From Paenibacillus sp. FSL H8-0548 (GTDB taxonomy: Bacteria; Bacillota; Bacilli; Paenibacillales; Paenibacillaceae): DNA of 64,000 bases. The notes beneath the pieces are model-generated. The model was not told the origin of the DNA, searched no databases, and worked only from the letters and a program-made list of their open reading frames with translations. The position numbers and the translations under genes were made by a program. How positions within the stretch are numbered: the first letter of the stretch is position 1; each line of letters begins with the position of its first letter. This document shows, piece after piece, positions 1-64,000 of this stretch. The stretch lies in the NCBI RefSeq assembly GCF_038630985.1, contig NZ_CP152049.1, positions 5,352,501-5,416,500 of the forward strand, written 5' to 3'.

Positions 1-38
1 TATCCTTCACTGGCATTCGCTTCGATTGATGAAGCAAA

Positions 39-114
39 TGGTGAGCCATGAAGGATTCGAACCTTCGACACCCTGATTAAAAGTCAGGTGCTCTACCAAC
101 TGAGCTAATGGCTC
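39..114 (-). tRNA. tRNA-Lys (anticodon TTT)
   Basis: Read on the minus strand, this 76-nt segment folds as a standard cloverleaf. The 7-bp acceptor stem is GAGCCAT/ATGGCTC, the D-arm is TAGCTCAGTTGGTAGAGC, the anticodon loop is CTTTTAA with anticodon TTT, and the T-arm contains GGTTCGAATCC. The 3' CCA is encoded. It is the last gene of a four-tRNA run (Asn-Ser-Glu-Lys). Confidence 0.97.
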
Positions 115-164
115 TCGGTGTAATTATAATCGAGCTCTAAAGAGCTGAAACACTTAAGTGAAAG

Positions 165-239
165 TGGTGACCCGTAGGGGACTCGAACCCCTGTTACCTC
201 CGTGAAAGGGAGGTGTCTTAACCACTTGACCAACGGGCC
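165..239 (-). tRNA. tRNA-Glu (anticodon TTC)
   Basis: This is a minus-strand cloverleaf with acceptor stem GGCCCGT/ACGGGTC (one G-U pair). The anticodon loop is CTTTCAC with anticodon TTC, the T-arm is GGGGTTCGAGTCCCC, and CCA is encoded. It lies about 50 nt upstream of tRNA-Lys in transcription order and is probably co-transcribed with it. Confidence 0.97.
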
Positions 240-344
240 CTATATGTTGCTTTAAGCTTGTCTTCGCGAATTCTGCAACCTTGAGTGGCAAATAAAAAAG
301 ACCGGATGAACGGTCTTCCCGTTACAAACATTCGTGAAAAAATG

Positions 345-435
345 TGGCGGAGAGAGAGGGATTCGAACCCTCGCACCACTTACGCAGTCTAACCCCTTAG
401 CAGAGGGTCCCCTTGAGCCACTTGGGTATCTCTCC
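345..435 (-). tRNA. tRNA-Ser (anticodon GCT)
   Basis: At 91 nt this is a class II tRNA with a long variable arm. The acceptor stem is GGAGAGA/TCTCTCC, the anticodon loop is CTGCTAA with anticodon GCT (codons AGC/AGT), the T-arm contains GGGTTCGAATCCC, and CCA is encoded. It is the second gene of the tRNA run. Confidence 0.97.
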
Positions 436-440
436 AAATC

Positions 441-516
441 TGGCTCCCCGAACAGGACTCGAACCTGTGACAACTCGATTAACAGTCGAGTGCTCTACCA
501 ACTGAGCTATCAGGGA
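441..516 (-). tRNA. tRNA-Asn (anticodon GTT)
   Basis: This is a 76-nt minus-strand cloverleaf with acceptor stem TCCCTGA/TCGGGGA, anticodon loop CTGTTAA with anticodon GTT, and encoded CCA. It is the first gene of the tRNA run and starts just downstream of the SprT-like gene. The Asn-Ser-Glu-Lys order matches the start of the B. subtilis trnS cluster, minus its Gln gene. Confidence 0.97.
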
Positions 517-543
517 AAAGTAAAAGCGACAATTAATAATATA

Positions 544-1023
544 TCATGTAGCTTTTCCTTTGTCAATCATAATCAACAATAATTTTCCGCGACATTTGCC
601 ACAAACGTACTTTGCGGGGTCTACCTTCCGCTTGCGTAAATATTCCGTGCCGCAATTACGGCAAATAAGCTTGTACCGAAACGGCTGCTGCTTACGCTCC
701 GCACGCTCTGGCAGCGATTGGCAAAAGCGTGATCCGCCAACGTGAGCCAGCAAATTTTTGAAATCAGCATCCCGATGCTTATATCCCCGCTTCATAATAT
801 GCAAATGATAATGACAAAGCTCGTGCTTAATAATTTTCTCCGTTTCGCCCGGCCCAAATGCAGTCAGCTGATGCGGACTGATTTCAATATGGTGCGTATG
901 TGTAAAATAACGCCCGCCCGTCGCCTTCAGACGCGCATTAAATGTTGCTTGGTGTAGAAACGGCCGTTTAAAATAATTCATTGAAATTTGCTCCACCCAT
1001 TGCTGCAATGCTTCATTATCCAT
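544..1023 (-). CDS. SprT-like zinc metalloprotease family protein
   Basis: This is a 159-aa soluble protein. An HExxH zinc site (HELCH, residues 67-71) is preceded by a hydrophobic helix, and a C-terminal zinc ribbon has CxxC pairs at 121/124 and 141/144. That is the layout of bacterial SprT-like proteins such as B. subtilis YdcK. The fold is related to DNA-protein crosslink proteases such as Spartan, but the bacterial substrate is not established. The start is supported by a GGGGGAG ribosome site 8 nt upstream. cmpA lies close by and tRNA genes follow directly. The family call is firm; the physiological role is open. Confidence 0.9.
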   Translation of the reverse strand: MDNEALQQWVEQISMNYFKRPFLHQATFNARLKATGGRYFTHTHHIEISPHQLTAFGPGETEKIIKHELCHYHLHIMKRGYKHRDADFKNLLAHVGGSRFCQSLPERAERKQQPFRYKLICRNCGTEYLRKRKVDPAKYVCGKCRGKLLLIMIDKGKAT

Positions 1024-1044
1024 TGATTATTCTCCCCCACCTAC

Positions 1045-1074
1045 TTGAATTTTAAAGCCACGATACGCTACACT
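1045..1074 (+). promoter_or_regulatory. candidate sigma-A promoter for the 120-aa gene at 1143
   Basis: A TTGAAT -35 (1045-1050) and a TACACT -10 (1069-1074) are separated by 18 bp. They lie in the gap between the divergent SprT-like gene and the plus-strand ORF at 1143. The match is fair, not perfect. Confidence 0.4.
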
Positions 1075-1142
1075 GTCAAGTAGGAATTAAAAAAAAGACA
1101 GTTGAAGTACGGTAACATACCGAGGGGAGACCAAAAAATATT

Positions 1143-1505
1143 ATGGCTACAATGCGCTACGTTTTACTCAAACAGAATGAGAGCATCTTTTTCGTCGAAA
1201 TGCCCTCTTCGCACGCTTATCAGCTAAGCGCGCTTAATTTGCGGCTTCATAAAGAAATCGATAAATTGACCGCAGAGCATATTCCAAGCTTGCCCTACGC
1301 AGTAGCGGAATGCAACGATGTTGAGCTTCATGATTCATCTCTTGAGATCATCAATGGACTTGACTATATTAACAGCTTGGAGCAGGATTTCGTCCGTGTA
1401 CAAGAGAACTCCTATCCGCTTATTTCATTATTGACAGAAATTCGGGCGCTGCAAGCACAACTCGAGCAATGGTACGAGGAATACGAAGAAGAACAGACCA
1501 TTTAA
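1143..1505 (+). CDS. hypothetical protein, 120 aa
   Basis: I do not recognise this protein. It is acidic, especially at the C-terminus (residues about 108-118 contain a run of Glu and Tyr), and has no signal peptide or membrane segment. The middle looks helical (leucine- and glutamate-rich), with a likely short coiled coil near residues 95-115. A GAGGGGA site lies upstream but further than usual from the ATG. It is transcribed away from the SprT-like gene and towards cmpA, about 80 nt before it, so it may share a transcript with cmpA. Base composition resembles the neighbours. Confidence 0.65.
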   Translation: MATMRYVLLKQNESIFFVEMPSSHAYQLSALNLRLHKEIDKLTAEHIPSLPYAVAECNDVELHDSSLEIINGLDYINSLEQDFVRVQENSYPLISLLTEIRALQAQLEQWYEEYEEEQTI

Positions 1506-1584
1506 TGCGGACATGCACGGTCAATCGCCCTCTCCCATATTGTAGTATTACAACAGGTTAGCCCCTTGGAGGAGGACGATGCGT

Positions 1585-1728
1585 ATGCCACAGTGGCTGT
1601 GCAATCAACTTATGCGCGCATTTCAGAAGAAAGATCGCAGGCAAATTAAGCTGCTGAACGAGTGCTGGTATTTTTACCGCAACAAACAAAGCCCGAAGGA
1701 ACAAAGCAACGGCACTGAGTTTCAATAA
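1585..1728 (+). CDS. cmpA: cortex morphogenetic protein CmpA
   Basis: This is a 47-aa gene. The product starts MPQWLCNQLMRAF and carries the block QIKLLNECWYFYR at about residues 20-32, which closely matches B. subtilis CmpA (about 37 aa, with QIKLLNQCWYFYR). In B. subtilis CmpA is a checkpoint factor that works with the ClpXP protease to remove the coat protein SpoIVA from cells with defective spore envelopes. The ATG at 1585 is preferred over the one at 1579 because the GGAGGAGG site ends 9 nt before it and the protein then begins MPxWL as in the family. The C-terminus is about 10 residues longer than in Bacillus. Location between tex and the SprT-like gene supports the call. Confidence 0.9.
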   Translation: MPQWLCNQLMRAFQKKDRRQIKLLNECWYFYRNKQSPKEQSNGTEFQ

Positions 1729-1797
1729 AGCTTCCATTTGAATTCTATAACCGCGAGTATCTCCCGGTAAACATGAACAAAGCTTTTTATGTTAATC

Positions 1798-2107
1798 TAT
1801 ATAAGATGAACTAAACATTTACGTTTTGGGCGCTGCGCGAGTAGATCATTCTGAAGGGTCGCTGTTGCAGCCAGATTCTTTGGTTCCCTAAGACATTTAA
1901 AGGTAAGAATCCGGCTGCAAAGGCGAACACTTCGTTTCTAGAGAAACGATCTTCTCGCTTCGTTAAACCTTCATTTTTCTAAAATATAGGAAAAGATATC
2001 CTTTCGCTATAGCTTCTCTATATTTCTCCGGAATGAAACGCGCCATCGCCATAAAGACGGCGACAGCCGTTTCACCTGGTTTCTAAAACTTTAGTTCAAC
2101 TTATATA
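1798..2107. mobile_element. MITE-like element with 18-bp terminal inverted repeats
   Basis: Left end TATATAAGATGAACTAAA (1798-1815) and right end TTTAGTTCAACTTATATA (2090-2107) are inverted copies with one mismatch, enclosing 310 bp with no ORF. The interior holds a hairpin around 1872-1922 (AGCCAGATTCTT / AAGAATCCGGCT) and a full minus-strand copy of the dispersed double-hairpin module (1981-2077). This fills most of the gap 1729-2176. It looks like a non-autonomous transposon-type element; no transposase was found in the window to pair it with. Confidence 0.7.
1981..2077 (-). repeat. dispersed double-hairpin module, copy 1 (inside the MITE)
   Basis: On the minus strand it begins AGGTGAAACGGCTGTCGCC and ends with TCCTATATTTT. 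Hairpin I pairs GAAACG with CGTTTC around a GC-rich inner stem; hairpin II pairs AAATATAG with CTATATTT. Three other full copies lie at 32264, 34217 and 54113. This copy carries the most changes in hairpin II. Confidence 0.85.
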
Positions 2108-2130
2108 ATAACTACTTATATCCGCACGAC

Positions 2131-2163
2131 AAAACCGGCCTTTCAAATTGAAAGGCCGGTTTT
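2131..2163 (-). terminator. bidirectional rho-independent terminator after the nitroreductase
   Basis: The perfect stem AAACCGGCCTTTC / GAAAGGCCGGTTT with a short AATT-type loop lies 14 bp beyond the nitroreductase stop and has short A/T runs on both sides. Confidence 0.85.
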
Positions 2164-2176
2164 ATATTTATATCCC

Positions 2177-2854
2177 TTATTTTAGGCCGTTAAAAAAGGT
2201 TACCTCATCGATTGGCAAGCGAGTCGTTGGATGTCCTTCAGCGGCAGCTTTGCCGATGGGCAGCAGCAAGGTCGGCAAATAACGATCAGAGATGTTGAAC
2301 AGCTCTTTTACTTGATCACGGTTATAGCCGCCCATAGGAACGGTATCATAGCCCTTGGCACGCGCTGTCAGCATAATTTGCATCGCCACAAGACCTGTAT
2401 CAAATACGACGATTTCTTTCAAACGCTCTGCTGGCAGCTCAGCATACATCTTCGTTGATTTGGCAATAAAGTTGCTTGCCACTTCCTCTGTCATATATCC
2501 AGCAGCAACAGCTTCTGCATAGATATTTTCTGATAAATTATACATTTCCAAATCGCCCAGTACAATAATAACTGCAGCTGCCTCAACAACCTGCTGTTGA
2601 TTGAATGCGATCGGAAGCAGCTTTTGTTTCAATTCAGGATCAGTCACAACTAGAAAACGCCAAGGCTGCATGTTAGAGGATGAAGGTGACTTCGTTGCAA
2701 TTTCTAATATTTCACGAAGCTCTGCTTCTGAAATAGCGACATCCTTATCGTATTTACGAACGGAACGACGACCATTTAAAACGGTGAAAAAAGAAGCTTC
2801 AGCTCCTTCATTCATTTGAACATTTACTTGTGAATCAATTTGAGTTGTTGACAT
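2177..2854 (-). CDS. nitroreductase family FMN-dependent oxidoreductase
   Basis: This is a 225-aa protein with the nitroreductase signatures. An N-terminal RRSVRKYD segment binds FMN phosphate, SPSSSNMQPWRF lies near residues 57-68, and a C-terminal GKAAAEGHPTTR segment follows. It resembles the B. subtilis YodC/YdgI group, which reduces nitro compounds or quinones with NAD(P)H; the substrate cannot be read from the sequence. The start is the ATG with GGAGGG 7 nt upstream, not the longer in-frame opening. It follows an Rrf2-type regulator on the same strand and has its own strong promoter with a palindrome over the -10, suggesting local control, perhaps by oxidants or electrophiles. Confidence 0.9.
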   Translation of the reverse strand: MSTTQIDSQVNVQMNEGAEASFFTVLNGRRSVRKYDKDVAISEAELREILEIATKSPSSSNMQPWRFLVVTDPELKQKLLPIAFNQQQVVEAAAVIIVLGDLEMYNLSENIYAEAVAAGYMTEEVASNFIAKSTKMYAELPAERLKEIVVFDTGLVAMQIMLTARAKGYDTVPMGGYNRDQVKELFNISDRYLPTLLLPIGKAAAEGHPTTRLPIDEVTFFNGLK

Positions 2855-2949
2855 GGGTTTCCCTCCAAGGAAAAATTTTATCTGTGCATTATTTTGCTCA
2901 GTTACTTTCAAAAAAATGTGTCTATTCAAACACAGCTAACATTTACTTA

Positions 2950-2998
2950 ACTGTACATTTTATATACACAGTATAGGTCGATCATTTCATTTTGTCAA
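2950..2998 (-). promoter_or_regulatory. sigma-A promoter and candidate operator of the nitroreductase gene
   Basis: On the minus strand, a consensus -35 TTGACA (2993-2998) and -10 TATACT (2970-2975) have a 17-bp spacer. An imperfect palindrome with arms ACTGT and ACAGT (2950-2972) overlaps the -10 and the start region. A repressor bound there would block RNA polymerase. The adjacent Rrf2 gene is the obvious candidate, by inference only. Confidence 0.75.
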
Positions 2999-3030
2999 TC
3001 CATTGAAATTGTAAAAATTCACTTTTTTCA

Positions 3031-3474
3031 TTAAGGGCTCACTAACGTTCTTTCGGCCAATTGTGCGATCGTGTGCTGCTGCAAAGTTTCAATCGTTTTT
3101 TGCTCGATCTCATTTGCAATAGCAACAAATGCCGACTTCATATGTGGAGCAGCTGCATGGATGCCAACCGTATCCAGCATACCGCTGCAGAGCGGTTCTC
3201 CTACCTTCAAGGCAATGTACACTTCAGCGAGAGTAATGCTCTCTGGCGACCGCATTAAACGATAGCCTCCGTCGCGCCCTTCTCTAGTTGTAATGATTTG
3301 TGCAGCAGCTAGCTTCGCCAGCACTCTGCGCAGCTGCGTTGCTTCTGACTTCAAGCAGCCAGCAATCGCTGCACTTGAGCAAACCTCCGACTTATGCGAA
3401 AGAAAGACGAGTGCTTGCAGCGCATGACCGAACCATTTTGAATGCGACATGCTCATTGGTTTGTCTAATTTCAT
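3031..3474 (-). CDS. Rrf2 family transcriptional regulator
   Basis: This is a 147-aa protein with an N-terminal winged helix-turn-helix (about residues 15-75) and the family's wing motif GRDGGYRLMR at 66-75. Cysteines occur only at 32, 40 and 96, so the three clustered cysteines that hold an iron-sulfur cluster in IscR/NsrR are missing. This makes it an Rrf2 protein of the thiol- or ligand-sensing kind (YwnA/CymR-like), not a clear Fe-S sensor. Of two nearby ATGs the second (3474) gives the better distance, about 10 nt, from AAAGGAG. It sits directly upstream of the nitroreductase and probably controls it. Confidence 0.85.
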   Translation of the reverse strand: MKLDKPMSMSHSKWFGHALQALVFLSHKSEVCSSAAIAGCLKSEATQLRRVLAKLAAAQIITTREGRDGGYRLMRSPESITLAEVYIALKVGEPLCSGMLDTVGIHAAAPHMKSAFVAIANEIEQKTIETLQQHTIAQLAERTLVSP

Positions 3475-3530
3475 AGTCATCTCACTCCTTTTGTAGGGTA
3501 GTAAGCGATGCCATGCTCTTCATCAAGTGT

Positions 3531-3562
3531 AAAGGGCTTGCCTTGGAATAGGCAAGCCCTTT
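3531..3562 (-). terminator. hairpin terminator of tex
   Basis: A perfect 12-bp stem AAAGGGCTTGCC / GGCAAGCCCTTT with an 8-nt loop lies 11 bp past the tex stop. The T-run is short, so efficiency is uncertain. Confidence 0.65.
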
Positions 3563-3573
3563 GTACGATCATA

Positions 3574-5832
3574 TCAATCAGGTCTACGCATCGTCAGGCT
3601 TACACGGCCTTTCTTCTCATCCACGCCGAGCACCCATACCGTCACCGTGTCACCAACCGATACAACATCCATCGGACGTTTAACGAATTTATCGCTCAAT
3701 TGAGAGATATGCACAAGACCGTCATTTTTGATGCCGATATCGACAAAAGCACCAAAATCGATCACGTTGCGAACCGTTCCGTGCAGCTCCATCCCAGGCT
3801 TTAAATCCTCTATATTCAGGACATCCGTATGAAAAATAGGCGGTGGAAGCTCCTCGCGCGGATCACGGCCAGGCCTAAGCAGGCTGTCCATAATATCACG
3901 TAGTGTAGGAACACCTACACCGAGCGCAGCAGCGGTACTCTCTGCATTAAGCTGTGCCAGCTTATCCTTTAGCTCCTCAGAGCCCAGCTGCTTCAGCGTA
4001 AGCCCCAGCTCCTTAAACAGCTTGTCTACGACCTCATAGGACTCTGGATGAATCGGTGTGCTGTCTAGCGGATTAACCGGCTCGACAATACGTAGAAAAC
4101 CGATACATTGCTCATAAGACTTCGCACCAAGGCGAGGTACCTTCTGAAGCTGCGTACGCTTTACAAATCGACCGTTCTCATCGCGGTATTTCACGATGTT
4201 TTTGGCGATCGTGCCATTGATGCCCGCTACATAGGAGAGCAGGGATGCCGAAGCGGTATTCACATCGACTCCGACGTGGTTAACCGCTGATTCCACTACA
4301 CCGCCAAGTGTTTCGTCCAGACGCTTCTGGCTTACATCATGCTGATATTGGCCGACACCAATTGCTTTTGGTTCAATCTTGACGAGCTCAGCAAGCGGAT
4401 CCTGGAGTCTGCGTGCAATCGACACCGCGCTGCGCTCTGCAACATCAAGCTCTGGAAACTCCTCCTGAGCAAGCTTAGACGCTGAATAGACGCTGGCGCC
4501 CGCTTCATTGACGATAATATACTTTAGCTCGGGTCCCGTTTGTGAGGCCGCTTTGCGCTTCCCTATTAGGGTAGCAATAAACTGCTCTGTTTCACGCGAG
4601 GCCGTTCCGTTGCCGATAACAATCAATTCGACTTTATATTGATCAATCAAGCCATTAATCAGCTTCTCTGCTTCAGCCACTTTATTGTTCGGCGGTGTTG
4701 GATAGGAGACCGCTACCTCCAGCAGCTTGCCGATATCATCAATAACGGCAAGCTTACAGCCTGTACGGAACGCAGGATCGACGCCGAGCACGATGTTCCC
4801 TCTAACCGGTGGCTGCAGCAGAAGGTTTCGCAGATTTTCCGAAAATATCGAGATCGCATGCTCTTCTGCCTTCTCCGTCAGCTCTCCTCGCACCTCGCGC
4901 TCAATAGAGGGCGAAATCAGGCGCTTATATGAATCCTCCGTAACCGCAACAAGAATATCTCGTATGGGCTGAGCCGTACCATTCTTAAGCAGCTTGCGCT
5001 GAATATGCTCGTGAATACGCTCGACAGGAACATCAAAGGCAACGCGCAAAATATCCTCACGCTCGCCTCGGTTAATCGCCAGCACCCGATGAGGAGGCAA
5101 TCTTCGAACGGGCTCCTGGTAGCTGTAATACATTTCGTAAACCGTTTCTTCAGCAGCATTTTTAGCTTCTGTTTTGATAAGAGCTTGATCAAATGTAAAT
5201 TTACGAACCCACGCGCGTATAGAAGCGTCATCCGCAATATTTTCAGCTATAATGTCCATCGCACCGTTCAACGCATCCTGAGCAGTTGGCACACCCTTCT
5301 CCTCATTCACATAACGGGATGCCTCCGCAAGGGGATCACCAATGCGCGGCTGCGACCACAGCCATACCGAAAGCGGTTCTAGACCTCTTTCCTTTGCCAC
5401 GCTGGCACGCGTTTTGCGCTTTTGCCGGTAAGGACGGTACAAATCCTCGATCTCTTGCAGCTTCACCGATTTATTAATATCTGCACGAAGAACGTCCGTC
5501 AGCTTCCCTTGCTCATCAATCAGGCGAATAACCTCGCGCTTGCGCTCCTCCAGGTTTCGCATATATTGCAGCTTCTCTTCAATGGATCTCAGATCATTCT
5601 CATCAAGCTCGCCTGTCATCTCTTTGCGGTATCGGGCGATAAACGGAATCGTATTGCCTTCATCAAGCAAGCTCACTGCTGATTTGACCTTCGAAATCGG
5701 AATCGTCAGCTGAGCAGCAATCCCATTCATTATTCGCAGGCTCTCGGCTGCTTTCTGCTCGGTGGTCAGCTTTGACTTCCCAGTGCCTTCATCAGATTCC
5801 TCAATAAAATGCTGTACCTTCGTATCCGCCAA
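3574..5832 (-). CDS. tex: Tex family S1 RNA-binding protein
   Basis: This 752-aa protein has normal family length. Visible domains in order are the N-terminal helical Tex core (about 30-190), a YqgF/RNase H-like domain starting near VLGVDPAFRTGCK (about 345), helix-hairpin-helix segments around 495-560 (LLSYVAGINGTIAKNIV and KVPRLGAKSYEQC), and a C-terminal S1 domain (about 672-748, ending MRRPD). Tex (B. subtilis YdcI) is a cytoplasmic RNA/DNA-binding protein linked to transcription and RNA processing. The start is TTG, supported by AAGGGG about 8 nt upstream. It is the last gene of a three-gene run with the thioredoxin-like and metallo-hydrolase genes (gaps 12 and 23 bp). Confidence 0.96.
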   Translation of the reverse strand: MADTKVQHFIEESDEGTGKSKLTTEQKAAESLRIMNGIAAQLTIPISKVKSAVSLLDEGNTIPFIARYRKEMTGELDENDLRSIEEKLQYMRNLEERKREVIRLIDEQGKLTDVLRADINKSVKLQEIEDLYRPYRQKRKTRASVAKERGLEPLSVWLWSQPRIGDPLAEASRYVNEEKGVPTAQDALNGAMDIIAENIADDASIRAWVRKFTFDQALIKTEAKNAAEETVYEMYYSYQEPVRRLPPHRVLAINRGEREDILRVAFDVPVERIHEHIQRKLLKNGTAQPIRDILVAVTEDSYKRLISPSIEREVRGELTEKAEEHAISIFSENLRNLLLQPPVRGNIVLGVDPAFRTGCKLAVIDDIGKLLEVAVSYPTPPNNKVAEAEKLINGLIDQYKVELIVIGNGTASRETEQFIATLIGKRKAASQTGPELKYIIVNEAGASVYSASKLAQEEFPELDVAERSAVSIARRLQDPLAELVKIEPKAIGVGQYQHDVSQKRLDETLGGVVESAVNHVGVDVNTASASLLSYVAGINGTIAKNIVKYRDENGRFVKRTQLQKVPRLGAKSYEQCIGFLRIVEPVNPLDSTPIHPESYEVVDKLFKELGLTLKQLGSEELKDKLAQLNAESTAAALGVGVPTLRDIMDSLLRPGRDPREELPPPIFHTDVLNIEDLKPGMELHGTVRNVIDFGAFVDIGIKNDGLVHISQLSDKFVKRPMDVVSVGDTVTVWVLGVDEKKGRVSLTMRRPD

Positions 5833-5855
5833 ACGTCATGCCCCTTCCTTGTGCC

Positions 5856-6509
5856 TCATGCTCCCGTATACGGGTTGTTTGCCATTTCGTAACCGATGGT
5901 AGTCCGTCCGCCGTGTCCTGGATATACAATAACATCCGGGCTTAGCTTGTATAGCTTGAGCCTGATTGAATCGTACAGGTCCCGCTCACGCCCGCCAGGC
6001 AAATCTGTTCTTCCGACTGACATTTTGAACAGCACATCACCGGAGAACAGATGGTTGCCGCTTAGGAAGCTCACGCTTCCGGGTGAATGACCTGGCGTGT
6101 GCATGACACGAAAGGATAAGCCAAGCAGCTTTAAGGTTTGACCCTCCGCCAGCGCATATTCAGCTGCATCCGTGGATAGCGGCTCCGTAACATCCTGCCA
6201 TCTCATGGAGCCATTTTTGCGGGGATCAGTCAACCAATCCGCTTCTAAATCATGAATATATACAGGACAGTCAGCTGCTTTGCGCACCTCATCCACACCA
6301 GCCATATGGTCAAAATGTGCATGGGTCAGCAATATAGCCTCTACCTTTACACCTTCCAGCCGCTCCAGCAGTTTTTTTGGATTCATGCCTGGATCAATGA
6401 CGATTGCCCGCTCCTTAGGCTTCTCGCCCTCTGCCGCAGCTGGCTCTGTCACCGTAATTAAATACGCATTCGTCTGCAAGGGGCCTAATGTAAATGTCTC
6501 AATTTTCAT
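5856..6509 (-). CDS. MBL-fold metallo-hydrolase (glyoxalase II-like)
   Basis: This 217-aa protein carries the metallo-beta-lactamase motif HAHFDH at 63-68, further metal ligands in HTPGHSPGS, SGDVLF and a final YPGHGGRTT. Two metal ions are expected. It belongs to the small hydroxyacylglutathione-hydrolase-like group (B. subtilis YqgX), proposed to act on thioesters such as bacillithiol adducts; the substrate is not shown here. An acidic insertion (about residues 22-34, rich in Glu, Ala and Pro) interrupts the first strands. The second ATG is preferred because GAGG lies 8 nt before it. It sits between the thioredoxin-like gene and tex. Confidence 0.9.
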   Translation of the reverse strand: MKIETFTLGPLQTNAYLITVTEPAAAEGEKPKERAIVIDPGMNPKKLLERLEGVKVEAILLTHAHFDHMAGVDEVRKAADCPVYIHDLEADWLTDPRKNGSMRWQDVTEPLSTDAAEYALAEGQTLKLLGLSFRVMHTPGHSPGSVSFLSGNHLFSGDVLFKMSVGRTDLPGGRERDLYDSIRLKLYKLSPDVIVYPGHGGRTTIGYEMANNPYTGA

Positions 6510-6521
6510 CGTCATAGCCTC

Positions 6522-7088
6522 TTATATCGACTCCAGTAACGTACGAAGCTCTTTCACGATAACGGACTGATAGGCCGTACCCTCACCATAGCGACGACCC
6601 ATTTCTTTTCTTGTAACCGCAAGATTATCTTGATAATCAGCTGCCTCACGGTCGGGGTTTTCTTTCTTAAATGCAATCATCGCTTCCTGTACATGAGCAG
6701 GGCGCGGGCCCCACTTACCAAGTACGGCTCCGCCTGTATCTGCAATAATAACAACAGGTACCGATCGTCCGCCCATCGTCAAAAACTCATCCATCGTATC
6801 GAGGTTTTCTTCCATAATAAGCACCTCAGTCTCGATGCCGCTGTCCTCCAGTGCCTTGAACACAACAGGGATATTGCGGACTACATCGCCGCACCAATCT
6901 GCCATCAAGATCAATACACGAAGATCATCTCGGTTATTCAGCGATTCAAAATATTCCTTATCGCTCTCATCCGTCCAGACGAATTTCTCAGACCAATCGA
7001 TAAATGTTTCTTTATTTTTTGTCATGCCATCAATAAATTGCTGCGGGCTAATCCCTTTGCCAAGCTTGTTTGCTATACTTTTGCTCAT
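6522..7088 (-). CDS. thioredoxin-fold protein with a single active-site Cys
   Basis: This 188-aa protein has a thioredoxin fold: a strand then ADWCGD (residues 63-68) and a cis-proline loop RSVPVVI near 110. The usual CxxC is changed to Cys66-Gly-Asp-Val, so a classic dithiol exchange is not possible; monothiol or non-redox roles remain open. It matches the group annotated as thioredoxin family proteins of about 180-190 aa in Bacilli. The GAGGG site is 6 nt before the ATG. It heads the run leading to the metallo-hydrolase and tex, from a promoter that overlaps the end of the DedA gene. Confidence 0.85.
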   Translation of the reverse strand: MSKSIANKLGKGISPQQFIDGMTKNKETFIDWSEKFVWTDESDKEYFESLNNRDDLRVLILMADWCGDVVRNIPVVFKALEDSGIETEVLIMEENLDTMDEFLTMGGRSVPVVIIADTGGAVLGKWGPRPAHVQEAMIAFKKENPDREAADYQDNLAVTRKEMGRRYGEGTAYQSVIVKELRTLLESI

Positions 7089-7149
7089 ATGAATCCCTCT
7101 TTCGTCTATTAGTGGTCAATCCTTCACGTTATGCAGAGTTCACTATTCT

Positions 7150-7179
7150 ATTATACCGATTTGCCGCGTGAGCGTACAA
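7150..7179 (-). promoter_or_regulatory. predicted sigma-A promoter for the thioredoxin-like/MBL/tex run
   Basis: On the minus strand, -35 TTGTAC (7174-7179) and a perfect -10 TATAAT (7150-7155) are 18 bp apart. The -35 lies inside the last codons of the upstream DedA-type gene. The transcript would start about 55 nt before the thioredoxin-like ATG. Confidence 0.6.
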
Positions 7180-7759
7180 ATTTGAATAACACATATACAA
7201 TAAGCAAAGCGAGTGCGATGAGTATAGCTGGCTGCACATAAGGCGCGGCCTTTTCATCAATTTTATCCCAGTTTTCCCCGAGTGACATGCCCAAATATAC
7301 GAATAAAATAGACCATGGCAATGAAGCTAACGCTGTAAGCAATGTAAATAACCCAAAATTCATACGTGCCATACCCGCAGGAATTGAAATCACCTGTCTC
7401 ATGACTGGAACGAAGCGCGCTGTAAACACAATGCCAACACCGTACTTATTGAACCAATTCTCAGAAATGTCGACATGCTTTTGTTTAATCTTTATGTACT
7501 TCCCATATTTCTCAACAATAGGACGTCCACCGTATCTGCCAATCGCATAGAGTATCCAGTTTTGCCCAACAGCGCCTATCGTACCGAAAGCAACCGCTCC
7601 CCAGAAGGATATATCGCCTTTCCAAACAAGGTAACCACCAAAGCCAAGCACAATCTCACTAGGGATGACTTCAATTAATAGTCCAATTAAAATACCAAAA
7701 TACCCCAAACTCTCTACCCATTTCAACAAGCCAGCCAAAATTTCATGAATAAAATCCAT
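7151..7759 (-). CDS. DedA family (VTT domain) membrane protein
   Basis: This 202-aa protein has four to six hydrophobic segments and the DedA signatures: E near the first helix (GLLIEVIPSEIVLGFGG), an amphipathic FTARFVPVMRQVISIPAG block, and a C-terminal membrane helix ending in RSRGKSV. DedA proteins are flippase-like and implicated in recycling undecaprenyl phosphate or moving phospholipids and in membrane homeostasis. The reading frame is open 38 codons further upstream, but the ATG at 7759 has GAGGG close by and gives normal family length. It is transcribed away from the cupredoxin gene. A second VTT protein lies at 45704. Confidence 0.9.
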   Translation of the reverse strand: MDFIHEILAGLLKWVESLGYFGILIGLLIEVIPSEIVLGFGGYLVWKGDISFWGAVAFGTIGAVGQNWILYAIGRYGGRPIVEKYGKYIKIKQKHVDISENWFNKYGVGIVFTARFVPVMRQVISIPAGMARMNFGLFTLLTALASLPWSILFVYLGMSLGENWDKIDEKAAPYVQPAILIALALLIVYVLFKFVRSRGKSV

Positions 7760-7925
7760 TACTTCCCTCAATCCGCCTTCCTTCTTAAAAATAGTTATCA
7801 CTTGCATTTCTTGCGCTGAGGCTATTCTAACATACGATATAGACAACCTTCCACTTTTGTCATGTGCTGACAAGCCTCTGCATAGACTAGCCTTAAATCA
7901 TACGAATAGATGAGGTGAGCGTTTC

Positions 7926-8372
7926 ATGTCCAAGGTACTTATTGTAAGTAAACGACAGATTCAGCTGTTCATTCTAGTTGCAGCGTTAATCGTTTTGACC
8001 GGTGTTTACTTAAGCTGGAACCAATCTCGGGAGGTCAATGCACAGCCTAGAGAAGCACGTATCATTCAGTTAGTTACCGGCGAATATACCATGCAAACCG
8101 CTGACGGCAAGGAGATGGATATTTATCGCTGGGACCCTGGAACGATTATTGTGAACAAAGGCGAGCTGATTGAGCTGCAAATTAACGGCGTTAATGGCAA
8201 CAGCCACCCTTTTGTCGTCGAGGGTCTCGGCATTGAGGGAGAGGTAACGAAAGGAAAGATCACTGTCGTACGCTTTACAGCGGACAAGGCAGGCACTTAT
8301 CCCATTCAATGCCTAACACATACCGATATGCGTCATGGCGGCCCTATGGTTGGTTACATCGTCGTACAATAA
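7926..8372 (+). CDS. membrane-anchored cupredoxin-domain protein
   Basis: This 148-aa protein has an N-terminal membrane anchor (about residues 12-30, uncleaved by appearance) followed by a cupredoxin beta-barrel exposed outside the cell. Likely copper ligands are His94 (GNSHPF), Cys129, His132 and a Met in the loop CLTHTDMRHGGPM (Met135 or Met141). This arrangement suggests a type 1 or CuA-like electron carrier or a copper-storage protein. No oxidase or copper-export gene is adjacent, so its partner is unknown. GAGGTGAG lies about 8 nt before the ATG. It is divergent from the DedA gene. Confidence 0.85.
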   Translation: MSKVLIVSKRQIQLFILVAALIVLTGVYLSWNQSREVNAQPREARIIQLVTGEYTMQTADGKEMDIYRWDPGTIIVNKGELIELQINGVNGNSHPFVVEGLGIEGEVTKGKITVVRFTADKAGTYPIQCLTHTDMRHGGPMVGYIVVQ

Positions 8373-8454
8373 TACGTCCTGCTAACTGATGGCGTGGCAG
8401 TGACCTACTCCTCTCCCCATGCATATTTATGGAACAGAGAGGAGTCGGTCTACG

Positions 8455-8766
8455 ATGAAAGCAAATGCGCCAAAGCACAATGCCGGCTATCCAACCGCGC
8501 GAAAAATCCGCAGAGCCTGCAGCAATGAGCTTTACCGTACGGTTAAACGGATGAAGGTATGGGTTCCCAAGGATAAAATGGATCAGGCTGAAACTATTTA
8601 TTTCAAAAAAGTTATTCTCCAACTGACTTGGATTTACGAAAATAAGAACAATCGTAAAATTCAAGCTGATTGGTGGGATGAAAATGTTAGCGCTGAAATT
8701 GCCGAGCTGTGGGATGTCGATCGGGCTCACCTATGTGCGGCGTTTCGCGAGGCTTATGGAGGCTGA
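8455..8766 (+). CDS. hypothetical protein, 103 aa
   Basis: I cannot assign a function. The product is basic at the N-terminus (TARKIRRACSNELYRTVKRMKVW) and then predicted mostly helical with several Trp and Tyr residues. It has no signal or membrane segment. The ATG at 8455 follows an AGAGGAG sequence; an in-frame ATG at 8419 lacks a ribosome site. It is convergent with sspH, and a shared two-way terminator lies between them. It resembles short Paenibacillus proteins sometimes mislabelled 'dehydrogenase', but that label has no support in this sequence. Confidence 0.7.
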   Translation: MKANAPKHNAGYPTARKIRRACSNELYRTVKRMKVWVPKDKMDQAETIYFKKVILQLTWIYENKNNRKIQADWWDENVSAEIAELWDVDRAHLCAAFREAYGG

Positions 8767-8782
8767 GCAGCTCAAATAAAAC

Positions 8783-8826
8783 AAAAAGAGGCTAGCCCGC
8801 TATTTTACAGCGATGCAGCCTCTTTT
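8783..8826. terminator. bidirectional terminator between the 103-aa gene and sspH
   Basis: AAAAAGAGGCT and AGCCTCTTTT form the stem with a partly paired interior; A- and T-rich runs flank both sides, so it can serve both convergent genes. Confidence 0.8.
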
Positions 8827-8830
8827 CGTT

Positions 8831-9016
8831 TTATTTGCTAATTTCCTTCAATTGATCACATGAAACCGTCTTGGTATTGACGGGATTATTCCCAATCATA
8901 ACGGTTGCCATTCCGTTTGCTTCATCGACATTCTCAATCCAAACCGAATGCTCATCCAGTTCAACCTTAAAGGTTTGTTCTGACTCATAAATCTGCATGG
9001 CACGTTTTGTATCCAT
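8831..9016 (-). CDS. sspH: H-type small acid-soluble spore protein
   Basis: This 61-aa protein begins MDTKRAMQIYES and has the SspH layout: short N-terminal helix, then the segment VWIENVDEANGMATVMI, where the family has VYIxxVDExxxxARV, and a C-terminal tail ending QLKEISK. SspH proteins are minor spore-core proteins made in the forespore. The GGGAGG site is about 9 nt before the ATG. A 12-bp palindrome CACTTTAAAGTG (9034-9045) lies just upstream of the ribosome site. I could not identify a convincing sigma-G promoter by eye. Confidence 0.85.
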   Translation of the reverse strand: MDTKRAMQIYESEQTFKVELDEHSVWIENVDEANGMATVMIGNNPVNTKTVSCDQLKEISK

Positions 9017-9077
9017 ATCGGTTATTCCTCCCGCACTTTAAAGTGAGCAATCGCTCCTATTTCGTTATTGCACCTAT

Positions 9078-9260
9078 TTACGTAGACTCTTTCTCCATCG
9101 TATCGGTCGTTGTTTCATCAATAAGACCATTTTGCAGCGTGACATTGCCGCCTCCAAGCCCTTCATTTACCATTCGGTCAATATCCATAAAATAATCATC
9201 TCGTCCCTCATGACTCGGTTCAACTGCCGCATTTTTCTCATCATTATTCGTATCTGCCAC
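9078..9260 (-). CDS. hypothetical small acidic protein, 60 aa
   Basis: I do not recognise this protein. It is very acidic, lacks Cys and hydrophobic stretches, and contains a Gly-rich stretch (EGLGGGNVTLQNG) in its second half. The start is taken as GTG at 9260 because GGGAGGG lies 7 nt upstream; the longer frame from 9311 has no such site. Its position next to sspH is consistent with, but does not show, a sporulation role. Confidence 0.6.
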   Translation of the reverse strand: MADTNNDEKNAAVEPSHEGRDDYFMDIDRMVNEGLGGGNVTLQNGLIDETTTDTMEKEST

Positions 9261-9392
9261 TACAAACCCTCCCAAAAGTGTTGCGAATGCTCGGCCGCAA
9301 GCTATAGCCATGCTTTTGCACTCGCTTTGACCGCTGGTTCTGCTAAGCGATTATGAAAAATATGCCCGAAATCACGCTCCGCCATGCATCGA

Positions 9393-10823
9393 TTACAATA
9401 GTGGCGAGAGGATATGCAGCAGCGATTCTTTCAGCTTTTGCCGCTTCGGCCTATTCAGGAACGAACGGAAGTCAAGCTCTCGGCTATCTCGTAGATCCTC
9501 CATAAAATCTGCTTCCAGCCGCTTAATGGCGTGTTCATCGAACAGCACCGCATTCAGCTCGAAGTTGCTGTATAAGCTGCGCATATCCACATTTGCTGTC
9601 CCAACTGTTGCCAGCATTTGATCAATAATCATTACCTTTGCGTGGATAAAGCCTTTCTCATAACGATAAACCTTTACGCCTGCTTCCAGCAGCTCTTGTA
9701 TATAAGACAGCGTAGCCAGCAGTACCAGCTTGGAATCCGCAATACCTGGAATGATCAGCCTCACATCAACTCCGCTGAGCGCAGCTGTCCTAAGTCCCAT
9801 CAAAAGGGAGGAATCAGGTATAAAGTAGGGGGTTGTCAAATAAATCCGGCTGCGCGCTGCGGTTATCGCTGCGAACATGACCTCAGCTATTTTTTGATCA
9901 TACCGGCCTGGCTTGCTGGAGACGATCAAAACTCGTTCGTCCCCTTCGCACTGATGCGTTGGCATATAGGCCTTGCCGCCTAGCTCTTCTTTTGCAGCAA
10001 AAGACCAATCGTTCATGAACAGCTCTTGCAAATAATAAACAGAATCACCTTTTAAACACAAATGAGTATCGCGCCAAAAACCAAGCTTCGGGTCTCCGCC
10101 TATATATTCATCGCCAATATTAATGCCGCCAACAAAACCGACCTTGCCGTCCACAACAACGATTTTCCGATGATTCCGATAGTTCAACCGTCTGTCGAAA
10201 AACGCAATGCGAGGCGGAAGGAAGCAGCTCGTCTGAACACCTGCAAGATGCAGCTCAGCAAGATAAGGCTCACTTAGCTTCATGCTGCCTATGCCATCAT
10301 ATACGATTCGAACCTCCACGCCCTCCCTCGCTTTTCGCGCAAGGACCTCCGCAAACCGTCTCCCGATTTCGTCTGCTCGAATCGTGTAGTAGTCCATATG
10401 TATATGATGAACAGCTTGCTCCAGCTGCCCCAGCATTGCCTCATACGTATCGTGGCCGTTCGTCAGTACAAGCACCTCATTGTTGCGGGTAATAGGAAAT
10501 GGAGCAAGTCCAACTAACATTGCGTACAGCTTCTCTTCCTTTTCCAGCTGCTTGTTTCCGATGTCTGATAATTCACTGACGGTCTCTGAGATCTGATCAG
10601 CATAGTCGGTAGCATCATTTTTAAAACGCTTAACACGCCTTCGTCCTACGAAATCTTTGGCAAGAAATAGATAAGCAATAAAGCCTATATATGGGCAGAC
10701 AAATACGATAAGCAGCCATGCTGTGAGCTGGGAAGGACGGCGGTGCTCCATGAAAAATACTGCAGCCAGCTGTGCGATATAAACTACCAGCACTGCATCC
10801 AGCCAAATCCACCATACTCCCAT
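9393..10823 (-). CDS. cls: cardiolipin synthase
   Basis: This 476-aa protein has two N-terminal membrane helices (about residues 3-24 and 33-55) and two phospholipase D HKD motifs: His218/Lys220/Asp225 in NHRKIVVVDG and His394/Lys396/Asp401 in IHAKVMIID, each followed by a GG(I)N or GTAN segment. It joins two phosphatidylglycerols into cardiolipin at the membrane. The ATG at 10823 follows GAGGTG and gives the normal N-terminus (MGVWWIWLD); the frame upstream runs through the terminator of the next operon. B. subtilis has several such enzymes (ClsA, YwjE, YwiE), and which one this matches was not decided. Confidence 0.94.
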   Translation of the reverse strand: MGVWWIWLDAVLVVYIAQLAAVFFMEHRRPSQLTAWLLIVFVCPYIGFIAYLFLAKDFVGRRRVKRFKNDATDYADQISETVSELSDIGNKQLEKEEKLYAMLVGLAPFPITRNNEVLVLTNGHDTYEAMLGQLEQAVHHIHMDYYTIRADEIGRRFAEVLARKAREGVEVRIVYDGIGSMKLSEPYLAELHLAGVQTSCFLPPRIAFFDRRLNYRNHRKIVVVDGKVGFVGGINIGDEYIGGDPKLGFWRDTHLCLKGDSVYYLQELFMNDWSFAAKEELGGKAYMPTHQCEGDERVLIVSSKPGRYDQKIAEVMFAAITAARSRIYLTTPYFIPDSSLLMGLRTAALSGVDVRLIIPGIADSKLVLLATLSYIQELLEAGVKVYRYEKGFIHAKVMIIDQMLATVGTANVDMRSLYSNFELNAVLFDEHAIKRLEADFMEDLRDSRELDFRSFLNRPKRQKLKESLLHILSPLL

Positions 10824-10915
10824 AAAAAACACCTCTTCTCCCTCGCTGCCAGCTAGCGCCAAGCGACAAGTGTTCTTTAGTTTGAGCGCATGCTTGGAAA
10901 CGTATACTACGCTAT

Positions 10916-10948
10916 AAAAAAAACCTGCCCGATTACGAATCGGACAGG
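10916..10948 (-). terminator. rho-independent terminator of the glycan operon segment
   Basis: On the minus strand the stem CCTGTCCGAT / ATCGGGCAGG (10-bp stem with one G-U pair) is followed by eight T's. It lies 22 bp after the last glycosyltransferase gene. Confidence 0.88.
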
Positions 10949-10970
10949 CAGCAGACATGTATAAAATAAA

Positions 10971-11948
10971 TTATGATTTTAATGTAGCGCCGGCATCTGC
11001 GCTGCTTTTCTCAATATGCGTCAGAATAAGCCGATGCATGCTTAATTTTCTAGTAACAAAGGAGGGCAAGAGCCGATATTGCATCCCAAGCTTATAGCCG
11101 ATGAGCTTGGCAGCTGATTCTGCCACTAGTCTCGGGATGAGCAGCCAGTTCCTGGTACGATGAAGCTCTCGCAGCTGCAGCTTAACGAGCTTTGAGCCCG
11201 CCTTGCCAACCGCGCTGTACGGCGTGATCCACGTGTTGCAGCGCATCGAGATTCCGTTATCGAAATAACGCTTGAGCTGCTGCATAATGGAGTAGTTATG
11301 CGAGTGATACACAGCTGCCTCTGCGCTGTAAGCAACCGTATAGCCGGACAAGATACATTTTGCAGACATAAACAAATCCTCATTAAATATGACCGGTTCT
11401 TGAAAGCGCCCCATCTGCTCAAACGTATCCCGCCAAATTGCCGAGCATACATTGGAGCAAAAGAACGTCTTAATGCCCAACTGCTCAATATGCTCATAGC
11501 TCTTTAATTCCGATTGGCTTGGGTAGTTATATTGGCGTACAAGCTGCTCCAGTACATTTGCTTCAGGTTTAGCAAGCTGCCTTGCATAAGCGTAGGCAAC
11601 CTTCTCTCCATCGATCAGAGGTTTTGTCAGCTCCTCTATAAGTCGATCATCATATGGGAGCGCATCCTGTGTCATAAAGAGTAAAATATCACCGTGCGCC
11701 TGCATCGCTGCTCTATTTCGAGTGCCGCCATGATCAAACTCTGCTCGCTCAACCGTCATAACCTGTGCGCCAGCCTCACGCGCCAGCTCCGGCGTTCCAT
11801 CCACTGAGCAGGAATCAATGACGATAATCTCAAAGGGAGGCTCGGACTGCCGCTGCAGTCTCTCTAAGAGTTCCTTCAGTTCGGTGCCGGCATTTAATGT
11901 TGGAATAATAACCGATACCTTGTATGCTGATTCGCTGTTAGTATGCAT
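10971..11948 (-). CDS. group 2 glycosyltransferase (rhamnosyltransferase-like)
   Basis: This 325-aa protein has the GT-A fold signatures VSVIIPTLNAG at the start, EIIVIDSCSVDGT near residue 40, and GDILLFMTQDALP near 85-97, where a TQDA motif replaces the usual DxD. This variant is typical of the bacterial rhamnosyltransferase group. It would add a sugar, plausibly rhamnose given the rml genes nearby, to a lipid-linked glycan on the inner face of the membrane. It overlaps the end of the priming transferase by 11 bp, so translation is likely coupled. It is the last gene before the terminator. Confidence 0.88.
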   Translation of the reverse strand: MHTNSESAYKVSVIIPTLNAGTELKELLERLQRQSEPPFEIIVIDSCSVDGTPELAREAGAQVMTVERAEFDHGGTRNRAAMQAHGDILLFMTQDALPYDDRLIEELTKPLIDGEKVAYAYARQLAKPEANVLEQLVRQYNYPSQSELKSYEHIEQLGIKTFFCSNVCSAIWRDTFEQMGRFQEPVIFNEDLFMSAKCILSGYTVAYSAEAAVYHSHNYSIMQQLKRYFDNGISMRCNTWITPYSAVGKAGSKLVKLQLRELHRTRNWLLIPRLVAESAAKLIGYKLGMQYRLLPSFVTRKLSMHRLILTHIEKSSADAGATLKS

Positions 11949-13344
11949 TTTTGTTAATCAAGCCCTTCAGTACCGTTCTCAAAATAATTTTGATATCAAA
12001 GAAAAACGTCCAATTCTCGATATAAAAAATATCAAATCGGATTCGATCTTGAATGGAGGTATCTCCCCGCAGTCCATTCGTTTGCGCCCAGCCCGTGATG
12101 CCTGGCCTGATCTGATGCTTAATCATATATTTCGGAATTTCTTCTTTGAACTGGTGAACAAAATAAGGGCGCTCCGGCCGCGGGCCAACGACACTCATAT
12201 GCCCAAGCAGTACATTAAAAAACTGCGGAAGCTCATCCAGACTCGTACGACGGAGGAAGCTGCCGAACCTTGTGCGGCGAGGATCATTTTCCACCGTCCA
12301 TTGCGTGTCCGACACCGTTCCCGTCGATACATGCATAGAACGGAATTTAAACATATGGAACGTTTTGCGATCGAGCCCCATTCGCTCCTGCTTAAATAAA
12401 ATCGGACCTGGCGACGTCAGCTTGAGGCCTACGATAATAAACAGCATAATCGGCGAAGTAATCATAATAGCTGCAACAGAAAACGCGATATCAAACCATC
12501 TCTTAAGAATACGATTGCTCAGCTCATCAAGGGGAATGTCTCTTACATTAATAAGCGGTATGCCAGCGAAATTATCAAAAAACGGACGAGCCGGCAGCAT
12601 ATCGAAAAAGTCAGGAATAATCAGTGTCTTTACACCCGTACGCTCGCAAATTTCGATAATTTCCGGATACTTGGCATGTGCCTCCAAAGGCAACGCGATA
12701 ATAACCTCATCGATGGGCTCCTTCTCGAGCTTCAGCTTCAGGTCATCCAGCATGCCGATGATGGGCTTCATATGCTGGTGCTCCGTCGCATGCTCTTGAT
12801 GATAGTCGTCAAGAAAACCAACTACCTCATAGCCTAGATCCGGATGATGCTGTAAATTCGTGTAAAAGCTGCGGCCGACTGAGCCTGCGCCAACGATAAG
12901 CACAAACCGTTTATTAAAGCCTTTGCGACGAAATGAAGCAAGCACAGATTTCACCCAATAACGATATAACGTAATGGCGATAAAATTCATACTAAAGAAA
13001 ATGGCAAGAAATTCACGAGATATATGTACCTCACGTGTGATAAAGAACAAGCTTAACAGGCCTAGAAAACTGATCGTCTGTATTTGTAAAATTCTCAATA
13101 CTTCATAGGAATAATTTTTACGTCGTTTGGGTGAATAAAATTGAAAATAAAAGCCAATCAGAACGGCCGAAAAAGAATAGATCGTCCCCCATAATAAATA
13201 AGTAGAGAAAGATACAGAGTTATAGCTAGGCAGCAGGCCGCTATAAAATTTAAGCCAATACGCAGCTAAAAATACGACCAATGTGCATAATAAATCAGCC
13301 AGCATATACAGCTGCGTCAAAAATCGTTGATTTTGCCTTAACAT
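11938..13344 (-). CDS. undecaprenyl-phosphate sugar phosphotransferase (WcaJ/WsaP type)
   Basis: This 468-aa protein has four N-terminal membrane helices (about 10-125), a Rossmann-like domain beginning VLIVGAGSVGRSF (about 147), one more helix near 290, and the catalytic bacterial sugar transferase domain (KRWFDIAFS, KFRSMH, RRTSLDELPQFFNVL, VGPRPERP, PGITGWAQTNG). It transfers glucose-1-P or galactose-1-P from UDP-sugar to the lipid carrier, starting glycan assembly. A promoter-like sequence lies about 45 bp upstream. It is the natural first step of the glycan encoded around it. Confidence 0.93.
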   Translation of the reverse strand: MLRQNQRFLTQLYMLADLLCTLVVFLAAYWLKFYSGLLPSYNSVSFSTYLLWGTIYSFSAVLIGFYFQFYSPKRRKNYSYEVLRILQIQTISFLGLLSLFFITREVHISREFLAIFFSMNFIAITLYRYWVKSVLASFRRKGFNKRFVLIVGAGSVGRSFYTNLQHHPDLGYEVVGFLDDYHQEHATEHQHMKPIIGMLDDLKLKLEKEPIDEVIIALPLEAHAKYPEIIEICERTGVKTLIIPDFFDMLPARPFFDNFAGIPLINVRDIPLDELSNRILKRWFDIAFSVAAIMITSPIMLFIIVGLKLTSPGPILFKQERMGLDRKTFHMFKFRSMHVSTGTVSDTQWTVENDPRRTRFGSFLRRTSLDELPQFFNVLLGHMSVVGPRPERPYFVHQFKEEIPKYMIKHQIRPGITGWAQTNGLRGDTSIQDRIRFDIFYIENWTFFFDIKIILRTVLKGLINKNAY

Positions 13345-13388
13345 TCGCCGTTATCACCTGCTTTCTCTTAAATTTCGACTCTACCTGC

Positions 13389-13417
13389 ATTGTATCAAAA
13401 ATAGAATATAAGGTGAA
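13389..13417 (-). promoter_or_regulatory. candidate promoter before the priming transferase
   Basis: On the minus strand, -35 TTCACC (13412-13417) and -10 TACAAT (13389-13394) have a 17-bp spacer. This would split the locus into an upstream rml/export unit and a short unit of two genes. Confidence 0.45.
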
Positions 13418-13453
13418 CCCCATATTTTTCCACACATGATGTCACTTTTACAA

Positions 13454-14386
13454 TTACTGCTGTTTTCGTCCTTTCGCCTTCCTCATCAGCCATTTGCGCT
13501 TTGCCAGCATGCTTGGAATGCTGCGAATAATGACAGGCCAGCAGCGCAGCAAGCCAGGCTCTCTCAAAACAATGTAACCAAGCTTCACAGCTTCTGTCGC
13601 AAATATAAGAGGCGCAATGAAAATAGAATGCCAGCCGATAGGCTCGTTCTTTAATAGAGTAAAGAAACGGTTCTGATAGGAATGCTGACGCACGAACAAC
13701 GGCACGCTGCTGCGACCGCCCTTCTTCCAGCCTCGATGATGAATCGCATTCGCACTAGGAATATAAGCCGATGTCCAGCCAAGCTTCTGCGCGCGCCACG
13801 CAGCATCAACATCCTCTTTGTAGGCAAAAAAATGCTCGTCAAAAAACTGATCATCATAGGCGATATCGTTAATCATCGTTTTTCGATACACTGCCGCAGC
13901 GCCCGACACGCCAAAAACCTGAAGCACAGCGTTCCAATTCTCAGCAGGCTCCCCCGCAGCAAGATCGTAGGCATTTCGAGTGCGCTTCATTCCTAAGCCT
14001 GCACTATCCATTACCTCTTTATTAGACGCCAAAACTAGTCGTCCGGTTGCACTTCCAACGGCTTTATTCTGCTCCATATAGTTAATTATTTCAGCTAGGT
14101 AGTTAGGACTAAGCGTCACATCCGGATTTAAAACGAGCACATAATCCGAACGGGTTTGCCGAATAGCCTGATTTTGGCCGCCGGCAAACCCGTTGTTCAC
14201 TTCGTTCGCTATAAACTGTACCTGCTTCTCATAAGGCCGAACTTGCTCTGCCGTTCCGTCCGTTGAAGCATTGTCGATGACGACAATGCTTTCAATCGGA
14301 AAGCTTTGCAGCAGCACAGCGTCCAAACAGCCTGCAATATCTTCCGCGCTATTATAAGTCACGATACAAACACTAGCTGTAGCCAT
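13454..14386 (-). CDS. group 2 glycosyltransferase
   Basis: This 310-aa GT-A enzyme shows VCIVTYNSAEDI at the start, SIVVIDNASTDGT near 35-47, and a DYVLVLNPDVTL segment (DPD-like position) near 95-106. A conserved HHRGW segment near 215 and a basic C-terminal tail follow. It resembles rhamnosyltransferases of the WbbL/RfbN type. It starts 7 bp after rmlD ends and is likely co-transcribed with the rml genes. Confidence 0.88.
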   Translation of the reverse strand: MATASVCIVTYNSAEDIAGCLDAVLLQSFPIESIVVIDNASTDGTAEQVRPYEKQVQFIANEVNNGFAGGQNQAIRQTRSDYVLVLNPDVTLSPNYLAEIINYMEQNKAVGSATGRLVLASNKEVMDSAGLGMKRTRNAYDLAAGEPAENWNAVLQVFGVSGAAAVYRKTMINDIAYDDQFFDEHFFAYKEDVDAAWRAQKLGWTSAYIPSANAIHHRGWKKGGRSSVPLFVRQHSYQNRFFTLLKNEPIGWHSIFIAPLIFATEAVKLGYIVLREPGLLRCWPVIIRSIPSMLAKRKWLMRKAKGRKQQ

Positions 14387-14393
14387 CTATTTA

Positions 14394-15242
14394 TCACTCA
14401 CTGTCTTTGAGGTAGTGGTTTAATGCTTCCCGCCACGGCCGCAGCAGATTAAGCCCGTTACTGCGGATGGCTGTATGATCCATGACCGAGTAAGCCGGCC
14501 TAGGTGCGGGACGTTCAAAATCAGCCGTCGTGCAGGGCTCTACTAGAATATTGACGCTGCTGTCTTCAAATATCGCTTGTGCGAAGTCAAACCATGAGCA
14601 TATGCCGCTATTTGATGCATGGTATATTCCGTAGAAGTCTGTTTGCACCAGGTCTAGAAGAAATGCTGCTAGATCATAAGTATAGGTAGGCGATCCGACT
14701 TGGTCGGAAACCACCTTTAATTGATCGCGTTCGCCAGCCATTTTGAGCATTGTCTTCACAAAATTGTTGCCATACTTTCCATAGACCCACGATGTCCGAA
14801 CGATGAAAAAACGATCATGAAGCGTCTGAACCGCCTGCTCGCCGGCAAGCTTTGACTTTCCGTATACCGTTTGAGGATTAGTCTGATCATATTCATTGTA
14901 AGGCACCGATGCTGTACCATCAAACACATAATCCGTACTAATATAGCAAAGCTTCGCGCCAACCTCGCGCGCAGCCAAGGCTACGTTTCGAGTGGCTGCC
15001 GCATTCACACGAAAAGCCTCGTCCGGCTCGGACTCGGCTTTATCTACCGCTGTATACGCGGCGCAATGGATAACGACATCCGGGCGGTGATTGGCAAATA
15101 GATTCCGGCATGCCGGCAGGCTCGTAATATCCAGCTCTTGACGACCGAAGCCGATGATCTCAGCCGTTTCCGTCTTCCACTGCGTCAATTCACGCCCAAG
15201 CTGCCCATTCGCACCCGTGATAACGATTTTTAGTTTAGTCAT
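14394..15242 (-). CDS. rmlD: dTDP-4-dehydrorhamnose reductase
   Basis: This 282-aa protein is an extended short-chain dehydrogenase: NADPH-binding GANGQLG near residues 9-15, a TDYVFDG segment, and the catalytic YGKSK motif (Tyr-x3-Lys) near 130. It makes the last step of dTDP-L-rhamnose synthesis. The true start is the ATG at 15242, one base past the rmlB stop; the longer open frame runs back into rmlB. Tight rmlA-C-B-D order shows a rhamnose-containing glycan. Confidence 0.95.
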   Translation of the reverse strand: MTKLKIVITGANGQLGRELTQWKTETAEIIGFGRQELDITSLPACRNLFANHRPDVVIHCAAYTAVDKAESEPDEAFRVNAAATRNVALAAREVGAKLCYISTDYVFDGTASVPYNEYDQTNPQTVYGKSKLAGEQAVQTLHDRFFIVRTSWVYGKYGNNFVKTMLKMAGERDQLKVVSDQVGSPTYTYDLAAFLLDLVQTDFYGIYHASNSGICSWFDFAQAIFEDSSVNILVEPCTTADFERPAPRPAYSVMDHTAIRSNGLNLLRPWREALNHYLKDSE

Positions 15243-15243
15243 C

Positions 15244-16266
15244 TTATTCGCTCGCCCCCAGGCGATCCTTATATTGCGTATCGTAATATTGCTGATAGGA
15301 GCCTGAAGCGACCTGCTCCATCCATTCCGTATTGCTGAGATACCACCGAATTGTTTCTTTAATGCCATCCTCATAATTGAATTTAGGCTGCCAGCCTAAT
15401 TCATTGCGGATTTTGTCAGCATCGATGGCATAGCGGCGATCATGGCCTAGACGATCCTTCACATAAGAGATTAGCGATTCAGGCTTGCCAAGCTCTTCAA
15501 GAATCGTACCAACCACCTGCAAATTGTTCCGTTCGTTACGTCCGCCCACATTATACACTTCACCAGAGCGGCCTTTGTGCAGCACCAAATCGATAGCGCT
15601 GCAGTGATCTTCTACATACAACCAATCGCGCACATTTAGGCCGTCGCCATATACAGGCAGTGACTTATCCTGAAGCGCATTTTGGATCATAAGCGGGATT
15701 AGCTTCTCTGGAAACTGATACGGACCATAGTTGTTCGAGCAGCGTGTAATATTGACGTTAAGACCGAACGTTTCGTGATAAGCTCGAACAAGCAAATCCG
15801 CACCAGCCTTGCTCGCCGAATAAGGACTATTAGGTGCAATAGGCGTATCTTCAGTAAAAAGACCAGTCTCGCCGAGCGTACCGTAAACCTCATCGGTAGA
15901 CACTTGAACAAATTTGGTTACATTATATTGCCTCGTCAGGTCAAGCAGCGTTTGCGTACCCATAATATTGGTCTGCGCGAATATCTCCGGATGCAAAATG
16001 CTACGATCGACATGCGACTCTGCTGCAAAGTTAATAACCTCATCCAGGCCCTCTTGGAAAAGAGACTCAAGCTCATTACGCTTAGCAATATCTGCCTTCA
16101 CGAACGTATATTTAGAATGCTGCTCGATCGAACGCAGATTTTCAAGGTTGCCTGCGTAAGTAAGAGCATCAACATTGATAATTTCGTAGCTTGGATAATT
16201 CTTGATCATATATAACACGAAGTTGCTGCCAATAAAGCCGGCTCCGCCGGTAATCAATAATTTCAC
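15244..16266 (-). CDS. rmlB: dTDP-glucose 4,6-dehydratase
   Basis: This 340-aa protein has the NAD-binding GGAGFIGSNF at 7-16, STDEVYG near 125, the catalytic YSASKAGAD near 153-161, and the family segment TRCSNNYGPYQFPEKLIP (about 180-197). It converts dTDP-glucose to the 4-keto-6-deoxy sugar, the second step of dTDP-rhamnose synthesis. The start is GTG at 16266, with GGTGAG about 8 nt upstream. Confidence 0.97.
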   Translation of the reverse strand: MKLLITGGAGFIGSNFVLYMIKNYPSYEIINVDALTYAGNLENLRSIEQHSKYTFVKADIAKRNELESLFQEGLDEVINFAAESHVDRSILHPEIFAQTNIMGTQTLLDLTRQYNVTKFVQVSTDEVYGTLGETGLFTEDTPIAPNSPYSASKAGADLLVRAYHETFGLNVNITRCSNNYGPYQFPEKLIPLMIQNALQDKSLPVYGDGLNVRDWLYVEDHCSAIDLVLHKGRSGEVYNVGGRNERNNLQVVGTILEELGKPESLISYVKDRLGHDRRYAIDADKIRNELGWQPKFNYEDGIKETIRWYLSNTEWMEQVASGSYQQYYDTQYKDRLGASE

Positions 16267-16275
16267 GAGTCTAAC

Positions 16276-16833
16276 TCACCCTTCATATACAAAGTTGATT
16301 TCTGCATCAGCCAGCACCGGATGCTTCCCATCCTTATCCGACAAGATCGGATTTGAAGTCGGCCAATCGATTGCAAGTGCCGGATCGTTCCAGGCAATAC
16401 CGCGATCGTGAGCGGGGGAATAGTACTCGTCAACTTTATATTGTACTTCGCAATTGGGAACCAAAGTACAGAAGCCGTGAGCAAAGCCTTGAGGGACTAA
16501 AAGCTGCAGCTTATTTGAAGCTGAAAGAATAAACCCTTCCCATTTACCAAAAGTAGGGGAGCCATGCCTAAGGTCTATGATTACATCATAGATTTCTCCT
16601 GCCGATACTCTTACCAGCTTTGTTTGCGCCTTTGGTTCCAACTGGTAATGCATGCCCCTTATAACATTTGCTTCTATGGATAAGGAATGATTGTCTTGAA
16701 TAAATTCAAAGTTGAGAGCATGCTTTTCAAAAGCAGTTTTTGTATAGCTCTCCATAAAGAATCCTCGGTGATCACCAAATACGGTTGGTTCAATCAACTT
16801 TACACCGTGGAGACTAGTCTCTTTAACTTTCAC
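16276..16833 (-). CDS. rmlC: dTDP-4-dehydrorhamnose 3,5-epimerase
   Basis: This 185-aa cupin enzyme shows the family run GDHRGFFMESY (about 21-31), the catalytic His in RGMHYQ (about 62), and VQYKVDEYYSP near 130-140. It epimerises the 4-keto sugar at C3 and C5. The GTG at 16833 is preferred because the product then begins MKVKETSLHG like other RmlC proteins and GGTGA lies 7 nt upstream. Base composition begins to fall here towards the AT-rich segment. Confidence 0.94.
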   Translation of the reverse strand: MKVKETSLHGVKLIEPTVFGDHRGFFMESYTKTAFEKHALNFEFIQDNHSLSIEANVIRGMHYQLEPKAQTKLVRVSAGEIYDVIIDLRHGSPTFGKWEGFILSASNKLQLLVPQGFAHGFCTLVPNCEVQYKVDEYYSPAHDRGIAWNDPALAIDWPTSNPILSDKDGKHPVLADAEINFVYEG

Positions 16834-16849
16834 TATCAATCACCGCCTA

Positions 16850-17593
16850 TTACAATTTAAATTTACCAAATTCATCGCCATAAACGATATCCTTGGCTAG
16901 CTCATTTGCCTTGCTGTATGAATTATGTGTTCCCGCATCCGTCCACCATTGATTCAATACATCACATGACAACTCATTTAAATTGATATAGACATTATTT
17001 ACATCTGTAATCTCTAATTCGCCTCTTTCCGACGGCTTCAAGGAACGAATAATATCAAATACACGGTTGTCATACATATATATTCCGGTCACCGCATATG
17101 TACTTTTAGGTTGCGTAGGTTTTTCTTCTATTGAAATTATTTTATCTCCATTTAGCTCCGGAACACCATAACGCTGAGGGTCAGGCACTTCTTGGAGGAG
17201 GAGCTTCGCTCCCGTTTGTTGCTCCTCAAATTCTTTTACAAAAGTCACAATAGAATTACTAAATACATTATCACCTAAAATTACAACCATACGATCATTG
17301 CTTACAAATTGCTCTGCCATGCCTAAGGCCTGTGCTATCCCGCCTGCTTCGTCTTGAACCTTATATGTGAATGAGAGATCAAAATCTCTGCCACTTCCTA
17401 ATAGATTCACAACATCTCCCATATGTTCTTTCCCTGTGACAATTAGGATATCTTCAATAGCTGCTTCTTTTAACTTAGCAATGGCATGGAAGATCATAGG
17501 GTATTTTCCAACAGGAAGAAGATGTTTGTTAGTGACTTTCGTTAAGGGAAATAGTCGTGATCCAGTTCCACCAGCTAGGATGATTCCTTTCAT
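16850..17593 (-). CDS. rmlA: glucose-1-phosphate thymidylyltransferase
   Basis: This 247-aa protein is of the short RmlA type. It has the nucleotide-binding GGTGSRLFPLT at 8-18 followed by NKHLLPVG, a GDNVF metal site near 112, EEKP near 155, and GTHNSY near 226. It forms dTDP-glucose, the first step of dTDP-rhamnose synthesis. The C-terminal allosteric extension found in long (about 290 aa) RmlA enzymes is absent. GGAG lies about 10 nt before the ATG. It is the last rml gene before the strongly AT-rich segment. Confidence 0.94.
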   Translation of the reverse strand: MKGIILAGGTGSRLFPLTKVTNKHLLPVGKYPMIFHAIAKLKEAAIEDILIVTGKEHMGDVVNLLGSGRDFDLSFTYKVQDEAGGIAQALGMAEQFVSNDRMVVILGDNVFSNSIVTFVKEFEEQQTGAKLLLQEVPDPQRYGVPELNGDKIISIEEKPTQPKSTYAVTGIYMYDNRVFDIIRSLKPSERGELEITDVNNVYINLNELSCDVLNQWWTDAGTHNSYSKANELAKDIVYGDEFGKFKL

Positions 17594-17699
17594 ATTCAGT
17601 GTCTCCGATCTTATTTCACTGCAAATCTACAAAACAATTATAGAACACATTTTCATTCAAAGAAAAAGCTCATAATAATAATATTTCAAAAATTCAATA

Positions 17700-19838
17700 T
17701 CAATTTTCCTTTTGTTCATGCCTATCATATTTTAGTAATCGAATATTCTCAGTATTTATATCTTTGGGGAATTCATGTAAAGATAATAATATTAAAAATG
17801 GTGCCAAAATAAATGCATAGAAAAGGTATCTTGAATCTTGTGCTGGTATCACAAGTGATATTCCTGCTATTTGAGATAAAATAGGAATTAGTATTAAAGA
17901 AGCCTTCCATGAGTTTCTACTTATAATCAAAATAGTAAAAAACAAAATAGTATATAAAGTAAAGGCTGGCCTCCAAAAAAACCACAAAAAATAGTTACTC
18001 AATGATATATTTAAATATCTATCCAAAAACGCTTTAAGTTTAGGTGTGAAATTCTGTTGATCTAAATTTAAATTGTTTTGATATATATTAGTGACAATTG
18101 TACTAGTATAACCATCGTCTGGTTGATGAACACGCCACAATATTGAAGTCATAGAGAAAAAATCAGAGATTGATAATTTAGGATCTCTAATAAGCATTCC
18201 TAGCCAAGTCTTCACTATATCAGATTTATTTTCTGCTAATATTTGCCCATTAAATACTCCATTAAAAATCAAATAATTAATAGTGTATTTAGAATAATCA
18301 TCTCCTCCATCCCAGTATTTTATTGGCATAATTTTCTCTAATGTTCTTTTTTCATCTTCTGTGATCTCTTTATTTTCATGGACAAATGTGCCTATCTGAT
18401 GTATTGGTAATGATAATGATAAATATGAAGGGGCTGAATTAAGAGCTAGGGCCTGAAATAAAATAAACTTTATACCAAAAATCAACACAAAAGTTATAAA
18501 ACTAATTTTAATTAACTTTCCTATTAAGTTTCTATAAAATATTATTAATACAATTAAAGATCCAACTACAGAAAGCACTCCATTATGTCTAAAAAAATAA
18601 ACGGAAATTAATATTGCTATTAATAGATATTGGTTAGTTTTACTGTAAAGCCATTGGCCCTTGGAAGCATATATTTTAACCAAAAGTACAGTGAGAAACG
18701 CGATAGAAATCGAAAAAGGAATGTCTTTCCAAATCGTTATAGACATAATCCCGTAAGTAGGACTTAAAGAATAGAAAGCAAGAAGGCTGTTTCTGTACAT
18801 TTTTTTCAAACCTAGCTTTTCTAAATAATAAACACTATATCCCATCAATAATGACATTAAAATTAATTGAATAATTGCAATTATAGCAGGTGACAACCAT
18901 AACCTCGTAAATAACCAAATGAATAAAGTATGAACGATTGGGTGAGCGTCATTAAATGATTCTGTAAGTACCTGGTTCCATTGGTCTATTGAATCTGAAC
19001 TCATCGTTCCTGGATAATATGCCAATAGATACAAAGAGTAAACACTTGATATAATTAATGAATATACAAAAATCCTTACTTTCCTTATTTCAATTGAATT
19101 GTTATATATTTTAAGATATTTTACTAGTATTATAAATAAAAAACAAAAAAATGATAATGCAAGAAAATTGATTAATGTAAAAAATGTTTTCACAATTAAA
19201 CTGGAACTCACTTGATATTCATACATTTGAGAGTGGCCCTCTAAAGAATATAAATCAACGATCTCTGATTGTTCATTAATAGATATCTCTACAATACCTG
19301 ACCATTCATGATTTAGTAAAAAAACATTAATGTTTTGCTTAATAAATCCACCCCACTCTAATAAAGAATCTTTTTCGAAAGAAACAGGTACTTTGTTATC
19401 CTTAATCTCCCAACCTTCACTTAATTTAAACTTGTCCACATTTATTTTATTATTATCTGAATAAACACCATTAACCCAAACCTCATTATTATTAGATTTG
19501 ATATTTTTATCTCCAACCACCTTGATTTTTAATGTGGCTTTTTGTGGAGGTGTACTGTCAATTGGAAAAGTTATCATTGTACCAATACTTACAACCATAC
19601 TAATGAATAGAAGTATATATTTTTTTTTGTTCTCCATATCTTTTAAAATACTAAAAACTAAACTGCTTAAGAAATAGTGGCTAACTAATAATATTGCGAG
19701 AAATATCACAATTAAAATCATTATACTTATTAAATAATTGCTCATGTTATATACACCAATAAATATCTGGTTGTACAAAAAAAATGAAAAAACAAATGCA
19801 ATTATAATATTTGTAACTATGGAACATTTTTCTTTCAT
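17700..19838 (-). CDS. polytopic membrane protein, GT-C-like (DUF6020-type)
   Basis: This 712-aa protein has about a dozen hydrophobic segments. Two helix pairs open the protein, an extracytoplasmic domain of about 120 residues follows (90-210), and then a multi-helix core contains YPGTMSSDSIDQWNQ and AHPIVHTLFIW (about 275-307). The acidic-loop-plus-His pattern after the first core helix resembles GT-C fold glycosyltransferases that use lipid-linked sugars. It could add a side-chain sugar or modify the glycan outside the membrane. I assign the family only tentatively. It is very AT-rich, like its neighbours through 27.8 kb. Confidence 0.75.
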   Translation of the reverse strand: MKEKCSIVTNIIIAFVFSFFLYNQIFIGVYNMSNYLISIMILIVIFLAILLVSHYFLSSLVFSILKDMENKKKYILLFISMVVSIGTMITFPIDSTPPQKATLKIKVVGDKNIKSNNNEVWVNGVYSDNNKINVDKFKLSEGWEIKDNKVPVSFEKDSLLEWGGFIKQNINVFLLNHEWSGIVEISINEQSEIVDLYSLEGHSQMYEYQVSSSLIVKTFFTLINFLALSFFCFLFIILVKYLKIYNNSIEIRKVRIFVYSLIISSVYSLYLLAYYPGTMSSDSIDQWNQVLTESFNDAHPIVHTLFIWLFTRLWLSPAIIAIIQLILMSLLMGYSVYYLEKLGLKKMYRNSLLAFYSLSPTYGIMSITIWKDIPFSISIAFLTVLLVKIYASKGQWLYSKTNQYLLIAILISVYFFRHNGVLSVVGSLIVLIIFYRNLIGKLIKISFITFVLIFGIKFILFQALALNSAPSYLSLSLPIHQIGTFVHENKEITEDEKRTLEKIMPIKYWDGGDDYSKYTINYLIFNGVFNGQILAENKSDIVKTWLGMLIRDPKLSISDFFSMTSILWRVHQPDDGYTSTIVTNIYQNNLNLDQQNFTPKLKAFLDRYLNISLSNYFLWFFWRPAFTLYTILFFTILIISRNSWKASLILIPILSQIAGISLVIPAQDSRYLFYAFILAPFLILLSLHEFPKDINTENIRLLKYDRHEQKEN

Positions 19839-19878
19839 TTACTACAATTCCCCCAGTCTTTATACCTAAGCCTTCGAT

Positions 19879-21465
19879 TTATTTAAACCATTTATTTATC
19901 TTTAGCTTTAACATTATATTAATAATGAATCTACCTCTTTTTGAGTTAACGATTCTTAAAAGTTCATACTTATTATTATTAAACTCTCCAGATTCATCAT
20001 CAGTCAATAATCCAACTCTAGGATAAGATATTGTAGGATTATTCCATAAATATCCTGGTCCATTTGCATATAGTAAGTTAAAAATTTCAAAACCGTGCTT
20101 TTCGTACAAGGGTTTATGATATTCACTTATTTTTAAGTATAAATCATTAACAATATTACGATTAAACTTCCTTGACATCGAATCAATTCGAATTCGGTAA
20201 TACACCAAAGGCTCTGGTATGCTTACACCTACACAACCATTACTACATAACGAAATCCAAGAGTCATAATCCTCCATACCTTTTTCCATTTCAATTCTAT
20301 TCAATCCGTAATTCAAAAAATCTTCTCTTCGTATAACAGCAAAAGCACTTAACATATTCGATAGCAGTAAATATGGGAATGCAGTATTATATGTAACCCA
20401 TATATCATTTTTTAGTCCAAAGTATTGTACCCATGAGTGTACAAAAGAAATATTTTTATAACGCTCTAGAATCTTTACACATCTTTCATAGTAGTTTGGA
20501 TCCACTTTATCATCTGCGTCTAAAAATGCAATGTATTTCCCTTTTGCTACTTTGGCTCCTATATTACGAGCATTTGCTAAACCTCGATTTTCAATATTTA
20601 CGATATTCAAATTATTATATTTACTGGAAATAATTCGAAGGATATCAATACTTTCAACATCATTACTTCCATCGTTGACTACAATAACTTCAATATCAGA
20701 ATATGTACTAAGTAATATACTTTCAATCGTCTCAATTATTAAGTCACCTAAATTATAGTATGGGATGATAATTGATAAAGATTTTTTTTCATTTTCAAAA
20801 TGAGAACTAGTTTTCAAAGGTATTGCAAAGTGAAAGGGGAAATCAATTTGATTCTCTGAACCAAATTCATTGACCCCTATTTTCAATTCTTTATTCCAAT
20901 CAAAATTTCCAGGTGTATCGAGAGATATATATTTAGCATTTCTAACGCCATTTTGTTGTTGAATAACATCCCAAACTTCCTTGTCCCAAATCAAGCTAGT
21001 ATCAGAATATCCTAAACATTGTTGTTCAATTTGTTTTATCCAATATTGAGGAAACCGATATTCAGAACTTTTCAAATGAGTCTCATTATGGACTGTTATT
21101 ATTTGAATATCCCGTAATTTTGAATGTAGTGTCCATTTTTGCTGCATTAAAAAATAAGGAAGCACACCATCCTGCTCTATAATTATTACTATATTACTAG
21201 GGATTGTTTGAACTTCTGGCAACACATTCAATATAGTTTTCGACAACAAATATGAATGTAGGAAAGCATCCCCGAATTGCAAACCATCCGGAAGTTCTTT
21301 ATCAAAATATCGCGTAATCTCTTTAGTTTCCAAGTAGCTTTCAACATCTATTGTTGAAGAATGAAGAAACACTCTTGTTACATTTTTATCCACCCATTTA
21401 GCAAATGATAACGGAATTGCATTGCTTCCTTTATGACATACTGATTTTGCATACCAGACCTCCAT
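19879..21465 (-). CDS. group 2 glycosyltransferase with an extra N-terminal domain
   Basis: This 528-aa protein has a clear GT-A domain starting near residue 228 (LSIIIPYYNLGDL) with IEVIVVNDGSND, GLANARNIGAKVAKG and FLDADDKVDPNYY (the DxD motif) around 255-320. The first 220 residues are a separate domain I cannot name, which reads like a degenerate Rossmann or second transferase region. The ribosome site is weak (GGTGGT). It lies downstream of the two large transferase genes in the AT-rich cassette and probably extends or decorates the glycan. Acceptor and sugar are unknown. Confidence 0.85.
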   Translation of the reverse strand: MEVWYAKSVCHKGSNAIPLSFAKWVDKNVTRVFLHSSTIDVESYLETKEITRYFDKELPDGLQFGDAFLHSYLLSKTILNVLPEVQTIPSNIVIIIEQDGVLPYFLMQQKWTLHSKLRDIQIITVHNETHLKSSEYRFPQYWIKQIEQQCLGYSDTSLIWDKEVWDVIQQQNGVRNAKYISLDTPGNFDWNKELKIGVNEFGSENQIDFPFHFAIPLKTSSHFENEKKSLSIIIPYYNLGDLIIETIESILLSTYSDIEVIVVNDGSNDVESIDILRIISSKYNNLNIVNIENRGLANARNIGAKVAKGKYIAFLDADDKVDPNYYERCVKILERYKNISFVHSWVQYFGLKNDIWVTYNTAFPYLLLSNMLSAFAVIRREDFLNYGLNRIEMEKGMEDYDSWISLCSNGCVGVSIPEPLVYYRIRIDSMSRKFNRNIVNDLYLKISEYHKPLYEKHGFEIFNLLYANGPGYLWNNPTISYPRVGLLTDDESGEFNNNKYELLRIVNSKRGRFIINIMLKLKINKWFK

Positions 21466-21496
21466 TTAAAAACACCACCATTACAAAATATCCAAA

Positions 21497-23530
21497 TCAA
21501 CTATTTTTTTTATGTTTTCTTAAGAAATTTCGTAGTAACCTTAGTGTCATCACTGCAAACTTACCCTTTTTACCATCCCATTTGTCTACCCTAACTTTAA
21601 TCTTATGGTAAGTTTTTTTCAGTTTTTTTGTAGTTTCTTCGTTTTCATTATAGTTTTTCACTATTAGAGGCTCATTAATATATGGAAACAAAATAAAAGG
21701 ATTCCATACAGTATTTTCAGTTGTTTTATGTAACCTGTAAACAAACTGTTCTCTATGAACATCAACTCTAGTTTTAGAAATAGCCAATAATGCATCTGGA
21801 ATAACATAGCCTTCTTTATTTATAATGTTTAACTCACCTAATTCAGCAAATCGATTATCAAATATGTCTCTTATATTCGCGGATTTAGCGTTAACATATA
21901 CTATTGATCTTGACAAGTTATTATATGGCCTATAAATATGATTTTTGTACAGATCATATTGCGTATAGCCAACTTCATTTCGATAGTAACAACCAACATA
22001 ATGAATATCTTGTGATAGTGAGAATACCTTTTTAGCTTTAGTTATATAAATGGGATCAATAATATCGCTTGCGTAACATGTTAGTACATAAGGCATTAAT
22101 GGTAATTCATAATCAATAACACCATCGAGCCGCTTTGCGTACCTTATCTTACCCAGAAAGGACACCGGAACACCCGGTGATGAATTCGATAAGATATAGC
22201 TTTTTTCTAGATCTAAATCTGTATGCTCCAGTATCGATAAGTATTGCGTGCTAAAATCTTCTTCTTGCAACACGATTAGAGAACATTTCCAACTAAGATT
22301 ATTATTAATATGCTCGATAGATTTCTTTTTAAATACATTAGTATAGGAAATATTGAATAACTTATTGTTTGTAACTTTAAAGGGGGAGCTAATCTGCTTC
22401 CTCAAATCAGCATTATTTAACATTTTCTCCATTTTCGCAACTAGATCATAAGAAGTTCCATCATACACAAGTGCATTCTTTTCATTTTGAAAATAATCAT
22501 TAAATGCCGGAATGTTATTTGAAATTATAGGTACTCCAATTCCATAAAGCTCATGAATACTATAGCAGAAAGATTCAACCAGGTTTGGAAATACAGCAAA
22601 CCTAACTGAACAAAGTATTTTTTCTAGCTTTTTATGATCTAACTGTCCAGTAAATACAAACCTTTTTCTAAATTCCTCAGGAATTCGCTCTATTAATTGG
22701 TTTCTATACGGAGTTCCATTCATATCAAATCCATCATAACCAACTAAATAAAAAATAGAATTGTTGCTGGAATTTTTAGAAATAAACAAAACCGCAGCAT
22801 CAATAAAAACATCTACTCCTTTTAATTGAAATATACGTCCATAAAATAATACATCTTGTTGTTTTTCATTTAGAATATATTCAACGTCATCCCAATTTTT
22901 CACTGGGGGGGGTGATACAATAATACTTTCCTGCTTAACATCATAGCGCTGCATATATATTTGACTCCAAGAGTTAGATGGAGCCATTACATAATCAGCA
23001 TGCCGAATAGCATCCTTTTCCATCTGATACATTTCGATCTTATATAAATTAATTTCATTTGGAATTTGTTCAATATCCATTAAATCAATTGTACAATGTG
23101 CTCTAACACTTAGTATTATATTTTCAAATTCTCCTTCAAACCGCTTTGCGCGTATAGCAAAGTAACCAATTCCAACATAATCAAAGAACTCAATGTAATT
23201 AATAGCAAGTTGTTCACACAATAAAAGCAAACCTTTATAAAATCGATAGCTTTTTTGCAAGAAAATATTATCATATTCTTGACCACAACCAACATCTCCC
23301 TTAAGAATCTCTGAGAGGCAAACTATTTTTAAGTTTTTGTTATTTGGTAACTGTGGCTTGTATTCATTCTCATATTGCTCACATTCATACTTAGGCATAT
23401 CTAACAATAAAACAATATGATTATCCGAATCCTTTAATAACTCTTGTAATGCATTATGAATAAAAACCCCACATCCGCCTGCATTAATAGGTGCTAACTC
23501 ATAGGAAACAAACACAAATGTTTTTATCAT
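21497..23530 (-). CDS. group 4 (GT-B) glycosyltransferase with unknown C-terminal region
   Basis: This is a 677-aa protein. Residues 1-385 form a GT-B enzyme: SYELAPINAGGCGVF at the start, DVLFYGRIFQLKGVD near 225, FTGQLDHKKL near 290, and the nucleotide-sugar motif ESFCYSIHE (E-x7-E) near 320. The remaining 290 residues match nothing I know and end in a strongly basic tail (KKLKKTYHKIKVRVDKWDGK), possibly a membrane-surface anchor. A GGTGGTGAG site lies 9 nt before the ATG and overlaps the stop of the previous gene, suggesting coupling. Confidence 0.85.
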   Translation of the reverse strand: MIKTFVFVSYELAPINAGGCGVFIHNALQELLKDSDNHIVLLLDMPKYECEQYENEYKPQLPNNKNLKIVCLSEILKGDVGCGQEYDNIFLQKSYRFYKGLLLLCEQLAINYIEFFDYVGIGYFAIRAKRFEGEFENIILSVRAHCTIDLMDIEQIPNEINLYKIEMYQMEKDAIRHADYVMAPSNSWSQIYMQRYDVKQESIIVSPPPVKNWDDVEYILNEKQQDVLFYGRIFQLKGVDVFIDAAVLFISKNSSNNSIFYLVGYDGFDMNGTPYRNQLIERIPEEFRKRFVFTGQLDHKKLEKILCSVRFAVFPNLVESFCYSIHELYGIGVPIISNNIPAFNDYFQNEKNALVYDGTSYDLVAKMEKMLNNADLRKQISSPFKVTNNKLFNISYTNVFKKKSIEHINNNLSWKCSLIVLQEEDFSTQYLSILEHTDLDLEKSYILSNSSPGVPVSFLGKIRYAKRLDGVIDYELPLMPYVLTCYASDIIDPIYITKAKKVFSLSQDIHYVGCYYRNEVGYTQYDLYKNHIYRPYNNLSRSIVYVNAKSANIRDIFDNRFAELGELNIINKEGYVIPDALLAISKTRVDVHREQFVYRLHKTTENTVWNPFILFPYINEPLIVKNYNENEETTKKLKKTYHKIKVRVDKWDGKKGKFAVMTLRLLRNFLRKHKKNS

Positions 23531-23533
23531 AAA

Positions 23534-25696
23534 TTATAACTCACCACCTAGAAAAACCTTCAAACTTTGCTCAGACAATTCATTGTTTTTAATCTTCCAT
23601 TCTTTATATAACGCTATTATTTCCTCTTTATTTCGAAGAGCATTCTCTGCTTTTTCAGCAATTTCGACAGGGTTATCCGGCTGGTTAATGACAAGATACT
23701 CTGCAAGTTTTGTACCCTCAAAATAATGATGGTTTGGCCCTGAGAGACATGGAACGCCCATCTCTAAACTTTCAAGTAATAAGATTGGAGCACACTCAGA
23801 GAAAGTTACATATAGGTTAATATCGTTACACTCCATTAATTCAAGTAGTTCATCTCGGCTTACTGCCGATTCTATTCCATTAAATTCAATATTTAATTGT
23901 TCTGCAAACAATTTCATCCTTGCTGTATAGGGAACTGCATTAACTTCTGCATTTTCAATCAAACCTACAGCCGCTATTTGCGTGAATGCATTTTTATTCC
24001 ACGTCACTCCGGATGCATATACTCCAATTTTCATCCTACTTCCTGTTATGAATTTCTGTTTTTCTATGCTATCTCTTCCTATATTCACTTTATTTCGAAC
24101 GAAAAAGCTTGGATATCCTTTTTTTGAGTATAACTTAGCCATACTTTCCTTAGCGAATCCCCAGCCGTCTAAAGTTCCTTCATTTATCAAATGTATTATT
24201 TCCTGGTACCTATTCCAAGAATAATCCTCATACATATGGGTAGTATTTCCATGCCAAAAAACTTTAAGTGATAATTCAGGATTTAATTCTTTTAAGTATT
24301 TCGCTAGTTGATAATACCCAATAGCAAATCCGCTAAATGTAATACTTTTTACTTTCTTCTTAGAAATCTGAGAAGCAATATATTTAATGTCTGCATTGTC
24401 ATGCAATTCTTTTATAGATATTATGAATGCAAACAATTCCTTAGTAGAATATGTTACTCCTAACCATTCTGGCTGATGAATTGAAATATGTGATTTTTCC
24501 GGAATCTCGCTTAACTTTTGAAATAATTCATTGAATTTTTTCTCATTATTATTCCCATGATTAGCTTGAGGGGTTGGACTATGAGAATATAAAACTTCTT
24601 TGCGTTGTCTCATCTTACGAAATCTATTTACTATTTTTCTTGCTGGCTGCATCATATTATACAAAAGTTCCATGTTTCTAATCTTTGTAATTATTCTCCA
24701 TGCAAGTGAAGTTTCAATTTCATTTAATCGGGATTCAAGATAAATAACTTGGGATCTTAGCATAGTGCAATCATTTATATATTGTTCCTTTTGTACACGT
24801 TCTTCGTTAATTTCTATTATTAACTTATCATGCTTGTCTTCGTAAATATTCAATCTCTCTTTCATATAATTCTTTTCCAAAGAGTGTTTCTTATTACTTT
24901 GTTGTAATCTATCTATTTCTTCTTTCGCTTGGAATTCTCTTTCTATCCGATCTTTTAATTCTTGAGTTCGCCAACCTACCTCTCCTTCAAATTTCAAGAT
25001 GTTTGGCCGAATTCGCTGATCTAATAAACGAAGCCTAGAAAAGACTATCTTATTTTCTAAATCACTTTTATTCCATCTATTAGAGATTTTTGTGTAATAC
25101 AGATCCTGCTCATCCGCCACCTTTTCCATGAGCTCGCAAGAAAAACCTATATTTTCATATTCTTTAATTATTGAATGTTGCCAACAACCATTATGATCTG
25201 GAAATTGTAATTCTGAACTTAAGGTGTAATTATTCTCAAAATGAATCACACCGTGCTTGGATACACGAACCAATTCAGATAAAATTCCACTTAAATGTGT
25301 TGGTTGTATATGAATTAAAACTGAAACAGTATAAACAAAATCAAAAAAATCGTCAGGAAATGGTAGTTTCGTCCTTGGTTCAATAAGTGTTATTCTATTA
25401 TGAATATCATTATCGTTAGATATTCTTTCCTTTAAATTTTCCAACATAGTTGGGCTTTGATCGACACCATAAAACTCAACATTAGGTATCTGATCCAAGT
25501 ACTCAGCATGCCTTCCAAATCCAACACCGAACTCAAGAATTTTTATTTTTTCACCAATATTTGAAAACATGCTTGAGAGCACCACTTCTTGAATGCCATA
25601 TAGTGGTTGCATTGCTCTTCTTTTATCTACTTCATCTACCCAGACCGAACCATTTTCTTGCCACCATGCTTCATTTTCAAATATGTGAGAAGACAT
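23534..25696 (-). CDS. methyltransferase - coiled coil - glycosyltransferase fusion
   Basis: This 720-aa protein has three parts. Residues 1-215 are a class I SAM methyltransferase (ILEFGVGFGRH at 53-63, FYGVDQSP at 75-82, FDFVYTVSVLIHI at 118-130). Residues 243-332 form a long charged coiled coil with Leu/Ile at heptad positions. It ends with the spacer TSLAWRIITKIR seen before GT modules in other glycan enzymes. Residues about 385-720 are a GT-B domain with ECAPILLLESLE and GVPCLSGPNHHY near 650-675. The plan recalls WsaE (methyl-rhamnosyl transferase of S-layer glycans) and WbdD, whose coiled coil sets polymer length. It lies directly downstream of Wzt, as chain terminators often do. Confidence 0.85.
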   Translation of the reverse strand: MSSHIFENEAWWQENGSVWVDEVDKRRAMQPLYGIQEVVLSSMFSNIGEKIKILEFGVGFGRHAEYLDQIPNVEFYGVDQSPTMLENLKERISNDNDIHNRITLIEPRTKLPFPDDFFDFVYTVSVLIHIQPTHLSGILSELVRVSKHGVIHFENNYTLSSELQFPDHNGCWQHSIIKEYENIGFSCELMEKVADEQDLYYTKISNRWNKSDLENKIVFSRLRLLDQRIRPNILKFEGEVGWRTQELKDRIEREFQAKEEIDRLQQSNKKHSLEKNYMKERLNIYEDKHDKLIIEINEERVQKEQYINDCTMLRSQVIYLESRLNEIETSLAWRIITKIRNMELLYNMMQPARKIVNRFRKMRQRKEVLYSHSPTPQANHGNNNEKKFNELFQKLSEIPEKSHISIHQPEWLGVTYSTKELFAFIISIKELHDNADIKYIASQISKKKVKSITFSGFAIGYYQLAKYLKELNPELSLKVFWHGNTTHMYEDYSWNRYQEIIHLINEGTLDGWGFAKESMAKLYSKKGYPSFFVRNKVNIGRDSIEKQKFITGSRMKIGVYASGVTWNKNAFTQIAAVGLIENAEVNAVPYTARMKLFAEQLNIEFNGIESAVSRDELLELMECNDINLYVTFSECAPILLLESLEMGVPCLSGPNHHYFEGTKLAEYLVINQPDNPVEIAEKAENALRNKEEIIALYKEWKIKNNELSEQSLKVFLGGEL

Positions 25697-25709
25697 TATT
25701 ATTTCACCC

Positions 25710-26993
25710 TTATAATTTTATTTCGATTGGATAATGAACCTTATAATGGACTGGTCGATCAAGTTTACGAAAAACTTCAAATGCAGTTACACCATCAATT
25801 TGTTCGTATAGATATACATCAGAATAATCTCGACTTGTAACTTTATTTACCGCTACAGATATAGAATAACTACCCTGCCGTAATGATATTGGAAAAGTAA
25901 ATCGAACATATTTTTTTTCGTTTGCTTTTATAGTAATCAAAGGAATCTTCTCATCAAACATCGTAGTACCAAATAAATCAACTCCAGTAATATCTCTCAC
26001 TAAAAAAGAGATATTAATGTTCTGTACATCGATATTAGACGATATCTCGCAGACTAATGTTCCCATTTCTCCAAATTCGTAAACTCTAGTTAGTTCAGAG
26101 TCTTCATTTTCCATGTATACGTTAGTAAACCGAACATCTCCTACACCATATCTAAAACTATCAGAACCTATTTTTTCTTTCTTACTAATAACATCATCCG
26201 AAGAGTCATTATTTTGAGAATCTTCTTCTATCACACTTTCGTTCATTTCTTCTCTTACCATAGCTAAATAGTAGTTTGTAATTTTTTCAGCTGTATCTTG
26301 CTCTATCAATTTACCATTCTTCATTAGAACTGCAGAGTTACACATTGATTTTATTGCATCAACAGAATGACTAACAAACAACAACGTAACTCCCTTATCT
26401 TTTAGTTGTCTCATTTTCGAAACACATTTAGCTTGAAATGCAACATCACCTACAGCTAATATTTCATCAATTATTAATATGTCAGGTTCCATATTAATTG
26501 CTACAGAAAAAGCAAGTCTTGCAAACATTCCACTTGAATAAGTCTTTACGGGTTGATCAATGTGATCCCCTATGTCAGCAAAAGACTCGATTTCAGCGAA
26601 TTTCTTCTCTACGGCGGCTTTACTTATACTATACATAGCTGCGTTTAAATAAACATTCTCTCTACCTGTAAATTCAGGATTAAAACCAGAACCCAATTCA
26701 AGTAACGCAACAACTTTTCCGTTTATCTCTATAGAACCTGAAGTAGGAGTAACAGTACCCGCAATAATTTGCAAAAGCGTCGATTTTCCTGAACCATTTT
26801 TGCCTACAATTCCAACAGTATCCCCTTTTTTTACCTCAAATGAAATGGAATCCAACGCATGAAACTCTTGATATCTTCCTTTATTCGATCTCTCAAAAAA
26901 ATCCCTTAGCCTATCAGTCGGTGAGTTATACATCTTATAAGATTTACATATCTGTTTTATATTTATAGCAATGTTATTAGATGACATCGGCAA
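25710..26993 (-). CDS. wzt: polysaccharide ABC exporter ATPase with C-terminal glycan-binding domain (Wzt type)
   Basis: This is a 427-aa protein. The ATPase part (1-245) has Walker A GKNGSGKST (about 63-71), signature YSSGMFARLAFS near 152, Walker B DILIIDEILAVGD near 174 and a switch His in FVSHSVDAI. Residues about 275-427 form a separate beta-rich domain like Wzt C-terminal domains, which recognise the capped non-reducing end of the glycan before export. That fits a methylated cap made by the gene downstream. TagH of teichoic acid export is the main alternative. It overlaps wzm by 17 bp. Confidence 0.9.
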   Translation of the reverse strand: MPMSSNNIAINIKQICKSYKMYNSPTDRLRDFFERSNKGRYQEFHALDSISFEVKKGDTVGIVGKNGSGKSTLLQIIAGTVTPTSGSIEINGKVVALLELGSGFNPEFTGRENVYLNAAMYSISKAAVEKKFAEIESFADIGDHIDQPVKTYSSGMFARLAFSVAINMEPDILIIDEILAVGDVAFQAKCVSKMRQLKDKGVTLLFVSHSVDAIKSMCNSAVLMKNGKLIEQDTAEKITNYYLAMVREEMNESVIEEDSQNNDSSDDVISKKEKIGSDSFRYGVGDVRFTNVYMENEDSELTRVYEFGEMGTLVCEISSNIDVQNINISFLVRDITGVDLFGTTMFDEKIPLITIKANEKKYVRFTFPISLRQGSYSISVAVNKVTSRDYSDVYLYEQIDGVTAFEVFRKLDRPVHYKVHYPIEIKL

Positions 26994-27801
26994 ATCCCTT
27001 CTTTAAAAAATTAAAAACAAATAAACCTATAACTAAAACAATTAGAGCAGTAAAACATGTTTGGAAATATAAAGATAGTGAAAACAACTGACCATTAATA
27101 AATATATCTCTATATAAAGTGATTATTGGGCTAATTGGATTAAATGCTAATATAAACCTAAATTTCTCCGGAATAACAGAAGCAGAGTAAAAAATTGGTG
27201 ACATATAGAATAGTATGTTTACTAATAATCCTACTATGTATACAAGATCCCTTAAATAAATCCCTAATGCTGCAACTAATAATGAGACCCCTAAAGATAA
27301 AATAACAATTGGCACTAATACTAATGGAGCAAAGATCAACACTCCATTTGGCGTGTCTAGAAACAAAAATTTCCCTAACACTAATAATAATAAGGAAAAC
27401 AAACTGTTTATAGCAGTCGACAATACAATGCTCGTTGGTAAAATTTCTAATTTAATGACTACCTTCTTTATATAGTTAGAGCTTTGAGTTAATATACCTA
27501 CTGACCTATTTACTGATTCTGCAAATAAATTAAAGGGAATTAATCCAGCAAAAATCATAAATGTATATAGCATATCGCTACTCTCTGTTACATTTCCCCA
27601 TCTCGACTTAAACACGATCACAAAAATGAAACTATAAACAGCAAGCATTAGTAAAGGTGCAATAAACGCCCAAACCACTCCTAAAAGAGATCCTTTATAT
27701 CTTTGCTGAAAGTCTCTTTTTGTAAACTCGAAAAGCAGGTTTTTCGAACTATACAATGAAGATAAATATCTTACTACTTTATTAATTAGATTTGTTTTCA
27801 T
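26977..27801 (-). CDS. wzm: polysaccharide ABC exporter permease (Wzm type)
   Basis: This 274-aa ABC-2 permease has about six membrane helices. The N-terminal FTKRDFQQRYKGSLLGVVWAF stretch is the amphipathic entry gate typical of Wzm/TagG proteins. It works with the overlapping Wzt ATPase to flip undecaprenyl-linked glycan across the membrane. GAGG lies about 6 nt before the ATG. It is the first gene of the minus-strand unit and has a promoter-like sequence about 90 bp upstream. Confidence 0.92.
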   Translation of the reverse strand: MKTNLINKVVRYLSSLYSSKNLLFEFTKRDFQQRYKGSLLGVVWAFIAPLLMLAVYSFIFVIVFKSRWGNVTESSDMLYTFMIFAGLIPFNLFAESVNRSVGILTQSSNYIKKVVIKLEILPTSIVLSTAINSLFSLLLLVLGKFLFLDTPNGVLIFAPLVLVPIVILSLGVSLLVAALGIYLRDLVYIVGLLVNILFYMSPIFYSASVIPEKFRFILAFNPISPIITLYRDIFINGQLFSLSLYFQTCFTALIVLVIGLFVFNFLKKGFADVI

Positions 27802-27887
27802 ATACTACCTCATGTGTTAAAATAGATTTTAAAAATACATTCATATGAACTATATACTCCTATTTATAATCGTTTAATACTTAGCTT

Positions 27888-27916
27888 TTTATATGTTAAC
27901 TATTTTAGTTATGCAA
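27888..27916 (-). promoter_or_regulatory. predicted promoter of the wzm-wzt glycan unit
   Basis: On the minus strand, -35 TTGCAT (27911-27916) and -10 TATAAA (27888-27893) have a 17-bp spacer. The spacer contains the palindrome AACTAAAATAGTT (27898-27910), a possible regulator site. Confidence 0.5.
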
Positions 27917-28078
27917 TTAAATTTCCCTTCTTTCAATTAGAATGATTCATTAGTTATGTTTTTTAGCACTACTGACCACAAAAAAGCTTATTCACATATG
28001 TAAAATCCTCGTTTCAATCACACATTTCTTCATGATGGTTTTTAATATATATTAAAATATTAAAATAGATCTTATCCG

Positions 28079-28189
28079 ATGAAAATGACCAGAGAATCAC
28101 TTAACATAGCTGTAGTCGCCCCTAGTTATATTACCAAAATTCCTCCCATATTCATACCTTATTCTACCCTACCACCAAATAATTTGTAG
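28079..28189 (+). pseudogene. possible remnant of a group 4 glycosyltransferase gene (5' end only)
   Basis: An ATG opens a 36-codon frame whose residues 9-23 read NIAVVAPSYITKIPP, the pattern of the first beta strand and loop of group 4 glycosyltransferases (IAVVAPsy...PP). The expected GYGG and E residues do not follow and the frame stops at 28187. No strong ribosome site is visible. The position at the edge of the AT-rich cassette fits a leftover from glycan-gene exchange. The similarity is short, so chance cannot be excluded. Confidence 0.35.
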
Positions 28190-28359
28190 AATCATTCCGA
28201 TTTTATCTCCATTTCGACAAATCCGCATATCCGACAAATTTGTAAACAACATACAATTCGCGCCTCTCTTATATAGTAATCTACTCTCTCATTTGCTAAA
28301 ATACAAAAAGAAGCAATAAGTTTCATATATACATAACTATGGATAAGGGGTACATACGA

Positions 28360-30621
28360 ATGAGTGCAAGAAACAAATCAAAAAGCAGTACAACGGCTGT
28401 TTCCGCTGATTTATCGCTTTGGAGGTGGCTAGGGACGATCGGTATCGCCCTATTTTTGGTTATTTTCCCTTATGAGAGAGGCTTGTTCAATGGTTTTGAA
28501 TTGAGCTTTGAAGGGCCCATTTATGGTGCTGTCATCTTTGGGCTTTTTTTGCTGCTCATAACTGCTGTCTACATTTTTCGCGGCCCACAGCTTCATAGCT
28601 ATCGTGGTATTTTGACAGTTTTCGTCATGCTCCTTCCTTTCATTTATTGGCTTTCTTCCTTTCAAGCCGTATCGAGCTACTACGCCAAGTTTATGGTTCT
28701 TGTCTTCTTCCTGCTCGCCACTCTCTTTATCAGTGGCCTTTATTTTGCTGAATCCAAGCTTTCCAGAAAAACGATTGAATACGCGCTTATGCTCTCCTCT
28801 TATTTAATCGTTATTTTTGGCCTGCTTAATCTGTTTGGACAACTGTATTACAGAGACGCGCTATGGCTTGCCCATGATGGTTATCGCCTTGCCTCTGTCT
28901 TTCAATATTCAAATACGTATGCTGGCTTTTTAGTCGGAATCTTTCTAGTCAGCCTTTATTATGCGGTCCATTGCGTGCGTCCATCTGCAAAAATTGTCCA
29001 TGCCGCTATGCTAGTGCCAATTTGGATTTCATTTATGTTTACTTACTCACGCGGAGCTATTGTCTTTATTCCTGTTATTGTACTCATTATTCTGCCTTTT
29101 TTACGCTTATCGAAACAAATTGCATATCTGGTATTTATGGTGTTATCCATCATCGTATCCATGGCTATTTTAGGAAAGCTCACAACTATTGCTGATGCTA
29201 TTGCCGCCCTGGTACAACCGACTGAATTGAAAGCTCAAACACCGATCTCCTTATTCAGCTCTTTGCCGCTGCAAGGCTGGGGCCTCCTGCTCCTCGGTAT
29301 GTTGATCACTACTGGACTGATTCTACTCTATCATGCCAAGGCAGATGGGTTTCTAGAGCGTAAACTTGCAAAGCTCTCTGCTAACAAATGGTCTTTCGCA
29401 GCCGTACCTGTAATTGCTATTATTCTAGCAGCTGCAGCAGCAGGCAGCCTGCTTGGCAGCAGCGCTATTCGCGGCTTGCTCCCAGATAAGATTGCTGTAC
29501 GCTTCGAAAATATTAATTTACAACAGCACAGCGTGCAAGAGCGATTAACCTTTTACAAAGACGGTCTTCACGTAGCTGCAGATTATCCTCTGCTTGGCGG
29601 CGGCGGCGGCGCTTGGCAGGCTATGTTTGAGCAATATCAGAACAATCCTTATTGGAGCAGGCAAGCTCATAGCTTCATTGTTCAGACTTTGGTAGAAAGC
29701 GGCTGGATTGGATTAATTACATTGATTGCTCTACTTGCTTTTGTATATGCATTGTACATTCGATTATACATTCGTCACCCTGAACTAAGAGGCAGTCATT
29801 TCATCTTTTTTATACTATCCTTGTCACTGCTGCTTCATAGCACAATCGATTTCGATATGAGCTACATTTATATTATCTCTCTCTTATTTATATCGCTTGG
29901 CTGCATGCTAGCTCCTTACAGCAGCAAGCTTGTCATTGAGCGCTTCAAAGATAAGAACAAATTAACCTGGGATAAGGCTGCATTCCCAGCTATTCTTGGA
30001 CTTCTATCTTTAGTTCTAATCGTCATTGCCATCCGAGGAAACAGCGGAGTTCAAAAATACGATAAGGTGTATGATTTAGCCGTACAGCAGCAAACATCAC
30101 TCGATAAGCTTCTTCCTTTACTCGATGATGCGATCAAAGTGTCACCTAAAAATTCCACCTTCACTTTAACGAAGGCCAATTGGCTCGAGCAAGCCTATAC
30201 ACAAACATCATCAGCCGATTGGCTTGAGCAAGCCATAAGCACAGTCAACGAAGCTAGAAAATTTGATTCCTATAATCGAGGCCTTCTCATGTCGCAATAT
30301 CGCCTTTTACAGGAAACAGGACTTTTTGAGGAATCTCTTTCCGTTATTGATGAAGGCGTTGAGAAATTCCCTTGGGATATCAACCTTTATCAGGCTGCCG
30401 TAACGTCCTATGTTAAGGCTCATCAGACGGCTCTTACGGAACAAAATGTCGCAAAAGCAAATGAGTATGAGCAGCGTGTTAATGAGCTGACAGATGAGAT
30501 TACAAGAAGAATCGAGCAGCTTGCTGCCTTACCGGCTGAGCAGCTGCAAGGGCGTGACTTTGCTTTCACCCCAGATATAGAGGAAGCCATTGCTCAATTC
30601 GAGCTGGCAATGACCAAATAA
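28360..30621 (+). CDS. O-antigen-ligase-type membrane protein with C-terminal TPR region
   Basis: This 753-aa protein has roughly 12-14 membrane helices (about 15-560), a large extracellular loop containing RQAHSFIVQTLVESGWIGL (about 445-463) with the conserved ligase His, and a C-terminal soluble part (about 580-753) of helical TPR-like repeats. This is the plan of WaaL/WsfB enzymes that move finished glycan from undecaprenyl phosphate to an acceptor, which in Geobacillus and Paenibacillus S-layer systems is the S-layer protein. The ATG at 28360 is favoured because AAGGGG lies about 9 nt upstream. It is divergent from the exporter and returns to the window's usual base composition. Confidence 0.88.
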   Translation: MSARNKSKSSTTAVSADLSLWRWLGTIGIALFLVIFPYERGLFNGFELSFEGPIYGAVIFGLFLLLITAVYIFRGPQLHSYRGILTVFVMLLPFIYWLSSFQAVSSYYAKFMVLVFFLLATLFISGLYFAESKLSRKTIEYALMLSSYLIVIFGLLNLFGQLYYRDALWLAHDGYRLASVFQYSNTYAGFLVGIFLVSLYYAVHCVRPSAKIVHAAMLVPIWISFMFTYSRGAIVFIPVIVLIILPFLRLSKQIAYLVFMVLSIIVSMAILGKLTTIADAIAALVQPTELKAQTPISLFSSLPLQGWGLLLLGMLITTGLILLYHAKADGFLERKLAKLSANKWSFAAVPVIAIILAAAAAGSLLGSSAIRGLLPDKIAVRFENINLQQHSVQERLTFYKDGLHVAADYPLLGGGGGAWQAMFEQYQNNPYWSRQAHSFIVQTLVESGWIGLITLIALLAFVYALYIRLYIRHPELRGSHFIFFILSLSLLLHSTIDFDMSYIYIISLLFISLGCMLAPYSSKLVIERFKDKNKLTWDKAAFPAILGLLSLVLIVIAIRGNSGVQKYDKVYDLAVQQQTSLDKLLPLLDDAIKVSPKNSTFTLTKANWLEQAYTQTSSADWLEQAISTVNEARKFDSYNRGLLMSQYRLLQETGLFEESLSVIDEGVEKFPWDINLYQAAVTSYVKAHQTALTEQNVAKANEYEQRVNELTDEITRRIEQLAALPAEQLQGRDFAFTPDIEEAIAQFELAMTK

Positions 30622-30797
30622 TTATATTAATTTCACTACCATTTTCAATTGACTGCTCGCAGGCACTTTTTTCGTGCCCAGCGTGCAGTCTTTCTTTTTT
30701 TCATTCCGTTTTATGGCATGTTTTATGGTTTGCAGGAATAAATAGCATAAGAACGTTCTGAACGATCATGTCTAATATAGCCGGAAGGAGTAGACTA

Positions 30798-31811
30798 TTG
30801 AAACGAGAGCGGAAGCCAAAATGGTCCTTTGTCGTGCTGCGTGGCGCAGACAAAACCGTAAAACAGTTTCACGTCTCAAAACGCTCGGTATTCGCAGCAC
30901 CTACAGCAGCGTTGCTTGCGGTTACGGGATGTTTCGGTGGACTCCACTTGAAGTCCACTTATGAGCTTCACCAATTGGAAGAACAATTAACGAGACAGGA
31001 CGCTCAGTTCACCCAAACCGTAGCTGCAAAAAATGAAGCAATCCTCTCCTTGCAGGAAGAAATCATTGAGCTCATTGAGCAGGCTGCCGATGTGGAGCAA
31101 AGAGTGAATGACCTGCAGCAGCTCGAGCAAAAACTCCAGCAATTTATTGAAAGCTACGGAAGCAGAATAGCTCCCTCTGCCTATCAGATAGAGGGACAGA
31201 AAAAGGAGCCTTCCCTGCCTGCACTCCCAAACATCGCACCTATACCAAGCTTCTTAACCGCTGCCAAGATAGATTCCAAGCAGTATGCTCAAATGGCACA
31301 AAAAACAAACCTCAGTCTAGCTTCTCTTCAGCGAATGATCCGGACTATGGAGGAATCAATGACGGTTACGCTGGAGCTGGCCAAAGCAACTCGTTCCTCT
31401 GTAGATGGCTATCCGTCTTTCTGGCCTACACGCTCCAGAATGCTCACCTCTGGATTTGGCTATCGAAGTGATCCCTTTACCGGGCGCTCCACCTTTCATG
31501 CCGGCATCGACATCACAGGCAAGCTCAACGACCCCGTATTCAGCGCTGCCGACGGGCTAGTAGCTGAAACTGGCTATAATCGTTCACATGGCAACTATAT
31601 CATCATAGACCACCCTAATGACCTACAGAGCGCCTACATGCATTTGAGCCAGATAGAAGCTATAGAAGGTGATACTGTTGTCCGAGGAGAGAAATTAGGA
31701 CTACTCGGCTCCAGCGGTAGAAGCACCGGTCCACATTTACATTTTCAAATTATGCAAAAGAACGAGCCTACTCAGCCATTAAAATTTTTGGCGCTTATAA
31801 AGGAGGATTAA
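30798..31811 (+). CDS. M23 family metallopeptidase, membrane-anchored
   Basis: This 337-aa protein has a basic N-terminus, one membrane helix (about 32-50), a coiled coil (about 55-125), a linker and a C-terminal LytM/M23 domain (about 215-330). The zinc and catalytic residues appear in TFHAGIDI (with HxxxxD) and GPHLHFQ (HxH). It cuts peptidoglycan cross-bridges or stem peptides outside the membrane. The TTG at 30798 is chosen because AAGGAG is 7 nt upstream; the ATG at 30768 has no site. A bactofilin gene follows after 6 bp, a pairing known from cell-shape systems such as BacM-LmdC and CcmA-Csd. Confidence 0.9.
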   Translation: MKRERKPKWSFVVLRGADKTVKQFHVSKRSVFAAPTAALLAVTGCFGGLHLKSTYELHQLEEQLTRQDAQFTQTVAAKNEAILSLQEEIIELIEQAADVEQRVNDLQQLEQKLQQFIESYGSRIAPSAYQIEGQKKEPSLPALPNIAPIPSFLTAAKIDSKQYAQMAQKTNLSLASLQRMIRTMEESMTVTLELAKATRSSVDGYPSFWPTRSRMLTSGFGYRSDPFTGRSTFHAGIDITGKLNDPVFSAADGLVAETGYNRSHGNYIIIDHPNDLQSAYMHLSQIEAIEGDTVVRGEKLGLLGSSGRSTGPHLHFQIMQKNEPTQPLKFLALIKED

Positions 31812-31817
31812 GTCATA

Positions 31818-32261
31818 ATGTTTAAAGAAAACAAACGGCACTCAGTAACGGACAGCTTAATTGGAAAAGACACGGTTTTCGAGGGAAAAATGAGCTGCGA
31901 TGCAAGTCTTCGAATTGAAGGAGAATACCGTGGCGATATTGATTGCAAGTCAGATGTTGTTATCGGGGAATGCGGCATAGCGCTCTCAAATATTAAAGCA
32001 AGGAATGTCACTGTGGCTGGTAAAGTATTTGGAGATATTGTAACGAGCGGCCGCCTCATCATTACCTCCTCTGGGCAATTGACAGGCACTCTCACAGCGT
32101 GCTCTCTAATCATTCAAGATGGGGGCTCCTTTAATGGCATGTGTCATATGGAGCAAACCGATATCGCAAAACATACGCTTACAGAGACAGATAAGCCTAG
32201 TCTACAAGGCAAGGAGATCAACCACAAGGAAACGAAAGAGAAGTCGCGTCAAGCCGGGTAA
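31818..32261 (+). CDS. bactofilin (polymer-forming cytoskeletal protein)
   Basis: This 147-aa protein has a core (about 12-115) of short repeating beta strands (SLIGKDTVFEGKMSC, IEGEYRGDIDCKSDVVIG, VAGKVFGDIVTSGRL), the bactofilin beta-helix pattern. A polar, disordered C-tail follows. Bactofilins form filaments on the inner membrane face and recruit or confine wall enzymes. The AAGGAGG site (about 31799-31805) lies close upstream, overlapping the end of the peptidase gene. Its likely partner is the M23 peptidase just before it. A double-hairpin repeat and a terminator follow directly. Confidence 0.9.
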   Translation: MFKENKRHSVTDSLIGKDTVFEGKMSCDASLRIEGEYRGDIDCKSDVVIGECGIALSNIKARNVTVAGKVFGDIVTSGRLIITSSGQLTGTLTACSLIIQDGGSFNGMCHMEQTDIAKHTLTETDKPSLQGKEINHKETKEKSRQAG

Positions 32262-32263
32262 CA

Positions 32264-32361
32264 AGGTGAAACGGCTGTCGCCGTCCTTTGGCGGCGCCTG
32301 CGCGTTTCATTTCCAGAAATATAGAGAAAGTATGGCGAAATGATATACTTTCCTATATTTT
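32264..32361 (+). repeat. dispersed double-hairpin module, copy 2
   Basis: The copy starts AAGGTGAAACGGCTGTCGCC two bases after the bactofilin stop and ends TTTCCTATATTTT. Both hairpins are intact: GAAACG/CGTTTC with inner GGCGGC pairing, and AAATATAG/CTATATTT with inner AAAGTAT/ATACTTT. The strong terminator follows at once. Confidence 0.85.
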
Positions 32362-32363
32362 CA

Positions 32364-32424
32364 TAAAAAAGCCGTTCAGCTGCTGACCAGCTTCCGAAGA
32401 AGCAGCAGCCCGAACGGCTTTCTA
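32364..32424. terminator. bidirectional terminator between bactofilin and the ABC-2 permease
   Basis: The long stem AAAGCCGTTC / GAACGGCTTT with inner GCTGCT / AGCAGC pairing lies between convergent genes. An A-run before the stem serves the minus-strand permease gene. Confidence 0.85.
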
Positions 32425-32438
32425 CTGCAAATTGCTAT

Positions 32439-33233
32439 TTAAGAAGCGACGTCGCGTTTATTGAATATATACCACGTCAAAGCGATGAAGATGACATAAT
32501 AAACGGCTAACACACCAAGAGAGAAGCCTAAAGTCATCCCTTCCCGCATTGGGAAGCCATCTAAATATTGCGTAAGATTCAAATGAATAAACAATAAATA
32601 ATCAATCCACTTGTAATCAAGCATCGCGATTAAAGCGACAAAGCTGTTAACGCCAAGCAAGAGAAACAGTGCCATCCCAATGGCAAGTCCACTGCTGCGG
32701 AAAATGGTAGACAGCATAAACGCCAGTGTAACTGTGACTACGAGTGAAATTAACGTTAAGCCATAATATTTGAGCATATACATGACCGGACTCGTTATTT
32801 CCTCGCTAATGAAGCTTGGCTTTATCTCGGGATCTGCATTAATTCCAAAGCATATCCAGTTGACGAGAATTGTACTTCCAAATAATAAAATCGCGAGCAG
32901 AATTGCAAACAGCATAATGGAAATATATTTGGACAATAGTATTTTCGAACGCGACCATGGACGTATAAGCAGCAGCTTGATCGTCCCGCTTGTGAATTCC
33001 TCTGCGACACCGCCAGCCGCGATGACCACTGTAAATATCGTAACTAATAGAAACAATATCGAGGATTCCAAAAACGCGACATCCCACATAGAGGAATCTC
33101 TGCCTCCGAAGATAAGCCACATAATCGATATCGCCAATACGAGCAGCAATAAAATTCCCGACATTACCCAAGTACGAGGACGACGGTAAATTTTCATATT
33201 CTCATTTTGTATAAGCGGTAAAAAATTAACCAA
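32439..33233 (-). CDS. ABC-2 type transporter permease
   Basis: This 264-aa protein has six membrane helices and the layout of BcrB/NatB-type permeases (short cytoplasmic N-terminus IQNENMKIYRRPRTW, then helices near 17-40, 60-80, 105-130, 160-185, 190-215, 235-255). It overlaps the upstream ATPase gene by 8 bp and forms a two-gene exporter. The substrate cannot be read; relatives confer resistance to bacitracin or other peptides, or export sodium. Confidence 0.88.
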   Translation of the reverse strand: MVNFLPLIQNENMKIYRRPRTWVMSGILLLLVLAISIMWLIFGGRDSSMWDVAFLESSILFLLVTIFTVVIAAGGVAEEFTSGTIKLLLIRPWSRSKILLSKYISIMLFAILLAILLFGSTILVNWICFGINADPEIKPSFISEEITSPVMYMLKYYGLTLISLVVTVTLAFMLSTIFRSSGLAIGMALFLLLGVNSFVALIAMLDYKWIDYLLFIHLNLTQYLDGFPMREGMTLGFSLGVLAVYYVIFIALTWYIFNKRDVAS

Positions 33234-34146
33234 TTCGTTCCCCTCCTGTCACTTCTAAAAACTGATCTTCCAACGTTTTCACCTGTGCACGAATACCATA
33301 CACTTTGATCCCTGCAGCTACTAGAGAAGCATTAATAGCAGCTATGCTCTCCTTGTCGGCGTCTACAGCGATCGAATTCTCACCCGCAAGCACTCCTGAA
33401 ACGCCCGCAGCGAATAATATATCCAGCGCATTGTGCGTGCGATCAACCTCTATGAGTACACGATTATTTACTTTGTCTGCATGCTCGCCACGAATATTTC
33501 GGACATCAATCAGCTTGCCGTTTTGAATAATGGCAACACGGTCGCACATAAGCTCCATTTCAGATAAAAGGTGACTGGATACAAAGACCGCAATACCTTC
33601 CTCCTTGGATAGCAAACGCAAGTAATCACGAAGCTCACGTATGCCAGCTGGATCTAGACCATTTGTAGGCTCATCCAAAATCAACAACTGCGGCTTATGT
33701 AAGATCGCCTGTGCAACACCCAGGCGCTGACGCATGCCGAGAGAGTAGGTTTTGACCTTATCGTGAATACGGCCTTCAAGACCAACAAGCTTCACTACCT
33801 CATGCACACGGTGCTCTGTAATTCCTGAAATCATACGTGCATAATGAATTAAATTATCGTAGCCGCTCAAATATTTATACATTTCAGGGTTTTCTACAAT
33901 AGCGCCTACTTGACGGATAGCCTTCTCGTACTGCTTTGTGATGCTGTATCCGCCTATCGTTATTTCTCCTGCTGTCAGCGACATTAAGCCCACCATCATC
34001 CGAATGGTAGTCGTTTTTCCCGAACCGTTCGGGCCAAGAAAACCAAATACTTCTCCAAGCGGCAAATCTAACGATAACTGATCGATAATCGTTCTTTTGC
34101 CGATTTTCTTCGTAACATTTTGCAATTTAACTATAGGTTGCTCCAT
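33226..34146 (-). CDS. ABC transporter ATP-binding protein (bacitracin/antibiotic-type)
   Basis: This 306-aa protein has Walker A GPNGSGKTT (about 38-46), Q-loop AIVENPEMY, signature YSLGMRQRLG near 132, Walker B LLILDEPTNGLDP near 152 and switch His in SSHLLSEM. A C-terminal extension of about 90 residues is typical of the BcrA group. The start is the ATG at 34146, with GGAGGGAAATAG before it. A TATAAT -10 lies upstream without a clear -35. Its partner permease overlaps at the 3' end. Confidence 0.92.
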   Translation of the reverse strand: MEQPIVKLQNVTKKIGKRTIIDQLSLDLPLGEVFGFLGPNGSGKTTTIRMMVGLMSLTAGEITIGGYSITKQYEKAIRQVGAIVENPEMYKYLSGYDNLIHYARMISGITEHRVHEVVKLVGLEGRIHDKVKTYSLGMRQRLGVAQAILHKPQLLILDEPTNGLDPAGIRELRDYLRLLSKEEGIAVFVSSHLLSEMELMCDRVAIIQNGKLIDVRNIRGEHADKVNNRVLIEVDRTHNALDILFAAGVSGVLAGENSIAVDADKESIAAINASLVAAGIKVYGIRAQVKTLEDQFLEVTGGERIG

Positions 34147-34216
34147 GTCTATTTCCCTCCTCCAAAAATCCAAACCTTATTCATTATAAACGATTCAGGA
34201 AACAATTGGTAGTTGC

Positions 34217-34315
34217 AAGGTGAAACGGCTGTTGCCGCCCTATGGCGGCGCTGCGCGTTTCATTCCGGAGAAATATAGAGATAGTATGGCGAGAGGATAT
34301 ACTTTCCTATATTTC
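34217..34315 (+). repeat. dispersed double-hairpin module, copy 3
   Basis: A full copy from AAGGTGAAACGGCTG to CTATATTTC lies between the ABC ATPase gene and the 95-aa gene. Changes relative to the other copies are partly compensated: the inner stem of hairpin I reads GCCGCCC / GGCGGC, so pairing is kept. Confidence 0.85.
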
Positions 34316-34340
34316 AAGGTGAAACGGCTGTTGCCGCCCT
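34316..34340 (+). repeat. fragment of the double-hairpin module (25 bp) in tandem
   Basis: Immediately after copy 3 the first 25 bp of the module (AAGGTGAAACGGCTGTTGCC onwards) start again and then break off into unrelated sequence. The junction is exact. Confidence 0.8.
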
Positions 34341-34363
34341 TTTCTAAGGAGAAGATGTTTCGC

Positions 34364-34407
34364 AAAAAAAGACACCTCTACTCTACAGCTAAACTGTAGG
34401 GTAGAGG
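34364..34407 (-). terminator. terminator overlapping the stop codon of the 95-aa gene
   Basis: On the minus strand the stem CCTCTACCCTACAG / CTGTAGAGTAGAGG is followed by TGTC and seven T's. The TAG stop of the gene sits in the loop, so the last codons form the left arm. Confidence 0.8.
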
Positions 34408-34676
34408 CTCTCATTATCATTCGTTCGATATGGGCGCGCAGCATGTTCAGCAACTTTCGCATCTGCACGAAGGAACATTTTATAGTCATAGTTACTGGTC
34501 TTACCCGGTGAATCTACTATAGCATCCAGCCTGTCCTGCTCCTCGCTGCATGTTAAGCAATACCCCATTGGATGTACCACTCGGAAAAAGCCTGTTCTGA
34601 ACACGATATCCGCCTCAGGATTAGAAACCAACTCTCCGCAACTAACACAATAAAAACGGTCCTTAGAACATATCAT
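34389..34676 (-). CDS. hypothetical small protein with two CxxC pairs, 95 aa
   Basis: I do not recognise this protein. Two CxxC motifs (CVSC near residue 10 and CLTC near 40) are spaced as in a zinc ribbon, and the C-terminal half is polar without membrane segments. A GAGGAAG sequence lies somewhat far from the ATG, so the start is not certain. The terminator overlapping its stop codon supports it as a real expressed gene. It lies between the ABC exporter and the GDP-mannose pyrophosphorylase. Confidence 0.6.
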   Translation of the reverse strand: MICSKDRFYCVSCGELVSNPEADIVFRTGFFRVVHPMGYCLTCSEEQDRLDAIVDSPGKTSNYDYKMFLRADAKVAEHAARPYRTNDNESLYPTV

Positions 34677-34741
34677 CCGATAGATCGCTTCCTCTCTCTT
34701 TCGTAATGATTGTATCCCTTTATTAGCAAACTATGCTGCTC

Positions 34742-36124
34742 TTACACCATATTGGATTGATTCGTTATTTCATCCCAAGTTACAGCTAATCGAATGATAT
34801 CATCCTCGCTTATTATTTTTCCCGTCTGCACTTCAATAAGCTCTATATCTGTAATTGCACGTATACTATGCCGAGAGCGCTCAGGTATCATTATGGCGTC
34901 GCCTGCTCCTATGGCACGATATACCTCATCTAGTATGAGTACTCCTTCTCCGCTTAAAATAGTCCACGTCTCATTTCGTTTAAAATGCAGCTGATAGCTC
35001 AGATTTTGCCCCTCCGCTATAAAAACTCTTCTTGTGACACTATGCAAGCCTGATGCCAATACTACTGAATCAATGATCTTTGAGTGGCCCCAGCGCCGTT
35101 CCTCATATTTTGGCTGCTCATTCATCGATTGCAGCTTTGCATCGAGTGCAGCCCCTCCATTCTTACTAGTTACCAAAATACCATCTGGGCTTGCTGCTAC
35201 GATAATGTTGCTTAGACCGATTATGGAAATCGGAATATCCAGCTCATTTATTAGCTTAGACTCCTCGCTATCCTCGGAAACTTCACCTTTTCCTAGCTGA
35301 TCAAAAATAATATTCTCTGATAATGATTTCCAAGTACCAAGGTCCTTCCATGCCCCATTGTAACCTACGACTGATCGAGAGGCTGTTTTCTGTGTAACCT
35401 CAGCTTCAAAACTAGCTTTGGGCAGTTTCGAGTACTGCTTATATAACTCATCGTAATGGATAGGAAGACTGCGTTCCAAAAGCATTGTAATCATAAAATC
35501 AAGCTGAAAAGCATAAATGCCAAGGTTCCAAAGTCCACCCTGCTGAATTAGCTTATTAGCTTCTGCTTCATATGGCTTTTCCTTAAATGTATTCACCTTA
35601 CGTTCGTACAGCCCTTCATCATCCTGCAGCAAGCTCGCTTTAGGAACAATATATCCATACTGCTCAGAGGGGCAGCTCGGTCTTGTCCCAACCATTAACA
35701 GCTCTGACCTGCTCTCTCTGGAGAGCTTCGGAAGTCCTCGTATGCAAGAGAAGAAATCGCTCTCAACATATGCATCTACCGGCATAACAATGACCGTTTC
35801 ACTTAGAGAAGCTCCTGCGATAGAATACAAATAAGCAGCAGCTAGTGCTACTGCCGGAAAGGTGTCTTTTTGCTCAGGCTCAATAATGAGAGGAGCTTTA
35901 TCACCTATTTGCCTCTGCAAGAGCTCTACCTGCTGACGGCAGGTTGCAATTCGCGTATGCTCCTGTAAATCGGCTTCATCCAGCTGGCGCCACATTCGCT
36001 GCAGCATCGATTCCTTCTCACCGCTCGGTCCTTGCAGTACCGATAAATATTGCTTAGCTCTATTTCGATTGGATAAGGGCCATAATCGCTTTCCTGATCC
36101 ACCTGATAATAATATGATTTTCAA
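34742..36124 (-). CDS. manC: mannose-1-phosphate guanylyltransferase / mannose-6-phosphate isomerase-type protein
   Basis: This is a 460-aa protein. The N-terminal nucleotidyltransferase (1-280) has LSGGSGKRLWPLS at 6-18, the FKEKP(Y) segment near 185 and the GYNGAWKDLGTW active-site region near 260. The C-terminal cupin (about 345-455) carries HSVTRRVFIAEGQ and HFKRNETWTIL metal-site segments. It makes GDP-mannose for glycan synthesis. The start is TTG, preceded by GGGAGA. It lies outside the rml cluster but could feed the same or another surface glycan. No phosphomannomutase is adjacent. Confidence 0.9.
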   Translation of the reverse strand: MKIILLSGGSGKRLWPLSNRNRAKQYLSVLQGPSGEKESMLQRMWRQLDEADLQEHTRIATCRQQVELLQRQIGDKAPLIIEPEQKDTFPAVALAAAYLYSIAGASLSETVIVMPVDAYVESDFFSCIRGLPKLSRESRSELLMVGTRPSCPSEQYGYIVPKASLLQDDEGLYERKVNTFKEKPYEAEANKLIQQGGLWNLGIYAFQLDFMITMLLERSLPIHYDELYKQYSKLPKASFEAEVTQKTASRSVVGYNGAWKDLGTWKSLSENIIFDQLGKGEVSEDSEESKLINELDIPISIIGLSNIIVAASPDGILVTSKNGGAALDAKLQSMNEQPKYEERRWGHSKIIDSVVLASGLHSVTRRVFIAEGQNLSYQLHFKRNETWTILSGEGVLILDEVYRAIGAGDAIMIPERSRHSIRAITDIELIEVQTGKIISEDDIIRLAVTWDEITNQSNMV

Positions 36125-36153
36125 AGCTTATCTCCCTTCCATACTGCGCGCGC

Positions 36154-36594
36154 TTAGCTGCTGCAATACATCCGTTTTGTATTCAACAATCTGCTGTACA
36201 AATAATGGATTTTATGCTGCTGCGGCTGCTTCTCTAATATCTCTTGATTCATTACACCTATAATTAAAGAACGAAGCGTATCCGAACATTCAAACAACAC
36301 ACCATGTGAATATTGATTATCTTTTTTCGAATTCCAAACGATGCGTCCGCGTACTACAATTTGCACATTGGAAATGATCATTCGAAACTCAACCAAATAA
36401 TTTTGCTGAACGGGTAAATGCAAGCCGGATAAAAAGCAGAGCCCATTCTGACTCAAATTAAGCAGAAGCACGTTAGTCATTGAGGGTGTTAACAGCTGCC
36501 CATCTTTACTAATTAGTCTAAGCTCTGCCTTAACCCCTTCTGTAAAACGAAGCCTGATATGTGATCGCAAGGCTTCATTTGAATGGTTGTTCAT
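36154..36594 (-). CDS. PilZ domain protein
   Basis: This 146-aa protein has a PilZ barrel: RSHIR at 10-14 (RxxxR) and NLSQNG at 46-51 ((D/N)xSxxG), then strands up to about residue 105 and a helical tail. PilZ domains bind cyclic di-GMP; the distance between the two motifs is longer than usual, so binding needs proof. The ATG at 36594 follows GGAGG by 8 nt; the longer frame from 36627 is less likely. It is upstream of manC on the same strand (29-bp gap), hinting at c-di-GMP control of polysaccharide supply. Confidence 0.8.
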   Translation of the reverse strand: MNNHSNEALRSHIRLRFTEGVKAELRLISKDGQLLTPSMTNVLLLNLSQNGLCFLSGLHLPVQQNYLVEFRMIISNVQIVVRGRIVWNSKKDNQYSHGVLFECSDTLRSLIIGVMNQEILEKQPQQHKIHYLYSRLLNTKRMYCSS

Positions 36595-36905
36595 TATGAA
36601 TTCCTCCATCATACCTAATAACGTCATGACTCATAAATACTTATGATTTTCAGTTAAAGGCTGTATTCTCACATACCCTGCTCATAGCTAAGTAGTATTC
36701 ATTCTATTCATAAGGAATCAATGAAAGGTATATTAACATCATTATACCCGAGTCCATCGATGGAAAATGTCGGTTAGTAGACGCGGCTTTTTTCTAATTT
36801 AGAAGGTTTTTGTCGAAAAACAAAAGGGACTGTCGCTTGAAGCAGTGAATCTACTTCAAGGACAGTCCCTTAATTGCCTATATGCTTTTTTACTCTCGTA
36901 TTCTG
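36595..36905. other. intergenic region between gltB end and the PilZ gene
   Basis: This 311-bp gap contains the gltB terminator at 36822-36872 and the presumed promoter region of the PilZ/manC pair. I found no ORF, RNA gene or repeat in the rest. Confidence 0.5.
36822..36872 (-). terminator. rho-independent terminator of the glutamate synthase gene
   Basis: The minus-strand stem AAGGGACTGTC / GACAGTCCCTT with inner TTGAAGTAG / CTGCTTCAA pairing is followed by TTTTG and a later T-run. Confidence 0.85.
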
Positions 36906-39900
36906 CTATTTGCCGCCTACGCGGGCAAGCTCTCTTTTGTTCGCTTCGAAGGCTGCAAGCAGCGCCTCATCGCCTGCTAAACCTGTATCCTGAACCTTGC
37001 GGATTTGCTCAAGCATACGCTTGTAATCCTTCGGAATCACTTTCACGAATTTAGCAAGCGATACTTCCCAATCACTTAATACACGCGCGCCTAATGCACT
37101 TTCTGTATGCTGTACATGTGATTCAATCAAGCCTTTCAGCTCAGCAATATCTTCCGAATTCTCCAGACGCTCCAGCAGCACCATTTCCAGATTACACTGG
37201 TTGTAGAAAACGCCTTCCTCATCGTAGATATACGCAACGCCTCCGGACATACCTGCTCCAAAGTTACGTCCTGTGCTCCCGAGAATGACCACTCGCCCAC
37301 CTGTCATATATTCACAGCCATGGTCGCCTACACCTTCGACAACAACGTTAGCTCCACTGTTCCGAACTGCAAAGCGCTCACCAGCCGTACCACGTATATA
37401 TGCTTGACCACTAGTTGCGCCATACAAAGCTGTGTTACCAATAATAACATTGTCCTCAGCGATAAAGGTTGCTTTCGGTGAAGGCGCTACGGAAATTTTA
37501 CCGCCTGATAAGCCTTTGCCGAAATAGTCATTCGAATCGCCCTCAATCGATAGTGTGATGCCTTTAGGCAGGAATGCGCCAAAGCTCTGACCAGCTGTTC
37601 CAACGAAGTGATACGAAATGGTATCCTCAGGCAAGCCTGCCGCGCCATAACGACGAGTAACCTCGCTGCCTAGAATCGTTCCGACAACACGGTTCGTATT
37701 CAAGATAGGGAATGTACCGCGCACCCGTTCACCACTGCCGAGCGCAGGCTCCGCAATTGGCACAAGCTGCTGCATATCAAGCGATAGCTCTAGTCCGTGG
37801 TTTTGCTCTTGAATGTTATAGCGAACCGCATCCTGCGGAAGCTCTGCTTCATAAAGCAAGCTCGATAGATCGATGCCTTTTGCTTTGTAGTGCTCAAGCA
37901 TCTGCTTTGTTTCCAAAATATCAACGCGGCCTACCATTTCTTGAATGGTGCGGAAGCCGAGCTCTGCCATAATCTCACGCAGCTCTTCAGCAATGAAGCG
38001 CAAATAGTTAACGACATGGCTCGGATCGCCCATAAACTTTTTGCGAAGCTCTGGATTTTGCGTGGCAACGCCTACTGGACAAGTATCCAATTGACACACA
38101 CGCATCATGATGCAGCCAAGCACGATGAGCGGAGCCGTAGAGAAGCCGTATTCTTCAGCTCCCAGCAGCACTGCTATTGCAACATCGCGTCCGTTCATCA
38201 TTTTACCGTCTGTCTCTAGAACTACGCGATCACGCAATTTGTTAAGCATAAGCGTCTGATGCGTTTCAGCTAGACCTAGCTCCCAAGGCAAGCCTGCATG
38301 GCGAATGGAGCCCATTGGAGATGCACCCGTACCGCCATCATAGCCGCTTACCATAATAACGTCAGCACGGCCTTTTGCTACGCCGGTCGCAATCGTTCCT
38401 ACCCCAACTCCGGATACTAGCTTTACGTTAATCCGTGCGCGTGGATTTGCATTTTTCAAATCATGAACAAGCTCCGCCAAATCCTCAATCGAATAAATAT
38501 CATGATGCGGCGGCGGTGAGATAAGTCCAACACCAGGCGTTGATCCGCGAACCTCAGCAACCCAAGGATATACTTTAAGACCAGGCAGCTGACCGCCTTC
38601 ACCAGGCTTAGCGCCTTGGGCCATTTTAATTTGAATCTCATCTGCATTAACCAAGTAGTTGCTCGTTACCCCAAAACGTCCCGATGCGACCTGCTTGATC
38701 GCACTCCGTCTTGAATCACCGTTCGCGTCAGGAATAAAGCGCGCTGGATCTTCCCCGCCCTCGCCAGTATTCGACTTGCCGCCAAGGCGGTTCATCGCAA
38801 TAGCCAGACTCTCATGGGCTTCCTTGCTTATGGAACCGAATGACATCGCACCGGTTTTGAACCGCTTCACGATGGATTCAAGAGATTCAACTTCCTCAAG
38901 CGGAACAGGCTGACGACCTTCCTTGAATTTAAGTAAGGAACGCAGCGTTAAATGCTTCTTGTCCTCACCCTGTACAAGCGCTGAGAATTTCTTGTATAGC
39001 TTGTAGTCGTTCGTACGGGAAGCCATTTGCAGCGTATGAATCGTCTGCGGTGTAAATAAATGGTCCTCGCCGTCTTTGCGCCACTGATAATCGCCACCGG
39101 AGTCAAGCTCTTTCTCTGCGCCTTCCTGCTCAGCGAATGCACGATGATGATGCTTCAACGTTTCTTCTGTAATCACATCGAGGCCAATACCGCCTATACG
39201 AGATGGAGTCCAAGTGAAGTACTGATTAATGACATCCTCTTTCAAGCCAACCGCTTCGAAAATTTGCGCGCCGCGATAGGACTGAATCGTCGAGATCCCC
39301 ATTTTGGACAATATTTTGACAACGCCTTTAGTCGCTGCTTTGATCAGGTTTTTAACGGCCTTCTCATGCGAAATGCCGCGAAGCATGCCTTGGCGAATCA
39401 TATCGTCCAGCGTCTCAAATGCTAGGTAAGGGTTAACCGCATTTACACCGTAACCAAGCAATAACGCAAAGTGATGAACTTCACGAGGCTCGCCCGACTC
39501 CAGCAAAATAGCAACCTTCGTACGCGTACCTTGGCGAATAAGATGGTGATGTAAAGCCGCTACTGCCAGCAAAGCTGGAATTGCAGCATTTTCCTTGTCG
39601 ACGCCGCGATCGGATAAAATAAGCAAATTATGGCCTTTATCAATGACGCGATCAGCCGCTTCACACATCAGCGTAAGTGCATCACGCAAACCTGCTTCTC
39701 CTTCGCTTGCCACAAAGAAGATTGGAAGCGTAATGGAACGGAAGCCCGGACGGCGCACATGGCGCAGCTTAGCGAACTGCTCATTGGACAATATTGGCGT
39801 ATCTAATTTAATATGACGGCAGCTCTCCGGCTCAGGATTAAGCAGGTTTCGCTCAGGGCCAATCGTCGTTCCCGTCGCCGTAATAATTTCCTCGCGAATC

Positions 39901-41510
39901 GCATCAATCGGCGGATTCGTTACTTGCGCAAACAATTGCTTAAAGTAATTGTACAAGCGCTGCGGTTTCTCCGATAATATCGCAAGTGGAGCGTCGTAGC
40001 CCATTGATGAAATCGGCTCAGCACCGCTGCCAGCCATCGGCTCAAGCACCTTGCGAATATCCTCATAAGTGTAGCCAAATGCTTGCTGTCTCATTTGTAC
40101 AGTAGTATGGTTAGGCTCTGGCAGCTCGGGAGCTTCTGGAAGATCCTCTAGATCCACGAGATGCTCATTCAGCCAATCCCGGTAAGGATGCTCCGTTTCA
40201 ATCTCCGCTTTTACTTCCTCATCAGAAATAATGCGGCCTTGCTCTGTGTCTACAAGCAGCATGCGTCCTGGACGCAAACGATCTTTGTATAAAATATCTT
40301 CAGCCGGAATATCAACTGTTCCTGCTTCAGAGCCGAGTATAATGTGATCATCCTTCGTTACATAATAACGGGCTGGCCGAAGACCATTACGATCAAGCAC
40401 AGCACCAATTTTTATGCCGTCTGTAAAGCCAAGCGCAGCAGGTCCGTCCCATGGCTCCATTAACGTACTGTGGTATTCATAGAACGCCTTGCGCTCATCG
40501 CTCATGCTCTCATGGTTAGACCATGGCTCTGGAACCATCATCATAGCTGCATGAGCCATTGAGCGACCAGACAAGAACAGGAACTCCAGCGTATTATCGA
40601 ACATCGCTGTATCGGAGCCGTCAGGATTAATGATCGGCTTGATCTTCTCCATATCATCACCGAACAGCTCAGTGGCAAACAACGTTTGACGTGCATGCAT
40701 CCAGTTCACGTTGCCGCGAAGCGTGTTAATCTCTCCGTTATGGATCATATAGTGGAAAGGATGCGCGCGCTCCCAGCTCGGGAACGTGTTTGTACTGAAA
40801 CGGGAGTGAACAAGAGCCATCGCCGATACGACAGACTCGTCATTAAGCTCAGAATAGAATGAGCGTACTTGCTCAGTCGTAAGCATCCCTTTGTAGACGA
40901 TTTTTCTCGAGGATAAGCTCGAGAAATAGAACATATTGCCGCCTTCTTTGCCGGCATAACGAATCGCAAGCTCAGCACGCTTACGAATTACATATAATTT
41001 GCGTTCAAATGCCATATTGTCCTGCAGGCTCTCATCCATACCGATAAACAGCTGCCGCACAAAAGGCTTAACAGCTAATGCAGATTCCCCTAGCTTCCGA
41101 TCATCCGTTGGAACTGTACGCCAAGCAATCACGGATTGCTTCTCTTCTTTAACAATGGATTCCACTTCACGCTCGATAGCCGCGCGCGCAGTCTCATCCT
41201 GCGGCATAAAAATCATACCAACAGCATACTTGCCTTCAATAGGAAGCTTTATTTCTTGTTTATTTAATTCTGCTGCAAAAAAAGCATGTGGAATTTGAAG
41301 CAAAATACCTGCTCCATCTCCTGTATTCGGTTCACTGCCTTGACCGCCGCGATGCTCCATATTCTCGAGCAGCGTTAGTGCCTGGCGAATAACCTTATGT
41401 GATTTTATTCCTTTAATGTTTGCCACAAAGCCCATGCCGCATGCGTCTTTCTCGAATTGCGGATCATAGAGCCCCTGCTTAGGCGGCAATCCCAAAATAG
41501 AGTTCTTCAT
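36906..41510 (-). CDS. gltB: glutamate synthase large subunit
   Basis: This is a 1534-aa protein of usual length (called gltA in Bacillus). The order is an N-terminal glutaminase domain with catalytic Cys24 in [10 protein letters not shown] (normally exposed by removal of the 23-residue leader), a central domain, and the FMN-binding synthase domain. That domain has [13 protein letters not shown] near 915 and the 3Fe-4S cysteines in [15 protein letters not shown] near 1170. The C-terminal GXGXG beta-helix ([11 protein letters not shown], about 1330) follows. It makes two glutamates from glutamine and 2-oxoglutarate. The ATG at 41510 has GAAAGG upstream. The small subunit gene is not adjacent, which is unusual. 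Confidence 0.97.
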
Positions 41511-41926
41511 TGTGAGCAACCTTTCTATGAGAAGATTTTTGGGTAAGCATGAACGTAATGAAATTATGCACCGCTGAATACGTTTAACGCTTCATTTTCG
41601 GCTTGTTTTATCATAGAATGGTAATCAGCAGGGCGCATCGGCCTACTTTTTATCACCCATAGTCTAAAATCCTGGTACCTCTATCCTGCGAGCACCTGCG
41701 TCTTATTGACCATACCGAGCCTTTATCGCGATATTGCGATTATTATCTTAATTTTATCATTAGGCTATAGTGGAATCAATTTAGTATTTTCATAATTGTT
41801 TGCACTATTTTACTACAAAGTTATACCTAATTTATCGTTTACAAACTCTCGAACATCCATTTTGACACAAAGAACAACCTAGCATGGATTGACGTTTTCT
41901 ATTCATTCATATTTTATCAGCAGGAT
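41511..41926. other. glutamate synthase upstream region with long leader
   Basis: About 235 nt lie between the predicted promoter and the gltB start codon. The leader contains the inverted repeat ATCGC-N6-GCGAT at 41725-41740, close to the predicted start of transcription. No known riboswitch or T-box sequence (for example TGGNACCGCG) was seen, and no divergent regulator gene such as gltC is present. Confidence 0.45.
41751..41779 (-). promoter_or_regulatory. predicted promoter of gltB
   Basis: On the minus strand, -35 TTGATT (41774-41779) and -10 TAAAAT (41751-41756) have a 17-bp spacer. The inverted repeat ATCGC-N6-GCGAT starts about 10 bp downstream and could be an operator. Confidence 0.5.
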
Positions 41927-41932
41927 GTGTGC

Positions 41933-42319
41933 ATGGTGTATAGTACGTTAACCTTTCCATTATACCCAGAAGCTGACCGTTTGTTTCTAATCGCTTGTTT
42001 AAAGGAGCTGAGCAACACTTCGGTTGCTAAAGGGGATAGTCATCCTAGCCGCGCTGGCTATGAGGCTATGGGGGAAAAACGGAGCATCTATATTCTATTT
42101 CGCAATATTGCGGAAGCGGCTCGCGCTGCAATTCATTGGAATGCTGCTGCGCAAACCGCTTCCGCAAAGCTTCTGGGCAGTACGATGAACATCGCTGCCT
42201 TTAAGACACATCTGCTACTTGTATTCCTTCTGCAGCTGCTGCATCTGCTCAAGTGCCATAGCCGACCAGCGATGCAGCCGATCAAGAGCATCAATAGCTG
42301 CTTCAGTTGCTGTTCTTAG
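41933..42319 (+). CDS. doubtful ORF, alanine-rich, overlapping kapB
   Basis: An open frame of 128 codons starts at an ATG with CAGGA 7 nt upstream. Up to about 42214 the codons look plausible and the product would be Ala-rich and helical. The last third runs antisense through the 3' end of kapB and reads as Leu/His/Cys-rich nonsense. It may be a small real gene, a decayed one, or chance. I recognise no family. Confidence 0.25.
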   Translation: MVYSTLTFPLYPEADRLFLIACLKELSNTSVAKGDSHPSRAGYEAMGEKRSIYILFRNIAEAARAAIHWNAAAQTASAKLLGSTMNIAAFKTHLLLVFLLQLLHLLKCHSRPAMQPIKSINSCFSCCS

Positions 42320-42610
42320 CGAGTCGCTATAATCCGGTACAGCACCTGTATATGGCTTCAAATCACGAATAAGTACAGTTGTTTTCTCTGTATAGCTAAG
42401 CGCACGCCGCTCATGAAACATCGGTACGTCAGGATTATAAGGATTATGCAGATCACCTTGCTCTGGATGCTTTAGTACAGCAAGAACCTTAACGAGCGCA
42501 CGGGGCTTGTTTAATTCTACGAGTTCTCCTACATATTGGCCTGATCTAATATCGACACGAACATAATTGCCAATGTTGCATTCTTGATCCTCTTGATTAA
42601 ATGTTGTCAT
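42215..42610 (-). CDS. kapB: kinase-associated protein B (KapB family)
   Basis: This 131-aa protein contains the KapB signature VKVLAVLKHPEQGDLHNP followed by DVPMFHERRALS (about 44-75) and KPYTGAVPDYSDSL (about 85-98). These match B. subtilis KapB almost residue for residue. KapB is needed for activity of the sporulation histidine kinase KinB. Despite the historic name 'lipoprotein', no lipobox is visible here. The ATG at 42610 is 7 nt after GTGAGG. No kinB lies in the window. Confidence 0.9.
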   Translation of the reverse strand: MTTFNQEDQECNIGNYVRVDIRSGQYVGELVELNKPRALVKVLAVLKHPEQGDLHNPYNPDVPMFHERRALSYTEKTTVLIRDLKPYTGAVPDYSDSLRTATEAAIDALDRLHRWSAMALEQMQQLQKEYK

Positions 42611-42811
42611 TTCTTTTGCCTCACTTTTCATTTATATTTATATGTAAAATATTTGTAAATATAGCTTGCTTCAGGAATGCATATGCTAATCGTATCCTTA
42701 TCTTCTCTTAAGGATAGTTTATCTGCTGCAATATTCGCAACTCATAACCAATAAAACTTGTGTTAGTCGTACTTGCATCGTAATATGGAAATAGAAAAGT
42801 AGGTGGAATGA

Positions 42812-43930
42812 ATGCGTAAGAAAAGAGTGCTTCTGCTCTCTGAAGGCTTTGGCTCAGGTCATACACAAGCTGCTTTTGCGCTTGCTGTCGGACTAAAGCA
42901 GTTGTGTCCGGGGATTCAGACCCGCGTCATCGAGCTTGGAAAATTTCTTAATCCGGTGCTTGGTCCTTGGATTGTATCAGCGTATCGCAAAACCGTAAGC
43001 AAACAACCTAAGATGGTCGGTCTTATGTACCGCAGCAACTATAAAAAATCGTTTAATCGTCTCACACAGCTTGCCATTCATCGTATGTTTTATACTCATA
43101 CATCGCAGGTTATATCTCAATTGAAGCCTGATCTAATTATTTGTACGCATCCAGGACCGAATGCAGTTGTTTCCAGACTAAAGCGTCTCGGACTAATTGA
43201 TACCCCGCTGTTCACCTTAATTACCGATTATGATGCTCATGGCTCTTGGGTAAATAAGGAGGTTAATCATTATCTCGTTTCCTCGGATATTGTAAAGGAA
43301 CGTCTAATGGACAAGGGGATAACCAATAATCGAATTGAAGTAACAGGAATTCCTGTTCATCCGAATTTTTGGCATACATATAATAAAGAAGAAGTAAGAG
43401 AGCAGTTCCATTTGCAAAATATGCCTACCGTACTCATTATGGGCGGCGGTTGGGGAATTATGTACGAGGATAACGCACTCGAGTATATGACCAAATGGCG
43501 AGAAAGCACTCAGCTCATCTATTGTGTAGGCTCCAACGAGAAAATGAAGGAAAAAATGCTCTCTGATCCGCTTTTCCAGCATCCTAACGTTCATATTCTC
43601 GGATTCACCCGCGAAATAAATAAGCTCATGGATGTTTCAGATCTGCTCATTACGAAGCCGGGCGGGATGACTTGCACCGAAGGAATGAGCAAAGGAATTC
43701 CGATGCTCTTCTATGAACCGATACCAGGGCAAGAGGAAGAAAACTGCGAATACTTCATAAACAACGGCTTTGGCGAAATGCTTGACTCCAACGATGTCGT
43801 TGATCGTTGGTTCTCGCTCATTCATCAGCCTAATGCCGCGGGGCAATTCCGTGACAGTCTGCTAACGAAACGAAATTTACAATATGACCCGACAAATTGT
43901 CCGAAAGCCGTCCTGCGATTCATGCAGTGA
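42812..43930 (+). CDS. glycosyltransferase of the diacylglycerol glucosyltransferase (UgtP/MGDG synthase) type
   Basis: This 372-aa GT28-type enzyme begins RVLLLSEGFGSGHTQAAFAL, the MGDG-synthase N-terminal glycine loop. It has PDLIICTHPGPNAVV near 108, TDYDAHGSWV near 140, ITGIPVHPNFW-like VTGIPVHP near 182, MGGGWG near 211 and LITKPGGMTCTEG near 278 (sugar-nucleotide site). It probably transfers a hexose from UDP-sugar to diacylglycerol or a similar lipid at the membrane face. B. subtilis has UgtP and YkoN of this class, and the sequence does not decide between them. AGGTGG lies 5 nt before the ATG. Confidence 0.88.
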   Translation: MRKKRVLLLSEGFGSGHTQAAFALAVGLKQLCPGIQTRVIELGKFLNPVLGPWIVSAYRKTVSKQPKMVGLMYRSNYKKSFNRLTQLAIHRMFYTHTSQVISQLKPDLIICTHPGPNAVVSRLKRLGLIDTPLFTLITDYDAHGSWVNKEVNHYLVSSDIVKERLMDKGITNNRIEVTGIPVHPNFWHTYNKEEVREQFHLQNMPTVLIMGGGWGIMYEDNALEYMTKWRESTQLIYCVGSNEKMKEKMLSDPLFQHPNVHILGFTREINKLMDVSDLLITKPGGMTCTEGMSKGIPMLFYEPIPGQEEENCEYFINNGFGEMLDSNDVVDRWFSLIHQPNAAGQFRDSLLTKRNLQYDPTNCPKAVLRFMQ

Positions 43931-44020
43931 TGGTTTTCTTTTTTTCCCAACTGTGAGAATGAAGCATAAATTGTATGCCCTTATCCAAATAGTATAACTA
44001 ATTGAAGGGAGCTGTTTATA

Positions 44021-45436
44021 ATGAGTTCAAATATGACAGATGGCAAAACCATTATTTTGCGATTGGAGATTGATACGAATCTCGCCCAGTTCGGACGCGC
44101 GGCAACAGCAATTGAGCAAGCCAAAGGCGACATCATCGCCATAGACGTCATACATACAGATCGCAATAAGAGTCTGCGTGACTTAACCGTCAAAATTTCT
44201 GAGCACGGCGCCGCCGAACGGCTGACAACCGCACTGAAATCACTAGAGGGCATTCGATTGGTTCATATTTCCGATCGCACCTTCCTGCTTCATCTAGGCG
44301 GAAAAATAACCGTTCAGCCTAAAACCCCTATCCAAAACCGTGATGATTTATCACGTGTTTATACACCCGATGTCGCTAGAGTGTGTCAAGCCATCTTCGA
44401 GGAGCCGTCCAAAGCCTACACCCTCACTGTCAAAAGAAATATGGTCGCCGTCGTTTCCGATGGGAGCGCTGTTCTTGGGCTAGGCAATATCGGCCCCTAT
44501 GCAGCTATGCCGGTTATGGAAGGCAAGGCAATGCTGTTCAAGCAATTCGCAGACGTCGATGCCTTCCCGATCTGTCTCGACACACAGGATACGGAAGCAA
44601 TTATCGCTACGATCATTAATATTGCTCCTGCGTTTGGCGGCATTAATCTCGAGGATATTTCCGCGCCGCGCTGCTTTGAAATCGAGCAAAGATTGCGGGG
44701 CGTGCTTGACATCCCTGTTTTTCACGATGACCAGCATGGAACAGCCGTTGTTCTATATGCAGGCTTGCTCAATGCGCTAAAGCTCACTGGTCGCAAGCTG
44801 AGCGAGGCTCGTATTGTCGTCTGCGGGATCGGAGCTGCTGGTACCGCCTGCTCTAAAATGCTGCTTGCAGGAGGCGCAGAGCATATCGTTGGCGTAGATC
44901 GCGAGGGTATTCTGACCGCTAATCAAACTTACGACAATGCAATGTGGCAATGGTATGCAGAGCATACCAACTCACAACGCCAATCTGGAAGCTTAGCAGA
45001 TGCGTTAAAGGATGCAGATGTATTCATTGGCGTCTCGGCAGGTGGAATACTTACCCGCGCTCTTATCGAGACGATGGCAAAGGACCCCGTTGTATTCGCA
45101 ATGGCGAATCCTGAGCCTGAGATCCGGCCAGAGCTTGCGGAGGACATCGTTGCTGTCTTCGCAACAGGACGATCCGATTACCCCAATCAGATTAACAATG
45201 TGCTATGCTTTCCTGGAATTTTCCGCGGAGCTCTCGACAGCCGTGCCACAACGATAAATGAAGAAATGAAGCTTGCTGCGGCGGAGGCGATCGCATCTGT
45301 GATTAGTGATGACGAGCTTAGTCCTATGTATATAGTCCCTAGCGTATTCAACAATCGAGTTGTCGAGGAAGTGCGCCGCCGCGTCATCCAAGCGGCCCAG
45401 CAAAGCGGCGTCTCTCGTCGTCAGACAAGAGAATAG
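44021..45436 (+). CDS. NAD(P)-dependent malic enzyme with N-terminal ACT domain
   Basis: This is a 471-aa protein. Residues about 9-85 form an ACT regulatory domain (two beta-alpha-beta repeats). The malic enzyme part has SRVYTPDVARVC near 107, the MEGKAMLFKQFADVDAFP active-site lysine region near 166, metal ligands in EDISAPRCFEIEQ and FHDDQHGTA, and a Rossmann site VVCGIGAAGTAC near 266. It converts malate to pyruvate and CO2. The ACT domain suggests control by an amino acid or other small ligand. AAGGGAG lies about 9 nt before the ATG. Confidence 0.93.
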   Translation: MSSNMTDGKTIILRLEIDTNLAQFGRAATAIEQAKGDIIAIDVIHTDRNKSLRDLTVKISEHGAAERLTTALKSLEGIRLVHISDRTFLLHLGGKITVQPKTPIQNRDDLSRVYTPDVARVCQAIFEEPSKAYTLTVKRNMVAVVSDGSAVLGLGNIGPYAAMPVMEGKAMLFKQFADVDAFPICLDTQDTEAIIATIINIAPAFGGINLEDISAPRCFEIEQRLRGVLDIPVFHDDQHGTAVVLYAGLLNALKLTGRKLSEARIVVCGIGAAGTACSKMLLAGGAEHIVGVDREGILTANQTYDNAMWQWYAEHTNSQRQSGSLADALKDADVFIGVSAGGILTRALIETMAKDPVVFAMANPEPEIRPELAEDIVAVFATGRSDYPNQINNVLCFPGIFRGALDSRATTINEEMKLAAAEAIASVISDDELSPMYIVPSVFNNRVVEEVRRRVIQAAQQSGVSRRQTRE

Positions 45437-45703
45437 AGGTCTGCAGCCTAAATTGTCGCTTAGTAAAAAAAGTTTGAAACCTGTCAGCGGGGAATCACGT
45501 ATTCCATAATAGGGCTTAGGCCTCAAACTAATGACAACTATCATCTTTTTCTGCTTATCAAATATGTTATAATTAAAATATTAAGCGCTAAAGCGTTTTT
45601 TGCAACAAGCTGCAGCATAGGTTAGCACATAATGAATTAATACTCACTCTATGTCGTTAAGCAGGCTTAATGTGTAGTTCGTTGACGGAAAGGGAGCCTG
45701 GTA

Positions 45704-46357
45704 ATGTTTCAAGCTGTAGTTGATTTTTTAAAGGATTTCGGGCCACTAGGCTTGTTTATTCATGCGTTTCTGGATGCTGTTATTTTTCCCATTCCTGCTT
45801 TTTTTCTTCAAGTTTCATTAAGCATACTAAATCCATCTACCGCATTATGGCTGGCAACAGTGGGCTATATCGCCTGCCTCCTAGGTACACCTGTCGGGTA
45901 TTATCTTGGGAAGGTAATGGGCAAATCAGTCCTATATAAGTTTCTGAAGAAAGAATGGATCGATGCTGCAACAGATCGATTTCAGAAGAACGGTGAAGCT
46001 GCCATTCTTATTGGCTCCTTTACCCCCATCCCCTTTAAGGTTTTCACCATTTTGTCAGGCTGCTTAAACTTTCCAATATGGAGATTAATAGGCTACGCAG
46101 CGATCGGACGTGGTTTGAAGTTTTATATTGTTGGTCTCTTGTTTTATTTCTACGGACGTGCGGCGGAGGGCATGGTTAAAAATGTATCCTTGTATATCTT
46201 CGTAGTCGCCGTGCCTATCATCATTATTTTCCTGTTGATTCGCAAGAGAAGAAACAAAAAGAAAGCGCTGGCAAATAAGCAGGCCGAGGCTGCAGCAGAG
46301 CAGAGCGGGCAGGTTATACAAAGCGAAAACACAAGCACAGTACAAATTGATTCCTAA
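45704..46357 (+). CDS. VTT-domain (YqaA/DedA-like) membrane protein
   Basis: This 217-aa protein has about five membrane helices and the VTT pattern: re-entrant HAFLDAVIFPIPAF near 21-34, GTPVGYYLGKVMG near 64, and GSFTPIPFKVFTILSGCL near 105. It belongs to the SNARE-associated/VTT superfamily, whose members are flippase-like. A basic cytoplasmic tail (RKRRNKKK) and a polar C-terminus follow. AAAGGGAG is about 9 nt before the ATG. A TATAAT at about 45570 may be its -10. The terminator at 46411 ends it and appears to be the parent of the tandem array beyond. Confidence 0.88.
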   Translation: MFQAVVDFLKDFGPLGLFIHAFLDAVIFPIPAFFLQVSLSILNPSTALWLATVGYIACLLGTPVGYYLGKVMGKSVLYKFLKKEWIDAATDRFQKNGEAAILIGSFTPIPFKVFTILSGCLNFPIWRLIGYAAIGRGLKFYIVGLLFYFYGRAAEGMVKNVSLYIFVVAVPIIIIFLLIRKRRNKKKALANKQAEAAAEQSGQVIQSENTSTVQIDS

Positions 46358-46410
46358 CATTTGAGTGATCACTCGGGGATAACGCTCGCTCCCATATACG
46401 TGCCTAGCAC

Positions 46411-46461
46411 AAAAGAACACATAATTGCTTTGTTACTATAAGCAACTATGTGTTCTTTTTT
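46411..46461 (+). terminator. rho-independent terminator after the VTT gene
   Basis: The stem AAAGAACACATA / TATGTGTTCTTT has an inner TTGCTT / AAGCAA extension and ends in six T's. Its right half (TAAGCAACTATGTGTTCTT) is the template-like first unit of the tandem array that follows. Confidence 0.9.
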
Positions 46462-47111
46462 CTGTACGTTTTCGACCGTCTCCAGCCACTAATCCAACCT
46501 CATAAGCACCTATGTGTGCTTATCGTGCAAGTATGTCTGCTGTTTTTACGCCATAAGCACCTATGTGTTCTTATCCACACGATTTGACCGTCTCCAGCCA
46601 CTAATCCAACCTCATAAGCACCTATATGTGCTTATCGTGCAAGAATGTCTGCTGTTTTTACGCCATAAGCACCTATGTGTTCTTATCCACACGATTTGAC
46701 CGTCTCCAGCCACTAATCCAACCTCATAAGCACCTATATGTGCTTATCCGCACGATTTGATCGTCTCCAGCCACTAATCCAACCTCATAAGCACCTATAT
46801 GTGCTTATCGTGCAAGAATGTCTGCTGTTTTTACGCCATAAGCACCTATGTGTTCTTATCCACACGATTTGACCGTCTCCAACCACTAATCCAACCTCAT
46901 AAGCAGCTATATGTGCTTATCGTGCAAGAATGTCTGCTGTTTTTACGCCATAAGCACCTATGTGTTCTTATCCACACGATTTGACCGTCTCCAGCCACTA
47001 ATCCAACGCCATAAGCACCTATGTGTTCTTATCCACACGATTTGACCGTCTCCAGCCACTAATCCAACCTCATAAGCACCTATGTGTGCTTATCGTGCAA
47101 GTATGTCTGCT
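46437..47111 (+). repeat. tandem array of 12 hairpin units (51-bp and 61-bp types)
   Basis: Every unit begins with a small hairpin, ATAAGCAC-CTATRT-GTGCTTAT or the variant ending GTGTTCTTAT. Type A (51 bp) continues CGTGCAAGAATGTCTGCTG to TACGC; type B (61 bp) continues CCACACGATTTGACCGTC to CAACCT. The order from 46437 is: B-like (64 bp), A 46501, B 46552, A 46613, B 46664, hybrid B 46725, A 46786, B 46837, A 46898, B 46949, B 47010, partial A 47071-47111. Copies are nearly identical. Short open frames across it are by-products of the repeat. Confidence 0.95.
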
Positions 47112-47177
47112 ACTATATATCTCAAAATGTGGACTACCTAAAAGTCTCGGCCTGCAACCTTTACATGTAATGCAAAC

Positions 47178-47240
47178 AAAAAATCAGCCCGTGACCCGCT
47201 GTCCATATAAGAACAGGTGGATACACAAGCTGATTTTTTT
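47178..47240. terminator. bidirectional terminator between the repeat array and the NlpC gene
   Basis: AAATCAGC / GCTGATTT forms the base stem, with inner CCTGTTC / GGACAG-type pairing, and A- and T-runs lie on both sides. It serves the minus-strand NlpC/P60 gene that ends at 47296. Confidence 0.75.
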
Positions 47241-47295
47241 CATTTATGATAGTGGCTGTTATAGCTTGATGAGTTGCGATAGCCTTTTATTAATT

Positions 47296-48312
47296 TTATA
47301 GTGCGCTTCCGCCAAACACCATACGATACTCCCAGTGAGTTCCTTCAATGCTGCTAACCGTAACGCCGCCGCCCTCAACCGAATACGTATGCAGCACCTT
47401 GCCGTCTCCTAGATAAATGCCATCGTGCGAAATCGTTGCCTTAGATTTATCTATCCCGCTATATGAGGATGCTTTGGTGCCTTTGTAGGACATGAAAAAA
47501 ACAAGATCCCCACGCTTCAACTGCTTCCAACTCGTCTTGGCTCCGCCCTTATCCTTCACATACTGACCTTGCTGACGTGAATCTGCTGGCAGCTTAATCC
47601 CAAGGGCATCCAGGAAGGCTTGTCTTACAAAATCAGAGCAATCAAATGTTGTTGTTGTGTTTCGATTTGAGCCGTACTCATAAGGCGTGCCCAAATACTT
47701 CATGCCTGCTGCAATTATTTTCTCCACTTTTGCGTCCGTTGACAACTCAGGAGCAGTTACCCCGCCGCCCCCACTATTTCCGTTATTTCCTGATCCATTA
47801 GAAGGGATAGAGCCTGTTATGGTTAGAAATGAATCTTGTGTGCTAACATAACCGCGAATACCGTTTCCATCCTGTACCTCATACCAATAGCTGTTGGTTT
47901 TCGCAAGAATGGTTATCTGCTCACCCTTCTTTAAATAGCGAATCCTCTCACCAGATGTGGATGCAGCCTTTCGAAACGAGACCGATGCTTTAGCTACTGC
48001 GTTGCCGGTTTGAACCGCAGTATCCTTTTTAAGCTCAATATATTGCGAAGAAGTTGATATGTATCCGGTTTTGCCTGAGGAATCCGTCACTTTGTACCAA
48101 TACGAATTCACCTTATCAATTACCGTTACTTGCTCGCCTTTCTTTAAGTTGCGAATAATCGATGCTGATGTAGAGGGAGATGTGCGCATATTTACGCCGG
48201 ATTGTACCTCTCCTGTTTGTGCTGCCAATGCTGCTGGTACTGAAATCGAGCTAAACAATAATGCAGCCGTTAACGTTGCTGTTGCTATCCTTTTTTTCAT
48301 GGTGTAATGCAA
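47296..48312 (-). CDS. secreted NlpC/P60 peptidoglycan hydrolase with two SH3b domains
   Basis: This 338-aa protein has a signal peptide (cleavage likely after ALAAQ near residue 32), two bacterial SH3 domains (about 36-93 and 105-165, each with VNMRTSPSTS or VSFRKAAST starts), a Gly/Ser/Asn linker (about 170-187) and an NlpC/P60 domain. That domain has catalytic Cys in TTFDCSDFVRQAF, His in ISHDGIYLGDG and a third polar residue near HTYS. It cuts gamma-D-glutamyl bonds in wall peptides. The TTG at 48312 lies 8 nt after AGGAGG, better than the ATG four codons on. It is transcribed towards the tandem array. Confidence 0.93.
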   Translation of the reverse strand: MHYTMKKRIATATLTAALLFSSISVPAALAAQTGEVQSGVNMRTSPSTSASIIRNLKKGEQVTVIDKVNSYWYKVTDSSGKTGYISTSSQYIELKKDTAVQTGNAVAKASVSFRKAASTSGERIRYLKKGEQITILAKTNSYWYEVQDGNGIRGYVSTQDSFLTITGSIPSNGSGNNGNSGGGGVTAPELSTDAKVEKIIAAGMKYLGTPYEYGSNRNTTTTFDCSDFVRQAFLDALGIKLPADSRQQGQYVKDKGGAKTSWKQLKRGDLVFFMSYKGTKASSYSGIDKSKATISHDGIYLGDGKVLHTYSVEGGGVTVSSIEGTHWEYRMVFGGSAL

Positions 48313-48651
48313 ACTTTACGCCTCCTTGGTTTAAAAACAGTTTAGGTGTAACGGTCTCTGCTCTCATTGTAAATTCGAATAGATTCGACAAGTATCGACC
48401 AATATTCCTATTTGCTTACTCATTTAACTAGGAATTAAGAATCATGAATTTTCACAAACAATACACAAAAAAGACATCTCCGCTTAAGAGATGCCTAATA
48501 GCCCATTGCATTTATAATTTACGCATATTATGACGTAGATCAATATATATATATTTTTAAATTCATGACCTTTGTCTACCGCTTGTTTCCATGACTTTAG
48601 AACTAATAAATTAGAATTTTCTCTTTATTTGGTAACAATTACCGATTATTT
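48313..48651. other. intergenic region upstream of the NlpC gene
   Basis: This 339-bp gap holds the terminator of the cation exporter (48467-48495), the 5' region of the NlpC/P60 gene with a perfect AGGAGG site, and an AT-rich stretch near 48537-48560. A palindrome TCGAAT-CT-ATTCGA or its complement occurs around 48375. No ORF or RNA gene was seen. Confidence 0.45.
48467..48495 (-). terminator. terminator of the cation exporter transcript
   Basis: On the minus strand the stem GGCATCTC / GAGATGTC with a 7-nt loop is followed by six T's. It lies about 155 bp beyond the gene's stop. Confidence 0.75.
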
Positions 48652-49563
48652 TCAGTGGTTATTTAGTCCATTCATCTCTATATGCTTAATGAGCTCCTGA
48701 GGCTCAACATGAACATGTACACTCATAATATTATGCTTCCGTCCCATACGCTGCTCGATTTCATCGCTAATCCGATGACTTTCGATAAGGGTAAGCTGGG
48801 GATCTACCTGTACAATAACATCAACAAGCACATGGCTGCCATGTACTCTTGCCTTAATATCCTTGATCGATTTTACACCTTTCGTTTTGGCAATTGTTGC
48901 TCTCAGAGAAGACAGCTCATTCTCGTCGAAACCGTCGGTAAGCGCGTGAGTTGAGCTATAGAAAATATCCCATGCTGTTTTGCAAATAATGAGACCTACC
49001 GCTATCGCTGCAACTGGATCAAGCCATGGCAAGCCAAACTGAGCTCCGATAATTCCGATTGCCGCTCCAATACTGACAAGCGCATCCGATAAATTATCTT
49101 TGGCGGCTGCTAGCAGAGCTTGATTGTTTATGCGCAGCGCCAGCTTTTTATTATAAAAATAAACACCTAGCATACAAACAGCCGCAAACAGAGCAACCCA
49201 TGCTGTAATGAGGTTCGGGGTATGCTGAGTTGGAGAAAATAACGATTTGACCGCAGTAATCAACACCTGAATGCCGACAGTAGCCATAATAAAAGATGCA
49301 ATAAGCGCTGCGATAGTTTCCGCGCGAAAATGTCCATAAGGATGATCTTTGTCCGGTGGCTTCTGAGATATTCGCAGGCCAATCAATACCGCTGCTGATG
49401 CAACGATATCCGTCAAGTTGTTAAATCCATCTGCTACAAGAGCTCCTGACACAAACCAGTAGCCGGCAGCGAGCTTGAGGGCAGACAACACCAAGTAGGC
49501 AGCTATACTAACCCAAGCACCCTTCTCCCCCTGCTTTATATCATCATACTGATTCAGCTTCAT
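48652..49563 (-). CDS. cation diffusion facilitator (CDF) family exporter
   Basis: This 303-aa protein has six membrane helices (about 13-205) and the metal-site pairs typical of CDF proteins: DGFNNLTDIVAS near 46 (DxxxD) and ARDNLSD-like AAKDNLSDALVS near 153 (DxxxD). A cytoplasmic C-terminal domain carries HGSHVLVDV and VHVHVEP. It exports divalent metal (Zn, Mn or Fe) in exchange for protons; B. subtilis MneP/MneS are of this group. The ATG at 49563 has GGGAGG only 2 nt away, so the true start may be the TTG at 49596. Confidence 0.92.
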   Translation of the reverse strand: MKLNQYDDIKQGEKGAWVSIAAYLVLSALKLAAGYWFVSGALVADGFNNLTDIVASAAVLIGLRISQKPPDKDHPYGHFRAETIAALIASFIMATVGIQVLITAVKSLFSPTQHTPNLITAWVALFAAVCMLGVYFYNKKLALRINNQALLAAAKDNLSDALVSIGAAIGIIGAQFGLPWLDPVAAIAVGLIICKTAWDIFYSSTHALTDGFDENELSSLRATIAKTKGVKSIKDIKARVHGSHVLVDVIVQVDPQLTLIESHRISDEIEQRMGRKHNIMSVHVHVEPQELIKHIEMNGLNNH

Positions 49564-49778
49564 TACCTCCCAAGCGTTAAACTTATGTATTTTCAAGCCT
49601 TGAAATTAGCTTATCGGTATCATACTCGAACGAATGCGTGTGGGTCTAGAGAAACAGTGTTTACCAGGTGCGGACTTTTATGCATAAATGCAACATTTCG
49701 CTCGATTTTAGGATCAGCGATCGTAGCTGCCAGACTGCACAAAGTACAGCAGAAAGCTGACATGACCTGAAAAATAAC

Positions 49779-49799
49779 GAGCTACACTGCAGAATTGCA
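49779..49799 (+). repeat. short dispersed repeat (GAGCTACACTGCAG family), copy 1
   Basis: A 21-bp stretch beginning GAGCTACACTGCAGAATTG is identical to the reverse complement of 58674-58694. It lies exactly where the recognisable coding sequence of the decayed ABC ATPase begins. Confidence 0.75.
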
Positions 49800-49811
49800 T
49801 TAGAAATAAGC

Positions 49812-50245
49812 ATTACAGAGGTAATCGCGACGAACCTTCCACAGGATCCAATAGCCCCGGAAGGATTGTCCGTTCATCAGCTTGTCAAGCAAGGACGCTG
49901 GCCCAGAATACTTCGACCATATTGCTTGATGAGCCTACAACCTATTTAGATATGGCGCATCAAATCGAAATTCTTGATCTGCTGTTTGACTTAAATGAGC
50001 AAAAAAATCGCACCATCGTTATGGTGCTTCACGATATTAATCTTGCATGTCGTTACGCGCATCATATCGTTGCCGTGAAAGATGGGCATATCCATGCGCA
50101 AGGCAAGCCAGAGGACATCATTGACGAGGAGCTCATCCGGTCCGTATTTCAGATGGACTGTCAAATAAACATCGATCCGATCTTCGGGACGCCGATGTGC
50201 ATCCCTTATGGCAAAGGCCGCAAGCTCAAGGCTGCCAATAAATAA
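49812..50245 (+). pseudogene. decayed siderophore-type ABC transporter ATPase
   Basis: The 3' part reads LLDEPTTYLDMAHQIEIL and VMVLHDINLACRYA, the Walker B and switch region of FecE/YusV-type iron-siderophore ATPases, and runs to the stop at 50243-50245. Upstream, in another frame, 49833-49901 encodes NLPQDPIAPEGLSVHQLV and KQGRW, which normally lies about 80 codons earlier in the same protein. Walker A, the helical subdomain and the signature motif are missing, so the gene has lost its 5' end and suffered an internal deletion with a frameshift. No partner permease or binding protein is nearby. A good terminator still follows. Confidence 0.88.
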
Positions 50246-50249
50246 ACGA

Positions 50250-50296
50250 AAAAAATGGTGAAGCAGAGGCGGAATATTCTGCTTCACCATTTTTTT
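50250..50296. terminator. bidirectional terminator after the ABC ATPase remnant
   Basis: The stem AAATGGTGAAGCAGA / TCTGCTTCACCATTT is nearly perfect, flanked by A- and T-runs. Confidence 0.88.
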
Positions 50297-50323
50297 ATTT
50301 TGATCAGCGCCAGCCAGCGTTTC

Positions 50324-50373
50324 AAAAAAAGAAGCGTCGACCCGCAAGGTTCCCCTCGCAGGTCGACGCTCTT
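50324..50373 (-). terminator. rho-independent terminator of the ABC-F gene
   Basis: The minus-strand stem AGCGTCGACCTGCGAGG / CCTTGCGGGTCGACGCT is followed by TC and seven T's, just past the ABC-F stop. Confidence 0.88.
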
Positions 50374-50386
50374 CTATCATTGCGGC

Positions 50387-52006
50387 CTAAACCGCGTACA
50401 TACGCTCACGAAGCGCTTTTACCTCAGCACTTTCAAGGTACTCGTCATAAGTCATCATCCGGTCGATTACACCATTTGGTGTAATTTCTACGATGCGGTT
50501 AGCAATCGTTTGAACGAACTGATGGTCATGAGAGGTAAATAGAATGGTGCAATCCGTATCCGTCAAGCCATTGTTCAGAGCCGTAATGGATTCTAGATCC
50601 AAGTGATTCGTTGGCTCATCCAAAATAAATACGTTCGCGCCTTCAAGCATCATCTTAGAGAGCATGCAGCGAACCTTTTCTCCTCCGGACAATACGCTTG
50701 CTTTCTTCATTGCATCGTCACCTGAGAAGAGCATACGGCCTAAGAAGCCGCGAATGAATGTCTCATCCGGGTCCTTCGAATATTGACGCAGCCACTCCAC
50801 AAGATTCAAATCCACCCCATCGAAATAAGGAGAGTTGTCTTTCGGGAAATAAGCCTGCGAAGTTGTTACGCCCCATGAATAGCTGCCTGCATCTGCTTCA
50901 ACCTCGCCGACTAGCAGCTGGAATAGCAATGTTTTTGGCATGCTGTTCGGACCGACGAAAGCAACCTTGTCGCCTTTATTAAGTGCAATAGTCAGGTTGT
51001 CGATTACTTTTTCTCCATCAATTGTCTTCGTCAAGCCGTCAACAAGCAAGAGCTGCTTGCCTGCCTCACGCTCGCCTTTGAAGAGAATAAACGGATATTT
51101 ACGGTTCGATGGACGAATGTCATCAAGCGAAATTTTCTCAAGCAGCTTCTGTCTTGACGTTGCTTGCTTCGCCTTCGATTTGTTCGCGCTAAAGCGTTGA
51201 ATAAACGCCTGAAGCTCTTTAACTTTGTCTTCTTTCTTCTTGTTCTCTCCGCGCATCAGCTGCAAAGCAAGCTGGCTGGATTCGTACCAGAAGTCGTAGT
51301 TGCCGACATACATTTGAATTTTACCGAAGTCAATGTCCGCAATATGCGTACAAACCGTGTTCAGGAAATGCCTGTCATGGCTGACAACGATTACAGTACC
51401 TTGATAATCTGCAAGGAAATCTTCCAGCCAACGAATAGACTCGATGTCCAAGTGGTTGGTAGGCTCATCGAGCAGCAGAATGTTCGGAGAGCCGAACAAC
51501 GCTTGTGTCAGCAATACGCGAACCTTCTCATTGCCGCTCAGCTCTGCCATCTTCTTGTCATGCAGATCTGGTGTAATGCCAAGGCCGTTAAGCATCTCAG
51601 CAGCTTCCGATTCGGCTTCCCAGCCGTTCATGTCTGCAAATTCTGCTTCAAGCTCACCTGCACGCATGCCGTCTTCGTCAGTAAAGTCAGCCTTTGTATA
51701 CAAAGCATCCTTCTCTTTCATTACCTCATAAAGACGCTTATGACCCATCATTACGGTCTCAAGTACCACAGACTCATCATATTCATAATGGTTCTGCTTC
51801 AGCACAGCTAGTCTCTCGCCCGGCGTAATATGCACTTCTCCGTGAGATTGCTCTACTTCTCCGGATAATATTTTCAAAAAGGTTGATTTACCTGCACCGT
51901 TTGCGCCGATCAAGCCGTAACAATTGCCTGGTGTAAACTTAATGCTTACATCTTCAAAAAGCGCCCGCTTCCCGAAACGGAGCGTAATGCCACTTGTGCT
52001 AATCAT
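50387..52006 (-). CDS. ABC-F family ATPase (YkpA-like)
   Basis: This 539-aa protein has two fused ATPase domains without membrane helices. Domain 1 has Walker A GANGAGKST (about 35-43), signature LSGNEKVRVLL and Walker B LLLDEPTNHLD. A charged linker (about 240-310) joins the two. Domain 2 has signature LSGGEKVRCML and FILDEPTNHLD, but its Walker A is GPNSMPKTL, lacking the GxGKS/T core. ABC-F proteins act on ribosomes as translation factors or antibiotic-protection factors; length and sequence fit the YkpA housekeeping group (540 aa). The ATG at 52006 is preferred to the longer frame. Confidence 0.92.
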   Translation of the reverse strand: MISTSGITLRFGKRALFEDVSIKFTPGNCYGLIGANGAGKSTFLKILSGEVEQSHGEVHITPGERLAVLKQNHYEYDESVVLETVMMGHKRLYEVMKEKDALYTKADFTDEDGMRAGELEAEFADMNGWEAESEAAEMLNGLGITPDLHDKKMAELSGNEKVRVLLTQALFGSPNILLLDEPTNHLDIESIRWLEDFLADYQGTVIVVSHDRHFLNTVCTHIADIDFGKIQMYVGNYDFWYESSQLALQLMRGENKKKEDKVKELQAFIQRFSANKSKAKQATSRQKLLEKISLDDIRPSNRKYPFILFKGEREAGKQLLLVDGLTKTIDGEKVIDNLTIALNKGDKVAFVGPNSMPKTLLFQLLVGEVEADAGSYSWGVTTSQAYFPKDNSPYFDGVDLNLVEWLRQYSKDPDETFIRGFLGRMLFSGDDAMKKASVLSGGEKVRCMLSKMMLEGANVFILDEPTNHLDLESITALNNGLTDTDCTILFTSHDHQFVQTIANRIVEITPNGVIDRMMTYDEYLESAEVKALRERMYAV

Positions 52007-52052
52007 TCGTTTAATCCCGTCCTTCACTACATTATCAATATATATCGAACCA

Positions 52053-52634
52053 TTATACCACAATATGCTCAGAAACCGAACCCTCTTTTGCCCTGCGGCC
52101 TGTCTTTCTGATCATTCGCCAAATCGTCCAAGCGCTTGCTCCATAAAGCAAGGCACTCAAATAAAATAAAATGTTGATCGTTAGCCAGTCTATCAAGTAG
52201 CCTCCCAATATGACAGCAAAGCCCGAAGCAATAGAAGTCCAAAAATGATAAGACCCTATTCCAGCCCCTCTCGCTCCAGGCTCGGTATAATCGGCCAGCA
52301 GCAAGCGCTCACTCATTCTTTGCATCGCATTGCAGGTTCCCATTATGAGCTGCAGCACAAGTACCCAACTATAGGACATGGTCCACGGAAAAGCAAGCAT
52401 AGCCCCCATCATGCCAAGCGAGCTGACAACAAGCATCGCCGAGCCATGCTTATCCAGTCTAGGCGCAATCCACTGTGAGACAGCGGCAGAGCTTATCGTA
52501 AATACAGCAAAGGCGAGGCCGTATTTGGAGAAGCTGTTGCCAAGATTTTTGAGAAACAATAAATAATAGGGATAAATCATGCCAGCAGCTAATGTCATCA
52601 TGCTTTGCGAGCGTATCAGCCATTTCAAGTTCAT
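52053..52634 (-). CDS. half-size MFS-type membrane protein (six helices)
   Basis: This 193-aa protein has six predicted membrane helices, an MFS-like loop after helix 2 (APRLDKHGS, in place of the usual G-x-x-x-D-R-x-G-R) and a basic C-terminus. Full MFS transporters have 12 helices, so this is either a natural half-size member that dimerises or a truncated copy. The ATG at 52634 has AGGAGG 6 nt upstream, so it is a genuine gene start. It begins 10 bp after the FAD oxidase gene, suggesting joint expression. Confidence 0.75.
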   Translation of the reverse strand: MNLKWLIRSQSMMTLAAGMIYPYYLLFLKNLGNSFSKYGLAFAVFTISSAAVSQWIAPRLDKHGSAMLVVSSLGMMGAMLAFPWTMSYSWVLVLQLIMGTCNAMQRMSERLLLADYTEPGARGAGIGSYHFWTSIASGFAVILGGYLIDWLTINILFYLSALLYGASAWTIWRMIRKTGRRAKEGSVSEHIVV

Positions 52635-52644
52635 AAGCCGCCTC

Positions 52645-54075
52645 CTAAGCGCCATATTGCTCATAGAAATAATTCATAAAAAGCTCATCCGGGTCGTACT
52701 GCTTCTTCTTAGCAAAAAACTGCTCATGCCTCGGATAGACGTTCTTGAACTGCTCCAGCGTTGGATAAGCAATATAAGGCAAATAATAAGAACCACCATA
52801 TGTGATGAGCTCATCTACGATCCGCTCCACCCCCTGCTTCATTTGAAGCTGTCCTTCCTTTGACAATGGTGCATGGAACAAGCAAACAAGAGCCAGCATA
52901 TCCTGCTTCGCATACGATAAGACCGCTTCCTCATCTTTATTCACATAACGGATCGTTATATTAAGCAGGTTCAAATCCTCTTCCTTCACAATAGCGCCGA
53001 GCTGCTGTACAAATTCATCAAACTGAGGCAGCGGTATAAAATATTCCTGCAGCAGATCGTTTGCTCCCGGCCCGCTATACTCCATAAACTCAGACGCTGC
53101 GCGCATCGCATTGTTGCGGCTGACGATTTTTTCCGATTGCTCTACGAAAAAATACTTTTGCAAATTCCACTGTAGATTTCTGCCCCACTCCGTTGATCGA
53201 TTGATATTAAACAGCAGCTTCCCGGGAGCAACCCAATTCTCATTGCTTCTCAGCTCATTATAATCGGTAAGCTTTAGCGAATCGTCTATAGTGTAATTTT
53301 TGGCAAAAGCCTCCTTGAAATAGCTGTCCTTCGCAACCGAAATCCGAGCGATATGCAATCGTATAGCCGCATTTGGCAGCACCTCATTTTGAAAATAATG
53401 ACTATATTCATCCAGCTCCATCAATATTGTTGACTCACGGTACAGCTCATCTTCAGTCAAGCTTAGCGTCACGTCCAAAATAATACCGAACAGTCCATAG
53501 CCCCCCAGCGCCAGCGAAAATAAATCAGCATTTTCCGAGCGGCTTACATTTCGAATGCTGCCATCTGCAGTCAACAACCGGAAGGATTCCACGCTTTTGA
53601 TCAGCGAGCCATTGCGTATGTCTCTGCCATGCGCATTAATGCTGATAGAGCCGCCTATCGTAAAAGAATTAAGCGATTGCATCGTTTTCACGGATAGTCC
53701 GTACGGATTGACAGCCTCCTGTACATCCTCCCAGGTTGCACCTGCTTGCACGATCATTCGCTTGCTGCTGGGATCTACAGAAATGATCCGATTGTAACTT
53801 GTCATATCGACGACGATAGCATCCTTATAATAGGTATGCCCTCCTTGGCTGTGGCGCTGTCCTGCTATAGACAGCTTAAGTCCCTTTTCCTTCGCTTCCG
53901 CTACGAGCTGTACAAGCTGCTCCTCGGCCTTGCCTAGAATGACCCGTTCCACCTTCACAGGGTGAAGACGGCTGTAATCGGTCACGAGGAACGGATTCTG
54001 ATCAGCCGAGCTAGTTCTTACATATTGCAAAGCAGCCAGTGCAATCAGCAAGAGCAGCGCGATTCCTTTTTTCAT
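52645..54075 (-). CDS. secreted or membrane-anchored FAD-binding oxidoreductase
   Basis: This is a 476-aa protein. An N-terminal hydrophobic segment (about 3-22) acts as signal or anchor. The PCMH-type FAD domain follows: LSIAGQRHSQGGH near 73-85, VDMTSYNRI, GGSISINAHGRD near 145-156 and ALGGYGLFGII near 195. The C-terminal part is like those of lactone, alditol or cytokinin oxidases and ends WxxY-like NYFYEQYG. It probably oxidises an alcohol or sugar derivative outside the cell. The substrate is unknown. The ATG at 54075 follows a G-rich site by about 7 nt. Confidence 0.85.
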   Translation of the reverse strand: MKKGIALLLLIALAALQYVRTSSADQNPFLVTDYSRLHPVKVERVILGKAEEQLVQLVAEAKEKGLKLSIAGQRHSQGGHTYYKDAIVVDMTSYNRIISVDPSSKRMIVQAGATWEDVQEAVNPYGLSVKTMQSLNSFTIGGSISINAHGRDIRNGSLIKSVESFRLLTADGSIRNVSRSENADLFSLALGGYGLFGIILDVTLSLTEDELYRESTILMELDEYSHYFQNEVLPNAAIRLHIARISVAKDSYFKEAFAKNYTIDDSLKLTDYNELRSNENWVAPGKLLFNINRSTEWGRNLQWNLQKYFFVEQSEKIVSRNNAMRAASEFMEYSGPGANDLLQEYFIPLPQFDEFVQQLGAIVKEEDLNLLNITIRYVNKDEEAVLSYAKQDMLALVCLFHAPLSKEGQLQMKQGVERIVDELITYGGSYYLPYIAYPTLEQFKNVYPRHEQFFAKKKQYDPDELFMNYFYEQYGA

Positions 54076-54112
54076 ACCGATGCCCCCCATTCTGCCCAGA
54101 ACGCAAAACTAC

Positions 54113-54210
54113 AAGGTGAAACGGCTGTCGCCGTCCTTATGGCGGTGGCGCGTTACATTCCGGAGAAATATAGAAAAAGTATGGCGAAATGATATAATTT
54201 CCTATATTTT
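54113..54210 (+). repeat. dispersed double-hairpin module, copy 4
   Basis: The copy runs from AAGGTGAAACGGCTGTCGCC to TTTCCTATATTTT, between the FAD oxidase start and the Gfo/Idh terminator. Hairpin I reads GTTAC instead of GTTTC, giving one mismatch; hairpin II is intact. Confidence 0.85.
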
Positions 54211-54265
54211 AAAAAAAGGCCTCCCCAAAGCGATGAACATCGTTGTCATCATCTAAGAGGAGGCC
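54211..54265 (-). terminator. rho-independent terminator of the Gfo/Idh gene
   Basis: On the minus strand GGAGGCC... pairs with GGCCTCC at the far end, with inner GATGATGACAACGATG / CATCG-type pairing, then seven T's. It directly abuts repeat copy 4. Confidence 0.82.
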
Positions 54266-54304
54266 TGCTTATTTTATAGTTAGATAGAGCTTAGGTTTGC
54301 TTAC

Positions 54305-55372
54305 TTAATTCCAATTCAGCTTAACCTCATTGCCCGTGCGGGAGGATTCGTAAATGGCATCAAGAATACGGTTGTTTGTGTAGCCTGACAGTGCAGATGT
54401 GATCGGCTGCTTGCCTTCGCGGATACATTCGGCAAAATGACGGCTCATCAGAATACGGTCCTCTTCGCCATCTAGCGGAGTAATGTCGCTCTCCGCAATC
54501 CCTGTTTCCGTATGCGTTACATATTTACCGTCATTCCCCACAATTGCTACACCGCCCTGCGTACCCATCAAATGAATGAAGGGCTCCTCGGACATAAATG
54601 CAGCATGCGCCGCCCAGCTTACTTCAAGAGACAAGGTAGCACCGTTATCGAACTTGATCAGCGCTGAGGCGAGATCCTCAACATCATAATACCCATCCCA
54701 ATTTGGCGTTCCCCAGCTTCCGATCCCTTCCCGTTTAGGGCCAAACTCAGCATAGGTAGAGCCATAAACGGATATTGGCTTCGGATTGCCCATCAGATAA
54801 AGGGATAGATCCAGCATATGAACGCCGATATCAATGAGCGGACCGCCGCCGGATTGATCCTTGCGCGTAAACCATGAGCCCCAGCCAGGTATGCCTTTCT
54901 TGCGAATCCAGCCAGCCTTAGCATTATAAATATGGCCTACATCACCATTATCAACGCGTTGTTTGAGCGCTCGGCTAAGTCCTGTCCAGCGCATCTGATG
55001 GGACATCATCAATATTTTACCAGATCTCTCGGCTTCCTCTACAATCTCGCGTGCCGCTTCGGAATGAATTGCCATTGGCTTCTCCAAGAGAACATGCTTG
55101 CCTTGCTTCAGCGCTTCAATGGCAAGAGCAGCATGGAAGCTGTTCGGTACGCCGATCACAACAGCATCAATAGAAGAGTCCTCAAGCATAGCTTGCGGGC
55201 TTGCATGAACCATCTCGATACCGTGCTCCGCTGCACGCTGTTCGGCAAGCGGAAGATACGCGTCCGTAACCGCGACGACGTCTATCCCGTCTACCTTTTG
55301 GAATGTCTGCATATGAATGTTGCCGATCGCGCCTGCACCAATAACACCTAGTCGTATAGTTGCATGAGTCAT
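54305..55372 (-). CDS. Gfo/Idh/MocA family oxidoreductase
   Basis: This 355-aa protein has an N-terminal NAD(P)-binding Rossmann fold (LGVIGAGAIGNIH at 8-20), the family's EKPMA motif near 95-100 and a C-terminal substrate domain with GGGPLIDIGVHMLDL (about 175-189), where the Asp and His are catalytic. Members oxidise or reduce sugars and inositols. The substrate is unknown. AGGAGG lies about 8 nt before the ATG. Upstream lies a 40-bp tandem repeat with perfect palindromes that probably regulates it. Confidence 0.92.
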   Translation of the reverse strand: MTHATIRLGVIGAGAIGNIHMQTFQKVDGIDVVAVTDAYLPLAEQRAAEHGIEMVHASPQAMLEDSSIDAVVIGVPNSFHAALAIEALKQGKHVLLEKPMAIHSEAAREIVEEAERSGKILMMSHQMRWTGLSRALKQRVDNGDVGHIYNAKAGWIRKKGIPGWGSWFTRKDQSGGGPLIDIGVHMLDLSLYLMGNPKPISVYGSTYAEFGPKREGIGSWGTPNWDGYYDVEDLASALIKFDNGATLSLEVSWAAHAAFMSEEPFIHLMGTQGGVAIVGNDGKYVTHTETGIAESDITPLDGEEDRILMSRHFAECIREGKQPITSALSGYTNNRILDAIYESSRTGNEVKLNWN

Positions 55373-55388
55373 TTCTTGCTCCTCCTAA

Positions 55389-55468
55389 AGGTTTGCGAAT
55401 GCAAACCTCGCTTCGTAAGATTTAGCTTAGGTTTGCGAATGCAAACCGTGCTTCGTAAGATTTGGATA
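55389..55468. promoter_or_regulatory. two tandem 40-bp repeats, each with a GGTTTGC-GAAT-GCAAACC palindrome
   Basis: Units 55389-55428 and 55429-55468 share the palindrome (55390-55407, 55430-55447) and the following GCTTCGTAAGATTT. They lie between the Gfo/Idh ribosome site and a -10 TATACT (55474-55479, minus strand), so they would be in the leader just after the start of transcription. This position suits repressor operators or paired RNA hairpins. Confidence 0.75.
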
Positions 55469-55535
55469 ACTCTAGTATAACCGTTTCGACTATTCTCGTC
55501 ATTGTACGTATTTGGCGCGCTAATGTCCTCGTTTG

Positions 55536-56642
55536 TCATTTTCCGCAGAGGCGCCAGGTCTCACCATGGGGAAGCACGATAATTCGCTTGTCCTCAATAC
55601 ATCTTTTTCTGCGTGCTGCCTCCAAACGATCCAGCGCCTCCCGTGGCGTATCATCCGCAAGCTTGAAGGCGCCATAGTGCATGGGAACGAACCATTTCGC
55701 CTCTAGATCGTCAAAAGCTTGAAGTGCTTGCTCCGGCGTAATATGCTGCGGTCCCATAAACCATTCCGGCTCGTAAGCTCCTATCGGCAGAAGAGCAACC
55801 TCGATGGAGAAACGACGGCCAATCTCCTTGAAGCCTTGGAAATACCCGCTATCTCCCGCAAAATAAATCGTCGAGGAATCGGTTAAAATCGGTCGTTCAG
55901 TTCTGTTTAATTCGTTGAAGAATGGATGCGTTTCTGTTGAAATTGACTCAGCTGCACTAGCAATTTCCTTACGCACCGCAGCATTCTCTGAGCCTTTATC
56001 GGATGTCTTTGGTTTTCCGCCAAAGCGGCTGACTATCTTCGCACTCCGCGTAGAAGGACGTCCAATGACAAATCCTCCCCAATGTGAGCTATTCGTATCC
56101 CACGGATTACGGCGAGTTGAATGCTGAGATGGCACAAAAGTAAATTTGACGCCATTGATCAGTACAGACTCCCACCAGTGGAGCTCTTTAACATTAATAA
56201 AGCCCTTTTTGCGCAGCTTTGGACCGAGTCCAGCCGGTACAAGCAGCTGCCTGGTGCCAATAAGTTTGCGAAGCGAGTTTATATTTAAATGATCATAATG
56301 GGAATGGGAGATAAGCACGACATCAACCGGCGGAACATCCTCAACCTTGATGCCCGGCGGGGACAGTCTTTTTTGGAAAGCCATCTTCGTAGACCACACG
56401 GGATCTGTAATAATGTTCAAGCCGCCAAATTGAATGAAAAAAGTGGAATGCCCTACCCATGTTAAGGAAGGCTGTTGTCTATTTTTCTCCAAATATGCAA
56501 TGTCAGGTTCAACATTCGGAACGGTGAATGAATAATCCTTCAATTTCAGCCTACGAATGCGTTCCTGACGCCATCTTTTGAACTGCTTCAAAGAAGTATG
56601 CTGCTCGATATGATCAATATTCGCAAATCGTCTTAACTTCAA
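55536..56642 (-). CDS. MBL-fold hydrolase (NAPE-PLD/RomA-like)
   Basis: This 368-aa protein contains the metal motif SHSHYDHLN near 112-120, TWVGHSTFFIQ and NIITDPVWS before it, then HWGGFVIG, YFAGDSGY (about 265) and PMHYGAFKL (about 322). This layout matches the NAPE-phospholipase D-like group of metallo-beta-lactamase hydrolases. The substrate in bacteria is unknown. An insertion of about 60 polar residues (about 195-255) separates the two halves of the fold. The TTG at 56642 is preferred: GGAGGG lies 8 nt upstream. Confidence 0.88.
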   Translation of the reverse strand: MKLRRFANIDHIEQHTSLKQFKRWRQERIRRLKLKDYSFTVPNVEPDIAYLEKNRQQPSLTWVGHSTFFIQFGGLNIITDPVWSTKMAFQKRLSPPGIKVEDVPPVDVVLISHSHYDHLNINSLRKLIGTRQLLVPAGLGPKLRKKGFINVKELHWWESVLINGVKFTFVPSQHSTRRNPWDTNSSHWGGFVIGRPSTRSAKIVSRFGGKPKTSDKGSENAAVRKEIASAAESISTETHPFFNELNRTERPILTDSSTIYFAGDSGYFQGFKEIGRRFSIEVALLPIGAYEPEWFMGPQHITPEQALQAFDDLEAKWFVPMHYGAFKLADDTPREALDRLEAARRKRCIEDKRIIVLPHGETWRLCGK

Positions 56643-56810
56643 CTGTTCATCCCTCCCTCGCAAACATCTGTTATTTATAAAGATACCAAGCCTGCGGTAG
56701 TCATTGCAAATATGTTATTTATTCGTGAATTCAATGGCTATGCCATGACAGCCACGCTAGCTGCTCGGAAACTAAGCGAAAAATTGCTGCATTGTTCGCA
56801 TCCTTCCATA

Positions 56811-56829
56811 AAATAAGTTACACTTATTT
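56811..56829. promoter_or_regulatory. 19-bp perfect palindrome between divergent genes
   Basis: AAATAAGT-TAC-ACTTATTT has 8-bp perfect arms with a 3-bp centre. It lies 100 bp before the CvfC gene and 170 bp before the divergent MBL gene. It has the size of a dimeric repressor site. Confidence 0.45.
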
Positions 56830-56928
56830 ATAGAGTTTTACACATAAGACTACGCTTTCGACGCAGATTTTGTTACAGTGCGCCAACAAAAAAATGTTCG
56901 AAACATAAATTTCCCAGGAGGTTTCCTC

Positions 56929-58086
56929 ATGAAACTAATTTCAATAGAGCCAACACCGAGCCCGAATTCCATGAAGCTGAACGTTGATGAAATGCTTCCA
57001 CGTGGACGTCGACTCACTTATAAAGCAAGCGAAGCAAGTGAGGCGCCTGAGCTGTTTCAACAGCTTTTGCAAATTAATGGCGTGCGCGGTCTGTTCCGAA
57101 CTGCCGACTTTATTGCCCTCGACCGCAAACCTGGCGCTGATTGGGCGGCGATTTTGGCGGCAGCAGGTCAATTGCTGCAAAAGGATGAAGCAAGCGAGGA
57201 ACAAGACGACAGCAGCAAAGGCCCTGCGACAAGCTTCGGCGAAGCAACCGTGCTCGTGCAAATGTATCGCGGAATTCCAATGCAGGTTCGTGTGCGTATG
57301 GGAGACAGTGAGGTTCGCTCAGCGCTCCCTCCCCAGTTCGCCGAAGCTGTCAGCCTCGCCGCAGGCTCTGGCATGATTCGCGAGCGCAAGCTCGAAGAGT
57401 TTGGCGTTCGATACGGAGAACCCGAGGAGATTGCAGCAGAAATAGTGCGCGAGCTTGAAGCCTCCTATACGAGCGAACGGCTCGAAGCACTCATTCAAGC
57501 TGCTATTGAGCTTGGAAGCACTGCCGCGGAGGAGGGAACTGTACTCACAGTGGTGAGACCGACTCCACTGACGCTGGAAGAGGCGCAGGCGCAATTCGCT
57601 TCACCTGACTGGCAGGTTCGATACGCCGCCTTGGATCGCTATATCTCCACCGTTGAAGGCTTGCCTTTGCTCGCCGCGGCAATCAAGGATGAAAATACAT
57701 CGATTCGCCGATTAGCGGTCATCTATTTGGGCGATCTCCGCTCACCCGAGGCACTTCCGCATTTGTTTACCGCACTGCGTGATACTTCGACGTCGGTGAG
57801 GCGGACAGCTGGCGACACTTTATCTGATCTCGGCGATCCCGCTGCGATCGGCCCAATGATCGAGTCGCTTCGAGACAAAAACAAGCTTGTCCGCTGGCGG
57901 GCAGCACGTTTTCTATATGAGGCTGGCGAAGAATCCGCGGTAGAGGCGCTGCGCGAAGCTGCCAAGGACAGTGAATTTGAAATCCAGCTGCAAGCCCAAA
58001 TGGCGCTTGAGCGAATTGAGCGCGGCGAAGAAGCCGCTGGCTCTGTATGGCAGCAAATGACTGCCTCTCGCAAGAGTGAAGCATAA
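56929..58086 (+). CDS. CvfC family protein (Nfu-like N-terminal domain plus HEAT repeats)
   Basis: This is a 385-aa protein. Residues 1-90 match the Nfu N-terminal domain (ISIEPTPSPNSMKLNVDE and GVRGLFRTADFIALDR). Residues 225-375 form HEAT-like repeats (WQVRYAALDRYI, SIRRLAVIYLGDL, SVRRTAGDTLSDLGD, VRWRAARFLYEAG). It corresponds to the 'conserved virulence factor C' family (B. subtilis YpgR); molecular function is not defined, with iron-sulfur or protein-scaffold roles suggested by the domains. The ATG at 56929 has AGGAGG 8 nt upstream. Confidence 0.9.
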   Translation: MKLISIEPTPSPNSMKLNVDEMLPRGRRLTYKASEASEAPELFQQLLQINGVRGLFRTADFIALDRKPGADWAAILAAAGQLLQKDEASEEQDDSSKGPATSFGEATVLVQMYRGIPMQVRVRMGDSEVRSALPPQFAEAVSLAAGSGMIRERKLEEFGVRYGEPEEIAAEIVRELEASYTSERLEALIQAAIELGSTAAEEGTVLTVVRPTPLTLEEAQAQFASPDWQVRYAALDRYISTVEGLPLLAAAIKDENTSIRRLAVIYLGDLRSPEALPHLFTALRDTSTSVRRTAGDTLSDLGDPAAIGPMIESLRDKNKLVRWRAARFLYEAGEESAVEALREAAKDSEFEIQLQAQMALERIERGEEAAGSVWQQMTASRKSEA

Positions 58087-58206
58087 CCGGCTGTGCAGCA
58101 AAGCTGCATTTGGGCTGTAGTCTTCACCTAATGCCTCTGCATGCCATGATGCAGAAGGTATGTAAACAAGAGGAACATATTTCTTTGCAAACTATAGTAT
58201 ACGATC

Positions 58207-58232
58207 CGGGGTGCAGAGATGCACCCCGTTTG
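58207..58232 (+). terminator. terminator after the CvfC gene
   Basis: The perfect 9-bp stem CGGGGTGCA / TGCACCCCG with GAGA loop is followed by TTTGT. Confidence 0.75.
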
Positions 58233-58376
58233 TATGCACCACTCCAACTTAAATCCAGTATCACACGGCATCTCATCAACTAGAGCAAGTGATTTAGTTT
58301 TCTGCACTCATGCGCTTCTGCTATCCTGTTGCTACACTACTAATCCTCTACTCTACGGAAAGCTCTGCTGCTTTAC

Positions 58377-58522
58377 CCAACATACTGTTCTTCCGACACA
58401 CTAATGCTACCCCTACTCCTACTTTAGCCAACACGCTGTTCTTCCGGCACACTAATGCTACCCCTACTCCTACTTTAACCAACATACTGTTCTTCCGACA
58501 CACTTACGCTACTCCTACTTTA
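58377..58522. repeat. 51-bp tandem repeat, about 2.9 copies
   Basis: Units start at 58377, 58428 and 58479, each CCAACAyrCTGTTCTTCCGrC then ACACTAATGCTACCCC; the third is shortened to 44 bp, and a decayed fourth start follows at 58523. The period is a multiple of three, which keeps a plus-strand frame open. Confidence 0.85.
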
Positions 58523-58673
58523 CCAACACTCTTTTCTACCGACGCACTAACGCTACACTGCACTTTTTACAATGTACGACCATCTCCTCCTCATGCCTCT
58601 AATGCTACACTGCACTTTTTGCAACGGAATGCCCTCTAACACGCTCATTTCCTGCTATTTCAGCTAATTCTGC

Positions 58674-58694
58674 TGCAATTCTGCAGTGTAGCTC
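58674..58694 (-). repeat. short dispersed repeat (GAGCTACACTGCAG family), copy 2
   Basis: This is the exact reverse complement of 49779-49799 over 21 bp. It lies among degenerate relatives that share GCTACACTGCA (58551-58571, 58611-58625). Confidence 0.75.
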
Positions 58695-58985
58695 ACCATT
58701 TGAGCTGTATGTCAGGTTTCTATTGCACTTTCTACAATGTGGCTCATCGTCGTGCGCAACTATACGCCATATAGAATAACGCCGCCCAGGGCAGCATGTT
58801 ACTTGTACAGTGAGCAAGCCTCAGCAAGCGCAATTCCTGCAAGGCGACTACACCTTTTGTAAAAAGATTACTCACTAAGGGAATTGCCCTTGCTTTGCTC
58901 TTGCATTGCTCTTACTTTTCCTTCAACTCAGCTTACTCACCATACCCGCATGCAGAACAACAATACTCATATGGCCAACAACAAC

Positions 58986-59012
58986 AAAAAGAGGTACAGC
59001 GATGCACCTCTT
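58986..59012 (-). terminator. terminator of the transglutaminase-like gene
   Basis: On the minus strand GAGGTGCA / TGTACCTC with a short loop is followed by five T's, 25 bp beyond the gene's stop. Confidence 0.75.
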
Positions 59013-59037
59013 CATCTATCTATTCCACCCAAGCAAA

Positions 59038-60222
59038 CTAACGTCCATATTCGAGCTGGATGCGCACTATAAGCGACTTATCTCCAGCATAGGGCTCATA
59101 GCTTGCTCGGTAGCCGACTGGCACGCTGACATTCTCAAAGGCAGCCTTCAGCGCTGCAGGAAATTCCTCGCCCTGCTCATATCTGAATTCAAGGCTTGCT
59201 GTACGAGCTTCAAGCGCTGTTTGGATCACATTATCCAGCTGCTTCGAGCTTGTCACCGTATATTCCGGCTCCAGCCAGTGCAAGCCAAGCGAAAGCTTCA
59301 GCTTGCTGAAGCGGCTGCGCTCTGTCTGAATACCCTGCTGCTCAAGCTCGCGTATCGTATCCGCATAGGATACAGCTGCCGCTGGATATGTTTTAGTCCA
59401 CTGATGGTCCACTCTAAGCTCCTGATCCGTCCGCAAATAATAATTGTAGCGAATGGTGCTCTCTCCTGATTTAACGGCTTCCTTGGACGACTCCTTGCCT
59501 GCCGCTTGAATACCGACGGGATCATCCCATGTCAAATCCAGATGATACCACGCACCATCCAGCTTCACCATATTCCAAGCGTGCTCTCCCGTATTTACGG
59601 TACCCTCTGCAATGATCGCCGTTATTCCAGCTTCATTCAGCATCTTATAGCCAAGCAGCGCATAGCCCTGACATACCGCCTCACCTATAGTCACAGCATC
59701 ATACGCCGTATAGCGCTTCAAGGACTGATCGTATTCAACATGACTGACAACCCAATCATGAATCGCTTTTATTTTCTCGTGGTCATTCATCCCCGGTTCG
59801 AGAACAGCTTGAAGTGCTTTAGCTACTTCGCGATCCACGACTGCTGTTTGCTCTAATGTCTCGCGGTACCTAGCTTCAATACTAATGGTTGACTTGTCTC
59901 CCCAGCTTCGAATGGTATAGATATAGGATTCAAGAATATAGGCTGCATAATCATCATGTCCAAGTGCAGCGCGGATAACCTCCGTTAATTTGTCCGACAG
60001 CTCCTGCTTGTCCCCTATGTAAATAACAGAGAAGCGCTCGGCTCTCGCCTGAAACTGCTTCGCGATTTCCAGCTCCAGACGCTCCAGCTTATTCGTTTCC
60101 TCCACAGCAGACACCTCTTCCGATTCCGCTGAAGCAGGAAATATATCCAGCTTAAAATCTAGATAGAACGCAGCACCTATTATGATGAAGACCATCACTA
60201 GCTTGGATACTATTCTACGCAT
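59038..60222 (-). CDS. membrane-anchored transglutaminase-like domain protein
   Basis: This 394-aa protein has one N-terminal membrane helix (about 6-24) and a transglutaminase-like core. The catalytic triad is Cys in GEAVCQGYALLGY (about 190), His in TGEHAWNMVKLDG (about 218) and Asp in YHLDLTWDDPVG (about 235). The core faces outside the cell. Bacterial members act as peptidases or cross-linking enzymes, often on the wall. A C-terminal domain of about 140 residues has no assignment. AGGAGG lies 5 nt before the ATG. Confidence 0.85.
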   Translation of the reverse strand: MRRIVSKLVMVFIIIGAAFYLDFKLDIFPASAESEEVSAVEETNKLERLELEIAKQFQARAERFSVIYIGDKQELSDKLTEVIRAALGHDDYAAYILESYIYTIRSWGDKSTISIEARYRETLEQTAVVDREVAKALQAVLEPGMNDHEKIKAIHDWVVSHVEYDQSLKRYTAYDAVTIGEAVCQGYALLGYKMLNEAGITAIIAEGTVNTGEHAWNMVKLDGAWYHLDLTWDDPVGIQAAGKESSKEAVKSGESTIRYNYYLRTDQELRVDHQWTKTYPAAAVSYADTIRELEQQGIQTERSRFSKLKLSLGLHWLEPEYTVTSSKQLDNVIQTALEARTASLEFRYEQGEEFPAALKAAFENVSVPVGYRASYEPYAGDKSLIVRIQLEYGR

Positions 60223-60391
60223 TCGAACCTCCTAGACGCTAAGCGAAAAGATGCTTCTTCTAGAAAAAAGTCTTTTCACCAGCCTAATATTAATTAAAAA
60301 CTGCGAAAGTGCAGCTTGTAATGTAAATGTAATATTTCTCTCATCTTGATTTCATCTTATGCATATATAATAAATTCATGACCCCCCTTTA

Positions 60392-61372
60392 TTATATATT
60401 CTCTCTTGAAGCCTGCAGCCCTGTGCTGCGGGCTTCCTTTTTTTCAATTGCTGCGATCCCGATCGTCTTCTGAAAAAAAGGAATAACCTGCTCCCAAAAG
60501 GCTGGCTCCTGCTCTGAAGCGCTGTGTCCGTTCGTCGATACGAACAGCGTTTGTATCATCCCTTCAGGCAATTGCTGTCTCAGCTCTCTTAAATCCTCCG
60601 CACTAATAAAATCATCGCCGCTCGAGTGGATCATCAGCACTGGGGTACGCCCCTCATCCCGGCTGCCAGCGTACTTCGCCAGTACTAAAGGTATTCTTGC
60701 TGCATTGAACTGTGCTCGTGATATTCCAGCCCGAATAAGCCATACCATTGGTATCAAATAGGCAAGCGGAAATAACGGAATTTTTTTGCGTTTCAGCTCA
60801 GACTTCATCATCGTCTCGAAATAAACAGGCATTGAATCAGTCACGACGGCGCGCACGCTTACCCCCTGATCAAGCGCGAGCAGAGCGCCAAAGCCTCCTA
60901 ACGAATGCCCAAGCAGCGCTACTCTTTCTGAATCTATGCCAGGAAGCCGCCTTGCTACAGCAACAGCCGCCTGAACATCATCTCGAAACATTAATGCGGA
61001 AGGAGCGCTAATTGAATCGCTGTCGCCGTGGCTTCGCGCATCGTACATAAATACAGCAAAGCCCGCTTCATACAGTGAATGCGTATAACGAAGCACGCGC
61101 GTCCGATTGGAGCCCCAGCCATGTGCGAGAACGATAAGAGGCAGCTTGTCATTGTGCTGCTCCGCAAGCGTGGTTGGCTGGAGCAGCCAGCCCTCCATCT
61201 TAGAACCATGGCTGGTAAAGGATACGGATTGCCACTCCGTATTTACGATCGGCTCACTCTCATTTGACAGCTTGCGAGGCTTCTGGCTGCGAGCTCCCAT
61301 TTGCCAGACAAATACAGCAAGCAAAGCAACGATTATGATGAAGCTGGCGATTAGCCATAAAGCAGCCACCAC
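60392..61372 (-). CDS. alpha/beta hydrolase, membrane-anchored
   Basis: This 326-aa protein has an N-terminal membrane helix (about 5-25), oxyanion region LAHGWGSNR near 85, nucleophile elbow GHSLGGFG near 157 (catalytic Ser), Asp in HSSGDDFIS near 250 and His in TNGHSASEQ near 283. It is a serine hydrolase of the YfhR/BAAT-like group, substrate unknown. The start is GTG at 61372, after AGGAGGGG. It lies 17 bp after the aldolase gene and probably belongs to the same transcript. Confidence 0.88.
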   Translation of the reverse strand: MVAALWLIASFIIIVALLAVFVWQMGARSQKPRKLSNESEPIVNTEWQSVSFTSHGSKMEGWLLQPTTLAEQHNDKLPLIVLAHGWGSNRTRVLRYTHSLYEAGFAVFMYDARSHGDSDSISAPSALMFRDDVQAAVAVARRLPGIDSERVALLGHSLGGFGALLALDQGVSVRAVVTDSMPVYFETMMKSELKRKKIPLFPLAYLIPMVWLIRAGISRAQFNAARIPLVLAKYAGSRDEGRTPVLMIHSSGDDFISAEDLRELRQQLPEGMIQTLFVSTNGHSASEQEPAFWEQVIPFFQKTIGIAAIEKKEARSTGLQASRENI

Positions 61373-61389
61373 ATTTAGCCCCTCCTACT

Positions 61390-62022
61390 CTATAAATCCC
61401 GCACAGCTTCTACAAACTGCCGCGCGCGCTCTGTTACGAGATCAAACTTCCCTTCACGAATCCATTGCAAATTAACGAGCTTGCTGCCCATTCCAACTGC
61501 ATTTGCCCCCGCTTTAAAATAATCAGCAATATTGTGCAAATCTACACCGCCAGTCGCAATCATTGGGATGTCGTTCAAAGGGCCGCGAATTTCCTGCAAA
61601 TAACCTATTCCTAATGTGCCCATTGGAAAAATTTTCACAGCATCGGCACCAGCCTTCCAAGCTTTGACGATTTCCGTCGGCGTCATTACGCCAGGCCACA
61701 CGGAAATGCCGCGCTCACGGCCAAATGCTATGACATCCTCATCGAGGTTAGGCGATATAAGATATTGAGCTCCAGCAGCGACAGCCTGCTCTGCGAGCGC
61801 AACATCGATTACCGTACCCGCACCGACTGCGGCCTTTCCGTCAAATTTCGTGCGCCAGCGCTCGATCATTGCCGCCGCACCTTCTGTATTCATCGTTATT
61901 TCCATCATATGAATGCCGCCGTCGATTAAAGCCTGTGCCGCTGCATCCGCATCCCGATCTTCAATTCCTCGTAAAATAGCAACAATTTTGTGCTGCAGCA
62001 GCAGCTTAAGCATATCGTTCAT
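61390..62022 (-). CDS. eda: 2-dehydro-3-deoxyphosphogluconate / 4-hydroxy-2-oxoglutarate aldolase
   Basis: This 210-aa class I aldolase shows Arg18 in ILRG, catalytic Glu41 in MMEIT, VGAGTVID at 66-73, SPNLD near 90, and the Schiff-base Lys130 in DAVKIFPMG. It splits KDPG to pyruvate and glyceraldehyde-3-phosphate. No dehydratase or kinase of the pathway is adjacent, so the sugar acid it serves is not clear. It has normal length, with GGAG about 9 nt before the ATG. Confidence 0.93.
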   Translation of the reverse strand: MNDMLKLLLQHKIVAILRGIEDRDADAAAQALIDGGIHMMEITMNTEGAAAMIERWRTKFDGKAAVGAGTVIDVALAEQAVAAGAQYLISPNLDEDVIAFGRERGISVWPGVMTPTEIVKAWKAGADAVKIFPMGTLGIGYLQEIRGPLNDIPMIATGGVDLHNIADYFKAGANAVGMGSKLVNLQWIREGKFDLVTERARQFVEAVRDL

Positions 62023-62050
62023 TTGCTTCTCCTCCAGCTTCTACTCTCAG

Positions 62051-63283
62051 TTATTCCCAAAACTTCGTTAAAATCCGCAAAAATAAATTCGGAAACGGCA
62101 GCGTACTCATATCTTCCTTGCCAATCCAGCGATAATGGCTTGATTGCTCATCTAATATAGCTATACTCGAAGTAGCAACACCACTCAGCTTATATTCAGC
62201 CCCTGCCTCCGCAGCTATTCCTAATCTATCCTCATTCAAACCCACAGTCGACCGTGTATGCAAGCTTGTATCCTCGCCCAAATCAGCCAAGTAAAAGCGC
62301 ATTTTCCAATGGATATGGCTGAAAATATGGTCGGCATCCGTAAACCAGCTGCGTGGACGAATAAGCAGTCTCGTATCCTCTTCTAGCATACGGCTGATCA
62401 TCTCAGCGAGCTCTCCCTGCTCCTTCGGCGCTGACTCACTCAGCCACTGCGACTGATCAGGCGACAACAGCAAATGAGGCAGCTCCCACATCTGCGCAAG
62501 CAGCCCCGTTTCGGGACGCTGTCTTACGAGCACTTTGCCAGCATTCTCACCACTGCCGAGGACGATCGCTGCTGCTCTGAACTCTGCCCGCGCCTTCTTG
62601 GCCTTCGTCTTGATTGGCAATTCCAGCTCTCTTCCCTCAAGCCTTGCGCTGCAGTGCTCCATTACCGGGCATGGCAGACAGCTTGGCGACTTCGGCGTAC
62701 ATACAAGCGCTCCCAGTTCCATCAGCGCTTGATTAAAATCTCCAGCTGCTCCCTCAGGAATAAGAGAAGCTGCGAGCTTCTCAATACTCACTCTCGTAGA
62801 TTGCTTCGCGATATCATCCTCCAAGCAGAAATACCTTGAAAGCACGCGCATAACGTTTCCGTCTACTGCGGGCTCTGGACGGTTGAACGCAATGCTCATA
62901 ATCGCTCCGCTTGTATAGGGACCCACACCCTTTAGTCCAGCTACTGAAGCTTTATCATCAGGCACGATGCCATCATACCTAGCAACCACCTCTCGCGCCC
63001 CTGCTTGCAGGTTCCGAGCTCGCGAATAGTAGCCGAGACCTTCCCAGCTCTTAAGCACCTCCGTCTCCGGCGCTTCCGCAAGCGCCTTGACAGTTGGAAA
63101 CTTGCTCATAAAATTGTTGTAAAAGGGGATGACCGTATCCACTCTCGTCTGCTGCAGCATAATTTCTGAAACCCATACCCGATAAGGATCTTGATTGATT
63201 CGCCAAGGCAAATCACGCTTGATCAGCCTGTACCAGCTCAGCAGCTCTGTGCTGAAAAATCGTTTAATCGATTCCTGCTCCAC
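62051..63283 (-). CDS. mutY: A/G-specific adenine DNA glycosylase
   Basis: This 410-aa protein has the helix-hairpin-helix GLKGVGPYTSGAI (about 117-129), catalytic Glu in VSEIMLQQTRV, catalytic Asp in AVDGNVMRVLSRY (about 138-150), and the four 4Fe-4S cysteines in the exact C-x6-C-x2-C-x5-C spacing (VCTPKSPSC... to EHC, about 191-208). The C-terminal NUDIX-like domain (about 235-405) recognises 8-oxoG. It removes adenine opposite 8-oxoguanine. The start is GTG at 63283, overlapping the stop of the AraC gene by one base; GGAGG is upstream. Confidence 0.96.
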   Translation of the reverse strand: MEQESIKRFFSTELLSWYRLIKRDLPWRINQDPYRVWVSEIMLQQTRVDTVIPFYNNFMSKFPTVKALAEAPETEVLKSWEGLGYYSRARNLQAGAREVVARYDGIVPDDKASVAGLKGVGPYTSGAIMSIAFNRPEPAVDGNVMRVLSRYFCLEDDIAKQSTRVSIEKLAASLIPEGAAGDFNQALMELGALVCTPKSPSCLPCPVMEHCSARLEGRELELPIKTKAKKARAEFRAAAIVLGSGENAGKVLVRQRPETGLLAQMWELPHLLLSPDQSQWLSESAPKEQGELAEMISRMLEEDTRLLIRPRSWFTDADHIFSHIHWKMRFYLADLGEDTSLHTRSTVGLNEDRLGIAAEAGAEYKLSGVATSSIAILDEQSSHYRWIGKEDMSTLPFPNLFLRILTKFWE

Positions 63284-64000
63284 TAGTTGTTTTCCTCCTT
63301 GCTTGCTGTCACTGTAGAATCCAAGCTACAGATGTCATGATGCTTACCAATCCGGCGATATTGAACCGGCGTTATACCTGTATACCTTTTGAAGAGCCTC
63401 GATAAATAATGGTTCTGCATCCCTACCTGCTTCGCAACGCTCGCCACTGGCAGCTCCGTATCCATTAGAAGCTGTTTGGCGAGCTCAATACGACGGTTCG
63501 TCACATACTGAATGGGCGAGCAGCCCATAATATTTTTAAAGGAGGTAATGAAATAATTCGGATGGAGAAAAGCAAACCTCGCTAAAGCATCAATCTGAAT
63601 ATTTTCATGCAAATTCGCTTCAATATAAGCAAGCACATCGTTCCATTTTACCCCTAATCCGGAATCGTTGTGTATTTCTCTCTTGAAATGACTTTCATCC
63701 AAATAATAGGCAATCAGTTCCAGCAGAATCGCCTTCAGCCGCAGTACTCTAGTAATCGAGTCACAGCGCTGAGTTGTGTTCATTTTGGCGAAGAGCGCCT
63801 GGAGCATCTGCATGTCCTTCACATGAACAAAAGGCGGCAGCTGCAATGAATTCATAAAATGAATATCACCAAGCTCCAAACGAAAGTGGCACCAATAGCG
63901 GCAAAAAGGCTCATCGCCTTCTGTACCGAACGATTGCACCGTACCAGCAGGTAGAAAATAGAGCGTTCCCGGCTGCATGATATGTCTATTATTTTGAATA
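63283..64000 (-). CDS. AraC family transcriptional regulator (cut by the window edge)
   Basis: The frame is open to the window edge, so the N-terminus lies outside; at least 238 residues are visible. The part seen holds the end of a cupin-type sensor domain (MQPGTLYFLPAGTVQSF) and a C-terminal pair of AraC helix-turn-helices (about the last 110 residues, IQIDALARFAFLHPNYF and PVASVAKQVGMQNHYLSRLFKRYTG). Such regulators respond to sugars or related ligands. Overlap with mutY is probably positional, as the downstream eda and hydrolase genes are more likely targets. The internal ATG at 63978 is not the true start. Confidence 0.88.
   Translation of the reverse strand, partial: IQNNRHIMQPGTLYFLPAGTVQSFGTEGDEPFCRYWCHFRLELGDIHFMNSLQLPPFVHVKDMQMLQALFAKMNTTQRCDSITRVLRLKAILLELIAYYLDESHFKREIHNDSGLGVKWNDVLAYIEANLHENIQIDALARFAFLHPNYFITSFKNIMGCSPIQYVTNRRIELAKQLLMDTELPVASVAKQVGMQNHYLSRLFKRYTGITPVQYRRIGKHHDICSLDSTVTASKEENN

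Follow-up and report, generated by a model that had tools for sequence, protein, structure and literature searches.

Dispersed palindromic repeats of bacterial chromosomes are usually explained either by a transposase (REP/RAYT) or by RNA hairpins. BIMEs alternate classes of spacer and bind gyrase or IHF, and in the neisserial intergenic mosaic elements (dRS3/RS) short inverted repeats alternate with repeat-like spacers in intergenic arrays. Eukaryotic centromeric satellites are tandem arrays with a short protein-binding box, which are homogenised locally and diverge fast between loci and species. REP sequences are described as dispersed palindromes of 20-40 bp that occur singly, in pairs or in clusters and lie downstream of coding regions and mostly at convergent or co-directional junctions (PMC3733652); a term search of that survey's main text gave no mention of Paenibacillus or Firmicutes. 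Noc-type sites are palindromic and chromosome-wide, and in B. subtilis they are missing from the terminus region (PMC4331003).

Here we analyze a palindromic array in a 64,000-nucleotide stretch of DNA (the window) from Paenibacillus sp. FSL H8-0548, whose genome (the own genome, G000) is one contig of 7.35 Mb. The array lies between the convergent genes of a VTT-domain membrane protein and an SH3-NlpC/P60 protein, each of which has a terminator-like hairpin (Table 1). Sequence reading and a pattern scan gave 12 palindromes of about 22 bp (46438-47093), so that the tandem array of 12 hairpins seen in an earlier note on this DNA is upheld as 12 palindrome-like units, the first one degenerate. 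The consensus palindrome is ATAAGCAC-NYATRN-GTGCTTAT. The 22-mers start at 46438, 46502, 46553, 46614, 46665, 46726, 46787, 46838, 46899, 46950, 47011 and 47072; their spacers of 29 or 39 nt give steps of 51 or 61 bp with one exception of 64, the order being 64, 51, 61, 51, 61, 61, 51, 61, 51, 61 and 61 bp, and these starts bear out the 51-bp and 61-bp tandem units of the earlier note. The array scored up to 1206 in Tandem Repeats Finder. Two types of unit alternate: a palindrome with complementary arms is followed by the short spacer and a mismatched one (GTTCTTAT) by the long spacer. The alternation is broken twice, at 46726 and 47011, where 61 follows 61; the alternation and recombination described before therefore stand, and the "one hybrid" has to be replaced by two recombination junctions.

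The first palindrome departs from the pattern at 3 of the 18 positions that it defines and is, as had been noticed before, also the right arm of the VTT terminator. The left arm of this terminator (46411-46432) is a degenerate palindrome too, with 4 mismatches. More probably the VTT terminator co-opted degenerate end units of the array, and this is the direction that we infer. As a check against chance, the pattern at up to 3 mismatches was found 299 times in the own genome and its reversed control 0 times; 20 regions of 12 kb from the own genome, which had been taken for GC skew, gave 0 matches of the same pattern. An assembly error is unlikely as the source of the array because the genome is one contig, the copies differ from each other and the same architecture is seen at further loci and in further assemblies. 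Rfam at the gathering threshold gave four tRNAs and nothing else in the whole window. The window also has a second minisatellite at 58371-58556, which is non-palindromic and has a 51-bp period too, in about 3-4 copies.

Table 1. Coordinates of the array, its parts and the neighbouring features in the window
Feature	Positions	Strand	Evidence
Whole array, 12 palindromes (first degenerate), 29- and 39-nt spacers	46437..47111		sequence reading, scan
First palindrome, degenerate, same as right arm of VTT terminator; next palindrome 64 bp on	46438..46459		
Palindrome with complementary arms ATAAGCAC/GTGCTTAT, then 51-bp step	46502..46523		
Short spacer, 29 nt (example)	46524..46552		
Palindrome with one arm mismatch ATAAGCAC/GTTCTTAT, then 61-bp step	46553..46574		
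Long spacer, 39 nt (example)	46575..46613		
Hybrid unit: complementary-arm palindrome with long spacer (61 after 61)	46726..46786		
Second place of 61 after 61; hybrid junction immediately upstream	47011..47071		
Last palindrome, then partial short spacer up to 47111	47072..47093		
Intrinsic terminator of VTT gene, formed by two degenerate palindromes in inverted orientation	46411..46459	+	-18.2 kcal/mol in scan
Terminator-like hairpin on far side of array, facing NlpC/P60 gene	47178..47239		
VTT-domain membrane protein gene, convergent with next gene	45704..46357	+	PF09335
SH3-NlpC/P60 protein gene, convergent	47296..48312	-	PF08239, PF00877

Arrays of this kind are dispersed in the own genome. 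BLAST gave 57 matches in it and a model search gave 157 (150 of 1,816 candidates scored), and about 30 loci of the chromosome were found to have such arrays beside unrelated genes. The earlier note had suggested that the array grew from the VTT terminator and had named the same units beside unrelated genes as what would speak against this; they were looked for in the own genome and are present at these places. When the own loci were written out, the 51/61 alternation recurred and the largest array had 45 palindromes, the copy number across arrays being 2 to 45. The spacer sequence is specific to each locus, with a mean identity of 0.95 between the copies and their own locus consensus (39 loci), in agreement with the high identity between copies first noticed in the window. 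The mean mutual spacer identity is 0.62 for 15 main-family own loci and 0.48 for 266 other non-orthologous pairs. A CRISPR array is ruled out, as whole units including their spacers are near-identical within a locus.

Some own loci have further particulars. L047 (G000:C1 about 4509700-4510870) carries a 10-bp duplication in most of its long-spacer copies, which is a clear example of homogenisation within a locus. The array at L025 (2043-3627; G000:C1 about 6117100-6118730) is split by an IS-like insertion. By eye, L017 has the end sequence of this insertion in its interior and L014 and L046 have it at their edges, which looks as though insertions preferred to land in arrays. A left module like an IS end plus terminator, a resemblance by eye, is common to L012, L019, L022, L026 and L027, and a right hairpin module is common to L013, L023, L027 and L031. 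Insertion-sequence-borne cargo was considered and rejected: several own loci share these modules, but the window array is among those that lack them, so that they do not belong to the core element.

The spacing was analyzed at 39 loci, 19 own and 20 from five other genomes, each of which has two or more units of either kind; smaller loci were left out. All 39 have 51 bp as their most frequent short step. The most frequent long step is 61 bp at 36 loci, 62 bp at two and 71 bp at one. The spacers have a mean pairwise identity of 0.44, compared with 0.30 when one of them is put in the wrong orientation. Palindromes with up to 2 mismatches, taken without a neighbour filter from the array loci fetched for the own and eight other genus genomes, gave 477 steps below 100 bp; 438 of these equal 51 or 61 bp and 462 come within 1 bp of it. 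A looser set with a neighbour filter gave 522 and 554 of 580, respectively. Under neutrality, and with as few as 0.02 indels per substitution, a rough star-tree estimate leads to a changed short spacer at 9 of the 39 loci, and because the loci share ancestry (19 are own) this estimate, like the permutation tests given below, overstates independence. Larger indels of the spacers go by ten or twenty, namely +10 in L047 (7 of its 9 long spacers) and in one copy of L072, and -20 in one copy of L074. Other changes of step are +7 (one copy of L076), +5 (one copy of L055), +3 (the edge of the window array) and several of 1-2 bp, and L069 has one step of 36 bp. Steps of 41, 51, 61 and 71 bp are near 4, 5, 6 and 7 turns of B-DNA. 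The columns conserved to at least 90% in the 39-locus alignment are the palindromes together with A31, T43 and G88. In the model of alignment A1 the columns 31, 43 and 88, and also 92 and 98, are strongly conserved spacer positions which may be extra protein contacts.

The arms were compared in 78 locus-consensus palindromes, where TAAG and C8 are near-invariant on both arms. Positions 6/17 form Watson-Crick pairs in 43 and other combinations in 35 of the 78 (permutation p 0.70), and positions 7/16 form them in 55 and other combinations in 23, of which 8 are G-U (permutation p 1.0); Watson-Crick pairs are thus no more frequent at either place than the composition of the columns predicts, and neither pair covaries. 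Positions 10/13 have fewer Watson-Crick pairs than expected (28 vs 39), with G-U in 25 of the 78, and the only covarying pair is 1/22, which is lineage confounded. In this test G-U did not count as a pair. Since the loci share ancestry, its outcome is an indication, and as far as it goes the arms appear to behave as two independently tolerated TAAGMRC half-sites of a dimer more than as a stem. As RNA, four folded palindromes of the own genus gave -2.8 to -10.5 kcal/mol, and in the window array there is no T-run directly after the palindromes. An array of intrinsic terminators is ruled out by this weak folding and the missing T-run.

The placement along genes is strongly biased. At 59 loci, some of which hold one or two palindromes only, with genes called as ORFs of at least 90 aa, 26 junctions are convergent, 32 co-directional and 1 divergent. 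Of the 32 arrays at co-directional junctions, 27 are nearer to the 3' end of the upstream gene (Wilcoxon p 3e-4). A scan for terminator-like hairpins gave one on 60 of 78 sides facing a 3' end and on 11 of 24 sides facing a 5' end; it dropped gaps below 15 or above 400 bp and reached about 32 nt further on the 3'-facing stretches than on the controls. The hairpin thus usually lies between the 3' end of the gene and the array, which places the arrays mostly beyond terminators. With a hairpin of this kind already in front of the array, and with palindromes that fold weakly and have no T-run, the transcription sink suggested in the earlier note is unlikely, while its other suggestion of a protein-binding array is supported as one option.

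For the distribution along the chromosome, 31 own positions were taken as loci, several of which are single or degenerate units. The largest array-free gap of the own genome (3.18-4.49 Mb) surrounds the terminus, which is near 3.70 by GC skew, and that of G033 (3.10-4.65 Mb) also surrounds it (midpoint 3.78, dnaA at contig start). The p values for G000 and G033 are 0.004 and 0.01 in a post hoc joint test, 0.088 and 0.41 for gap size alone, and 0.012 and 0.15 in a test of plus/minus 700 kb around the terminus. The largest array-free gap of G353 (p 0.002) is off-centre from the terminus. A depletion of arrays around the terminus is at most suggested by these values.

The relatives were searched at genus and family level. 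With up to 2 mismatches the palindrome pattern matched 14 of 51 genus genomes, eight of which had 5 to 282 sites each and the remaining six a single site, and the reversed control pattern gave one match apiece in six genomes. The genus model R1, a sequence-only model from 39 loci which contains the spacing, matched 16 of the 51, two of them marginally, namely G024 (E 9e-4, no array visible) and G041 (degenerate). The other 35 have no array by the R1 search, which arrays with other half-sites would escape. Among 394 genomes of the family, a search that applied stricter filters and scored few candidates gave matches in 19 (15 from the own genus, 1 from genus g2 and 3 from genus g16) and none in 375, where again other half-sites would escape. 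The TAAG pattern at one mismatch gave three single matches only in other genera. As many genomes are without arrays by these searches, the system looks dispensable. One further locus, L122 (G038:C1 about 64478-65607), combines regular 51/61 spacing with palindromes that are strongly degenerate; its genome has a single other model match, a weak one.

Many arrays stand at orthologous junctions in different species, for example L018/L070/L065/L077, L045/L049/L064, L051/L071/L066/L058 and L061/L076/L068, so arrays are old at some junctions. The spacer identity at orthologous junctions is 0.44 to 0.82 in ten pairs compared. The copy numbers of the first group are 45, 5, 6 and 2 palindromes, several of the assemblies being drafts, and the orthologous junctions of G022 and G018 have 9 and 2 palindromes with flanking proteins 99-100% identical, in drafts where repeats may be collapsed. 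The variable locus proposed in the earlier note is supported to the extent that the copy number is likely variable.

At the VTT junction itself, the 1.5 kb or so next to the gene are free of arrays in all 19 relatives examined, out of 50 others with a VTT match; three of the 19 have one isolated match with 4 mismatches each. Where they were legible, the terminator stems of the 19 are unrelated to that of the own genome. The array at this junction was probably gained in the own lineage, with loss elsewhere as the alternative. By eye no target-site duplication could be defined at the VTT locus because the intergenic flanks differ too much.

Other half-sites occur in related bacteria. The weak model matches in genus g16 are arrays of GAGAG[CA]AC-NYATRN-GT[GT]CTCTC palindromes, in which the outer half-site is GAGAG/CTCTC instead of TAAG and the spacing is about 50/61. 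At up to 2 mismatches there are 153 such sites in G372, 91 in G353 and 57 in G374, and at most 5 in the other 19 of 22 genomes. Two samples from G353 were not chosen by spacing: its 44 zero-mismatch sites gave 13 steps below 130 bp, namely 34, 50 (five), 51 (three), 60 (two), 110 and 111, and 20 evenly spaced regions gave five such steps, all of 51, 61 or 63 bp. Steps of 49-52 or 60-63 bp make up 31 of 37 in the loci fetched by palindrome pattern, 36 of 43 in the eight loci found with R1, a model that contains the spacing, and 64 of 74 in L189-L196, which were picked from a listing that let clusters be seen. Neighbouring sub-arrays of g16 keep the outer GAGAG/CTCTC with A4 or T4 cores and unchanged spacing, and many palindromes of this genus have such a core. 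In L160, L162, L164, L189, L193 and L195 adjacent sub-arrays have YATR, A4/T4 and other cores with the same outer arms, and several of these sub-arrays are groups of four palindromes with about 50-61-50 spacing. The one A4-core palindrome that was folded is stable at -16.1 kcal/mol and more hairpin-like. Within the own genus G014 has TAAGAGC-type sites, and G082 of genus g2 has TTAGC-type sites with steps of about 52 bp. A spacing that is retained almost unaltered in related bacteria while the sequence is changed suggests an undescribed DNA-binding system. In the open-licence papers of PMC no description of these arrays was recognised.

The reading we favour, and which we hold to be somewhat probable, is that of a dispersed chromosomal family of phased arrays in which each palindrome is most likely the site of a predicted homodimeric DNA-binding protein and which has a role at the scale of the chromosome. 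Each palindrome would bind one dimer, and with sites alternately 51 bp (five turns) and 61 bp (six turns) apart the bound dimers would all face one side of the helix. Dimers aligned in this way may assemble cooperatively into a nucleoprotein patch past the terminators, in gaps that are mostly silent and often lie between convergent genes. Unequal recombination or slippage would multiply the copies and homogenise them locally, while selection would keep the spacing and the half-sites and let the spacers drift. The half-sites would change between lineages, presumably along with the binding protein. The role of such a patch would most likely be chromosome-scale, like nucleoid organisation, insulation or anchoring between genes, and not the control of a single neighbour.

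The main rival is a mobile and essentially selfish repeat, whose units would be cut and copied by a putative recombinase or transposase; the fixed spacing would then reflect the needs of the enzyme, and the arrays would gather at safe sites downstream of genes. Such mobility would fit the VTT junction, where of 20 loci examined the own one alone has the array, so that arrays arise at new places or get lost, and it would fit the numerous related arrays of the own genome and the flank modules that resemble insertion-sequence ends. However, many arrays remain at orthologous junctions across species, the VTT locus gave no definable target-site duplication, and the Y1 transposase (RAYT, PF01797) is missing from all 10 array-rich genomes; of 20 genomes searched it is present in one only, the arrayless G003, and the same search was positive in 5 of 14 control genomes. 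Phage and plasmid collections searched with the window array, and viral contigs searched with two exact patterns, gave no match, in collections which may omit records near the own genome; phage or plasmid cargo is ruled out on these searches. We regard the selfish repeat as unlikely, though it deserves to be taken seriously.

A second rival takes the palindromes as arrays of RNA or cruciform hairpins, that is transcribed or extruded stem-loops which act as terminators, RNA stabilisers or processing sites. The palindromes are largely able to pair, the A4-core one of the second genus strongly so, the VTT terminator contains degenerate units, and between genera the outer arms change on both sides with pairing preserved. 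Against this, the inner positions 6/17 and 7/16 do not covary and often hold non-Watson-Crick combinations, a terminator-like hairpin usually stands between the gene and the array, no T-run follows the window palindromes, and Rfam adds nothing to the tRNAs of the window. The near-whole-turn steps would also have no obvious reason in single-stranded RNA. Hairpin arrays are thus quite improbable in our judgement.

Neutral minisatellites, that is functionless local slippage of a once-dispersed sequence, would account for the wide range of copy number and for the homogenisation within loci, but are very unlikely, as steps and half-sites are kept while spacers diverge, nearly the same steps recur with other half-sites in another genus, and the placement bias is strong. 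An origin of the array from the VTT terminator, suggested by the resemblance of its right arm to the units, is hardly credible when some 30 further loci, and other species too, have arrays of the same family and the 19 relatives have none at VTT.

For the large family described here, no Y1 transposase in the 10 array-rich genomes, no inner-arm covariation, and near-whole-turn steps despite spacer divergence were found. If a protein binds, nature would here provide a series of binding arrays across many species, in many states of copy number and in at least two half-site lineages, and the co-evolution of binder and site and the role of phased arrays in chromosome folding would become directly testable. 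The arrays may also serve for strain typing as variable loci.

Compared with the known systems, REP/BIME is the nearest kind. Like REP/BIME, the present arrays are mostly intergenic, downstream of genes and seldom at divergent positions (1 of 59); unlike REP/BIME, they have near-fixed 51/61 steps and are homogenised within loci and divergent between loci. Two defining features of REP/BIME also fail, as the Y1 transposase is missing and no conserved tetranucleotide tag (GTAG or CGTC) stands beside the palindrome in the 39-locus alignment, and membership in this RAYT-associated class is ruled out on these two. The dRS3/RS elements have another motif and another host, and to our knowledge neither helical spacing nor lineage-specific half-sites are known for them. 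The motif of the arrays also differs, as far as we know, from those of Noc and SlmA. A gap around the terminus, as described for Noc-type sites, is seen in G000 and G033, with weak statistics and with G353 not fitting; unlike Noc-type sites, the palindromes here are grouped at fixed steps, up to 45 of them in one array. Centromeric satellites are an analogy only, since the present arrays are bacterial, short and dispersed at many loci. On this analogy we put forward, as a tentative idea that we ourselves rather doubt, that the family may be a new chromosome-architecture system of the Paenibacillus family, in which a fast-evolving DNA-binding protein would co-evolve with dispersed phased arrays that mark silent intergenic gaps, along much of the chromosome, as places where large nucleoprotein patches assemble. 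Such a system could be likened to the satellite repeats of eukaryotes and their binding proteins, and its signature would be the five- and six-turn layout with TAAG-type sites in one genus and GAGAG-type sites in another.
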